Assembly (NCBI GenBank): GCA_017471285.1
Contig: JAFUUZ010000039.1
Span: forward strand, 1-41,080
Direction: 5' to 3'
Source: Paludibacteraceae bacterium
GTDB taxonomy: Bacteria; Bacteroidota; Bacteroidia; Bacteroidales; Paludibacteraceae
DNA: 41,080 nucleotides
Under the pieces are notes generated by a model. It saw only the letters and a list, made by a program, of their open reading frames with translations, searched no databases and was not told the origin of the DNA. Shown here piece by piece: positions 1 through 41,080 of this stretch (position 1 is the stretch's first letter; every line of letters starts with the position of its first letter). The position numbers and the translations under genes were made by a program.

Positions 1-60
1 TCGAGCCCGGCAGAGCCCCGCATATCACCCCACGAACCGTCAAAGTCGATGATCCCCTGA
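1..60 (+). CDS. 3' end of an upstream gene (partial)
   Basis: Frame 1 is open from the window edge to a TGA at 58-60, giving a 19-residue tail. There is too little to identify a family. The main support is indirect: the 7-base array that follows begins at this TGA, and the other intergenic arrays in the window also start at or just before a stop codon. A terminator follows at 88-117. It could also be non-coding. Confidence 0.35.
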   Translation, partial: SSPAEPRISPHEPSKSMIP

Positions 61-92
61 ACACTGATAACTGACAACTGATTACTGAAAAA
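58..92. repeat. Heptanucleotide array, TGATAAC type
   Basis: Five consecutive 7-base units start at 58, 65, 72, 79 and 86. Each begins with TGA (TGAACAC, TGATAAC, TGACAAC, TGATTAC, TGAAAAA). The first TGA is the stop codon of the frame that enters the window. The last unit merges into the A-rich arm of the terminator at 88-117. Confidence 0.85.
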
Positions 93-117
93 AATCGCAG
101 CAAAATGCGATTTTTTT
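88..117. terminator. Intrinsic terminator, probably bidirectional
   Basis: A perfect 12-base inverted repeat (A7 then TCGCA; TGCGA then T7) closes a 6-base loop, GCAAAA. The T-run on each strand fits rho-independent termination of the gene entering at the left edge, and insulates the abiE promoter downstream. Confidence 0.85.
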
Positions 118-126
118 ATTAAAATC

Positions 127-158
127 CTTGCATATATTCCGGAAAAGTTGTAATTTTG
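127..158 (+). promoter_or_regulatory. Bacteroidota-type promoter for abiEi-abiEii
   Basis: TAATTTTG at 151-158 matches the TAnnTTTG -7 element. CTTG at 127-130 lies at the expected -33 position, 20 bases upstream. The start codon at 185 would be about 20 bases from the predicted transcript start. No strong Shine-Dalgarno sequence is visible. Confidence 0.7.
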
Positions 159-184
159 CAGCGTTTTTAGAATAAATCGGCAGA

Positions 185-802
185 ATGACGTATACGCAGT
201 TTTATAATCAATGGCATGCCATGGGCTGTTTTTCGGTGCATCAGGTGCATGCTATTTTCCCGGATTTTAACCGCGCTAACTGGCATCAGTGGCAGAAGTC
301 CGGATATATCGTGATGCTGCGTCGTGGATGGTATGCGTTTGCGGATTACTTGCAGCAGCCGGATTATGCCCGCTATTTTGCAGGCAAGATCTGTGCACCA
401 TCGTATATCAGTCTGCATACAGCTTTATCTTTTTATGGCATTATACCGGAAGCTGTGGTGGAAATCACGAGTGTAACCACGCAGAAGACCTGTCGATACG
501 AAAATGCTTTCGGGCAGTTTAGTTATCAAACTATTCGTCCGCATCTCTTCTGGGGGTTTGAACCGAAGATGATGCGTGATGGAAAGCAATATATGATGGC
601 TACGCCGGAAAAAGCCATCATTGACCTGCTGTATCTATATCCGCAATATTCAACCCTTGAGGAGTTGCGAGAACTGCGTTTCGATGAGGATTGGATGCGC
701 GAAGAACTGAATCTCACACGGCTGAAGGACTACGCGGAGCGTATCAATAGCCCTGTTCTCAATAAGCGTATCAAGTTGTTATTAAAGGCATACGAACTAT
801 GA
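185..802 (+). CDS. abiEi: AbiEi-family type IV antitoxin / transcriptional regulator
   Basis: 205 residues. The family pairs an N-terminal winged-helix DNA-binding region with a C-terminal antitoxin region, and in known systems the protein both represses the operon and counteracts the AbiEii toxin without stable protein-protein binding. Family-like features are an N-terminal helical region with the conserved GxxxxLRRGWYAF-type segment (about residues 35-53), the YISLHTALSFYGIIPE segment (about 71-86) and the ATPEKAIIDLLYLYP segment (about 139-154). The start at 185 follows the promoter closely. The stop overlaps the next gene by four bases (ATGA), so the two are translationally coupled. The assignment rests on sequence pattern and on the toxin partner next door. 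Confidence 0.85.
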   Translation: MTYTQFYNQWHAMGCFSVHQVHAIFPDFNRANWHQWQKSGYIVMLRRGWYAFADYLQQPDYARYFAGKICAPSYISLHTALSFYGIIPEAVVEITSVTTQKTCRYENAFGQFSYQTIRPHLFWGFEPKMMRDGKQYMMATPEKAIIDLLYLYPQYSTLEELRELRFDEDWMREELNLTRLKDYAERINSPVLNKRIKLLLKAYEL

Positions 803-1575
803 TTGATATGGAGTACATACGGGGATTCTATCCGCCGTACATAGCGCAGAACGCCAATTTCCAAAAACATATGCTGAAAGAGTATGTGGAGTTGTTGGCT
901 TTGGAGTGGATCACCCGCTCTCCCTATGCAGCGAAAATCATCTTTATTGGCGGTACGAATCTACGCCTGATACATGGTATTGACCGTTTCTCCGAGGATT
1001 TGGATTTCGATTGTAAGGGTCTGATAGAGAACGAGTTCCTGCGGATGACGGAAGAGTTGGTGAAGTATCTGCAATTGCAGGGCCTGAACGCAGAATTGCG
1101 TAATAAAGAGAATACCCGCCTTACGGCTTTTCGGAGCAATGTGCATTTCCCGGAATTGCTCTTCGATTTGCAGCTAACCGGCCATCGCGAAGAGCGATTT
1201 CTTATGAAGATCGAGGCGCAAGATCAAGGTGTTGATTATCCCCGCGAGATGGCTGTCATCCAGCGTAATGGTTTCTCTTTCCCAGTTCCTGTGCCTCCTA
1301 TCAGTGTGCTGCTGTCGATGAAGTTGTGTGCATTGCTCACTCGGCAGAAAGGAAGAGATTTCTATGACACGATGTTCCTTATGCAGCGTACTGAACCGGA
1401 CTATGCGTTCTTGCAGCATCGGGCGGGAATAGCGAATAAAGAAGAACTACACGCTGCGTTACGTGAGGTCGTAGCAAATACGGATATGAAGGCGAAGCAA
1501 CGCGACTTCGAGCATCTCCTCTTCGATACCCGCAAGAGCGAGATGATTTTACGATTCGAAGAAATTATCAGATAA
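799..1575 (+). CDS. abiEii: AbiEii/AbiGii-family nucleotidyltransferase toxin
   Basis: 258 residues. This is the toxin half of a type IV toxin-antitoxin or abortive-infection pair. AbiEii-type proteins are DNA-polymerase-beta-fold nucleotidyltransferases that transfer nucleotides, for example to tRNA acceptor ends, in studied relatives. The core is visible: GGTNLR at residues 51-56, then RFSEDLDFD at 63-71 with the likely metal-binding Asp67 and Asp69. Downstream it has the KIEAQ strand and the PPISVLLSMKLCALLTRQKGRDFYD helix typical of the family. It overlaps the antitoxin by four bases. It is probably silent unless the antitoxin is lost or phage attack disrupts the balance. The length is normal, with no sign of decay. 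Confidence 0.87.
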   Translation: MIDMEYIRGFYPPYIAQNANFQKHMLKEYVELLALEWITRSPYAAKIIFIGGTNLRLIHGIDRFSEDLDFDCKGLIENEFLRMTEELVKYLQLQGLNAELRNKENTRLTAFRSNVHFPELLFDLQLTGHREERFLMKIEAQDQGVDYPREMAVIQRNGFSFPVPVPPISVLLSMKLCALLTRQKGRDFYDTMFLMQRTEPDYAFLQHRAGIANKEELHAALREVVANTDMKAKQRDFEHLLFDTRKSEMILRFEEIIR

Positions 1576-1587
1576 CAATGAAACGAT

Positions 1588-1833
1588 ATGACTAAAGAAC
1601 AAATTATAGAGAAACTGAATATGGCTCTGTCGGAGGAGTTTGAGATTCCTATGGAGTTAATAACCCCGGATGCTGATATAAGAGATATCTTGAAATTGGA
1701 CTCGCTAAAAGCGATGCAAGTGGTCGTGATATTGAAACGCCATTTTGGGGTAGTAGTGTATCCGCGCCATTTCCCGAGGTTTACTACCTTCCAGACTTTG
1801 TATGACTATATAGAGGAATTTTGCAAGAAATAG
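1588..1833 (+). CDS. Acyl carrier protein (first of two)
   Basis: 81 residues, ACP fold. The DSL motif places the phosphopantetheine-bearing serine at residue 39 (LKLDSLKAMQVV). It should carry acyl or ketoacyl intermediates for the adjacent ketosynthase and receive substrates from the ligases downstream. The C-terminal half is basic and aromatic (YPRHFPRFTTF), unlike an ordinary acidic fatty-acid-synthesis ACP, so it is probably dedicated to this cluster. It lies 12 bases after abiEii and 2 bases before the ketosynthase start. The sequence just ahead of its start (AAACGATATGAC) resembles the ones before 8832 and 10012. Confidence 0.8.
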   Translation: MTKEQIIEKLNMALSEEFEIPMELITPDADIRDILKLDSLKAMQVVVILKRHFGVVVYPRHFPRFTTFQTLYDYIEEFCKK

Positions 1834-1835
1834 AT

Positions 1836-3062
1836 ATGAGGCGAGTAGTAATAACAGGAATGGGGATATGGTCGAGTATAGGTCAAGACTTGCAGACCGT
1901 ATCAGAGAACTTGAAACAAGGGAAGTCCGGCATAATCCATGATTCCTCTTGGCTTGATTACGGGTTGCAATCCGGATTGGTAGGAGCGGTACCTCGTCCG
2001 GATTTGAAGCCGTATTTGTCGCGCAGAACACGCCAGATGATGTCTGTAGATTCGGAGTATGCCTATATGGCTTCTCGTCAGGCATTCGGACAGGCTGGAA
2101 TATCAGATGATTATCTGCAGCAGAATGAAGTGGGTATTATCTTTGGTAATGATGGGAATTCGCATCAGATAGAGTACGACCGGATTATGGAGCAGGAGCA
2201 TTGCTCGGCGCTGATAGGGTACAATGCTATTTTCCGTAGTATCACTTCATCCGTTGTGCTGAATCTGTCCTCAATCTTCCATTTGAATGGAATAAATCTA
2301 ACGATAGGTGCTGCCTGCTCCAGTTCATCCCATGCGATCGGAATAGCTTCTATGTTTATTCGCGAAGGTTTGCAGGATATGATACTCGTGGGAGGCTCGT
2401 CCGAAATATCAAAGAGCGGAGTGGGTACTATTGTGAATGATGCGCTATATCAGGATATTTGTTTTAATGATTGTCCGGAAAAAGCCAGTCGTCCGTTTGA
2501 TAGAGATGCTATCGGTTGTATCCCTACCGGTGGCGCTGCTGCGCTGGTGTTAGAAGAATATGAGCATGCAAAAACCCGAGGCGCAACCATTTTGGCTGAA
2601 GTAGTAGGGTATGGCTTTTCCGGAGGAGGAACAGAAGAACTCTATCTTCCTTATTGGAAAGCAGAATATACTTCGATGTGCAGAGCATTACGAAATGCAA
2701 ACTTATCTCTTTCGGATATATCGATGGTCCATGCCCGTGCCGAATCATTCCCCCTCAGTGATCAAGCGGAAGCAATCGCATTAAATCGTTTATGCGGCGA
2801 TAATTCAGTCCCAATCACTTCTACCGATTCCATGACGGGGCACGGCGGTTGGATGGCGGGAGCAAGCAGAGCTGTGTATAGTATCCTGATGATGCGAAAT
2901 GGGTTTATCGCCCCAACAATTAATCTGGATAATCCGATCGAAGAAGCTCAGACATTGAATATGGTTCAAGAGCTGAAGGAAGCATATATAGATACTATCT
3001 TATTGAATACTGCAGGTATAGGCGGATCATACGCCGCACTTGTCTTAAAAAACACTGATTAA
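1836..3062 (+). CDS. Beta-ketoacyl-ACP synthase (FabF-like) with altered active site
   Basis: 408 residues from ATG 1836. An upstream in-frame TTG at 1821 would overlap the ACP gene and add residues before the family-typical start MRRVVITGMG, so 1836 is preferred. It is a KAS I/II-type condensing enzyme, which normally joins malonyl-ACP to an acyl chain through a Cys-His-His triad. The nucleophile is clear (AACSSSS, Cys161) and the second His is present (SMTGHGG, His336). In the segment aligned with the usual NAHGTSTPLND, this protein reads HARAESFPLSD, so the first His is replaced by Arg301. It may condense by a modified route, use an unusual substrate, or only load or decarboxylate. It sits between two ACP genes with 2-base gaps, so the three are very probably one operon. 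Confidence 0.85.
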   Translation: MRRVVITGMGIWSSIGQDLQTVSENLKQGKSGIIHDSSWLDYGLQSGLVGAVPRPDLKPYLSRRTRQMMSVDSEYAYMASRQAFGQAGISDDYLQQNEVGIIFGNDGNSHQIEYDRIMEQEHCSALIGYNAIFRSITSSVVLNLSSIFHLNGINLTIGAACSSSSHAIGIASMFIREGLQDMILVGGSSEISKSGVGTIVNDALYQDICFNDCPEKASRPFDRDAIGCIPTGGAAALVLEEYEHAKTRGATILAEVVGYGFSGGGTEELYLPYWKAEYTSMCRALRNANLSLSDISMVHARAESFPLSDQAEAIALNRLCGDNSVPITSTDSMTGHGGWMAGASRAVYSILMMRNGFIAPTINLDNPIEEAQTLNMVQELKEAYIDTILLNTAGIGGSYAALVLKNTD

Positions 3063-3064
3063 AC

Positions 3065-3304
3065 ATGACAAAGCAAGAGATTATAGAGAAAGTTAACTCT
3101 TTCTTAATTGAGAAGCTGGAGGTGGATCCTTCCGTCGTTCGTCCCGAAGCAGAATTGCGTCGCGATATGGGGTTGACCAGTATCGATGCCGTGCAAACGA
3201 TGCTCTTTCTAAAACAAGAATATGGCATCCAGCCGAATGAGGAGAATATAGGTTCCCTCGTTACGCTCCAAGATGTATATGACTACATAGAGAAAAATAG
3301 CTGA
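3065..3304 (+). CDS. Acyl carrier protein (second of two)
   Basis: 79 residues. The attachment serine is residue 39 in MGLTSIDAVQ, where the usual DSL is replaced by TSI. The N-terminus (MTKQEIIEKVN) closely matches that of the first ACP (MTKEQIIEKLN), so the two are likely paralogues, but the C-terminal half is more acidic and conventional. Two ACPs around one ketosynthase suggest separate donor and acceptor carriers. Its TGA stop (3302-3304) is the beginning of the heptad array that leads into the first ligase. Confidence 0.78.
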   Translation: MTKQEIIEKVNSFLIEKLEVDPSVVRPEAELRRDMGLTSIDAVQTMLFLKQEYGIQPNEENIGSLVTLQDVYDYIEKNS

Positions 3305-3336
3305 CCACTGATAACTGATAGCTGATCACTGATGAC
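3302..3336. repeat. Heptanucleotide array filling an intergenic gap
   Basis: Five 7-base units start at 3302, 3309, 3316, 3323 and 3330, all beginning with TGA (TGACCAC, TGATAAC, TGATAGC, TGATCAC, TGATGAC). The first TGA is the ACP stop codon. The last unit contains the ATG of the ligase at 3332. The whole gap is array, with no independent spacer. Confidence 0.9.
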
Positions 3337-4864
3337 TAAAAACTATCTTGACATCTTAGCGGAGACCATCCGCACCAACTGGGATCAACCGGCTCTCACG
3401 GATTTCTATCTCACCGAGGACGGCTCTGCCCAAGATACCTCCCGTGGCAACCACTATACCTACGGCGAGATGTATGCGGAAATCTGCCGCGTGGCGGACT
3501 TACTGACATCCCTTGATCTGCAAAAGGGAGACCATATCGCTATCTGTGGAGCCAACTCCGCCCATTGGGTCATCGCCTATTTGGCTATCGCTAAGATGCA
3601 GGGTGTCTCCGTCACCGTCATGCAAACTCTTAAACCAGAAGAAATTACGCGTCAAATAGACTTTTCCGATGCGAAAGCGCTCTTTACGGATGAGGATATA
3701 TGGGAGAAGTTGAGGAGCCAATCTATACCGCAGGCGGAAAGCGTGATAGGCTTGGAGAATTGGCAAGTACTGCGCGGAGAAAAAATTACCAATTACAAAT
3801 TACAAATCACAAATGGAGAAATCGGATTCAGCCCCGTTGAACCGGATTCCCTCGCTATGATCTGTTTTACGTCAGGATCAACGAGTGCATCAAAAGCCGT
3901 AATGCTGCCTTACCGAAGTTTAACTAATAATATGTATAATACTTGGGAGGTATATCCTAAGTGTGCAAACCCTAATACAATTCTAATGCTTCCTTTGGCT
4001 CATACGTTTGGATTGACAAGTGATTTTATAGGCCAAATTACGGTAGCTAAACATTTACATATACTTAAGAGTGTACCAAGCCCTTCCATAATTTATAGTT
4101 CTATATTGAACATACGACCGTATGCGTTAACCATTATACCTGTACTGCTAATATCGTTATACGATTCATACAAAGAAAAGTTAATTGAAGAGATCAAAAA
4201 ATCATGTCACTTCGTAGCTTCTGGAGGAGTGAAATTCTCACCGGAGCTAGAGGCAATTTGCCAAAAGGCTGGGGTAATATTGTCTGTTGGTTATGGATTA
4301 ACGGAGGCAGGTCCCGCGATAAGTGGGTCATCCCATAAATTAATACGTCCGAAGTCATGCGGTAAAATATTCAAAGGCATGACCGCTCGCATCTCCCCCG
4401 AAGGCGAAATCCTTGTCAAAGGCGAGAATGTCATGCTTGGTTATTACAAAGACCCCGAAGCCACTGCCGCCAAGATTGACTCCGACGGCTGGCTCCATAC
4501 CGGCGATAAAGGGCACTTGGACGAGGACGGTTATCTCTATGTGGAGGGTAGGCTTGAACAGGACATCATCGTTCTCCCGAACGGTGAGAATATCCGTCCG
4601 GATAACATCGAGTCCCTCATCAACGCCCTGCCCGAAGTCTCCGAATCCATCGTCCTTGCCCGCGATGGGAAATTGGTGGCTATTGCGGTGCCCTCCTCTC
4701 TTCCCTTTAGGGAGGAGTCGGAGGTAGGCTCTCTCCGCCGCAAGATATTGCGAGCGATAAATCCGTCCCTCCCGCTCTTCTCCCAACTCAACGATGTGGA
4801 GATAACGGACAAACCCCTCGCCCGCACCGAAAAACAAACCATCAAACGCTATCTATATAAATAG
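3332..4864 (+). CDS. Acyl-adenylating enzyme (AMP-dependent acyl-CoA/ACP ligase family), copy 1
   Basis: 510 residues, ANL superfamily: activates a carboxylic acid as acyl-AMP and transfers it to CoA or an ACP. In this operon, loading one of the ACPs is the likely job. Motifs: P-loop-like TSGSTSASKA (about 179-188), GYGLTEAGP (about 322-330), TGD within WLHTGDKGHLDEDGYL, and a C-terminal RTEKQTIKR with the likely catalytic Lys. The P-loop departs from the usual TSGTTGxPKG: Ser replaces Gly, and Ser-Lys-Ala replaces Pro-Lys-Gly. A heptad array is translated at about residues 152-162. The core (about 3870-4370) looks AT-rich and differs from copy 2, while both ends are nearly the same as copy 2. 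A palindromic repeat encodes PSSLPFREESE near the C-terminus. Confidence 0.83.
   Translation: MTKNYLDILAETIRTNWDQPALTDFYLTEDGSAQDTSRGNHYTYGEMYAEICRVADLLTSLDLQKGDHIAICGANSAHWVIAYLAIAKMQGVSVTVMQTLKPEEITRQIDFSDAKALFTDEDIWEKLRSQSIPQAESVIGLENWQVLRGEKITNYKLQITNGEIGFSPVEPDSLAMICFTSGSTSASKAVMLPYRSLTNNMYNTWEVYPKCANPNTILMLPLAHTFGLTSDFIGQITVAKHLHILKSVPSPSIIYSSILNIRPYALTIIPVLLISLYDSYKEKLIEEIKKSCHFVASGGVKFSPELEAICQKAGVILSVGYGLTEAGPAISGSSHKLIRPKSCGKIFKGMTARISPEGEILVKGENVMLGYYKDPEATAAKIDSDGWLHTGDKGHLDEDGYLYVEGRLEQDIIVLPNGENIRPDNIESLINALPEVSESIVLARDGKLVAIAVPSSLPFREESEVGSLRRKILRAINPSLPLFSQLNDVEITDKPLARTEKQTIKRYLYK
3786..3813. repeat. In-frame heptanucleotide array, TTACAAA type
   Basis: Four 7-base units (TTACCAA, TTACAAA, TTACAAA, TCACAAA) start at 3786. 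They lie inside ligase copy 1 and are translated as roughly ITNYKLQITN between the N-terminal domain and the P-loop. A matching array is at 5337 in copy 2. Confidence 0.85.
4690..4727. repeat. Palindromic CCCTC/GAGGG repeat within ligase copy 1
   Basis: A C-rich arm, a TCCC-TTTA-GGGA core and a GGAGGAG/GGAGG arm are read in frame as PSSLPFREESEVGS. The same 50 bases (4688-4737) recur without change at 6226-6275 in copy 2. A related element is in tsaB at 32474. This resembles interspersed C/G-rich palindromes that occur between genes in many bacteria; here it is coding. Confidence 0.6.
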
Positions 4865-4866
4865 AA

Positions 4867-6402
4867 ATGACTCGCAACTATCTTGACATCCTCGCGGAAA
4901 CGATCCGCAACAATTGGGATGCTCCCGCTCTCACTGACTTCTATCTCACGGAGGACGGTTCTGCCCAAGATACCTCCCGTGGCAACCACTATACTTACGG
5001 GGAGATGTACGCGGAGATATGCCGCGTAGCAGAGTTGCTCGCCTCCCTCGGTCTGCAGAAGGGTGATCATGTTGCTATCTGCGGAGCCAACTCCGCCCAT
5101 TGGGTCATCGCCTATCTCGCGATCGCTAAGATGCAAGGCGTGTCCGTCACCGTCATGCACACCCTTATGCCCGACGAGATAGCCCGCCTTATCGATTTCT
5201 CCGACGCCAAAGCCCTCTTCACGGATGAGGATATATGGACAGAACTCGACCCGTTGTATCGACCAAGCTTGGGCGATTTATCCGCTGTCATCTCCCTCGC
5301 TGATTGGTCTATTTTGCGCGGAGAAAAAAATACCAATTACAAATTACAAATCACAAATGGAGAAATCGGATTCAGCCCCGTTGAACCGGATTCCCTCGCT
5401 ATGATCTGTTTTACATCTGGAACTAGTGGAACTCCAAAAGGAGTAATTCATACTTATAACAACTTAAGTGCTAATATTGAGGGTGCTGCGAAGTTATACC
5501 CCTCTATAAAAAACAAAAGGACACTTGTGTTTTTCCCTTTGTCCCATATTTTATCGCTTGGAACAATATTAGGTTCATTATTGACAAAATGTCACATTTT
5601 TATAATGAGATCAATAATGACGCCTGAAGCATTAGCGACGAGTGTTTTGCATGTTAGGCCGTATATACTACCTGTTGTACCTAAAGTTGCTCAATATTTA
5701 CTTTCGGAAGAATATCAGAATGTTTGCAATATAGTCAAAGAATTTCTTGAATATTTAGTAATAGCTGGTGCGATGATAACAAAGGATGAAGCGTCTTGTA
5801 TAATGCAGCAGAGAATACCCCTAACAGCAGGGTATGGTTTAACGGAAGCGCCGATCCTAAGTTCTATACTCCCGTGTAGATACAGAGAGAACTCCGTGGG
5901 AAAAATCGTTTCCGGCATGACTTGCCGCATCTCCCCCGAAGGCGAGATCCTTGTCAAAGGCGAGAACGTCATGCTCGGTTATTACAAAGACCCGGAGGCG
6001 ACAGCAGCCAAAATTGACTCCGACGACTGGCTCCATACCGGCGACAAAGGCCATCTGGACGAGGACGGCTATCTCTACGTGGAGGGTCGGCTCGAACAGG
6101 ACATCATCGTCCTCCCCAACGGCGAGAACATCCGTCCGGATAATATCGAATCCCTCATCAACGCCCTCCCCGAAGTGAAAGAGTCGATAGTGCTGGCGCG
6201 CGATGGCAAACTCATGGCTATTGTCGTGCCCTCCTCTCTTCCCTTTAGGGAGGAGTCGGAGGTAGGCTCTCTCCGTCGCATTATATTGCGAAATGTAAAT
6301 CCGTCCCTCCCTCTCTTCAGCCAGCTATATGATGTCGAGATTACCGATACCCCGCTGCAAAGAACCGAAAAACAGACGATAAAAAGATATCTCTATAAGT
6401 GA
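4867..6402 (+). CDS. Acyl-adenylating enzyme (AMP-dependent ligase family), copy 2
   Basis: 511 residues, a tandem paralogue starting two bases after copy 1 ends. Unlike copy 1 it has a near-canonical P-loop, TSGTSGTPKGV (about 182-192). It also has GYGLTEAP, WLHTGDKGHLDEDGYL and a terminal RTEKQTIKRYLYK with the likely catalytic Lys. The N-terminal ~110 and C-terminal ~165 residues nearly match copy 1. The core between about 5413 and 5900, which should line the acyl pocket, is unrelated at the base level. The two enzymes therefore probably activate different acids for the same carriers. Its TGA at 6400-6402 falls in the next heptad array. Confidence 0.85.
   Translation: MTRNYLDILAETIRNNWDAPALTDFYLTEDGSAQDTSRGNHYTYGEMYAEICRVAELLASLGLQKGDHVAICGANSAHWVIAYLAIAKMQGVSVTVMHTLMPDEIARLIDFSDAKALFTDEDIWTELDPLYRPSLGDLSAVISLADWSILRGEKNTNYKLQITNGEIGFSPVEPDSLAMICFTSGTSGTPKGVIHTYNNLSANIEGAAKLYPSIKNKRTLVFFPLSHILSLGTILGSLLTKCHIFIMRSIMTPEALATSVLHVRPYILPVVPKVAQYLLSEEYQNVCNIVKEFLEYLVIAGAMITKDEASCIMQQRIPLTAGYGLTEAPILSSILPCRYRENSVGKIVSGMTCRISPEGEILVKGENVMLGYYKDPEATAAKIDSDDWLHTGDKGHLDEDGYLYVEGRLEQDIIVLPNGENIRPDNIESLINALPEVKESIVLARDGKLMAIVVPSSLPFREESEVGSLRRIILRNVNPSLPLFSQLYDVEITDTPLQRTEKQTIKRYLYK
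5337..5357. repeat. In-frame heptanucleotide array in ligase copy 2
   Basis: Three perfect units (TTACAAA, TTACAAA, TCACAAA) follow a partial one. They sit at the same protein position as the array at 3786. From here to 5414 the two ligase genes are identical for 78 bases, although regions before and after differ at many third positions. Confidence 0.85.
6228..6265. repeat. Palindromic CCCTC/GAGGG repeat within ligase copy 2
   Basis: Same element as at 4690, with the 50-base surroundings identical between the two genes. It is translated in frame as PSSLPFREESEVGS near the C-terminus. Confidence 0.6.
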
Positions 6403-6433
6403 TCGGTAATTAGTAATCAGTAGTCAGTATGAA
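6399..6433. repeat. Heptanucleotide array, left flank of the four-helix-bundle gene
   Basis: Five units start at 6399 (GTGATCG, GTAATTA, GTAATCA, GTAGTCA, GTATGAA). The first holds the TGA stop of ligase copy 2 and the last holds the ATG of the next gene. Read on the other strand, the units are ACTGANN-type, the same type as the array on the right of the gene at 6770. The two flanking arrays are therefore inverted relative to each other. Confidence 0.85.
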
Positions 6434-6788
6434 AGATTTTAAGACACAGGCGATATGGCAGCGAAGTCATAAATTAACTTTGGACATATATAGAGCAACA
6501 CAGAATTTCCCTAAAGAGGAGATGTATGGGTTGACATCTCAGATCCGTCGTGCTGTATCCTCAATACCAACAAATATAGCAGAAGGTTGTGGAAGGCGAA
6601 CAAATGCAGAGTTATCCAACTTTCTAAATATAGCATCTGGTTCAGCCTCAGAAGTAGAATATGAGATTATATTAGCGAGAGAAGTGGGGTATATAACTAA
6701 AGAGCAATGCGAGTTATGGACTAATGAAATTGGAGAGATTCGTAGTATGATTGCCGCATACATGAAAAAACTGAAAACTGCCAACTGA
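6429..6788 (+). CDS. Four-helix-bundle protein (S23 / 23S rRNA intervening-sequence protein family, Avd-like)
   Basis: 119 residues. The signature is strong: an early WQRSHKLTLDIYRAT helix, FPKEEMYGLTSQIRRAVSSIPTNIAEGCGRR (about 28-58), then two more amphipathic helices. The family is known as proteins encoded in intervening sequences of 23S rRNA genes and as relatives of Avd, the accessory factor of diversity-generating retroelements. Relatives form ring-like pentamers with a basic surface that can bind nucleic acid. No rRNA or reverse-transcriptase gene is seen here. Both ends of the gene merge with heptad arrays: the ATG lies in the left array, and the last residues (KLKTAN) and TGA are encoded by the right one. 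The role is unknown; involvement in spreading or maintaining the arrays is my hypothesis. Confidence 0.88.
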   Translation: MKDFKTQAIWQRSHKLTLDIYRATQNFPKEEMYGLTSQIRRAVSSIPTNIAEGCGRRTNAELSNFLNIASGSASEVEYEIILAREVGYITKEQCELWTNEIGEIRSMIAAYMKKLKTAN

Positions 6789-6825
6789 ATACTGAATACT
6801 GAATACTGCATGCTAATCTCTGATA
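6770..6825. repeat. Heptanucleotide array, right flank of the four-helix-bundle gene
   Basis: Six clear units run from 6770 to 6811 (ACTGAAA, ACTGCCA, three of ACTGAAT, ACTGCAT). Two weaker units in the same phase (GCTAATC, TCTGATA) reach about 6825. The array encodes the C-terminus and stop of the upstream gene and provides the ATG (6810) and perhaps the first residues of the DUF3737 gene. ATACTGA in this array is complementary to TCAGTAT at 6424 in the left array. Confidence 0.88.
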
Positions 6826-7589
6826 ACTTTTTCTCCGGCGAGCGGCCGCTATATGAGAGCCGCGATGTTGAGCTCCGTAATGTCACCATCGGTGAAGGCG
6901 AGTCGGGACTCAAAGAGTCTCGCCGTGTTGAAGCCGTCGAATGCCGCTTCGAAGGCATGTATGTCCTCTGGGAGTGCGAGGACGTTACTTGCCGCAACTG
7001 CTATTTCGCGCCTTCCGATCGCGCGCCGCTCTGGTACTGCCGCGACTTGCGGCTCTTCGACTGTCTCATCGATGCACCGAAAGCCTTCCGCGAGATAGAC
7101 CGCCTGACCCTTGAGCGAATCAAGATGACCGATGGCGCAGAGGCGTTCTGGTACTGCCGCGGTGGGCAGATCTCCGACCTCAAAATAGAGCAGGGCACCT
7201 ATGCTTTCATGCACTCCCGCGACCTCCGTATCAGCCACCTTTGGCTGATGGGCAAATATACCTTCCAGTATGCGAAAAATATCGAGATTCATAATGCCGT
7301 TTTCGATACGAAAGATGCTTTCTGGAATAGCGAGAATGTCACCCTCTATGATTCCGAAATCAATGGCGAATACCTCGGCTGGTACTCCAAAAACCTCCGT
7401 CTCGTTCGCTGCCGCATCGCCGGCACCCAACCCCTTTGCTATTGCCGGAACCTCGTTCTGGAGGACTGTTCTTTTGCACCCGATGCCGACCGCGCCTTCG
7501 AGAAATCCTCCGTCCGCGCTACCATCCGCGGCGAGATCACCTCTATCGTCGATCCTCTTCCCGGTTCCGAAATAATCTCTAATCCCTAA
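6810..7589 (+). CDS. DUF3737-family right-handed beta-helix protein
   Basis: 259 residues, matching the DUF3737 pattern of short repeated strands of about 20 residues with recurring Trp-Tyr-Cys or similar turns (LWECEDVTCRNC, LWYCRDLRLFDC, FWYCRGGQISDL, FWNSENVTLYDS, LGWYSKNLRLVRC, LCYCRNLVLEDC). This suggests a stacked parallel beta-helix filling almost the whole protein. No signal peptide is seen, so it is probably cytoplasmic. The biochemical role of the family is not established. The start ATG lies in the upstream heptad array and the last residues before the stop (ISNP) lie in the downstream one, so both ends may be affected by arrays. It could share a transcript with the four-helix-bundle gene. 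Confidence 0.82.
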   Translation: MLISDNFFSGERPLYESRDVELRNVTIGEGESGLKESRRVEAVECRFEGMYVLWECEDVTCRNCYFAPSDRAPLWYCRDLRLFDCLIDAPKAFREIDRLTLERIKMTDGAEAFWYCRGGQISDLKIEQGTYAFMHSRDLRISHLWLMGKYTFQYAKNIEIHNAVFDTKDAFWNSENVTLYDSEINGEYLGWYSKNLRLVRCRIAGTQPLCYCRNLVLEDCSFAPDADRAFEKSSVRATIRGEITSIVDPLPGSEIISNP

Positions 7590-7609
7590 CTCTCTAATTC
7601 CCTAATTTC
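7576..7609. repeat. Heptanucleotide array (7 then 8 bases), TCCCTAA type
   Basis: Units TCTCTAA and TCCCTAA are followed by two 8-base variants, CTCTCTAA and TTCCCTAA. The second unit contains the stop codon (TAA at 7587-7589) of the DUF3737 gene, and its last residues are translated from the array. This is the last array seen before 32322. Confidence 0.7.
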
Positions 7610-7717
7610 CACGTTCTATTTTTCTGAATAATTAACACTTTGTCACTTAAAAGTAGCAAAAAGTAAATTTTTTGACACTTTTTGGGCAAATTTCTTTCGT
7701 ATTCGAAAAAAAAGCAG

Positions 7718-7746
7718 TAACTTTGCGCCGCTTTATTGTGCGGCGC
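7718..7746 (+). promoter_or_regulatory. Promoter with an adjoining 7-bp hairpin
   Basis: TAACTTTG at 7718-7725 matches the TAnnTTTG -7 element. Overlapping its last base begins a perfect inverted repeat, GCGCCGC (7725-7731) and GCGGCGC (7740-7746), with an 8-base loop. The transcript would start at or within the hairpin. About 44 bases then separate it from the ATG at 7790. The hairpin could stabilise the 5' end or bind a regulator. Confidence 0.6.
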
Positions 7747-7789
7747 CCATACCCGCGTACGCATGAGCGAATAAAAAATTAGAAATTCG

Positions 7790-8806
7790 ATGCCGAAAGA
7801 TATAGCATTCATATTGTACAACACTCCCGAGCATTCGGAGAAGGTGCAAGTAGTCGTCCGGGAGGAAACTCTCTGGATGACGCAGAAGGCTATGGCTGAG
7901 TTGTTTGGAGTAGATAAGTCGTCCATTAGCCGACATTTGAAAAATATATTTGAGTCAGGAGAATTGGATGAAAAAGTGGTTGTTGCAAAAATTGAAACAA
8001 CCACTCAGCATGGAGCGATAGAGGGGAAAACGCAGACGACGGAGTCTAATTTTTATAACCTCGATGCGATCATCTCTGTCGGCTATCGTGTAAACTCTGT
8101 GCAGGCAACCCGTTTTCGCCAGTGGGCGACAAAGGTGCTGAACGAGTATATCCGTAAGGGTTTTGTGCTGGATGACGATCGGTTGAAGCAAGGAAAAGCG
8201 GCATTCGGACAAGATTATTTCCGTGAGTTATTGGAGCGTGTGCGCTCCATCCGGGCTTCGGAACGCCGTATATGGCAACAGATTACGGATATCTACGCGG
8301 AATGCAGTATTGATTACGACAGCGATTCGCAAACGACCCGTGATTTCTATGCAATGATACAGAATAAGTTTCATTATGCGATTACGGGCAAGACGGCTGC
8401 GGAGATTGTATATGACGAGGCTGATCATACGAAACCGCACATGGGATTGACAACCTGGAAAAATTCGCCGGATGGACGTGTCTTGAAGTCAGACGTAACG
8501 ATAGCGAAGAATTATTTGGACGAGCAGCAGATTCGGCGTCTGGAGCGCGCAGTAACAGGATTCTTTGATTACATTGAGGATTTGATAGAGGAGGAGAATA
8601 CTTTTACGATGCAGCAGTTTGCCAATAGTGTCAATGAGTTCTTGGAGTTCCGCAAGTTCAAGATTCTGCCGGATAAAGGGCGCGTGTCCAAGGCGCAGGC
8701 AGAAGAGAAAGCGGGACGAGAATATGAGATCTTCAATAAGACGCAACTAATTGAATCAGATTTCGATAAAGAAGTGAAGCAACTATTAGAGAATAACAAC
8801 AAATAA
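7790..8806 (+). CDS. RhuM-family protein (virulence RhuM / Fic-island-type)
   Basis: 338 residues. It follows the RhuM pattern from the start: an N-terminal region with LWMTQKAMAELFGVDKSSISRHLKNIFESGELDE (about 29-62), a probable helix-turn-helix, then NFYNLDAIISVGYRVNSVQATRFRQWATKVLNEYIRKGFVLDDDRLK (about 89-135), typical of the family and related to phage-type regulators. The C-terminal half is helical. RhuM proteins are widespread on genomic islands and near restriction or defence genes, and their activity is not settled. The gene has its own promoter. Its last codons and stop form the start of the 53-base repeat that recurs after the next gene. Confidence 0.85.
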   Translation: MPKDIAFILYNTPEHSEKVQVVVREETLWMTQKAMAELFGVDKSSISRHLKNIFESGELDEKVVVAKIETTTQHGAIEGKTQTTESNFYNLDAIISVGYRVNSVQATRFRQWATKVLNEYIRKGFVLDDDRLKQGKAAFGQDYFRELLERVRSIRASERRIWQQITDIYAECSIDYDSDSQTTRDFYAMIQNKFHYAITGKTAAEIVYDEADHTKPHMGLTTWKNSPDGRVLKSDVTIAKNYLDEQQIRRLERAVTGFFDYIEDLIEEENTFTMQQFANSVNEFLEFRKFKILPDKGRVSKAQAEEKAGREYEIFNKTQLIESDFDKEVKQLLENNNK

Positions 8807-8843
8807 GAAAACATTAAAGATACAAAACGATATGACAACAAAA
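8791..8843. repeat. 53-base junction repeat, copy 1
   Basis: This stretch covers the last codons and stop of the RhuM gene, the spacer and the first codons (MTTK) of the DUF1016 gene. It recurs at 9971-10023, 1180 bases downstream, with two mismatches (8798 and 8812 against 9978 and 9992). Confidence 0.9.
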
Positions 8844-9986
8844 GTGCAAACAACAAACACATCAGTGCAGCAATCTCATGATTTTGCGTCAGTGATGCAA
8901 ATCATAGAGACACGCCGAAACCAGGCAGTACAGATGGTGAACCATGCGTCTTTGCTGATGGCATGGGAGGTTGGCGCATTTGTATCTGATCGCATTAAAA
9001 ATGCGCAATGGGGCACCAAGGTTGTACAGCAACTAGCGGAGTATATCCATACGCAGAACCCGACATTGAAGGGGTGGAGTAAGATTACGATTTACCGCAT
9101 GGTAAAGTTCTACGAAACATATAGTTCTGTTCAATTTGTAGAACGTGCCCAATCGCTCAAACTCACCACAGTATCAAAAGCCGTTGTCTTGCCGGAAATA
9201 GCGCAAATAGTTTCAACGCCATTGAAACAAATTGAGTCCGATGTAATTGTTTCAACGCCATTGAAACAAATGCCGGCTTTCTTGTTGAAAACTTCTTGGA
9301 GTAATCATGTGGCTATTTTCACGCAATGCGCTACAATAGATCAACAGATATTTTATATACTATATGCCGAGCATGAGGGACTGAAATTCAAAGAACTCGA
9401 ACGTGCCATTAAAACAGATGCATATTCGCAGGTTCTAAGCGACAGAAAATTACAATCTGCGATGCTGAAAGAGACCTATCCGCGAGCTGAAATGTTGCTC
9501 AAAGATAGGGCTATGTTGGATTTCTTGGGACTACCTCGTCAGTATAAAGAGAGTCGCCTGCGTAGAGGAATCGTAGAGCATATGCGTGAGTTTATTACGG
9601 AAATGGGGAAGGACTTCCTATTCGTGGATCAAGAGCATGCATTAGAAGTCGGTGGACAGGTTTTTCGTTGCGATTTGTTGTTCTACCACCGTGCGCTGCA
9701 ATGTTTGGTGGCTATAGAACTGAAAACGACGAAGTTTGATCCGCGTGACTTAGGACAATTGGAGTTCTATTTGGAAGCATTGGACCAAACTGAGCGGCGA
9801 AGCAATGAAAACCCGAGCATAGGAATATTGATGTGTAGAGATGCTAATCCTGAGGTGGTGCGTTATGCACTTAATCGTAGTATGAGTCCTACCATGGTAT
9901 CGAAATATGAAGAACAAATTAAACTTGGCAGCGTGCTGCAACGCAGTTTAGAGGAATTTGTGGAATTCATGAATAACGACAAATAA
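8832..9986 (+). CDS. DUF1016 / YhcG-type PDDEXK nuclease
   Basis: 384 residues. The N-terminal DUF1016 region (about 15-110) includes LLMAWEVGAFVSDRI and WSKITIYRMVKFYETY. The C-terminal half carries a PD-(D/E)xK nuclease core: RCDLLFYHR gives the Asp and VAIELKTTKFDP gives Glu-x-Lys. The family is thought to be restriction-like or DNA-processing, but its substrate is not established. Between the two domains is a 39-base in-frame duplication (9210-9271) giving IVSTPLKQ twice. The gene lies exactly between two copies of a 53-base repeat, so it may have arrived as a cassette. The 9986 stop is inside the second copy. Confidence 0.85.
   Translation: MTTKVQTTNTSVQQSHDFASVMQIIETRRNQAVQMVNHASLLMAWEVGAFVSDRIKNAQWGTKVVQQLAEYIHTQNPTLKGWSKITIYRMVKFYETYSSVQFVERAQSLKLTTVSKAVVLPEIAQIVSTPLKQIESDVIVSTPLKQMPAFLLKTSWSNHVAIFTQCATIDQQIFYILYAEHEGLKFKELERAIKTDAYSQVLSDRKLQSAMLKETYPRAEMLLKDRAMLDFLGLPRQYKESRLRRGIVEHMREFITEMGKDFLFVDQEHALEVGGQVFRCDLLFYHRALQCLVAIELKTTKFDPRDLGQLEFYLEALDQTERRSNENPSIGILMCRDANPEVVRYALNRSMSPTMVSKYEEQIKLGSVLQRSLEEFVEFMNNDK
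9210..9271. repeat. 39-base in-frame duplication with palindromic units
   Basis: The 23 bases starting at 9210 recur without change at 9249. Each unit contains an inverted repeat, GTTTCAA and TTGAAAC, around a 5-base centre. The period is 39 bases, exactly 13 codons, so the reading frame is kept. Confidence 0.85.
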
Positions 9987-10023
9987 GAAAATATTAAAGA
10001 TACAAAACGATATGACAACAAAA
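9971..10023. repeat. 53-base junction repeat, copy 2
   Basis: Second copy of the repeat at 8791. It spans the end of the DUF1016 gene (NNDK and stop) and the first codons (MTTK) of the giant exported protein. The two copies would allow precise loss of the intervening DUF1016 gene by recombination. Confidence 0.9.
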
Positions 10024-13000
10024 TTTTTAAACAACTCATTCATTAGTCTGGTGAGTTACAAAAAACAAAACCACAACTTGCGGGCACTGCTCGTGCTGCT
10101 GCTCTTTACCCTTTCTGTGGGGAATGCGTGGGGGTTTGAGAGTAAACCGAAGTTTTATGCCCAAGCGACAACAGGAACCCCTAGTGGTGCGGGGCAAGTG
10201 TATGGATATCGAGGCGGCGGTGATGGGAGGTCGCCTTATGACGAGTTGCTGACAAATATACCGAATTGGTATGATGTTACTGACGCATCGACTGTGACTC
10301 TTGTTAGTGATATTACTGTCAAACAGGAGGAAGATATGTCTTTAACCAACCATCCGGATGGCTATTACAAAATGGATGGAACAACAAATGATGCGAGCAA
10401 AACTCAATCTGTTTACGTGCTCCACATGTATTTCTATGCTAAAGCTAATCCGGGTTATCAGTTTGATGGCTGGTTTTCAGACGCTTCGGGTGAGGAAAAT
10501 AAACGGCTTGAAGGTTCAATATTACACTACCCGTTGCCTGGAGTAGATCCTTATGGAGGGCATTATACAAAAGAAACAGTTGCTAAAAAGGCTGATAACC
10601 ATGGACAAGGCGGAGAGGTGAAAACTTATGATGGGCAAAGATGGAACAATCAGGGAAAAGATCCTACAGCCCCCGGAACAGGATGGTATAATAATAACGC
10701 ATTCAACTATCTCCGGTATGCACATTTGATTGATAAGAATACAGCGAATAAAAACGTAACGGTATATGCGAAATTCAGCGTTATTCCGCGTCATGTGGTA
10801 TTTGCCGGTACGGGATTTGATGATGTCACTTATACCGCAGGATTTAATGATGTCGCATATACTGCAGATGGTACGCCTGTCGGTAAAAGCAATGAGGAGT
10901 CCGGGAATATTACCACCAATATCGAATTGGCTATTACCTATGACCCGGCTAAGTACAATTTTGTAAGATGGCAATATTCGGTAGGTCCCAGTGGTGCACC
11001 AACAGAAATCGCTACTACGGATGATGCAACCTATACCTTTGTGGCAAATCGTGGATATCCTGTAGCTACGCCTAATACATCCGGAGGTTATGATTATGCT
11101 GATTATGAGAAGGTATATATATGGCCTATCTTGCAGAAAAAAGTGAACGCGGAAGCTTCGGTGAAAATCGGAGACGCTGACCCCGTGGAGTATGAGCATT
11201 GGGCAGATGCGTTCGCTGCAGCTAAGGCAGATGGTGTGAGTGGCGCAATTGTTACTTTGGAAAAAGATATTGCAGGCATAACGACTGTTCAGGCAGTAGA
11301 TCGCGATATGACGCTGGATCTGAATGGTCATACCATTACCGGTTCGGTAAATAACATGTTCACGGTTTCCGCCGGTAACTTTACGCTTTGTGATAATACG
11401 CCGGCAGCTGCGGGAAAGATTGTATTGGAGATATCGGAGGCAACGACATATGCGGTAACGGTAAACAGCGGCGCTAAGTTGACTATGCAATCCGGCGGTG
11501 TGTCTGCTACCAATAACTTAGAAACCGGAACTTCTCGCGGTGTGGAGATTAAAAACGGTGGTACACTCGAAATGACGGGCGGAAATATTTATGCGCAATC
11601 CGCCAAGACTGCCTATGCGTTGATCAATAGAGGAACGGCTACAATTGGTGGTGGTAATATTCAGGCCCGCGCAAAAGGAACATCTACTAAAGGAACCGGA
11701 GTAACAGCCGTGGCATTCTTGAATACCAATACAAGTGGTAGTGGCATAGCTACTATCAATGGCGGTACCTGTTCGGCAGTCGCCGATTCTACTACTGCAT
11801 ACGGAATACAGCAGTATGTGAATACGGTAACTATTAATAATGCCGTAGTGACTGCTACAGCAGGTAAGAGCGGAGCGGTAGCTTTGCAGCGTAATAATGG
11901 AAAAATATTGGTAAAGGGCGGAAAATATAAAGCTACATCCGTTCTGAATACTACTAATAAGAGTTATATAGAGCTTCAAGGCGGTATCTATAGCACCTGG
12001 ACCAATGTGCGGCAAAGTTGTGCGACGGGTTATGACTGCTATGAGTTGCAGCCCGGTGCAGACTGGAATGACGGCTATCGTTTTGAGGTCATTGCCGCAA
12101 CCGACCACCCGCGTGTTTGCAAAGTACTAACTATAGCGAGTACGACATACTATGAGTCTCTGGCGGATGCTTTGGCATATGCTAACAATAACTCCGGCAC
12201 GACAATGAGTATTATTATGATGGCGTTCGAACATACGTTGCCGGCCGGCAACTATACCCTGCCTCCGCGTGCAGATTTGGTGGTCCCCTATTCGGCGGAC
12301 CAGACGGGCGTTAGTACGGAATCGCCACGTATGGATAGTTACTCTACTCCAACATGTTTCCGTAAACTTACATTTAATTCAGGGGTACTACTAGATGCTT
12401 TTGGGTCAATAGAAGTGGGCGGTGTTCAAAATTCCAATGGACAAGGAGCGACGGGTTGCGGAACTCCATCTGGCACATTCGGCCATATTCTTTTGAACGA
12501 AGGGAGTAGAATTACTCTTGAAAATGGGGCACGTTTGAATGCATGGGGATTTATTACTGGTGATGGCGAAATTGATGCAAGGCGTGGAGCTACAGTATAT
12601 GAGCAGTTCCAAATGTATGATTGGAAAGGCGGTTGGGCTGCATCTAAAATGATGGGAAATTCGGGAAAAGTATTTCCGGTAACTCAATACTTTATCCAGA
12701 ATATAGAAGCTCCGACTATATATCATCCTGGTTCTTCTTTAAAATGTGCAACAGCTGTTTATGTCAATAGTAGTCGAGTGACTTGTGATGATATTGGGGT
12801 AATAGGTACGTACGGGCAAACAGCGATGTTTTTAATGGATCCAGCTGATGATAGTAAAGATACATGGGTAAGAAAGGAGTACGAGCCTTCAACCGATCAA
12901 CAAGTTTATAAAATTAATAGTGGTGCTCAGCTTGGCTCTATGCGCATACTTCTGGATCTTAGTGATTTGGGAGTCCTAGTTACTACATTAATGGGTGATA

Positions 13001-16000
13001 AATTGGATTTTAATTCTGCGGATTATATATTGCCCCTTACGAATAATATGAAAATAGAACTGCTAACGGGATCTATGGATATTACTCAAAACACGTTGTT
13101 ACTTCCCGGAGCAGAAATAGAGGTGGACAAAGAGGCAACAGTGTCCGTCATCAATAATCAGTCACTATACGTGATGGATGCAGAGCAATGGGCGGCGGGG
13201 CATGTGTTTAGTGGAGCTATGGCTAGTGAGGTGAGATACTCTCCGACATTCGCGGGAAAACCGAACAAAAGAAGCGTGGCTTCCAAACCTCAATCAGCAT
13301 CGATGTTCGTACATGGTACATTTGAGGTCGCAGGTAAATTATACACAACAGAGGGTGGCGCAAATATATACTCAACGAATGAGGATGCAGGAACAATCCG
13401 GTTATTGCAATCCGCTCCTGCTTCGACTACAGTTTCCGTCTATTCGGGACAAAGTGGAAGCAAGCAAGACACGAAGATTTCATATGCAGAATACGGTGCT
13501 GTTCCCGCTCTTCTCCGCAATGCGGATAATTCCACAACCGCCACATCGGGCACAGCAGCCGGCAAGTCCTTTGCTTATTCAGACGGCAAATGGCAGTGCT
13601 GGACGCAGGATGGGTGCTTCTTCGTGGATAATACAGACACTTATTATGCGAAACCCGCGGATTACGTAGCATTGCTTAACGGTAAGACAGAGAATGCGGA
13701 TCATACGTATAGTTCCGCGGACGAGACTCGTACGTTCATTCTGGTAGATGGATGCCAATGGTGGGAGGTAGAGTTGGAAGATGCCGTAGCAGGACTCTGG
13801 CATTGTATCCACCCGCTCAATGATGTGTATTATTACCATAATGGCACCTCATGGGTGGTAAAGACGCAAACCGTGACATGGAAAAACTACGACGGCTCTG
13901 TGGTTGCTACTTATACCAATGTTCCCTACAAGACGACTCCGGTATTCAATAGCACGACTCCTACCCGCCCGATGGATGCTTACTATACCTATGATTTCAA
14001 CGGATGGAGTCCTGCGCTTGCGCCGATTACCACCGATATGGAATATACTGCGCAATATACACCCAAGGACAGAAAATATACCATTGTCTTCAAAAATGAA
14101 GATGGTACGGTTATTGAGACCAACTATTGTACGATGGGACAAATTCCGGTTTGCTCAAAGGAACCGTCCAAAGCCGGTTATACGCTGGTATGGAGCCCGA
14201 CAATACAAGCTGTTACGGGTGACGCTACATATCAGGCTACGTTTACCAATGTGGTAGCGAGTGAATATATGGTTACGTTCAAGAATTATAATAACACCGT
14301 GACGCTGCAAACCGGTTCTGTTGCTACAGGTACGATGCCTGTTTATTCCGGCGCAACTCCTACCAAACCGGCTACAATAGACCAGTACTTTGTGTTCAGC
14401 GGATGGGAACCGGCATTGCATATTGTAGATGCAGACGTGATTTATACGCCTACGTTTAATGCATATCCTATTACCGACCGTGAATATGATATTATTGACT
14501 GGACTACCACGTCTCTCACTATCAATGGCAATGGTCTGAAGACAGCGGCAGGCGGCACGGATTGGAAGATTCGTGTAGAAGGTAGAGATAAGGATTTCGT
14601 CAAGACGGATCGAAACTCGACTACGCGAACTCTGACCATCGATGGTCTCTCGCTAACTCCGGATGCTAATCTGCTGGTACAAATGAAGAATGGCGGCGAC
14701 GACATAGAGAGTAGTCATACCTACAAAGTGCCGCATATCTATACATCGAATGCGACATTAAGCGGTACCACATCTTCCAGCATTGTCTATGTCAATGCCG
14801 GCAAACTGACTATCTCCGCCAATACGACCCTGGCTGCGCTCTATATCGGACCGGGAGCAGAAGTGGAAGTCGCAAATGGTAGTACGCTGACGGTAGGCAA
14901 ACTTGTCCTCCGTACTAAGCCGTGGGCTACCGCTGCTATTAGCGGAAACGTAAATGCAACGAACGTTTATTATACGCGTATTGCGCCGGATGGCTCAGCT
15001 GAATATAAAGCGACTAAGTATTATCAATTTGGTTTGCCTTATGCTTGCGCTGTTAGTGCAGTACGTCTGTCTGATGGATCTACCCCGGTGTACAAGACAT
15101 CTTGGGCTCTTAAGGAATATGATGAGGAAACCCGCGCAACGAATGGAGCGGATGGCCAGAACTGGGACGCATTGGAGTCAACGGCTGCTATCGCTGCCGG
15201 AAAGGGATATGAGATATTCTCCAGCAATGCGTTCTACCGAGAATACTATTTCCCTGTTACGCCGACGGACAATACATCGGTTGCAGTTACACGACATGGT
15301 AACGATGACGCTAACTCTGGTTGGAATATCGTATGTTCGCCCCTGATGAACATATATACAAACGAATCCGATCCGGTCACCGGCATTAAGGTGAGCTGGT
15401 TGCAATCAGACGGATCATATGTGCAGGAATGGCCTGAATATATCTACCCGGCTTTGCCCTTCTCATATCAGGCATCTGCTGCTGGCTCACTGGATTTCAG
15501 TACTGCTTCCTTCCAACTCCGCGCGCCGCGTCGCATAATCTATGATGAAACTATCCAAACGGAATGGATTCATTTAAGTCTGACGAATGCGCAAGACAAA
15601 GGAGACAGAACCAGCATATTTGTTCACCCGGACCGTTTTGAGGCAACGTATGAGACCGGTATCGATGTGGCGAAACAGTCGCTTACTGCCTCGCGCGCAA
15701 TACTATATAGTTCGCACGCGTACGGAGACATGGCGTTCGCCGGTGTGGCTGATTCGCTGCTGGAGAGCGGGGTCGCCCTGACTGTCTATAGCCCGGTGGC
15801 GCAAGAACTGACCTTCTCGCTTCGCGACAACAACTGGCTTGACCGTATGGAGTATGTATGGCTCATTGATAAGGAGACCGGTGTGAAGATAGACCTGCTC
15901 TCGTCCGATTATTCGTACGAGGCAGCAGAAGGCACTACCCGCGGCAGGTTCTTCATTCAAGGACAATTCAAAGCTCCGCAGATTGCAACAGACATCCAGA

Positions 16001-16119
16001 ACGGACAAAGTGGCGAAGTACAAAGTTCCAAGGCACGTAAGTTGATGATTAATCAGAAGATCTTCATCGAGATAAACGGCCGTTTGTATGATGCAACCGG
16101 TAAGGAAGTAAAAAGATAA
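10012..16119 (+). CDS. Giant exported repeat protein (2035 aa)
   Basis: A hydrophobic segment at about 24-40 (LRALLVLLLFTLSVGNAWG) acts as a signal peptide or anchor, behind an unusual 23-residue N-terminal extension whose first codons lie in the 53-base repeat. The true start may therefore have been replaced. Regions in order: a beta-rich N-terminal part; a beta-helix-like stretch at about 433-630 (NGHTITG, NGGTLEMTGGNIYA); a long central part; three InlB-like repeats at about 1286-1483 (TWKNYDGSVVATY, FKNEDGTVIETNY, FKNYNNTVTLQTG, each followed by a GW or W-SP segment); and a beta-rich C-terminal part. The end reads KLMINQKIFIEINGRLYDATGKEVKR, resembling the ends of the proteins at 20610 and 22331. 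It is probably at the cell surface, with adhesion as a possible role. No enzymatic motif was recognised. Confidence 0.72.
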   Translation: MTTKFLNNSFISLVSYKKQNHNLRALLVLLLFTLSVGNAWGFESKPKFYAQATTGTPSGAGQVYGYRGGGDGRSPYDELLTNIPNWYDVTDASTVTLVSDITVKQEEDMSLTNHPDGYYKMDGTTNDASKTQSVYVLHMYFYAKANPGYQFDGWFSDASGEENKRLEGSILHYPLPGVDPYGGHYTKETVAKKADNHGQGGEVKTYDGQRWNNQGKDPTAPGTGWYNNNAFNYLRYAHLIDKNTANKNVTVYAKFSVIPRHVVFAGTGFDDVTYTAGFNDVAYTADGTPVGKSNEESGNITTNIELAITYDPAKYNFVRWQYSVGPSGAPTEIATTDDATYTFVANRGYPVATPNTSGGYDYADYEKVYIWPILQKKVNAEASVKIGDADPVEYEHWADAFAAAKADGVSGAIVTLEKDIAGITTVQAVDRDMTLDLNGHTITGSVNNMFTVSAGNFTLCDNTPAAAGKIVLEISEATTYAVTVNSGAKLTMQSGGVSATNNLETGTSRGVEIKNGGTLEMTGGNIYAQSAKTAYALINRGTATIGGGNIQARAKGTSTKGTGVTAVAFLNTNTSGSGIATINGGTCSAVADSTTAYGIQQYVNTVTINNAVVTATAGKSGAVALQRNNGKILVKGGKYKATSVLNTTNKSYIELQGGIYSTWTNVRQSCATGYDCYELQPGADWNDGYRFEVIAATDHPRVCKVLTIASTTYYESLADALAYANNNSGTTMSIIMMAFEHTLPAGNYTLPPRADLVVPYSADQTGVSTESPRMDSYSTPTCFRKLTFNSGVLLDAFGSIEVGGVQNSNGQGATGCGTPSGTFGHILLNEGSRITLENGARLNAWGFITGDGEIDARRGATVYEQFQMYDWKGGWAASKMMGNSGKVFPVTQYFIQNIEAPTIYHPGSSLKCATAVYVNSSRVTCDDIGVIGTYGQTAMFLMDPADDSKDTWVRKEYEPSTDQQVYKINSGAQLGSMRILLDLSDLGVLVTTLMGDKLDFNSADYILPLTNNMKIELLTGSMDITQNTLLLPGAEIEVDKEATVSVINNQSLYVMDAEQWAAGHVFSGAMASEVRYSPTFAGKPNKRSVASKPQSASMFVHGTFEVAGKLYTTEGGANIYSTNEDAGTIRLLQSAPASTTVSVYSGQSGSKQDTKISYAEYGAVPALLRNADNSTTATSGTAAGKSFAYSDGKWQCWTQDGCFFVDNTDTYYAKPADYVALLNGKTENADHTYSSADETRTFILVDGCQWWEVELEDAVAGLWHCIHPLNDVYYYHNGTSWVVKTQTVTWKNYDGSVVATYTNVPYKTTPVFNSTTPTRPMDAYYTYDFNGWSPALAPITTDMEYTAQYTPKDRKYTIVFKNEDGTVIETNYCTMGQIPVCSKEPSKAGYTLVWSPTIQAVTGDATYQATFTNVVASEYMVTFKNYNNTVTLQTGSVATGTMPVYSGATPTKPATIDQYFVFSGWEPALHIVDADVIYTPTFNAYPITDREYDIIDWTTTSLTINGNGLKTAAGGTDWKIRVEGRDKDFVKTDRNSTTRTLTIDGLSLTPDANLLVQMKNGGDDIESSHTYKVPHIYTSNATLSGTTSSSIVYVNAGKLTISANTTLAALYIGPGAEVEVANGSTLTVGKLVLRTKPWATAAISGNVNATNVYYTRIAPDGSAEYKATKYYQFGLPYACAVSAVRLSDGSTPVYKTSWALKEYDEETRATNGADGQNWDALESTAAIAAGKGYEIFSSNAFYREYYFPVTPTDNTSVAVTRHGNDDANSGWNIVCSPLMNIYTNESDPVTGIKVSWLQSDGSYVQEWPEYIYPALPFSYQASAAGSLDFSTASFQLRAPRRIIYDETIQTEWIHLSLTNAQDKGDRTSIFVHPDRFEATYETGIDVAKQSLTASRAILYSSHAYGDMAFAGVADSLLESGVALTVYSPVAQELTFSLRDNNWLDRMEYVWLIDKETGVKIDLLSSDYSYEAAEGTTRGRFFIQGQFKAPQIATDIQNGQSGEVQSSKARKLMINQKIFIEINGRLYDATGKEVKR

Positions 16120-16169
16120 TAAGGTATTAGTTTGATATAAGAAGCCTGTGAAGGCTGCTATTTAAGGAA

Positions 16170-16997
16170 ATGAAAAATGATTCTAAAACTCCCCATATGG
16201 GGATGATAGTGACTCTTGGCGCCATAATCGTTGCTATATGGATGTTGGCGATTTACGGCACAATACAAGAGGAACACGAGATAAAATACGATATAACGGT
16301 GCGTCCGGGTGCGGTGTCTTACGGCACCCACTCGTCCGCAACTGTACCGATGGTGTCCGCACCAACGCGGCACACTGCCGCACCGATGATCAGCGGAAGC
16401 GCAGTACGGAGCTATGCGCATTATGGACATGCGTCCTATGCCCATAACCCGTCACCTGTAACCGCTATTCATACTACCTCGTCCGCAACCGTTCATACAA
16501 TCGGTTCCGGAAACGGAGGCGGGAGCGGAACCTCTTCTTCCCCCGCCGGGGGCAAAGGAGGCTCGCGAGGTATAGCCTATGGCGGCGGCTCCGTATCGAT
16601 GCCTTCGTTGGCACTGGCTACTACGTCCTTTGCTTCGTCGTCGGCTATTTCAACAGCGGAGGCTGCGCGTCATGGTGCGGGGCCAAGGAGAGTAAAACCT
16701 GCGGATGGAACAGGAACGGAAGGAACATGGCAAGATGGCGGAGATGGAGACTGGTGGTATAATGATGAAGGAACATGGATTGCGCCTTGGACAGATGCAA
16801 CCCGACCGGCCGGAGATGGAAATTTCTGGCAATGGGATGGAGAGAAATGGGTGCTCGTTGATGACCAAGGAGATCCGGTACTACCGGCTACTCCTCTCGG
16901 CGATGCTCCCTGGCATTGGATGCTCCTCCTCGCCCTCACCTACGGCATAGCTAAAATGGTACAAAGAAAACATGTTTTTCGTCCAAAAGTGGGTTAA
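16170..16997 (+). CDS. Gly/Ser-rich membrane protein with Trp repeats and C-terminal anchor
   Basis: 275 residues, family not recognised. There is a transmembrane helix near the N-terminus (about 11-30, MIVTLGAIIVAIWMLAIYG). Then come a Ser/Thr/Ala/His region, a Gly/Ser-rich spacer (about 110-145) and two Trp-rich copies (GDGDWWYNDEGTWI and GDGNFWQWDGEKWV). The end is tripartite: PATPLGDAPW, a hydrophobic helix (WMLLLALTYGIAKMV) and a basic tail (QRKHVFRPK). Such a layout resembles sorting anchors of other systems, but no sortase or exosortase is seen here. It follows the giant protein by 50 bases and may share its transcript. Its last codons lie in the first copy of the tandem repeat at 16982. 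Confidence 0.65.
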   Translation: MKNDSKTPHMGMIVTLGAIIVAIWMLAIYGTIQEEHEIKYDITVRPGAVSYGTHSSATVPMVSAPTRHTAAPMISGSAVRSYAHYGHASYAHNPSPVTAIHTTSSATVHTIGSGNGGGSGTSSSPAGGKGGSRGIAYGGGSVSMPSLALATTSFASSSAISTAEAARHGAGPRRVKPADGTGTEGTWQDGGDGDWWYNDEGTWIAPWTDATRPAGDGNFWQWDGEKWVLVDDQGDPVLPATPLGDAPWHWMLLLALTYGIAKMVQRKHVFRPKVG

Positions 16998-17074
16998 AAA
17001 ATATAGATTTGGACAAAAAACTCGTATTTTTCTTCCAAAAGTGAGTTAAAAAATATAGATTTGGACAAAAAACT
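16982..17074. repeat. 41-base direct repeat, 52-base period
   Basis: 41 bases at 16982-17022 recur at 17034-17074 with one mismatch (16992 against 17044), separated by 11 bases. The first copy includes the stop codon of the upstream gene. Starting at 16981, GTCCAAA and TTTGGAC form a loose inverted repeat. The pair sits directly upstream of the promoter of the ATPase gene and may be a regulator-binding region. Confidence 0.85.
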
Positions 17075-17107
17075 AATAAAAGATTTGTGTGTTTCACTTA
17101 AAAGTAG

Positions 17108-17115
17108 TATCTTTG
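17108..17115 (+). promoter_or_regulatory. Promoter -7 element for the ATPase gene
   Basis: TATCTTTG matches TAnnTTTG, about 26 bases before the ATG at 17141. The 14 bases directly before it, TCACTTAAAAGTAG (17094-17107), also occur at 7643-7656 upstream of the RhuM gene. Confidence 0.65.
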
Positions 17116-17140
17116 CACCGAAATTCTTAGATTTGGAGAA

Positions 17141-18577
17141 ATGGAAAATCTAATAGGTAGAAATAAAGAATGGCGTGAACTCACCGATGCCCTTAATTCT
17201 AAACGTTCTGAGTTTGTAATTCTTTATGGGCGCAGGCGGGTAGGAAAGACGTTTTTAGTTCGCAGTTTTTGTAACGATACTTATAGTTTTCATTTCGTAG
17301 GAGCACACGGCAGAAACGCGAAATCGCAATTGGCCAACTTTCGGGAAACCTTGATCCAATATAGTGGTAATAAAGATATTCCCGGTTTGCAAGATTGGCA
17401 TGAGGCATTCCGCCAACTGGCTAACTACTTGGCGCAATGCAAAGAAGAACGTAAGATTGTCTTCTTCGATGAAATGCCATGGATAGATACACAAAAGAGT
17501 GATTTCGTAGGCGAATTGGAGTATTTTTGGTCAAACTGGGTGCAGAATAGAGACGATATTGTATTTATTGCATGTGGCAGTGCTACCGCATGGATGAAGG
17601 ATAAATTGGAGGATAACCAAGGCGGATTGCATAATCGTATAACCCATCGCATATACTTACGTCCGTTTTATTTAAATGAATGTAAGGCATATCTGAACGA
17701 GAATGGTTTTGAATGGGATGATTATCAAATAATGCAATACTATATGATATTCGGAGGCGTACCTTATTATCTTAGTTTGTTGCGCCCGCAATTCAGCCTA
17801 ATAGAAAACGTGGATTCTCTTATTTTCCGACGCGGTGGTGCATTGAGCGATGAATTTAAAGAATTGTACAACGCGTTATTCAAAAGAGCCGACAAATATA
17901 TCCAAATAGTCCAACTGCTGGCAACAAAGCGAGAAGGCTTCACGAAAACGGAGATATCTTCCGCAACCGGATATTCAGGAGGAGGACTGACGAAAATATT
18001 GGAAAATCTGGAACGCTGTGATTTCATATTGTCTTATGCGCAATATGGTAATAAAACAAAACAGACATTATATCGTTTATGTGACTTCTATACATTGTTC
18101 TATTTTCGATATGTCAAAGATAATAACTCAAAAGATGAGCAATATTGGCAACATCATTTTCAGAGCAGGGGTGTAGAAAGCTGGGAAGGATTTACATTTG
18201 AAGAAGTATGCCTGCGTCATCTCCCCCACATCAAACGAGCTTTAGGGATTTCAGGGATTGCCACAGAAGCATCCTCATGGCGTTTCGTCCCTACAAAGGA
18301 TGATTGCCGCAAAGGAACGCAGATCGATTTGGTGATTTCCCGTGTTGACAAGATGATTCATTTATGTGAAATGAAATTTGCGTCCTATCCATATACTATC
18401 AGTAAGGAATATGCCGATAGACTGATCGAACGGAAACAATTGTTTATGGAGGAAAATAAAATCAACCGTGGAACTGTGTTTACTTTCATAACTCCGTACG
18501 GTATTAAGGAAGGAGCGCACGCATCAATGGTTCATTCTTCTATAATCGCGAAAGACTTATTTGCGGATATGGAGTGA
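17141..18577 (+). CDS. AAA-type ATPase with C-terminal DUF234 nuclease-like domain
   Basis: 478 residues. Walker A is GRRRVGKT (30-37), and Walker B is IVFFDEMPW at about 106-114. Middle residues include the family-typical YYLSLL and GGALSDEFKELYNALFKRADKYIQIVQLLA, followed by a winged-helix-like region (GFTKTEISSATGYSGGGLTKILENLERCDFI). The C-terminal part has a PDDEXK-like pattern, GTQIDLVISRVDKMIHLCEMKF, with Asp and Glu-x-Lys. Members of this family are common and scattered in Bacteria and Archaea; their role is unclear, with toxin-antitoxin or defence functions suggested. The gene stands alone with its own promoter behind the 52-base tandem repeat. Confidence 0.85.
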   Translation: MENLIGRNKEWRELTDALNSKRSEFVILYGRRRVGKTFLVRSFCNDTYSFHFVGAHGRNAKSQLANFRETLIQYSGNKDIPGLQDWHEAFRQLANYLAQCKEERKIVFFDEMPWIDTQKSDFVGELEYFWSNWVQNRDDIVFIACGSATAWMKDKLEDNQGGLHNRITHRIYLRPFYLNECKAYLNENGFEWDDYQIMQYYMIFGGVPYYLSLLRPQFSLIENVDSLIFRRGGALSDEFKELYNALFKRADKYIQIVQLLATKREGFTKTEISSATGYSGGGLTKILENLERCDFILSYAQYGNKTKQTLYRLCDFYTLFYFRYVKDNNSKDEQYWQHHFQSRGVESWEGFTFEEVCLRHLPHIKRALGISGIATEASSWRFVPTKDDCRKGTQIDLVISRVDKMIHLCEMKFASYPYTISKEYADRLIERKQLFMEENKINRGTVFTFITPYGIKEGAHASMVHSSIIAKDLFADME

Positions 18578-18614
18578 GATCTTGATATGTCGAAATAAAA
18601 CATAACACAATATA

Positions 18615-20471
18615 ATGAAAAAAACTTTTTTGTTAGCATGCGCTCTAATGGCCGGATTGGCGGTCTCCGCTGCCACTATGGGAACGGGAGCTTCCTGCTA
18701 TAATCCGATTGAGTTGGGAAAAGATTATAATGCTGCAGTAACAAGCAACACTTATCCCAAATCCATCTGGTATTCTGCGTGGACATTCGATCTGCCGCTG
18801 AAGGTATATTTCTTCCCTCAGAACGAATCCGACCCCGCGCCGGAGATATCGATGGATTTCGGCTGTACACCGGGGGTGTACTCCGATCCGCTGATTTGTA
18901 TGCTGTTCTGCCAAGGAAGCGGTTCGGTGGATATCGGTATGCCCCATAAACCTACGCTTAATACCGAAACCAAGGACGGCAGGTTCTGCTACAGCCTGTC
19001 TATGGGTAAATTCTACCGGGACTTACTGCTCAAGGTGGGAATCGACTATAATGTGCAGGTTCTGGTGAATGTGATATACCATGCCCCGGGCGAGATCAGC
19101 ATGGCACCGGATGATTTCTCCAACTGTATGGACGGGTATAAGTTCATGCATCTGGGCGATACGGTACAGGTCAAATCGCTTGACAAGGATCGCCATGTGA
19201 TCGTTCCTTATGTGCAATGGCAGGAAGATTCTATCCGCTATGTATGGAATGGAACGGCTCCTGTGGAAGTAGCTATCGGTAATACTTGCGATATCGATCC
19301 TACAGACGGCACCGATATCCATAGAGTGGATTACTTCGTCCTCCAGCCGCAAGATACACTCAAGATGACCAGCAGCGATGTGAAATACTATATCCAGAGC
19401 GATGATGTATCTAGCGAAGCAGGTATGTTCTATGCCAAATTCTTCACAACGGGTACCGGCACGATGAAAATCGAGAAAGTACCGCAGGCACCGCCACAAG
19501 GAGGAGCTACGCTCCTGCGCTATGACCGGGCAACATCTGTGCCGGCTAACGGGTTTGATGCGCTCTATGCCATCCCCTTTACGTGGAAAACAGCAACGCT
19601 CTTTTCTACTCCTACAGACCATATCTTCCGTATGTATATCGGAACTACATATGATTTTACCAAGGAGACGGCTATTGCCTCCTATCAGTTCAGTAAAGAT
19701 AATAGTGGCCATTGGTTGGGACTGCAAGCATCTGATATGCAATCTCTATGGGCGAAAACAACGGCGCAGTATTTGTATGTCCGGTTTGAATGTACGGCAA
19801 AAACTACCATCACACCTTCGGAATGGATAATATCCCCATGCATCGGTGCTTCCAAGGAAATAAAACGGCCTAGTACTACAGTAACGGTGGCAAAGGGCAG
19901 TTACGGGCCTGCGTATTACCGGTTCTATTACGATGAATGGAAAGGCGGGGATATGACCTTCGATTGGCAATCGGTGTTCAGTACCTGTCCTACATACATA
20001 GGCGATACGTGTAAATTTAATCTTAATGCTTCCGCAGCCCATGTGCTTTCTAATAAAAACATAAATGCGACCAGCACATGGACCATCCCTGCTATCGAAG
20101 TGGCGGAATGGGCAACAAACGTAGATGCAGACGGGTATTTATATGTCCGTTTTAACCCCGGATCGCAAGGAGTAATGGTGATTTCCACAACAGCACCGGA
20201 GGAGGTGGATCCGGCGCCGGTGGTATATCCGGCAGCTACGGTTTCGGTCACCTGTGACGGAGAAAAAACATCTTCCGGACAGGCCTATATCGTGCGCGTT
20301 TCTGTCTCGCAGACGCTCAATCTGTACTCCGGTCCGGCGGATAATATCGCCTCCCTGATGCCCATCCGGACATGGTCGCAAACACCCGGAGAAACATATT
20401 CGCTGACCCTCCAGACGGGTATTTACACCCTCATGGGAACGGATGACAAGATACAAATTGAGGTGCAGTAA
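18615..20471 (+). CDS. Exported protein of unknown function (618 aa)
   Basis: Signal peptide MKKTFLLACALMAGLAVSA (cleavage near residue 19-20). No enzyme family is recognised. The start of the mature protein (CYNPIELGKDYNAAV, then LPLKVYFFPQNESDPAPEISM) resembles the start of the protein at 20610 (NYSNATLI, then LPATVYYFPDTAFGPIPELISV), so the two share an N-terminal domain of about 100 residues. Two later segments are also alike (about 298-420 and 425-520, each with a FDW or FTW-x-T core). The end, GIYTLMGTDDKIQIEV, is not a recognisable T9SS domain. It is first in a run of five exported proteins on the same strand and is probably located at the cell surface or in the periplasm. Confidence 0.65.
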   Translation: MKKTFLLACALMAGLAVSAATMGTGASCYNPIELGKDYNAAVTSNTYPKSIWYSAWTFDLPLKVYFFPQNESDPAPEISMDFGCTPGVYSDPLICMLFCQGSGSVDIGMPHKPTLNTETKDGRFCYSLSMGKFYRDLLLKVGIDYNVQVLVNVIYHAPGEISMAPDDFSNCMDGYKFMHLGDTVQVKSLDKDRHVIVPYVQWQEDSIRYVWNGTAPVEVAIGNTCDIDPTDGTDIHRVDYFVLQPQDTLKMTSSDVKYYIQSDDVSSEAGMFYAKFFTTGTGTMKIEKVPQAPPQGGATLLRYDRATSVPANGFDALYAIPFTWKTATLFSTPTDHIFRMYIGTTYDFTKETAIASYQFSKDNSGHWLGLQASDMQSLWAKTTAQYLYVRFECTAKTTITPSEWIISPCIGASKEIKRPSTTVTVAKGSYGPAYYRFYYDEWKGGDMTFDWQSVFSTCPTYIGDTCKFNLNASAAHVLSNKNINATSTWTIPAIEVAEWATNVDADGYLYVRFNPGSQGVMVISTTAPEEVDPAPVVYPAATVSVTCDGEKTSSGQAYIVRVSVSQTLNLYSGPADNIASLMPIRTWSQTPGETYSLTLQTGIYTLMGTDDKIQIEVQ

Positions 20472-20546
20472 AATAGAATATTTTATATTTATTTTATGCG
20501 TAAAAGGTGATTTTATACGAAAAAAGCGAAAAAAGAATAAAAATAT

Positions 20547-20578
20547 TTGTATATATCATAGAAAAACTGTATCTTTGT
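20547..20578 (+). promoter_or_regulatory. Promoter for the gene at 20610
   Basis: TATCTTTG at 20571-20578 (-7) and TTTG at 20547-20550 (-33) are spaced 20 bases apart. The preceding 75 bases are very AT-rich. With transcription starting near 20584, the ATG at 20610 has a workable leader, while the ATG at 20592 would have almost none. Confidence 0.7.
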
Positions 20579-20609
20579 ACGCTTTTTAAGTATGTACATA
20601 AGCGAGGAA

Positions 20610-22334
20610 ATGGAGAGTGAACATAAAATAGGGTACGTGTTGGCATACGCGATAGCGTTGCTATGTCTGTTCGTACCCGTTTTTTCTTACGCGCAGGCGT
20701 CACATGTGAGCCTGGGCACCAATTATAGCAATGCTACCCTTATTGCGGATACTGCGACGGCATCCGTATCTGACGGGGTGGAGAATTATTTCAAGATAGA
20801 GGCGGAGCATCTGCCCGCTACTGTATATTATTTCCCTGACACGGCGTTCGGCCCTATTCCCGAGTTGATTTCCGTCAATGATACCCTTCCTGCTATTATG
20901 GCTTCGGAGAACTGCCGCATGGGGTGGAAATGGACGCTGGCAGCTGCGGCAGAGGACGAAGAAGTGCGTTATCTCTACTTCTCCGCCCATGAGGATAATG
21001 CTACGGCGGAGATACGTCCGTACGTCTTCACTTGTCCGGTGTATGATATCACGCTGCCTGCGGTATCGGCGTGCGGCGAGTATAAATGGTCAGACCCCGT
21101 GGCCGGAGATACGACAATCTATGATTCCGACACCTATACCCGTCATTTCGTAGCTGCTAACGGTTGCGACTCTGTCGTTACTCTGGCTGTGACAATCAAT
21201 GAGACCAGTGACCCGACGAATATCCATATTACGGCGTATGACAAATATGTATGGCATGGCGCTACCTATACCTCCGGTAACGGAGGCTATGTCCGTGCTT
21301 GGGAAGGGAAGAATATCGCCGGATGCGATTCGGTGGTCAACCTCTTCCTGACAATCAAACATCTGCGCAAAGATACGATCCGCGAGACCGTTTGTTCCAA
21401 CAACCTGCCTTTCCTCTGGCGTGGTAATTCCTATACCGAGGGCAATACCTACACCCTCGATACCGTCCCGGGAGCAACGGTGGATACGATCTTCACGCTC
21501 GTTCTGACGGTCAATCAGGCTTATGCAGTGGATACCACGGCTGAGTTGTGCGGCACGTCCTTCGCATGGCGCGGACAGACCTATACCCAAAGCGGAACAT
21601 ACACCTATCCCGGTAAGACCGCTGCCGGATGCGACTCTGTCGTTACGCTCCATCTGACGCTTAACCTTCCGACCGCGAGCGAAGAGACCCGGACGGAATA
21701 CGAAAGCTATACCTGGAACGGCAAGACCTATACCGCTTCCGGCACCTATACCTATACCACTACTAACGCTGCCGGATGCGACTCGGTGGCAACCCTCCAT
21801 CTGACGATTAAGGACCGCCCCGTATTGGCGTACGACACCGTCTATTTCTGCGCCGGATTCAACACCGAGCATGAGGAGCAGATAAGCGAATCGCTCGTGC
21901 GCCGCTATCGCCGCTATGTATATGAATCGCCGGCTACGTGGGATTATAAAGCCGGCATGGTGGTAGAGGAGCAACGCGACCGCACCCGCATGGATCTGCA
22001 CCGCGTGGAGAAGAATCTGTATAACCATTATGTAGGTGAACTCGAGCCGATTACTACCATCACCTGGAGTCATCAGCCTTATGGCTCATCCTCGTCCGTG
22101 ACGGTAGAGCCGGGCACAGGACCGCAGTGGATAGATGCAGGCGAGTTGGTGATATACGTACGTTTCACCTGCGGCCATTCCTATCAGGAGAAGACCGTCA
22201 TCGTCCGCTCGACAGAGGACGTGGAGGTTACGGAGGACGGAAAAGAGCAATGGACCAAAGTGTTGATTGACGGACAGATCTATATCATCCGCGGAGGCAT
22301 CAAGTATAATATCTTCGGCACAAGAATAGAATGA
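20610..22334 (+). CDS. Exported protein with five GCDSVVTL-type repeats
   Basis: 574 residues from ATG 20610, chosen over 20592 because it leaves a leader and follows AGCGAGGA. The signal segment is IGYVLAYAIALLCLFVPVFSYAQA. The N-terminal domain is shared with the protein at 18615. Five repeats of about 45-50 residues follow (about 150-402), most with a Trp and a Tyr-Thr pair and ending in GCDSVV-x-L-x-L-T-I. The third lacks the Cys-Asp motif. The C-terminus, VLIDGQIYIIRGGIKYNIFGTRIE, matches the ends of the proteins at 22331 and 10012. These repeats are typical of secreted Bacteroidota surface proteins. Its stop overlaps the next start by four bases (ATGA). Confidence 0.72.
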   Translation: MESEHKIGYVLAYAIALLCLFVPVFSYAQASHVSLGTNYSNATLIADTATASVSDGVENYFKIEAEHLPATVYYFPDTAFGPIPELISVNDTLPAIMASENCRMGWKWTLAAAAEDEEVRYLYFSAHEDNATAEIRPYVFTCPVYDITLPAVSACGEYKWSDPVAGDTTIYDSDTYTRHFVAANGCDSVVTLAVTINETSDPTNIHITAYDKYVWHGATYTSGNGGYVRAWEGKNIAGCDSVVNLFLTIKHLRKDTIRETVCSNNLPFLWRGNSYTEGNTYTLDTVPGATVDTIFTLVLTVNQAYAVDTTAELCGTSFAWRGQTYTQSGTYTYPGKTAAGCDSVVTLHLTLNLPTASEETRTEYESYTWNGKTYTASGTYTYTTTNAAGCDSVATLHLTIKDRPVLAYDTVYFCAGFNTEHEEQISESLVRRYRRYVYESPATWDYKAGMVVEEQRDRTRMDLHRVEKNLYNHYVGELEPITTITWSHQPYGSSSSVTVEPGTGPQWIDAGELVIYVRFTCGHSYQEKTVIVRSTEDVEVTEDGKEQWTKVLIDGQIYIIRGGIKYNIFGTRIE

Positions 22335-24553
22335 AAAAAGTACTGTACATATTCGCTCTGATGACGGCCGCTGTCTGCTGTTTCGCGCAACAGCATATGC
22401 CGATGGTAGATACTTCCTGCGAAGGGTGGTTCCCCGGTCTGCCGGATCATTATTGCGAATGTCGTACTTCTTCGCAGACCTTCCAATTCCCGCTCAAAGA
22501 GGAAATCAGTACTCCGCGCTGGTTCTCCACTACCATCGATGATATGAAACAGGGGCTTTCTGCCTATTGGATCTCCGATGATACGATCACTTTTGAGATA
22601 TATGCTTTCTGCAGCTCGGATATCCCTACCATCACGATGTCGGTGGGACCGAACCAGATGCGCGAGATGAGTGTCGAGGCGATAAACGCCAAACTGGAGA
22701 GCATGGGGCAACAGGCGCAGATGTTAGGCCAGCTGCTGACCCCGCGCATCCGCGTCTATACTAACCACGGCCGTCCCGGTACCGTCTATTGCTATCCGTA
22801 TGACCAAGGTCCGGAGTCCACTTGCGATACCTTCCTTCACGTGCTGCCGCGAATGACTTATGTATGCGATCAACCCGAAGAGGTGTATGTGCTTCAGCCG
22901 TCGAAGATTTCTGCTACAGGCAACGGATTCATCCGCTGGACACAAAAGAAAAACCTGCCCGGTACCTTCCGTATGACCAAAGATTCATGCAACGGTCCGG
23001 AGATAGCCCGCTTCACCCTTTCCGACTCGGTGCGCGTCCATGTGTTCAATGCCGATACGATGAAAGCACTCCGTCTGGCAGGCGATAGTATCTATATCCA
23101 TGTAAGCCATGACTCGGGTTATGTAGGACGTGTCATGTATCATAATGCTATCCGGTGGAACAGCCAGGTTATTGATACGGTAATATGCCAGGGTAAGGCT
23201 CTCCAGTTGGCAGATACTGTTCTTCGCGAGTCCACCGAGTATGGAGGCGACACACTCTGGCGCAAGGCGGACACCCTCGCCCTCACCGGTTACCGGCTTA
23301 CTATCGAGGCACCCGCGCCGGTATATGACACCCTCCGGCTCAAGGCTAAACAACTGCCATATACCTATCGCAACAACATCATCCCGAAAGACGGATGGGG
23401 AGATTATGATTTCACCGTCCGCCAGACGGACAAATGCGACGAGCGCTATCTGCTGCATGTGGAGCATAATTTCGTGACTGCGACTACCGTGATAGACACT
23501 ACCCTCTGTCTGGGTAAGACCATTAAAATCAACAATATATCCTATTCGCAAGATACGGTTATCCGCGATTCCGTATGGACCTATGCTGCGGCTACCAACA
23601 ACACCCCCGATACCTATACCATCCGCGATATAGCTATCCATTTTGCAGAACCGGAGACGGAATATGATACGATCGCCGTGCCGCCCACCGAGATGGCTAA
23701 ACGCGGCTATTATTACTATTCCGCACTGGCAGCCCAGGTACATTACGGCGATACGCTGATCGTCAAGAAGCGGAACAATACCTGCACCCGTTATATCCAA
23801 CTCCATGTAGATAAGAATATCACGATTATACCTCAGGATATAGATACTACGCTCTGCTTGGGCAAAGCGATGATGATTAATGAGGATGCCTATTATGCCG
23901 ATACCATGGTGTATGATACGATTATGCTGGACGGCGACGAATGGGTTGCCGGCAATATCACGATACATTTTACGGAACCGGAGACGGAATACGACACAAT
24001 ATCTGTTGTGCCGATGCTGATGGGGCAGGAAGGCTATCTGTATGAAGCCTTGGGAGTTATGGTGACATACGGCGATACGCTGATTGAGAGAGCGGAAGAG
24101 GACATGTGTACGCGTTGGATAAGCCTGCATGTCGATACTGCCGCTATCCCGGTGACGGAGATAGACACTGCTCTCTGTCTGGGTAAGTCGGTCGTCTTCG
24201 GTGAGACAGCCTATTCGGCCGACACTACCTTCCGTGATACGGTTATGACAGCTCCCGATACCTGGACTATCCGCGATATCACCATCCGTTTTACGGAGCC
24301 CGAGATGGAATATGACACCCTCTTTGTCTCTCCGGAGCAAGGAATGGCGGCAGGAGATACCCTGATCGTCATCACCGAGGAGAATGAATGTACACGATGG
24401 CTCATGACTCACGTGGTAGTAACCGAAGCAATCGATAACACCACGGCACCGGGCCTGGGGGCATACAAATATATCCGTCATGGAGTATTGTATATCCGTA
24501 GAGGAGAAAATGACTACGACCTGTTTGGTCGTCCAATCAATAGAAAACAATAA
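22331..24553 (+). CDS. Exported protein with three CLGK-type repeats
   Basis: 740 residues with signal peptide MKKVLYIFALMTAAVCCFA. Three modules of about 110 residues begin near 386, 503 and 610. Each starts IDTTLCLGK or IDTALCLGK, contains I-x-F-x-EPE-x-EYDT, and the fuller ones end in a C-T-R-W or C-T-R-Y strand with the HV motif. The C-terminal YKYIRHGVLYIRRGENDYDLFGRPIN matches the motif of the protein upstream. Each module has a Cys near the start and one near the end that might pair as a disulfide. It overlaps the upstream gene by four bases, so the two are co-translated and probably act together at the surface. No catalytic motif was seen. Confidence 0.7.
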   Translation: MKKVLYIFALMTAAVCCFAQQHMPMVDTSCEGWFPGLPDHYCECRTSSQTFQFPLKEEISTPRWFSTTIDDMKQGLSAYWISDDTITFEIYAFCSSDIPTITMSVGPNQMREMSVEAINAKLESMGQQAQMLGQLLTPRIRVYTNHGRPGTVYCYPYDQGPESTCDTFLHVLPRMTYVCDQPEEVYVLQPSKISATGNGFIRWTQKKNLPGTFRMTKDSCNGPEIARFTLSDSVRVHVFNADTMKALRLAGDSIYIHVSHDSGYVGRVMYHNAIRWNSQVIDTVICQGKALQLADTVLRESTEYGGDTLWRKADTLALTGYRLTIEAPAPVYDTLRLKAKQLPYTYRNNIIPKDGWGDYDFTVRQTDKCDERYLLHVEHNFVTATTVIDTTLCLGKTIKINNISYSQDTVIRDSVWTYAAATNNTPDTYTIRDIAIHFAEPETEYDTIAVPPTEMAKRGYYYYSALAAQVHYGDTLIVKKRNNTCTRYIQLHVDKNITIIPQDIDTTLCLGKAMMINEDAYYADTMVYDTIMLDGDEWVAGNITIHFTEPETEYDTISVVPMLMGQEGYLYEALGVMVTYGDTLIERAEEDMCTRWISLHVDTAAIPVTEIDTALCLGKSVVFGETAYSADTTFRDTVMTAPDTWTIRDITIRFTEPEMEYDTLFVSPEQGMAAGDTLIVITEENECTRWLMTHVVVTEAIDNTTAPGLGAYKYIRHGVLYIRRGENDYDLFGRPINRKQ

Positions 24554-24591
24554 TTTTAATTAACCCAATTTATTAACTAATTTACAACTCT

Positions 24592-27500
24592 ATGAAGAAA
24601 TTTCTGACATTAGTTGTCGCGATGGCAATGGTCATCCCTTCGATGGCTATCGGCCGTAACGACGGCTTAACCAAAGCCAATGCTATTGACTTTGATTGGG
24701 ACAATGGGGTAGAGCATGTAAGCGGTACCAAATGGTACCGGGTGGACCTCGCTCCTCTCTATGAGGAAGAGAGCCCCTCTCTTACATTGTATCTGACTAA
24801 TCCCAGCAACGCAGTTGGTACTTCGGTAGATGTAAGTATGCAGGCTACTGTAGCCGGACAGTCGGAGTCGAAAGACTATACGATTGCTGCCCGTCAATAC
24901 AAGACCTACACAGCCAATGCCACTTCGCTGGTTCGTATGAAACAGACGGAGATCTATCTGACACTTACATCCACCGGAAAAATCAAACTGAGTGCAAAAG
25001 TGTTTGAGACTGCCGATCTGGATGAGACCTGTAAGGATGCCCGTACCCTCGCATGGGGTACTGTAACAACCCAGGCTCCGAGTTATTCGGCATGGTGGAA
25101 AGTGAGCCTGAAGCCCATCAAGGATGCGGCTGATCAGGATGCCAAAATCACAATCACCAACACCGGCTCAAAGACTGTGAACCTGAAAGTAGGTCAGTCT
25201 CTCGACTGTCCGTCATCCGGTGTGACCAAGCGTGAGTACACACTCGCTGCCGGCGAATCAGTGATCAACACTATTCCGCGCAGCATGATCGCTTCGGTGC
25301 AACCGGATGAACTCTATTTCGGTATCGAGAACGTGGAGTCGGAGATCTCTATCAAGGTGGAGAAAGTGGCTCAACCCGCTACGCCGGTTATCCCGAGTAC
25401 CGGCATCAGTTGGACTGATCTGAGCGTAACAGACACTATCGAGCCTCTGGGCGCAGGAACTCATTATTTCCGCGTCAAGGTATCAGAGATGGATGCGTTC
25501 AACAAGTATGAGCCGGAGTTTACCTACCGCAACGCAGGTGCCGGCAACGCTACCGTTTCCGTCAAGATGGCGTTCGAACTGCCGTCCTACGGTACCAGTG
25601 ATGCTATTTACGAACTCGCCCCGGGTGAGGAAGAGATCGTGGTGTACAAGAAGAACATGCTCGAGGGTATGGAAGGCGTAGAGTACATCTACCTGGTAAC
25701 CGAAGTAACGGGCGATGTGAACTTCTACGGACGTTACAAACACGTACGCGAAGGTAAGGCTTGTAAGACCAATATCGATTTCAACTGGGAAACCGGTAAT
25801 AGCCAGGAAGCTCGTACTACCCAATGGTATGCTGTAGATCTTACTGCGGCTAAGGCTGCTACGAAAGATGTAATCGTCTACGTTCAGAACCTGAATACCG
25901 CAGCGGCTGCTACGGTAAAAGCATCGATGGCTTTCTCCTGCCCGTATATCGATCTCCAGGAAATCACGCGTTCGGTAGCTGCGGGCGCTACGATCAACCA
26001 TCGTCTGGCTTATTCTACCTATGCAATGATGTCCGATACCGTATGGATCGGTTTGGAAACCAACCAGGATATTCAGTTCTGGGCAGATACCGTAGATGCA
26101 GAACTGAACGCAGTAGTGGATTCGCTCTGTCTCCAGGCAGTTGATTTCAACTGGGAAGAGGGAGTGCTCCAGAAAGCAGACACTACCGTATGGTATCGTA
26201 TCGACATGACGCAGGTGCGTGATCTCGCAGCTAAGTTCCCGACCGTATTCGTACAGAATATGAGCAGCACGGGTGCCGCTGTTATCACGGCTGAGTTGTC
26301 GCTTGAGTGCCCGGATTCAATCAAGAACGAAGTCCGCACTAAAACGATTGCTGCTAACGAATCGTACAGCAAACAACTCTCGCGTAACCTGTTTGAGAAT
26401 ATCAAGAGCGACGAAGTGTTCCTTAAGGTTCATTCTACCCAGCAGATCTCGCTGCAGATTCGTTTGACCGAAGCGGCAGAAGGTAGCGATTGCTCGTCTG
26501 CTATTCCGTTCAACTGGGTTTCCGGTAACACGCAGGCGGCTAACGCCAACCTCTGGTATTCCGTTGATCTGCGTGACGTAATGAAACGCGGTAACGATCT
26601 CCGTCTCCATTTGCTGAATAAAGACAATACTGCCGGCAAGGGTGTTATCCAACTCTCCTACGAGTGCCCGGTAATGGCTGCTCCTTCTATCAGGAACTTC
26701 AACCTTGCTGCTCATGGAGAAAAATCGGCCACCATCCAGAATAGTGCGCTTGAGACACTGGAAGACAGTATCGTGTATGTAAACGTACAAGGTACCACTG
26801 CTCTTCGTTTCTGGGCGGACACGCTGCCTCTTGCGCCGTTTGACACAATTTATGGCGCTACTCCGCTTGTCAAACTGGAGTGGGACAGCACTTATACGCA
26901 GACCCAAGATACCGTATGGTATATCATCCCGAAATCGGAGATTGACAAAGTCAATAATAAGGAAGACAAGGTGAAACCGGTAGCACACTTGTGGAATATC
27001 GGTGCGGCTGAGAATACCTACAAAGTAGAGGCTGCTTTCGCATTCCCGATTGTGAAGAACATGATGACCAAGAGCCAGAAACTGGCTGCTGGCAAGCATT
27101 TCTCGGATACCATTCCGGCAAGTACGTTTGAGCAGTTCCTGAAGAAAGACTCAATCATTGTTCGCGTAACCCGTCCGGTAGGAAGTGGTAACTTCCAATT
27201 CAGAGCGGAACTGGTGAAAGCGTTCAGCGGTAATACCCGCAATGATGCTCTCCCGATTCGCATGAACGAGGCTTATAGCCAATCCGCTAATACGGAGATG
27301 TGGTACAAACTGAATACCGCAGACCTCAAGAAAGACAAGGATCTGTACAACAAAGTACTGCGAGTAACGGGTAAGAACGCCGGCAACGGCGACGCCAAAG
27401 TGAGTGTGGCTGTTTACGAAGGCTTGCTCTCCGAGACTGACCTTATAGATAAATTCGGCTTGAGCGACTATCGCGAGCGCACGATTAAGAAAGGTCAAGG

Positions 27501-30500
27501 CAAAACGCACAATGTACCGGCTCAGGCTGTATATGGCCTCGGTGATGTAGAACTCTATATCAAGGTGCGCACTACCGACTCCCTCTATTTCGCTACCAAA
27601 TTCAATGGTGAGTATGCGCCTCAAGCTGTTGATCCGGCTCAGGCAGAAGCCAAACTGCTGGTTCCGAACGTAGAGTACGTAGTTCCGGGTGACAACCAGG
27701 AACACTGGTATATGGTATGTATCCCGATGATCCAGAATAACTATATCTACACCGCTGCCAGCACACTTGATTATGAGTTGAACGGCACAGCAACGATCGA
27801 AGGCACCTTCACGTTCCAGGATGAGATGGATTGCAAGATGCCGGTTCGTAAGCGCACAATCAACAAGAGCGGTGGATACCACAAAGGCTCCAAGCCGCTT
27901 AGCGAACTGGTGAATAAGGCCATCAAGCGCGTCACCAACCGCAATTTCGATGTATCTACATTCCAAGAGGCCTTTGTGGACAGTATGCTGCACCGTTATA
28001 TTACCAGCGATTCTATCACCGGTTACATCCGTATCAAGACGGATAACGACCTGAAGGTCAAACTGAATATACCGCAGATCACCGGAGACCAGTGTACCAA
28101 CCCGATGGCATTCGACTGGGAGCATGGTAATGTGAACCCGGCGGGTGCTGACACATGGTATCATGTGGATCTGGATTCGATTATCGTTCCGGATACCTGT
28201 GACCTCCGTCTCCATATTGATAACTGGAGCACAACGGCGGACAACAATCTCAACGCGGATCTCTATTTCGATTGCAATGATCCGGCTACCAAGAGCCAGA
28301 GCTACACCCTGGCAGCAGAAGGCAAGGACTCGATTGATATCGACCGTGACTTCCTCCAGCAACTCGGTTGGGCGGATATGATCATTAATTTCAATTCGGA
28401 CCAAGTAGCTCATATCTGGGCAGAACTGATCCCGAACACGATCCGTGACACACTCTATGATACCATCACGGTATATGTATGCCAGGGCGGTAGTTTCGAG
28501 GATACCATCCGTAATAACTACAAACTGATTGACCCGGTTGAATATTCCATGGAATGGAATGACACCGTTACCTTCCAGGATGGCGTGACGATGAAAGACT
28601 CTGTCATCACCTTCTATCTCCATCCGCTTGTAACGCCGGAGGCTCTTACTGTGGATTCGATGAAGAAACTGGATGCAGCTCCGCTGCTCGTACAAGGTAT
28701 GCAACTCTATGTGGATGCCTCCAACGCAGCGCTGACAGAGTACTATCGTAACCTGGGCGAGAGCGTAGATACGATCACCCGCATTGATACTGCTTACTGG
28801 GCTAAACCGGTTTATAAAGCAAACGGCGACCTGAATACAAGCCGCGAGGATCCGCTGGATCTGACCTCGTATTATCCGAAGGGCAAAGATGCAGACACAC
28901 TCCTGCTTGTCATTGTAAGTGATACTTGCGGCTTCATCTATCGTCAAGATGTAGTATTCCCGGTAGAGGAATATAAGTACACCGCGAAGGGTGATACGCT
29001 CTGTCCTGCTGATTTCAATGCCCTGGCGAAGAACCCGGTTACATTGGCTTGCGCAGCTCCTGTAGCAGACACGCTCGGCTTGCCGCGTTATATCGATACA
29101 ATTGTTACGTACGTATCGCGCACGCTACCCGTTCTTTATGTACAAGGTGAAATCCTTGAGCCGGTCGTAACAAACAGTCTTCCGATAGATACCACCGGTA
29201 CAATCGCTGACCTCCTGACCCAGTTCGCTACAGATGCAGACGAACTGACCATGGCGGTAACAGGTGCCAAGTGGCAGGTTAACGTAGGCGGTGCATGGCA
29301 GGATATGCCGTATTCCGTAACGCGTTGCGAGACCAGTGTGACCTTGCGTTATATCGTTACTACGGAGTGCGGAGATGAACTCACCAGTGATGACTTCGTC
29401 TATGCGCCCGTGGGTATCCCTGCTGACGTGGCTGATACTGTTGCTGCTGAGTGTGCACCGCTGATGTGGCGTGGACAGAATTGTGATCATACCGGTGATT
29501 ACACCGATATCCAGTACGACGCAGACGGTTGTGAGGAGTTGATCACGACGCTTCATTTCACGCTGCTGGAGCCGACTACAGGCGATACCACCGCTGTTGA
29601 GTGTGACTCGTTCACATGGTACGACGGCGAGCATACAACGAGCGGAGACTTTGAGTTCACGCTTGTGAATGCTGCCGGATGCGACTCTATTGTAACTCTC
29701 CACCTGACGATCAACCACTCCACCATCGGTGATACTACCGCTGTTGAGTGCGACTCGTTCACATGGTACGACGGTGAGCATACAACGAGTGGTGACTACG
29801 AGTTCACGCTGACTAATGCTGCCGGATGCGACTCTGTTGTAACCCTCCACCTGACGATCAATAAATCCGAGGTTGTAACGCTGCCGGATGTAACCGAGTG
29901 TAACCTCTATCGTTGGTCTACTCCGGATATTGATACGCTGATTACCACTTCCGGTTCCTATACGCACGTCTTCCAGACCGTTAACGGCTGTGACTCTACC
30001 GTCACGCTGAACGTAACGATCAACACGCCGTATGTGGATACCCTCGAAGTCCGCGGTTACTATGGCGATCGTATTATCATGATCAACCGTAACCAGATCA
30101 ACGAGATGCCGGGATGGCAACTGGATTCCATTGATAACGGCGAAGGCTATGTGAAGTGGTACCAGATGCTGGGCGCAACGCCGGATCCGACAACGGATAC
30201 ACGCGTCGCTGTCGGCTATTACTACACACTCGAGACTGGTGAACCGATTCCTGCCGGTTCGTACTACGCTACCGTCGAGATCCCTGCTTCCAGTGCAGCT
30301 CTTTGCGGCGCTTTCGGTACGACGGAGGTTTACACGATCGGTGCAGCCGCTCCGGCTCCGGCACTCATCCCGTCACTCGCAAGACCGGGTGAGGAGATTA
30401 AGGTGATCAACCTTGATCCGGAGGTAGAGACTACAATCCGTATCTATACTGCAGAAGGATTGCTGCAGAAGAACTTCACTGTTTCCGGTGAGTCTTCCTT

Positions 30501-30591
30501 CACGATCCAGGCTGCTTACGACAATGGATTCTATCTCGTTGAGCTGATCTCGAACAATCTGAAATCAACCTTACGTTACATTGTTAAATAA
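24592..30591 (+). CDS. Giant T9SS-exported repeat protein (1999 aa)
   Basis: Signal peptide MKKFLTLVVAMAMVIPSMA. About ten modules of roughly 120 residues follow, starting near 32, 148, 272, 392, 514, 638, 758, 885, 1022 and 1166. The best conserved read FDW/FNW-x-x-G-x-x-Q-A-x-T-x-W-Y-x-VDL. A linker region follows, then four GCDS-type repeats at about 1620-1815, two of which are near copies with a 147-base period. The last ~70 residues (TIRIYTAEGLLQKNF to NGFYLVELISNNLKSTLRYIVK) look like a type A T9SS sorting domain, which directs crossing of the outer membrane and is usually cleaved and replaced by an anchor. A surface fibre or adhesin is likely. The PorW/SprE-like gene at 32847 supplies one T9SS component nearby. 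Confidence 0.78.
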   Translation: MKKFLTLVVAMAMVIPSMAIGRNDGLTKANAIDFDWDNGVEHVSGTKWYRVDLAPLYEEESPSLTLYLTNPSNAVGTSVDVSMQATVAGQSESKDYTIAARQYKTYTANATSLVRMKQTEIYLTLTSTGKIKLSAKVFETADLDETCKDARTLAWGTVTTQAPSYSAWWKVSLKPIKDAADQDAKITITNTGSKTVNLKVGQSLDCPSSGVTKREYTLAAGESVINTIPRSMIASVQPDELYFGIENVESEISIKVEKVAQPATPVIPSTGISWTDLSVTDTIEPLGAGTHYFRVKVSEMDAFNKYEPEFTYRNAGAGNATVSVKMAFELPSYGTSDAIYELAPGEEEIVVYKKNMLEGMEGVEYIYLVTEVTGDVNFYGRYKHVREGKACKTNIDFNWETGNSQEARTTQWYAVDLTAAKAATKDVIVYVQNLNTAAAATVKASMAFSCPYIDLQEITRSVAAGATINHRLAYSTYAMMSDTVWIGLETNQDIQFWADTVDAELNAVVDSLCLQAVDFNWEEGVLQKADTTVWYRIDMTQVRDLAAKFPTVFVQNMSSTGAAVITAELSLECPDSIKNEVRTKTIAANESYSKQLSRNLFENIKSDEVFLKVHSTQQISLQIRLTEAAEGSDCSSAIPFNWVSGNTQAANANLWYSVDLRDVMKRGNDLRLHLLNKDNTAGKGVIQLSYECPVMAAPSIRNFNLAAHGEKSATIQNSALETLEDSIVYVNVQGTTALRFWADTLPLAPFDTIYGATPLVKLEWDSTYTQTQDTVWYIIPKSEIDKVNNKEDKVKPVAHLWNIGAAENTYKVEAAFAFPIVKNMMTKSQKLAAGKHFSDTIPASTFEQFLKKDSIIVRVTRPVGSGNFQFRAELVKAFSGNTRNDALPIRMNEAYSQSANTEMWYKLNTADLKKDKDLYNKVLRVTGKNAGNGDAKVSVAVYEGLLSETDLIDKFGLSDYRERTIKKGQGKTHNVPAQAVYGLGDVELYIKVRTTDSLYFATKFNGEYAPQAVDPAQAEAKLLVPNVEYVVPGDNQEHWYMVCIPMIQNNYIYTAASTLDYELNGTATIEGTFTFQDEMDCKMPVRKRTINKSGGYHKGSKPLSELVNKAIKRVTNRNFDVSTFQEAFVDSMLHRYITSDSITGYIRIKTDNDLKVKLNIPQITGDQCTNPMAFDWEHGNVNPAGADTWYHVDLDSIIVPDTCDLRLHIDNWSTTADNNLNADLYFDCNDPATKSQSYTLAAEGKDSIDIDRDFLQQLGWADMIINFNSDQVAHIWAELIPNTIRDTLYDTITVYVCQGGSFEDTIRNNYKLIDPVEYSMEWNDTVTFQDGVTMKDSVITFYLHPLVTPEALTVDSMKKLDAAPLLVQGMQLYVDASNAALTEYYRNLGESVDTITRIDTAYWAKPVYKANGDLNTSREDPLDLTSYYPKGKDADTLLLVIVSDTCGFIYRQDVVFPVEEYKYTAKGDTLCPADFNALAKNPVTLACAAPVADTLGLPRYIDTIVTYVSRTLPVLYVQGEILEPVVTNSLPIDTTGTIADLLTQFATDADELTMAVTGAKWQVNVGGAWQDMPYSVTRCETSVTLRYIVTTECGDELTSDDFVYAPVGIPADVADTVAAECAPLMWRGQNCDHTGDYTDIQYDADGCEELITTLHFTLLEPTTGDTTAVECDSFTWYDGEHTTSGDFEFTLVNAAGCDSIVTLHLTINHSTIGDTTAVECDSFTWYDGEHTTSGDYEFTLTNAAGCDSVVTLHLTINKSEVVTLPDVTECNLYRWSTPDIDTLITTSGSYTHVFQTVNGCDSTVTLNVTINTPYVDTLEVRGYYGDRIIMINRNQINEMPGWQLDSIDNGEGYVKWYQMLGATPDPTTDTRVAVGYYYTLETGEPIPAGSYYATVEIPASSAALCGAFGTTEVYTIGAAAPAPALIPSLARPGEEIKVINLDPEVETTIRIYTAEGLLQKNFTVSGESSFTIQAAYDNGFYLVELISNNLKSTLRYIVK
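29581..29860. repeat. 147-base tandem repeat inside the giant protein gene
   Basis: The stretch starting at 29581 recurs from 29728, 147 bases (49 codons) later, with mostly synonymous differences. Each copy encodes the repeat TAVECDSFTWYDGEHTTSG to CDS-VTLHLTIN. Two more diverged copies flank the pair. The similarity at base level points to fairly recent duplication and a site for repeat-number change. Confidence 0.8.
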
Positions 30592-30592
30592 T

Positions 30593-30599
30593 AGGAGGT
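30593..30599 (+). promoter_or_regulatory. Strong Shine-Dalgarno sequence
   Basis: AGGAGGT lies six bases before the ATG at 30606. Other genes in the window lack anything comparable, in keeping with the phylum. This suggests strong translation of the beta-barrel gene from the shared transcript. Confidence 0.7.
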
Positions 30600-30605
30600 A
30601 GCACT

Positions 30606-32000
30606 ATGAAGACTATAAAATCAATTCTAATTGCAGCCACCCTGATATGCACTTCTTTTGTGTCGACTCTGTCGGCACAAGAGGAGGCTCAAGAAGCTCC
30701 TAAATATGAGTTTGGCGTGGCTATCGGCGACTCCGTAATGATCAGACGCGAGTGCGTTGAGTACAGCACAGGCGAGAGACCTTCTACTTGGGTGTGGGAT
30801 AAGGTTCATACCGTACGCCAGTTGGGTACTAAGAAACACCCGGACGGAGTACTCCTTATGAATATCTATTCATGGATATGCGACACGTGTTTGATTCCTG
30901 TGAATGATCATGCAGAGGAAGCTGCTTCCAAAGCTGCCCAAGAGCAGAAAGAAGAGCGTGAAGCATGGGAGCAAGCCCAGAAATCCGGACAGGATCCTGA
31001 AGCAGCAGCTAAAGCAGCAGCAGAAAAGAAAGCTGCTGAAGAGAAAGCTGCCCAGGAGGCTGCAGCCAAAGCTGCTGCCGAGCAAGCAGCCGCAGAGCAG
31101 GCTGCACGTGAGGCAGAGGAGAAAGCTGCCGCAGAGCAGGCCAAACAGGATTCTATCAAATCGACTCAGAAGTTCAAACACAACTACGACCGCTTCACTA
31201 TCGGCGTGCGCGGCGGTGCTTCGGCGCTCATGCACCATGCTGATAATGACTCCGCTCGTTGGACATGTGGTGGAGACGTCGTTCTCGACCTGCAGTATGC
31301 TCACTATTGGGCAAAAGACGGTCGCCCCGTTGACCTCGGTATTATCGTAGGTCTCGGTATCGGCTATCACCAGAGTGGATTTAGAAAAGACAGCGATCTG
31401 ACTGCGTTCACCAAAGGTACCGTTGACTACACCGTCTATGCAAAGGATGTTAAGGAAACAGACCACCAGCTTCAACTCGAAGTGCCGGTTATGTTCTCTT
31501 TGATCTCCAAAGAAGGTGTGTTCTTCAATATCGGTCCTAAGTTCATGATCCCAGTTTATACGCCGTATAACCAATCGGTTAACCAGGATGAAACCCATAT
31601 CTCGGCTTTCTTCCAGGAGACGGGCGTTACCGTTGTGGACAAGGAGGTAACCGGTGTTTATACCGGCCAACAACCCGAGGAGAAGAACGGCATCCAGTTC
31701 AATATCAATGTGATGCTGACTGCAGAACTTGGTTATGAGTGGATACTGAAGAGCGGTAACTCGCTGGGCCTCGGTGCATATGCTAACTATAGCGTCTATA
31801 ACACATTCAAGAACACTCCGAACGCGGAAGGTCTGTTCAATCTGACCGCTCCGACCGACACGGATAAAGCACACTTGGATGTATTGTCCGCTACGCACGC
31901 ATATGCTAACAAATTGGGATACTTTGATGCAGGTATCAAACTGGCATACCATTTCAACTTCCCGAAGAAGAAACATTTCAGAGATTCCAAACTCTTCTAA
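30606..32000 (+). CDS. Outer-membrane beta-barrel protein with Ala/Lys/Glu-rich linker
   Basis: 464 residues with signal peptide MKTIKSILIAATLICTSFVSTLSA. The N-terminal domain (about 25-100) includes a Trp-rich stretch and Cys residues (SWICDTC). Residues about 102-182 are an Ala/Lys/Glu/Gln helix, probably coiled coil or a periplasm-spanning rod (KAAAEKKAAEEKAA). From about 195 on it has the alternating pattern of a porin-like barrel: RFTIGVRGGASALM, VVLDLQYAHYW, GIIVGLGIGYH, NIGPKFMIPVY and the last strand GYFDAGIKLAYHFNF. It comes 15 bases after the giant T9SS cargo, so it may anchor or assemble that protein. The family is uncertain. Confidence 0.7.
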   Translation: MKTIKSILIAATLICTSFVSTLSAQEEAQEAPKYEFGVAIGDSVMIRRECVEYSTGERPSTWVWDKVHTVRQLGTKKHPDGVLLMNIYSWICDTCLIPVNDHAEEAASKAAQEQKEEREAWEQAQKSGQDPEAAAKAAAEKKAAEEKAAQEAAAKAAAEQAAAEQAAREAEEKAAAEQAKQDSIKSTQKFKHNYDRFTIGVRGGASALMHHADNDSARWTCGGDVVLDLQYAHYWAKDGRPVDLGIIVGLGIGYHQSGFRKDSDLTAFTKGTVDYTVYAKDVKETDHQLQLEVPVMFSLISKEGVFFNIGPKFMIPVYTPYNQSVNQDETHISAFFQETGVTVVDKEVTGVYTGQQPEEKNGIQFNINVMLTAELGYEWILKSGNSLGLGAYANYSVYNTFKNTPNAEGLFNLTAPTDTDKAHLDVLSATHAYANKLGYFDAGIKLAYHFNFPKKKHFRDSKLF

Positions 32001-32003
32001 ATC

Positions 32004-32744
32004 ATGACGATACTATGTATCGAAACTAGTACATCGGTTTGTTCGGCCGCCATCTGCAAGGATGGCGAGCCGATCAAGCAGTGTATATGCCTGGAGGGTA
32101 GCAACCATGCGCGGTTGCTACCTCGCTATATAGAGGAACTGCTCTCGTTTGCGCGGGAGCAGCAACTCTCTATAGACGCGGTCGCGTTGTCCGAAGGACC
32201 GGGCAGTTATACCGGCCTCCGTATTGGTACCTCTACTGCTAAAGGACTATGCTACGGCATGGATATACCTCTTATCCCGGTGCCTACCTTGGCTGTCCTC
32301 TGCGAGGCGGCAAAAGCGCAATCACAAATTACAAATTACAAATCACAAATCACCAATCACCAATCAGCTATTCTGGTGCCTATGATAGATGCCCGGAGGA
32401 TGGAGGTCTATACTACGGATGGCGGAGAGAAAGCACGCGCCGTAGTGGTAGAGAACGAGGAATCAGTCCTTACTCCCTCTCTTGCGGAGAGGGACGGGGA
32501 GAGGTTACCCGTCTATTATTTCGGCGACGGAGCCGCCAAATGCCAATCGGTGCTGACTTCTCCTAACTGGCATTTCATACCCGGAATAGTGCCGGAGGCG
32601 AAGTATATGGGAGGATTAGTCGAAAGTCAAAAGTCGAAAGTAGAAAGCCAAATGATCAGCGGACAGCAATTAGCCTACTACGAACCTTATTATCTCAAAG
32701 AGTTCGTCGCAGCGCAGAGTCATGTAAAAGGATTGAATTCTTAA
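32004..32744 (+). CDS. tsaB: tRNA threonylcarbamoyladenosine biosynthesis protein TsaB
   Basis: 246 residues. TsaB partners with TsaD and TsaE to make the t6A modification at position 37 of ANN-reading tRNAs. Conserved parts are visible: MTILCIETSTSVCSAAI at the start, NHARLLP, and LSEGPGSYTGLRIGTSTAKGLCYGMDIPLIPV at about 62-93. Three repeats are translated inside it: a 42-base heptad array (about residues 107-120, QITNYKSQITNHQS), a palindromic repeat (about 157-169, TPSLAERDGERL) and a second heptad array (about 206-216, ESQKSKVESQM). They all lie beyond the conserved N-terminal core, where loops may tolerate them. It starts four bases after the barrel gene and may be read from the same transcript. 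Confidence 0.88.
   Translation: MTILCIETSTSVCSAAICKDGEPIKQCICLEGSNHARLLPRYIEELLSFAREQQLSIDAVALSEGPGSYTGLRIGTSTAKGLCYGMDIPLIPVPTLAVLCEAAKAQSQITNYKSQITNHQSAILVPMIDARRMEVYTTDGGEKARAVVVENEESVLTPSLAERDGERLPVYYFGDGAAKCQSVLTSPNWHFIPGIVPEAKYMGGLVESQKSKVESQMISGQQLAYYEPYYLKEFVAAQSHVKGLNS
32322..32363. repeat. In-frame heptanucleotide array in tsaB (first)
   Basis: Six perfect units (TCACAAA, TTACAAA, TTACAAA, TCACAAA, TCACCAA, TCACCAA) make 42 bases, 14 codons. The type matches the arrays in both ligase genes at 3786 and 5337, almost 27 kb away. Confidence 0.9.
32474..32510. repeat. Palindromic CCCTC/GAGGG repeat in tsaB
   Basis: A perfect 8-base inverted repeat, TCCCTCTC (32474-32481) and GAGAGGGA (32487-32494), is followed by a GGGGAGAGG arm. 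It is translated in frame. The structure matches the elements at 4690 and 6228. Confidence 0.65.
32618..32652. repeat. In-frame heptanucleotide array in tsaB (second), AGTCGAA type
   Basis: Five units start at 32618 (AGTCGAA, AGTCAAA, AGTCGAA, AGTAGAA, AGCCAAA). The same type, read on the minus strand, is in the M13 peptidase gene at 40651. It is translated as ESQKSKVESQ. Confidence 0.9.
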
Positions 32745-32875
32745 AAATAGTACATTTTATTACGTCCAAATGAGAGCGTGAACTTTTACGACTCACTTAC
32801 GACTCGTTTACGGCTCATTTACGGGACAAGAGCAACTTCATATTTGATGCGGGATATCTTAAAAATAGTACATTT
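32740..32875. repeat. 18-base direct repeats around an 11-base tandem array
   Basis: The 18 bases at 32740-32757 recur unchanged at 32858-32875. Between them are four 11-base units starting at 32785, 32796, 32807 and 32818 (TTTACGACTCA, CTTACGACTCG, TTTACGGCTCA, TTTACGGGACA). The second 18-base copy is coding for the signal peptide of the lipoprotein at 32847. Confidence 0.8.
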
Positions 32876-35441
32876 CTTATCAGTAGGGTTAGTCATCCTG
32901 CTTCTCTCCTCTTGTTCCACCCAGAAAAACACATGGGCGACTCGTTCGTTCCACCAGACGAAAGTCAAATATAATATTCTCTATAACGGCAATATAGCGT
33001 ACGAAGAGGGCCTCAAAGCCATTCGGGACGCCAATACGGATGACTACAGCCGCGTGCTGTATCTTTATCCGGTGTCAAATCATGCAGCCGCAGAAGCGTC
33101 GGCTACTCAGATGGACAAGACCATCGAGAAATGCCGCAAATGTATCAAACTGCATTCTATCAAATCGAAACCGAAACGTGACCCTAAAAAGGCGAACGAT
33201 CCTAAATATAAACTATGGCTCAAATCCGAAGAGTTCAATGCCAACATGGACCTTGCGTGGATGCGCCTCGGCGAGGCGGAGTTCCACAAAGGCGATTTCC
33301 TCGGAGCCGTCAGCACCTTCAACTATATTATCAATCATTACCAGAACGACCCGGATATGATTGCGCAATGCCAGCTGTGGATAGCGCGCGCATACGCCGA
33401 GATGGGATGGCAATACGAGGCGGAAGATATGCTGAACCGAGTGCAGATAGATGCGCTCAGCCGCAAGCATGCCAAACTCTATTCGGCGGTCAAGGCGGAT
33501 GTGCTGCTCAAGGGCGAACATTACCGTGAGGCTATACCGTTCGTCAAACTGGCGCTCCCGCACGAGAAACGGAAGATCTACCGTCCGAGGTTTGCGTATG
33601 TCCTGGGACAACTATATGAAATGAACTCTCAACGAGAGGAGGCGATCCAGTCATACAAGTCTGTCGTGCGCATGGCGCCGCCTAACGACATGGAGTTCAA
33701 CGCACGCATACGCATGGCGGAACTGGGAGGGAAGAACTCGCTCCGCAAGCTGCGTACCATGACCAAACAATCGAAATTCAAAGACCGTCTGGACCAGATC
33801 TACGGCGCGATGGGAAATATCTATCTCCAATCGAAAGATACAACCAAAGCTCTGGAGATGTATGAGAAGGCAATAGCGGAGTCAACCCAGGCAGGGACAG
33901 CCAAGGCGGCGGTCCTCGTGCGCGCGGGCGATATATATTTTGAACAACGCGCGTACGTGAAAGCGCAGCCATGTTATCGCGAAGCAATCACTATCCTGAC
34001 AGCCGGGCATGAGGACTATGCGCGGGTGCAGAAACGATCGGAGGTGCTGGACGAACTGATCGTCTCGTACAACCAGTCGCAACTCCAGGATTCGCTTCAG
34101 CGGCTCGGACATATGTCCGAAGAGGAACAACGGGCTGTTGTCGATAAAATCATCGCCGAACTCATAGAGACGGAGAAACAGGACTCGATCCGCCAGGCGC
34201 AGGAAGCGCGTGAACTCGCGCACGGAGACGATATGCCGAGAAGTGTGAATACCGCTAATATGTTAGGCGGAGGCGGAGCGCAGAAAGGCGAGTGGTATTT
34301 CTATAACCCCCAGTTGATGAAACAGGGACAGCAGGAATGGCGCCGCAGATGGGGCAACAGACCGCTGGAGGATAACTGGAGAAGGCAGAACAAACAAGTC
34401 ACAGCTTCGTTCGCCGACGAGGAGAATCCGGAGGATCAGGACTCTACCGCACTTGCAGCGGATTCAACGGAACTCCGGCCGCCGGTAGAAACGGATACCC
34501 ATAAACCGGAGTATTACCTCCAGCAGATCCCGCGCACGGAGCAGGATTATGCCCTCAGCGACAGCTTGTGGCGGGAAGCTATGGTAGTGCTCTATTTCAT
34601 CTATCGCGACCGATTGGAGGACCAACAGCAGGCGGAAGAGACCTTGCGGGAGTTGGAGCGCCGTTTCCCGAATCATGCTTGTCTGGCTCCTATCTATGAG
34701 GACCAACAGATGCAGGCGTTGCGCCAAGACTCGGCGTATATAGCGCGGATGCAACGGATGCTGGCGGAGCAGGATTCGCTCTATGCGGCTACCTATGGAG
34801 CTTATACCAAAGGAGAATATGCGCTCGTCAAGGCCAACAAACAATATGCGGACACCGTTTTCCCGCAAAGCGCGCTCATGCCGCGATTCCTCTTCCTGAA
34901 TGCCGTGTCGGTTGCCCGTACGGAAGGACAGGATGCTTTCGTGGCGGAACTGCAGGAACTGGTTTCCCGTTATGGAGATACGGAGATGGGCGCTATGGCG
35001 AAGGACATGTTGGCAATGATGGGGCAAGGAATGGAGAGCAAGAAAGGCGGTACAACGGGTAATCTGGCAGAGCTGAGAGAACAAACGGAAGCACAACCGC
35101 AAGAGAACCCGGAAGAGGAACAGCAATGGAGCGAAGACCGCAACCAGCCTTCGGTAGTACTGCTGATCCTGCCGAAAGCGGATGAGCAGGCGCTGAATGA
35201 CTTGTTATACGAAGTGGCGTTGTTCAACTTCTCGCAGTTCCTGATCCGGGATTTCGACCTGCAGAAAATGCCGGTCTTCGGTAAAGGCTGCGCGCTGCGA
35301 GTCAGCGGATTCGCGGACATGGATGAAGCGGAATGGTGGATGGGACTCTTACAGCAGAATGCAGAAATGCAGACCATCCTGCAGAAAGTACAATTAAAGG
35401 CAGTTACCGAAGTAAACCTGCCTTTAGTTGTCGGGGAGTAA
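32847..35441 (+). CDS. porW: T9SS-associated lipoprotein with TPR repeats, PorW/SprE family
   Basis: 864 residues from ATG 32847. The reading frame extends upstream to a GTG at 32778, but that part would run through the 11-base tandem array; 32847 gives a proper lipoprotein signal (MRDILKIVHFLSVGLVILLLSSC) with lipid-bearing Cys23. The next residues, STQKNTWATRSFHQTKVKYNILYNGNIAYEEG, match the start of PorW/SprE proteins, needed for type IX secretion and gliding. TPR-like helices run from about residue 140 to 400 (LGEAEFHKGDFLGAVSTFNYI, ALEMYEKAIAES). The later part is charged and helical, ending in a small beta-alpha domain. It faces the periplasm and is thought to link the T9SS ring and motor parts. 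It is needed by the cargo at 24592. Confidence 0.82.
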   Translation: MRDILKIVHFLSVGLVILLLSSCSTQKNTWATRSFHQTKVKYNILYNGNIAYEEGLKAIRDANTDDYSRVLYLYPVSNHAAAEASATQMDKTIEKCRKCIKLHSIKSKPKRDPKKANDPKYKLWLKSEEFNANMDLAWMRLGEAEFHKGDFLGAVSTFNYIINHYQNDPDMIAQCQLWIARAYAEMGWQYEAEDMLNRVQIDALSRKHAKLYSAVKADVLLKGEHYREAIPFVKLALPHEKRKIYRPRFAYVLGQLYEMNSQREEAIQSYKSVVRMAPPNDMEFNARIRMAELGGKNSLRKLRTMTKQSKFKDRLDQIYGAMGNIYLQSKDTTKALEMYEKAIAESTQAGTAKAAVLVRAGDIYFEQRAYVKAQPCYREAITILTAGHEDYARVQKRSEVLDELIVSYNQSQLQDSLQRLGHMSEEEQRAVVDKIIAELIETEKQDSIRQAQEARELAHGDDMPRSVNTANMLGGGGAQKGEWYFYNPQLMKQGQQEWRRRWGNRPLEDNWRRQNKQVTASFADEENPEDQDSTALAADSTELRPPVETDTHKPEYYLQQIPRTEQDYALSDSLWREAMVVLYFIYRDRLEDQQQAEETLRELERRFPNHACLAPIYEDQQMQALRQDSAYIARMQRMLAEQDSLYAATYGAYTKGEYALVKANKQYADTVFPQSALMPRFLFLNAVSVARTEGQDAFVAELQELVSRYGDTEMGAMAKDMLAMMGQGMESKKGGTTGNLAELREQTEAQPQENPEEEQQWSEDRNQPSVVLLILPKADEQALNDLLYEVALFNFSQFLIRDFDLQKMPVFGKGCALRVSGFADMDEAEWWMGLLQQNAEMQTILQKVQLKAVTEVNLPLVVGE

Positions 35442-35489
35442 CATGCCATTCTCCCCAACAAAAAAGGACGACATTAAGCCATCCTTTTG

Positions 35490-35563
35490 TCGGGGAGACG
35501 TGATTCGAACACGCGACCTCCGGTCCCCCAGACCGTTGCGCTACCGGGCTGCGCCACTCCCCG
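35490..35563 (-). tRNA. tRNA-Pro (anticodon GGG)
   Basis: Complete cloverleaf on the minus strand: acceptor CGGGGAG with CTCCCCG, D stem GCGC/GCGC, anticodon loop CTGGGGG giving anticodon GGG, T arm GCGTG-TTCGAAT-CACGT and discriminator A at 35490. The outermost anticodon-stem pair (27-43) is an A-G mismatch. CCA is not encoded. It reads CCC and CCU codons. Confidence 0.93.
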
Positions 35564-35808
35564 CGCTTGATCTAAAACTTCGCGTGACTCGCGATTACAT
35601 CGCTCGATGACGCCTACGTTTTGATCTACGCTTCCCCCATAGCAAAACAAGTTTTACTCTGGGGACCCCAATGATAAAAACGCACGTTGTTAGCGTTTTT
35701 ATCATAGAGGAGATTTCGAGACAATTACACGAGTTGCAAGGCAACGAAGTCATTGATCTCCGAAATCGACGACAAAGGTACTGCTTTTTTTTGAAATATG
35801 CAAGAAAA
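35564..35808. other. Gene-free, hairpin-rich region between tRNA-Pro and miaB
   Basis: No convincing gene was found. The best inverted repeat is 13 bases long: 35671-35683 against 35693-35705 (ATGATAAAAACGC and its complement), with a 9-base loop. Smaller ones are TGGGG-A-CCCCA at 35660-35670 and GTTGC-AAG-GCAAC at about 35733-35745. A GATTTCG and a CGAAATC also face each other across this stretch. It may hold the leader of miaB, a terminator or a small RNA. Confidence 0.5.
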
Positions 35809-37161
35809 ATGATAAAAAAATTCTATATAGAGACTTATGGCTGCCAAATGAACGTGGCGGACAGCGAGGTTGTGGCTGCAATTATGCAGACTACAGGGGC
35901 TGAAATAACAGATAGTTGGGAGACGGCGGATGTCGTGCTGCTCAATACTTGTTCGATACGCGATAACGCGGAGCAGAAAGTAGGAGCACGGCTGCGGGAG
36001 ATGAGTGCTCATCTGCGAAACCAGAAAATGCCTATCGGGAACAGGGACAAGATCATCGGTGTGATCGGCTGCATGGCGGAACGCATGGGGCGCCAACTGC
36101 TCGATGAGTACAATGTGGATTTTGTCGCAGGACCGGATGCTTATCTGGATATACCTAATCTGCTGGCGCAATGCGAGCAGGGAGGCAAGGCGATGAATGT
36201 GGAACTCAGTACCACAGAGACTTATCGCCAGATCGTACCGGCACGGATTGGACGCTCTATAAGCGGTTTCGTCTCTATTATGCGGGGATGTAATAACTTC
36301 TGCGCCTATTGCGTGGTTCCTTATACCCGCGGCAGGGAACGAAGCCGCGACGTGGAGTCGATCCTTAATGAGGTGCGCGATCTGCAGGCGAAGGGATATA
36401 AGGAAGTAACCCTCCTCGGACAGAATGTCAACTCCTACTGCTATACCCGTGAAGACGGCGAGGTGGTTGATTTTGCAGACCTGCTGGAGATAGTGGCGGA
36501 CGCGGTGCCGGATATGCGTATCCGTTTTACCACCAGCCATCCCAAAGACATGTCCGACAAGACGCTCGAGGCGATCAGCAGGCACCCTAACCTGTGCAAG
36601 TTCATCCACCTGGCGGTGCAATCGGGATCGAACCATGTCCTGAAACTGATGAATCGCAAATATACGCGCGAATGGTATCTGGATCGTATTGCCGCTATCC
36701 GGCGAATCTTGCCTACTGCGGCGATCAGTACGGATATCCTGTGCGGCTTTCATGACGAGACGCAGGAGGACCATATGCAAACCCTCAAACTCATGCGGGA
36801 AGTGGGCTTTGACTCCGCGTTTATGTTCAAATATTCGGAGCGGCCCGGTACCTATGCTTCGAAACACCTACCGGACAACGTGCCGGAGGAGGAGAAGATC
36901 CGTCGCCTCAATGAGATCATAGCGCTCCAGAACCAACTCTCCATGGAGTCCAACCACCGGGAGATCGGCAAAACAGTCGAAGTGCTTGTGGAGGGCTTTT
37001 CCAAACGCAGCCGGAATGACATGTTCGGCAGAACGGAGCAGTACAAGACAGTCGTCTTCCCAAGAACGAATGAAAAGATCGGAGATCTCGTTATGGTACG
37101 TATTTACGAGGCCACTGCGGCTACGTTAATGGGCGAAATAGTAAAAAAACAAACAAAATAA
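35809..37161 (+). CDS. miaB: tRNA-2-methylthio-N6-dimethylallyladenosine synthase MiaB
   Basis: 450 residues from ATG 35809. An open frame reaches back to 35671, but that part runs through an inverted repeat and has no family similarity, whereas MIKKFYIETYGCQMNVADSE is the normal MiaB start. It is a radical-SAM enzyme that adds a methylthio group to i6A37 of tRNAs reading U-starting codons. Evidence: N-terminal UPF0004 domain with three Cys (YGCQMN, NTCSIRD, GCMAE), the radical-SAM cluster motif CNNFCAYC, then a C-terminal TRAM domain (GKTVEVLVEGFSKRSRNDMFGRT). Full length, core gene. Confidence 0.95.
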   Translation: MIKKFYIETYGCQMNVADSEVVAAIMQTTGAEITDSWETADVVLLNTCSIRDNAEQKVGARLREMSAHLRNQKMPIGNRDKIIGVIGCMAERMGRQLLDEYNVDFVAGPDAYLDIPNLLAQCEQGGKAMNVELSTTETYRQIVPARIGRSISGFVSIMRGCNNFCAYCVVPYTRGRERSRDVESILNEVRDLQAKGYKEVTLLGQNVNSYCYTREDGEVVDFADLLEIVADAVPDMRIRFTTSHPKDMSDKTLEAISRHPNLCKFIHLAVQSGSNHVLKLMNRKYTREWYLDRIAAIRRILPTAAISTDILCGFHDETQEDHMQTLKLMREVGFDSAFMFKYSERPGTYASKHLPDNVPEEEKIRRLNEIIALQNQLSMESNHREIGKTVEVLVEGFSKRSRNDMFGRTEQYKTVVFPRTNEKIGDLVMVRIYEATAATLMGEIVKKQTK

Positions 37162-37180
37162 GCATTTTTTTGTAAAAAAA

Positions 37181-37212
37181 TTTGGCTATTCCAAATAAAA
37201 GCAGTACTTTTG
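37181..37212 (+). promoter_or_regulatory. Promoter with an inverted repeat over the -33 box
   Basis: TACTTTTG at 37205-37212 (-7) and TTTG at 37181-37184 (-33) are 20 bases apart. ATTTGG (37180-37185) and CCAAAT (37191-37196) form a 6-base inverted repeat covering the -33 box, a possible operator. It drives the small ORF, greA, HIT group. Confidence 0.6.
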
Positions 37213-37254
37213 CATCGAAAACAAAATTTTCATAGTTAAGGTTTAGGTTTAATG

Positions 37255-37320
37255 GTAATAGGAGGCTGTGAAGTTTCCTATTACTTTTAAACAAAAAGCA
37301 AAGGCGTAGGCCTTATTTTT
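37255..37320 (+). promoter_or_regulatory. Possible structured leader with terminator-like hairpin
   Basis: A perfect 9-base stem, GTAATAGGA (37255-37263) with TCCTATTAC (37276-37284), and a 12-base loop. It is followed by AAGGC-GTAG-GCCTT (37301-37314) and ATTTTTT. This ends just before the ATG at 37324. The order (hairpin, then a weak terminator just before a gene) suggests attenuation. No known riboswitch consensus was recognised. Confidence 0.4.
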
Positions 37321-37323
37321 TAT

Positions 37324-37431
37324 ATGGCTGAAGAAACGAATACCACGAAACCTCAGATACCGGACTTAACGGATATAGAGGAAGTTCGCAAAGCGATTAT
37401 TGCGAGCGAGATTTTAAATCGTAAATGGTAA
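37324..37431 (+). CDS. Small ORF ahead of greA (35 aa)
   Basis: MAEETNTTKPQIPDLTDIEE then VRKAIIASEILNRKW. The composition is protein-like (acidic helix VRKAIIASEIL), and the ORF sits well behind a promoter and leader, in the gap that would otherwise be empty ahead of greA. The last residues and the TAA are built from the heptad array starting at 37415. Its role is unknown, and I cannot confirm conservation from the sequence alone. Confidence 0.5.
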   Translation: MAEETNTTKPQIPDLTDIEEVRKAIIASEILNRKW

Positions 37432-37450
37432 ATGATTTAATGGTAAATGA
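37415..37450. repeat. Heptanucleotide array, TAAATGG type, between the small ORF and greA
   Basis: Units TAAATCG, TAAATGG and TAAATGA start at 37415, 37422 and 37429, then an 8-base unit (TTTAATGG) and another TAAATGA. The third unit holds the stop codon of the small ORF. Further AAATGA-like bases reach 37457, shortly before the greA ATG at 37468. Confidence 0.75.
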
Positions 37451-37467
37451 TTAAATGACAAAATACT

Positions 37468-37938
37468 ATGGCAGTAACGTACATGACCGAAGAAGGTCTT
37501 AAAAAACTGAAAGAGGAGCTCCAGTTCTTGGAGACTGTAGAGCGCCCACGTATCATTGCCGCTATTGCAGAGGCACGTGAGAAGGGCGATTTGAGTGAGA
37601 ATGCGGAGTATGACGCAGCGAAAGAGGCGCAAGGCGCTCTGGAGACAAAGATCGCGCTGCTGAAATCCCGGTTGATGGATGCACGCGTGCTGAACACCGC
37701 GGATCTCAGCACTGACGAGGTCAAACTCCTGACCAAGGTGCGCGTCCGTCAGAAAAATACCGGCATGGAGAAAACATTCCAACTGGTAACGGAAGGCGAA
37801 GCAAACATTGCGGAGGGAAAGATCTCTATCTCTACTCCTATCGCTAAAGGTCTGCTGGGTAAGAAAGTAGGAGACGTGGCACAAATACAGGTGCCGGTCG
37901 GTCTGCTGGAGTTCGAGATTCTCGAGATCAGCCTCTAA
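37468..37938 (+). CDS. greA: Transcription elongation factor GreA
   Basis: 156 residues, the normal length. GreA rescues stalled RNA polymerase by stimulating transcript cleavage through its secondary channel. The N-terminal coiled coil is clear (MTEEGLKKLKEELQFLETVERPRI, then ARE-KGDLSENAEYDAAKEAQ), with the acidic tip residues in GDLSENAEYDAA. The C-terminal FKBP-like domain has the family SPIG segment as STPIAKGLLGKKVGDVAQIQVP. Heptad arrays flank the gene on both sides. Confidence 0.95.
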   Translation: MAVTYMTEEGLKKLKEELQFLETVERPRIIAAIAEAREKGDLSENAEYDAAKEAQGALETKIALLKSRLMDARVLNTADLSTDEVKLLTKVRVRQKNTGMEKTFQLVTEGEANIAEGKISISTPIAKGLLGKKVGDVAQIQVPVGLLEFEILEISL

Positions 37939-37947
37939 ATAAATGAC

Positions 37948-37976
37948 TAAATTGTAAATCGTCAAATCGTAAATGT
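37948..37976. repeat. Heptanucleotide array between greA and the HIT gene
   Basis: TAAATTG, TAAATCG, an 8-base TCAAATCG and TAAATGT start at 37948. A looser TAAATAAATGAC precedes them and begins at the greA stop (TAA 37936). The array ends two bases before the HIT ATG (37978). It fills the whole gap and is of the same type as the array on the other side of greA. Confidence 0.75.
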
Positions 37977-37977
37977 T

Positions 37978-38385
37978 ATGACTCTCTTTACCAAAATTAT
38001 CAAGGGCGAGATCCCGAGCTACAAAGTAGCGGAGGATGACAAGAACTATGCTTTTCTGGATATCAATCCGATTGTAAAAGGGCATACCCTGGTTGTGCCG
38101 AAACTGGCGGAACCGGAGGCTGACTATATCTTCGATCTGACGGACGAGCAGTTGCAAAGCCTCATGACGTTTGCCAAGAAAGTAGCGAAAGGAATCAAGG
38201 CTGCCACGGGCTGCAAACGTGTTGGCGTTGCCGTTCTTGGAATGGAGGTAAACCATGTGCATGTACATCTGGTACCGATGAACTCGGAGAAAGATATGCT
38301 CTTTACCAACCCGAAATTGAGTCTTGAGGCAGAGGAAATGGCAATCATCGCCAACTCGATTGCCGAGGCGATGGATAAGCAATAA
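37978..38385 (+). CDS. HIT-family nucleotide-binding hydrolase
   Basis: 135 residues. Starts TLFTKIIKGEIPSYKVAEDDKNYAFLDINPI and has the histidine triad NHVHVHLVPM, with His93, His95 and His97, which act in nucleotide phosphoramidate or dinucleotide hydrolysis in this family. KGHTLVVPK follows the first part, as in Hint proteins. It is cytoplasmic. The exact substrate cannot be told. It follows greA through a heptad array with no separate promoter. Confidence 0.93.
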   Translation: MTLFTKIIKGEIPSYKVAEDDKNYAFLDINPIVKGHTLVVPKLAEPEADYIFDLTDEQLQSLMTFAKKVAKGIKAATGCKRVGVAVLGMEVNHVHVHLVPMNSEKDMLFTNPKLSLEAEEMAIIANSIAEAMDKQ

Positions 38386-38443
38386 GACATACAAGGTCAT
38401 AAGACCCGATATCAATTTTACTAACCTTTTAAATTTAAACTCT

Positions 38444-38812
38444 ATGACAAGAGATGAAATCGTTGCCGCTTTGACAGTGGCTTATGGCGTAGCCTATGTT
38501 GACGGAATGACAAATGACGAAACAGAGATGTTGCTCCGCGAGATCAAATCATTCAAGTTTGCTAACGATCCTGCCGAGGTACAAGATGTTATCGATCGCT
38601 ACAAGAGAATGTCTATCCGTCAAGGTATCAACATCATTGCTGAGGCTGATGAAGACGCCCGCAAAGAAGCACATGCCTTGATTCTTTATACCGTCGCCGG
38701 TGATGGCGAAATCTCCGACATGGAAAAGGGCGCTTTTACCCTGATGAAGGATATCTGCAACCTGCCGGAGATTAACTCTATCGAAGAGGCCAAAGCGATC
38801 TTGTGCTGGTAA
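38444..38812 (+). CDS. TerB-like helical protein
   Basis: 122 residues from ATG 38444, chosen over an upstream frame that overlaps the HIT gene. It has two similar helical halves: AALTVAYGVAYVDGMTNDETEMLLREIKSF and HALILYTVAGDGEISDMEKGAFTLMKDI. Each has an acidic turn (YVDGMTNDE; GDGEISDME) as in tellurite-resistance TerB domains. The function of such small proteins is generally unknown. It is followed by a strong terminator. Confidence 0.6.
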   Translation: MTRDEIVAALTVAYGVAYVDGMTNDETEMLLREIKSFKFANDPAEVQDVIDRYKRMSIRQGINIIAEADEDARKEAHALILYTVAGDGEISDMEKGAFTLMKDICNLPEINSIEEAKAILCW

Positions 38813-38827
38813 AGATTCATGCATAAT

Positions 38828-38859
38828 AAAAGAGGTCCGCAAAACTGCGGACCTCTTTT
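38828..38859. terminator. Bidirectional terminator between convergent genes
   Basis: A perfect 13-base inverted repeat, AAAAGAGGTCCGC and GCGGACCTCTTTT, closes a 6-base loop and is followed by a run of T. It ends the TerB-like gene on the plus strand. The A-run on the other side allows it to serve the M13 peptidase gene on the minus strand. Confidence 0.92.
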
Positions 38860-38884
38860 TTTTGTTTTTTCTCTTTTAGCGAAG

Positions 38885-38905
38885 CGGTCTTTCGTCCTTC
38901 GTCCT
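38885..38905. repeat. Short heptanucleotide array at the end of the M13 gene
   Basis: Two perfect units, TCGTCCT and TCGTCCT (38892, 38899), and one imperfect, CGGTCTT (38885). On the coding (minus) strand they begin at the last base of the peptidase TAA and extend downstream. Confidence 0.6.
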
Positions 38906-40938
38906 TACCAGATACTTACTCGTTCTTCCGGTTTGACATACATCGGGCTTTCTTCCGTTACGTTCCACGCTTCATACCACGCATTGATCTGCGGGAGAGC
39001 ACCGTTAACGCGCCATCTGCCTAACGAGTGAGGATCGCTCTTCGTGCGGTTGAGGATCTCCTCCGGACGGATGTTGCCTGCCCATACGTTCGCATAAGCC
39101 AGGAAGAAACGCTGTGCCGGCGTGAATCCGTCGCGGGTCTGCAGACGGTCTTTCTCCGCTTTCGCCTCCTCATTCAGCGTGAATGCCAGATAGGCAACCT
39201 GCAGACCTCCGTGGTCGGCGATGTTCTCGCCTAAGGTAAAGGCACCGTTGGCGTGTACACCCGGAGCTACTTCGATCTTGTTGAAGGCTTCTTCCATCAC
39301 TTTGGTGCGGGCGTCGAAAGAGGCTTTGTCCTCCGCCGTCCACCAGTTCACCATGTTGCCGTCTTTGTCAAACTGGCATCCTTGGTCGTCGAAACCGTGC
39401 GTCATCTCATGACCGATCACTACACCGATGGCGCCGTAGTTGAATGCATCGTCGGCACTCATGTCGAAGAACGGGTATTGCAGAATACCGGCAGGGAAAC
39501 AGATCTCGTTGGACGAGGGGTTGTAGTAGGCGTTCACCGTCTGCGGGGTCATGTACCATTTCTTCTTGTCCACCGGCTTGCCGAGGTAACTCAGGCTGTA
39601 CTCCTGCTCGAACTTGGCTGCGCGCTCCAGGTTGGCGTAGTAGGTGTCTGCCGGGTTGATGTCCAGCTTGCTGTAGTCGCGCCATTCGTCCGGATAACCG
39701 ATCTTGATAGTGATGGCGTTCAGCTTCTCTATCGCTTTGGCTTTGGTCTCGTCGCTCATCCATGTCAGGTTCTCGATACGGATACCTAACGCTTTCTGCA
39801 GGTTCTTGACCAGAGCCAGCATACGCGCTTTGTTCTCCTCCGGGAAGTATTTCTTCACGTACATCTGTCCCACAGCTTCTCCGAGCGTTCCGTTGACGAT
39901 TCCTACAGCGCGTTTCCATAACGGACTCGGTTCTTCGCGGCCAGACAGCACCTTGCCGTAGAAATCAAACGAAGTCATGTAAATCTCTGTTGTCAGATAC
40001 GAGGAGGCGCCTTCGATTACCTGCCAGCTGAACAGCGTCTTCAGATCCTCCAGCGGTTCTTCGGCTAACATCTTGCCTGCTTCCTGCAGATGAGGAATCT
40101 GACCGATAGACAGGCTGTCCAACGTCACGCCGAGAGCCTCGAAATATACTTTCCAATCTACTTGGGGCACTAACTCCTGCAGTTCGGCTACGCTCATCTT
40201 GTTGTAGTTCGCCTGCGGGTCACGCAGTTCCACATTCGAATAGGCGGCTTTGGCAAGACGGGTCTCCAGACGCAGGATCGTCTGCGCTTTCTCCGCCGCG
40301 TTCTCAAAACCGAAGAGTCCGAACATCTTCTCCACGTATTTCACGTACGCGTCGCGTATCGAGCGCGTGTGCTCGTCTTCATCTATATAATACTCTTTCT
40401 CTCCCAGCGAGAATCCGGCTTGGTACTCGTTGAGGATGTTCATCGAACTGTTCATGGCGTCGGCATCTACGTACATCGCCCATAACTGGAAATCCATAGC
40501 GGCTCCGAGGATGCGGGACAGCTCCTCGCGCGAACGGATGTTCCGGATATCCTCCAGCGTCTTTTGTACCGGCGCGATGCCTTCCTGATCGCGTCTGGCG
40601 GTGTCCATCGCCATGTTGTACATGTCGCCGATCTTCTGCTCGATCGAGCCTTTCGACTTTTGACTTTCGACTTTCGACTTTTCCGCTATCTCCTGGATCA
40701 GTCCGTTTACCTGCTCGAGGTTGTTCAGCCCCAGTTTGTCGAACGAACCGAAACGGCTGTATTCCGGTGTCAGCGGGTTGTTAGCCATCCATCCGCCGCA
40801 GGCGAACTGGTAGAAATCATTCTGCGGCACGGCGGTCGTGTCCAGGTTGGCAGGGTCGATACCCGTAGTCTGTTGTTTGTGGGTGCAAGCTGTTGTCATA
40901 ACTGCTAACGCTGCTAGCGTAATAAGAATTTTTTTCAT
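38905..40938 (-). CDS. M13 (neprilysin/PepO-like) zinc metallopeptidase lipoprotein
   Basis: 677 residues from the ATG complement at 40938. An 11-residue longer frame exists, but MKKILITLAALAVMTTAC is a proper lipoprotein signal with Cys18. The zinc site is HEMTH (about 508, in VIGHEMTHGFDDQG), the second ligand is the Glu of GENIADHGG (about 567), and NAYYNPSSNEICFPAGIL is the substrate-binding strand. It should cleave short peptides in the periplasm or at the outer membrane. A heptad array is translated in frame near residues 87-97 (KSKVESQKSK), and another follows the stop. Single gene. Confidence 0.93.
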   Translation of the reverse strand: MKKILITLAALAVMTTACTHKQQTTGIDPANLDTTAVPQNDFYQFACGGWMANNPLTPEYSRFGSFDKLGLNNLEQVNGLIQEIAEKSKVESQKSKGSIEQKIGDMYNMAMDTARRDQEGIAPVQKTLEDIRNIRSREELSRILGAAMDFQLWAMYVDADAMNSSMNILNEYQAGFSLGEKEYYIDEDEHTRSIRDAYVKYVEKMFGLFGFENAAEKAQTILRLETRLAKAAYSNVELRDPQANYNKMSVAELQELVPQVDWKVYFEALGVTLDSLSIGQIPHLQEAGKMLAEEPLEDLKTLFSWQVIEGASSYLTTEIYMTSFDFYGKVLSGREEPSPLWKRAVGIVNGTLGEAVGQMYVKKYFPEENKARMLALVKNLQKALGIRIENLTWMSDETKAKAIEKLNAITIKIGYPDEWRDYSKLDINPADTYYANLERAAKFEQEYSLSYLGKPVDKKKWYMTPQTVNAYYNPSSNEICFPAGILQYPFFDMSADDAFNYGAIGVVIGHEMTHGFDDQGCQFDKDGNMVNWWTAEDKASFDARTKVMEEAFNKIEVAPGVHANGAFTLGENIADHGGLQVAYLAFTLNEEAKAEKDRLQTRDGFTPAQRFFLAYANVWAGNIRPEEILNRTKSDPHSLGRWRVNGALPQINAWYEAWNVTEESPMYVKPEERVSIW
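40651..40678. repeat. In-frame heptanucleotide array in the M13 peptidase gene
   Basis: Four units (TTTCGAC, TTTTGAC, TTTCGAC, TTTCGAC) on the plus strand, equal to AGTCGAA-type units on the coding strand. They match the array at 32618 in tsaB in type and in the peptide they give (KSKVESQ). Confidence 0.9.
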
Positions 40939-41011
40939 ATATTTATCAATTATCAAAATTTGACTTGTCAAATAATCGTGCCCTTCGGGCTAAGAATTCT
41001 CAATTACAGAA

Positions 41012-41035
41012 AAAGAGACTCGTAAGAGTCTCTTT
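41012..41035. terminator. Terminator downstream of the minus-strand tRNA
   Basis: A 10-base inverted repeat, AAAGAGACTC and GAGTCTCTTT, with loop GTAA. On the minus strand it is followed by a T-rich stretch, so it fits the end of the tRNA transcript entering at the right edge. Confidence 0.8.
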
Positions 41036-41048
41036 CTGCGCTTGTGCG

Positions 41049-41080
41049 TGGTGCCACCGAGAATCGAACTAGGGACACAA
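41049..41080 (-). tRNA. 3' part of a tRNA, probably tRNA-Phe (partial)
   Basis: The minus strand shows a variable loop (GTGTC-like), a T arm around TTCGATT, the acceptor half TGGCACC and discriminator A; the 5' part lies beyond the window. The CCTTGTGTCCC-like junction suggests Phe, but the anticodon is not in view. The T stem has one T-C mismatch. Confidence 0.7.

Follow-up and report, generated by a model that had tools for sequence, protein, structure and literature searches.

The window analysed here, a stretch of 41,080 nucleotides from a Paludibacteraceae bacterium (Bacteroidales; contig JAFUUZ010000039.1), carries a gene of the S23/IVP four-helix-bundle family between two arrays of 7-base repeats. 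The locus raises the question whether the gene and its arrays belong together as one mobile unit, or whether they share a gene junction for other reasons. The locus and its neighbours are as follows:

4867..6402, + strand: left neighbour, AMP-binding (acyl-CoA synthetase-like) gene (PF00501); it ends at the unit, and the same neighbour is present at locus L098
6398..6430, + strand: upstream heptad array, of the TNAGTNN type when read towards the gene (TRF period 7 at 6398-6429)
6429..6788, + strand: S23/IVP four-helix-bundle protein gene, 119 aa (PF05635, 133.8 bits; solved relatives 2gsc and 2rld)
6767..6809, + strand: downstream heptad array, ACTGANN, in the opposite orientation to the upstream array (TRF 6767-6808; detector score 20; alignment with L098)
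6810..7589, + strand: right neighbour, DUF3737 gene (PF12541); it starts at the unit, and the right flank of L098 is 80% identical

The S23 gene was identified in a profile search of the window's open reading frames, for which the curated cut-off of PF05635 is 33.8 bits. It is the sole ORF of at least 80 aa between the arrays on the + strand, and its Pfam matches are PF05635 and bAvd only. No transposase, integrase or nuclease is encoded in the unit (6398-6809), and no Rfam match was obtained in 5900-7300. The upstream array abuts and overlaps the ATG, with TCAGTAT at 6424-6430. The downstream array, composed of tandem 7-base units of the RCTRANN type (ACTGANN, 6767-6809), codes for the final residues of the protein, includes its stop codon (TGA, 6786-6788) and continues directly 3' of it with ATACTGA copies at 6789-6795 and 6796-6802. 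The arm AGTAATCAGTAGTCAGTAT (6412-6430) matches the complement of 6789-6807 at 17 of 19 positions, and none of 5000 shuffles was as good. Since the upstream array is short and lies below the threshold of the custom detector, its support comes from TRF and this pairing test. An earlier note, made from the sequence alone, had described a gene joined at both ends to oppositely oriented arrays, with its ATG in one and its last residues and stop in the other, and with TCAGTAT (6424) able to pair with ATACTGA (6789 and 6796). Coordinates, TRF and pairing bear out this description.

The RNA MFE structure of the unit pairs the upstream array with the 3' array and places the start codon in a predicted stem. 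The fold of the whole unit is mildly stable (z -1.4; 9/100 shuffles as good). The protein is conserved, with a dN/dS of 0.07-0.11, and the S23 assembly in a solved relative is a homopentameric ring.

The association of S23 genes with inverted arrays was analysed in two sets of loci. The 61 loci of the order comprise the window, three loci of its own genome (of 8 matches) plus 57 loci from as many genomes, the latter being the best-listed by E-value with the gene at least about 5 kb from the contig start and weaker matches excluded. The 76 close-relative loci are the best 80 of 370 S23 matches, less 4 without a 250 bp flank. L276 and L277 duplicate the records L105 and L104, respectively. Controls were the 30 best-listed loci each of HigB, GxxExxY and GIY-YIG (0, 2 and 3 dropped for short flanks) and ORFs called mechanically, longest first, which are not curated genes. 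Ten of 651 control ORFs proved to be S23; they were excluded from the arm count (641) and retained in the motif and family-control sets (651).

Inverted arms with a score of at least 14 are present at 48/61 S23 loci of the order and at 49/76 close-relative loci, compared with 26/641 other ORFs, 0/30 HigB genes and 11/720 mispaired S23 flanks. Nine bacterial groups, assigned by record title, have at least one S23 locus bearing them. Within 100 bp of S23 genes, period-7 repeats cover 11-19% of the sequence, versus 0.1-0.7% at 1-10 kb, so the check set beforehand, an association of the S23 family with 7-base arrays beyond chance, came out positive. Array pairs that span S23 are inverted in 26 cases, direct in 10 and unrelated in 4. 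On plasmids, where 7 loci were examined out of 8 matches taken from 30 S23-bearing records, a heptad array lies within 300 bp in 7/7, corresponding to about four independent units; inverted arms score at least 26.5 in 5/7 and only 11 in 2/7. Plasmid C of Trichormus (Anabaena) variabilis ATCC 29413 is among the plasmids with an S23 gene. The median RNA duplex energy in the order set is -63.0 kcal/mol versus -38.2 for mispaired flanks. Among close relatives the contrast is weak (-67.5 vs -56.6), because their arrays share a motif.

Arrays also occur away from S23 genes. In the window, the custom detector found seven period-7 arrays, none of periods 4-6, 8-10, 12 or 13, one of period 11, four of 14 and two of 15; ten Markov simulations of the window yielded no period-7 array. 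Six of the seven lie away from the S23 gene. The arrays had been thought to recur at a dozen other sites, which agrees with the 11 other period-7 rows of TRF at a score of at least 30 and is halved by the stricter detector to six. Three examples found by both programs are:

3307..3337, + strand: heptad array without S23, ACTGATA
32320..32366, + strand: heptad array without S23, AATCACA/AATTACA, inside an ORF
40650..40681, + strand: heptad array without S23, CTTTCGA, inside a minus-strand ORF

At the level of whole genomes, arrays are found in 48/111 S23-positive versus 2/38 S23-negative genomes (odds ratio 13.7). They likewise co-occur with GxxExxY (42/82 vs 8/67; odds ratio 7.7) and with HigB (30/64 vs 20/85), and a reversed pattern, run as a control, tracked S23 as well (40/111 vs 2/38 genomes). 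Among GxxExxY-positive genomes there is no clear difference between those with S23 (40/76) and those without (2/6; p 0.43). Genome-level co-occurrence was therefore rejected as S23-specific evidence.

The commonness of arrays without S23 and their co-occurrence with GxxExxY would suit a passive landing, in which junction arrays grown by slippage receive any acquired small gene by recombination and S23 is not special. Published heptamer arrays do vary by whole units (PMC4679880, available in part). Such a landing in a one-directional array predicts direct flanks, however, whereas those of S23 are mostly inverted (48/61 loci and the spanning pairs above), and HigB, a small mobile gene family, has no inverted arms at all in its 30 loci. 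It is also at odds with the motif class that the window's S23 subfamily carries across many groups, and we consider it unlikely.

This motif has a polarity. TNAGY is fitted inward by 41/99 and in the opposite direction by 8/99 of the arrays at S23, and by 21/104 of those far from S23. Tandem T[TCG]AG[CT]NN is found at 55/80 loci of the window's S23 subfamily inward versus 15/80 outward, at 10/60 other S23 loci of the order, and in 16 inward and 16 outward cases among 651 control ORFs. After merging of syntenic sites, the counts are 29 inward versus 6 outward of 39. Within the order set alone, no tie of TNAGY to the window's subfamily was detected (1/2 vs 9/58, p 0.31). Variation within arrays is concentrated (mean z 3.04 at S23 vs 1.72 far from it), the constancy of the core being partly built in by the way the arrays were picked. 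Array similarity tracks protein similarity weakly: for different-phylum pairs rho is 0.186 versus 0.097 under within-phylum permutation (0/500), and in the order set it is 0.098 (6/300). The strand-reversed control also rises (1/500); these Mantel effects are real but small. Stop codons in all three frames are about twice as frequent as in shuffled arrays in the order set, both near and far from S23, and among the relatives 4-5 times near S23 and 2.5 times far from it, on both strands. As a reason for the period of 7 they lack the specificity to account for the bracketing of S23.

Presence and absence of the unit were compared at individual gene junctions. At three of them, relatives are without S23, have repeats only, or have a different S23 gene with different arrays, in flanks of up to 99% identity. 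Among the 19 pth/hsp15 junctions that hold both genes, 3 have S23, in two types that are 37.5% identical; S23-less junctions measure 0-15 bp (10/19) or 37-100 bp (6/19). Anabaena 90 has an S23 unit and Dolichospermum has no S23, with flanks of 98.8% and 99.3% identity. In Pseudanabaena galeata a unit lies inside cas6/cas4, where ABRG5-3 has only four AATTACG-type heptads. Between the two cyanobacterial units, identity of the S23 protein is 39.5%. When occupied cas6/cas4 and pth/hsp15 sites were compared by eye with those that have no S23, arrays or another element at the edges masked any target-site duplication. Sites lacking the gene, which the earlier note had proposed to look for, exist at pth/hsp15, at cas6/cas4 and in Dolichospermum compared with Anabaena 90. 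Together with the array association they support its suggestion of a candidate mobile unit; neither of the contrary outcomes that it had named, a lack of association beyond chance or the same gene with unrelated flanks in close relatives, was observed.

Units are also swapped or exchanged. Fibrobacter L128 and L174 have flanks of 94-96% identity, S23 genes of 60% identity and different arrays. The S23 genes of L098 and the window are 99.4% identical with left and right flanks of 79% and 80%, a contrast counted as an exchange of the unit. In Poribacteria, S23 genes with 95-97% identity are found at two different junctions (left flanks 64-67% identical between the groups), and 3' remnants of S23 at further junctions (L136, L160, L133). 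The genes at these junctions are related, which makes recombination from one junction to the other possible. Among the pairs compared, S23 copies of more than 90% identity otherwise occupy the same site, and no near-identical S23 at different places turned up in another 20 regions from multi-copy genomes. Two Calothrix plasmids have an S23 gene in common within 3.6 kb of shared sequence.

The arrangement recurs across many bacterial groups, and at a given site relatives may have it, lack it or have another version of it, so it has the appearance of a so far overlooked kind of insertion element. We read 6398-6809 as a single copy of such an element, a discrete unit consisting of a heptad array, the S23/IVP gene and an inverted heptad array, with a probability of about 0.7.

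A non-mobile regulatory cassette was considered as well, in which the S23 ring would control its own translation via array RNA, the whole being a host gene acquired with its leader and trailer. Its geometry is suggestive: the upstream array, where within 150 bp, ends at most 60 bp from the ATG in 43/57 loci, the downstream array, where present, starts no later than the stop codon in 32/58, the predicted stem includes the start codon, and dN/dS is about 0.1. This account nevertheless fails on the swaps of whole units and on the S23-less sites in nearly identical flanks, and it gives no reason for the inverted array downstream; it appears quite improbable. The earlier note's link to reverse transcription found no support. 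A reading in which S23 would assist a reverse transcriptase (of DGR or group II type) in the manner of Avd, with the array copied through RNA, can draw on a weak bAvd match (28.7 bits vs a cut-off of 40) and on the DNA hairpins needed for DGR homing (PMC3240598, available in part) but is very improbable, as RVT_1 is found in 58/111 S23-positive versus 17/38 S23-negative genomes (p 0.46), is absent from 17/47 genomes with at least 5 S23 copies and has no match in the window's own genome (55% complete); with no S23/RVT_1 association in 149 genomes, reverse transcriptase was rejected as a general requirement.

If 6398-6809 is an insertion unit, the S23 protein is probably the binder of its arrays. 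In the folded transcript the S23 ORF would be enclosed by a stem made of the two paired arrays, and the S23 ring would bind the array cores, which recur every 7 bases, on RNA or single-stranded DNA. Binding of the ring could hide the start codon, a form of self-regulation, and could bring the ends of the unit together. Cutting and joining would be left to a host enzyme encoded outside the unit, and spread would combine rare insertion at gene junctions with exchange at already occupied or similar sites. As the arrays provide stop codons and short coding tails, neighbouring genes would tolerate the unit.

GxxExxY genes are flanked by repeats other than the S23 heptads (CTCTGTG/CACAGAG), and CTTCGAC..CTCAG words occur at 4/9 listed GIY-YIG loci, hinting at a wider class. 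A tentative generalisation, short of even odds, is a broad class of transposase-less units of repeats and an ORF (S23, GxxExxY and at least part of GIY-YIG), the ORF being from a protein family that acts on nucleic acids; each protein would recognise the repeat of its own unit and insert or home the unit at gene junctions. Sites with arrays only, or with a remnant between arrays, would be decayed derivatives, and a single system of this kind would take in both the heptamer arrays and the rRNA IVSs. If the reading holds for S23, the widely annotated 'four helix bundle protein' would be a member of a so far unrecognised insertion-unit family that alters the ends and leaders of genes as well as operons, one of them a CRISPR-Cas operon.

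Among known systems, IS elements and transposons have their own transposase, while the S23 unit encodes none. MITEs and REP/REPIN elements are short, have inverted ends, lack a transposase and are dispersed between genes. The S23 unit resembles them in all these respects and differs in its conserved ORF under purifying selection and in ends that are tandem arrays with a repeat unit varying by locus. Avd of diversity-generating retroelements belongs to a related four-helix-bundle fold family, as the weak bAvd match indicates; unlike Avd, the S23 unit has no RVT_1 in its own, 55% complete genome and no association with reverse transcriptase in 149 genomes.

The heptamer arrays of Cyanobacteria, Bacteroidetes and giant sulfur bacteria have so far been described without a known cause. 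According to the available part of PMC4679880 (2015), TAACTGA heptamers are intergenic, lie near start codons and are scattered in Cyanobacteria, Bacteroidetes and Beggiatoaceae; the paper calls for a repeat-binding protein and suggests that such a protein could itself be a mobile element. The term 'S23' does not occur in its text, nor in the available parts of PMC4692102 and PMC4853749, the former of which describes other-type heptamers in Xanthomonas and Nostoc as generally not associated with mobile elements. No open-licence paper was found that ties S23 genes outside rRNA to heptamer arrays, which is not proof of absence. TAACTGA (cyanobacterial STRR) fits the RCTRANN class of the present arrays. 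The published arrays leave mechanism and binder open, whereas the arrays analysed here bracket one gene family in inverted orientation.

The closest likeness is to the intervening sequences of 23S rRNA, which share the protein family and hold an S23 ORF within terminal inverted repeats that form a stem. The window unit has such a stem (17/19 pairing; the MFE structure pairs the arrays, at a z of only -1.4) and is read as an IVS-like element outside rRNA. In the available part of PMC4990558, one rRNA IVS is described whose terminal stem measures 28 bp and whose S23 ATG is closely preceded by tandem heptamers that differ in copy number between strains; a mobile origin of IVSs is recounted there, and their function and origin and the role of the S23 protein are termed unclear. 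In contrast to the 23S rRNA IVS, the window unit lies between AMP-binding and DUF3737 protein genes rather than in a 23S rRNA gene, and S23 units have tandem heptad arrays at both ends and occupy many unrelated junctions, including a cas operon. The puzzle of the rRNA IVS and that of the heptamer arrays are thereby joined here in one pair, the S23 protein and the heptad array.

The S23 gene of the window, a four-helix-bundle gene of family PF05635, is joined at both ends to tandem 7-base (heptad) arrays of opposite orientation, as the earlier note had described. When 6412-6430 is aligned with the complement of 6789-6807, 17 of 19 bases agree, a level that 0 of 5000 shuffles reach; the start codon lies in one array and the stop codon in the other. 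The unit (6398-6809) is composed as follows:

6398-6429 (TRF), + strand: upstream period-7 array, ending within the S23 start codon
6429-6788, + strand: S23 gene, 119 aa, PF05635 (23S_rRNA_IVP), 133.8 bits (cut-off 33.8)
up to 6808/6809, + strand: downstream period-7 array, starting 22 bp before the end of the S23 stop codon

The bAvd profile matches the protein weakly (28.7 bits, below the cut-off of 40); solved structures of its relatives are 2gsc and 2rld. In the predicted RNA fold the arrays pair as a stem that encloses the whole S23 ORF and includes the start codon, with an unremarkable stability (z -1.4; 9 of 100 shuffles are equally stable). Period 7 stands out in the window: seven such arrays were detected, and none in 10 simulations. 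Periods 4-6, 8-10, 12 and 13 are absent, and periods 11, 14 and 15 are represented by one, four and two arrays, respectively.

Heptad arrays also occur in frame inside window ORFs (3784-3814, 5331-5358, 32320-32366, 32618-32647 and 40650-40681), namely a 510-aa and 511-aa AMP-binding-like pair, a 246-aa ORF and a 688-aa ORF, where they encode linkers such as NYKLQITN and KSKVESQKSK. The AMP-binding-like genes are arranged in tandem (3332-4864 and 4867-6402); by eye, their 3' halves are much alike, and both carry a similar heptad insert. RhuM-family and YhcG/DUF1016 nuclease genes (7790-9986) adjoin the right neighbour of the unit.

The family is widespread in the order of the window, with PF05635 matches in 111 of 149 genomes, a maximum of 20 copies, and 8 matches in the window's own genome (55% complete), for which the closest relatives with a name are Bacteroidales. 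A sample of 61 loci was analyzed, comprising four from this genome and, among the matches listed, one from each of 57 others. The array detector and thresholds are our own. Upstream of S23, period-7 coverage amounts to 12.5% of the first 50 bp and 13.8% of the next 50 bp; the corresponding downstream values are 19.0% and 11.1%, and at a distance of 1-10 kb it is 0.1-0.7%. Period 8 is also raised near S23 (3-7%), periods 6, 9 and 12 less so, and periods 5, 10 and 11 are not raised at these loci. Inverted arms, i.e. matches between 250 bp upstream and the complement of 250 bp downstream, score at least 14 at 48 of 61 S23 loci versus 26 of 641 further ORFs from these stretches and none of 30 HigB loci. 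The association of the family with arrays, which the earlier note had suspected, thus exceeds chance. At a score of at least 16 the counts are 38/61 and 14/641, and deliberately mispaired S23 flanks reach at least 14 in 11 of 720 cases. Direct flank matches of at least 16 occur at 12/61 S23 loci and 32/641 other ORFs. Array pairs spanning S23 are inverted in 26 cases, direct in 10 and unrelated in 4, versus 13, 13 and 30 elsewhere, where two of the 13 inverted pairs enclose further S23 copies (locus L055). Arrays far outnumber S23 genes, and GxxExxY (PF13366) genes also co-occur with arrays at the genome level.

The unit extends beyond Bacteroidetes. Among the best 80 of 370 S23 matches in genome_contigs, which cover many bacterial groups, a heptad array lies within 150 bp at 52, and inverted arms are present at 49 of the 76 whose flanks were long enough. 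By record title, and with uneven taxon sampling, inverted arms are found in Bacteroidota (14/24), Ignavibacteria/Melioribacter (1/2), Fibrobacter (5/9), Chloroflexi (6/9), Proteobacteria (2/4), Cyanobacteria (4/4), Verrucomicrobia (5/6), Planctomycetes (4/5) and Poribacteria (8/9), but at none of four further single loci. Many loci are metagenome assemblies, in which repeats may be misassembled; the plasmid cases are complete records.

In the window's subfamily the arrays share the form T[TCG]AG[CT]NN, read toward the gene from upstream, with the complement downstream. Two or more tandem units point inward at 55 of 80 subfamily loci and outward at 15 (29 and 6 of 39 after merging syntenic sites), versus 16 of 651 control ORFs in each direction; among the 60 other S23 loci of the order, inward units are found at 10. 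The motif is fitted by 41 of 99 arrays. In these, units of the same array differ in 0-3% of pairs at positions 1-4 and in 21, 48 and 15% of pairs at positions 5, 6 and 7. Positions 1, 3, 4 and 5 served to choose the arrays, which leaves position 2 (3%) against positions 6 and 7 as the one unbiased contrast. When arrays are not chosen in this way, variation is still concentrated in few columns, both close to S23 (mean z 3.04) and in far arrays (1.72). This pattern is consistent with, rather than proof of, a bound or base-paired core. Array and protein sequences are tied in non-syntenic pairs beyond within-phylum permutation (0/500), although only to a small extent, and the strand-reversed control shows an increase as well.

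At gene junctions the unit behaves as one that is inserted, lost and swapped, and sites without S23, which would be expected of the mobile unit envisaged in the earlier note, exist in relatives. For pth/hsp15, 30 loci were fetched (matches in 122 of 200 genomes of the window's genus and family). Both genes are present in 19, of which 16 lack S23: ten have gaps of 0-15 bp and six of 37-100 bp, several of the latter being repeats (e.g. TTGGTAA). Among the three with S23, the window's genome carries one S23 with CTGACAG-type repeats, and a related genome (G283) and one more species carry a different S23 (37.5% identical) with TCAGCCA-type heptads. Between the window's genome and G283, pth is 98% identical over 397 bases versus only 81% right of the junction (L275, L276), which suggests a recombination break at the unit.

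A second site is the cas6/cas4 junction of plasmid-borne type I-D operons in cyanobacteria. In Pseudanabaena galeata it holds an S23 unit whose arrays are TTAGCNN and NNGCTAA, and P. cinerea (L125) carries the same S23 (99.2% identical). In Pseudanabaena ABRG5-3 (Cas4 93.8% identical) only AATTACG-type heptads occupy the gap of 36 bp. A different S23 (39.5% identical), flanked by AGGTGAC/GTCACCT arrays, is present in Anabaena sp. 90, and Dolichospermum UHCC 0315A, with flanks 98.8% (left, 2150 bp) and 99.3% (right, 1910 bp) identical to those of Anabaena sp. 90, has no S23 at this junction and an unrelated short element instead (L335, about 2726-3000; ends GTAGGTTGGGTT and AACCCAACCTAC). The downstream array of the Anabaena sp. 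90 unit falls within the annotated cas4 start, where it codes for part of the N-terminus (L334, about 2932-3000).

At a Fibrobacter junction, L128, L129 and L139 share one S23 with AGTCATG-type arrays, and L174 and L108 carry a different one (60% and 57% identical to the first) with AGGCTCG-type arrays. Flank identity between L128 and L174 is 94-96%, and the changed stretch runs approximately from the left gene's end to the right gene's start codon. Two further comparisons are read as exchange: the window and L098 (S23 99.4% identical, flanks 79-80%), and L104 and L105 (records L277 and L276; S23 99.5%, flanks 84% and 78%).

Seven Poribacteria loci, whose S23 genes share 95-97% identity with the L136 copy, fall into two groups by their flanks (L130/L133/L143/L145/L160 and L132/L136). 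Left-flank identity is 64-67% between the groups and 84-96% within them; right flanks show no 200-base match between groups. Because the two groups have paralogous flanking genes, the unit could also have been carried by recombination between these genes. At the other group's junction, L136 has only 76 bases of the S23 3' end between array stretches, and these match its own S23 at 98.7%. Similar pieces, about 50 bases long, lie about 3 kb from the S23 genes of L160 and L133. These pieces, at other junctions of the same permease-like gene cluster, are apparently decayed units:

L136, about 2672-2842: S23 3'-end piece
L160, about 2838-2886: S23 3'-end piece
L133, about 5230-5279: S23 3'-end piece

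Outside Poribacteria, compared S23 copies more than 90% identical occupy the same site, and 20 extra regions held no near-identical pair at different sites.

The protein is kept by selection, with dN/dS of 0.07-0.11 in six groups (in several of which dS approaches saturation); no value was obtained for a seventh. A link to reverse transcription, also raised in the earlier note, was not borne out: RVT_1 is present in 58 of 111 S23-positive versus 17 of 38 S23-negative genomes. Its absence from 17 of 47 genomes with at least five S23 copies rules out a reverse transcriptase as a requirement.

The unit itself is the best-supported claim, with bracketing, polarity, presence and absence, swaps, remnants and selection all observed; the mechanism is a proposal. 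We infer that the S23 protein binds the array core. A solved relative is described in PMC4990558 as a toroidal homopentamer. An S23 ring meeting one core per 7 bases would be a natural reader of a heptad array, in the way that TRAP reads spaced triplets. By binding close to the ATG the protein would control its own expression. The paired arrays could form an RNA or DNA stem open to cutting by a host nuclease, as the rRNA IVS stem is a substrate of RNase III. The unit does not itself contain the mover.

In the same genomes, GxxExxY loci have inverted arms of at least 14 in 14/28 and direct repeats of at least 16 in 15/28 cases, and GIY-YIG (PF01541) loci in 11/27 and 19/27 (L185-L214, L245-L274). 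These repeats differ from the S23 heptads, which occur near 1/28 and 0/27. Among printed loci, mostly high scorers with words counted by eye, CTCTGTG or CACAGAG occurs in 6/10 GxxExxY flanks and CTTCGAC..CTCAG-like words in 4/9 GIY-YIG flanks, the remaining GIY-YIG flanks having other repeats. Since these families have repeats of their own and HigB has none, there may be a wider class of protein families that each carry a repeat of their own, with the S23 unit as one example and GIY-YIG as a loose fit. The arrays fall into the class of heptamer repeats reported in 2015 from Beggiatoaceae, Cyanobacteria and five Bacteroidetes, for which that source suggests that they spread horizontally, by no known mechanism, and that a protein binding the repeats is mobile (PMC4679880); the term "S23" is absent from its text. 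The closest known system is the rRNA IVS. According to PMC4990558, a well-studied IVS is bounded by 28-bp terminal inverted repeats and carries two or three tandem heptamers, depending on the strain, immediately before the S23 start; IVSs have been proposed to have been mobile. Unlike the rRNA IVS, the window unit lies outside rRNA and is therefore classified as an IVS-like unit outside rRNA.
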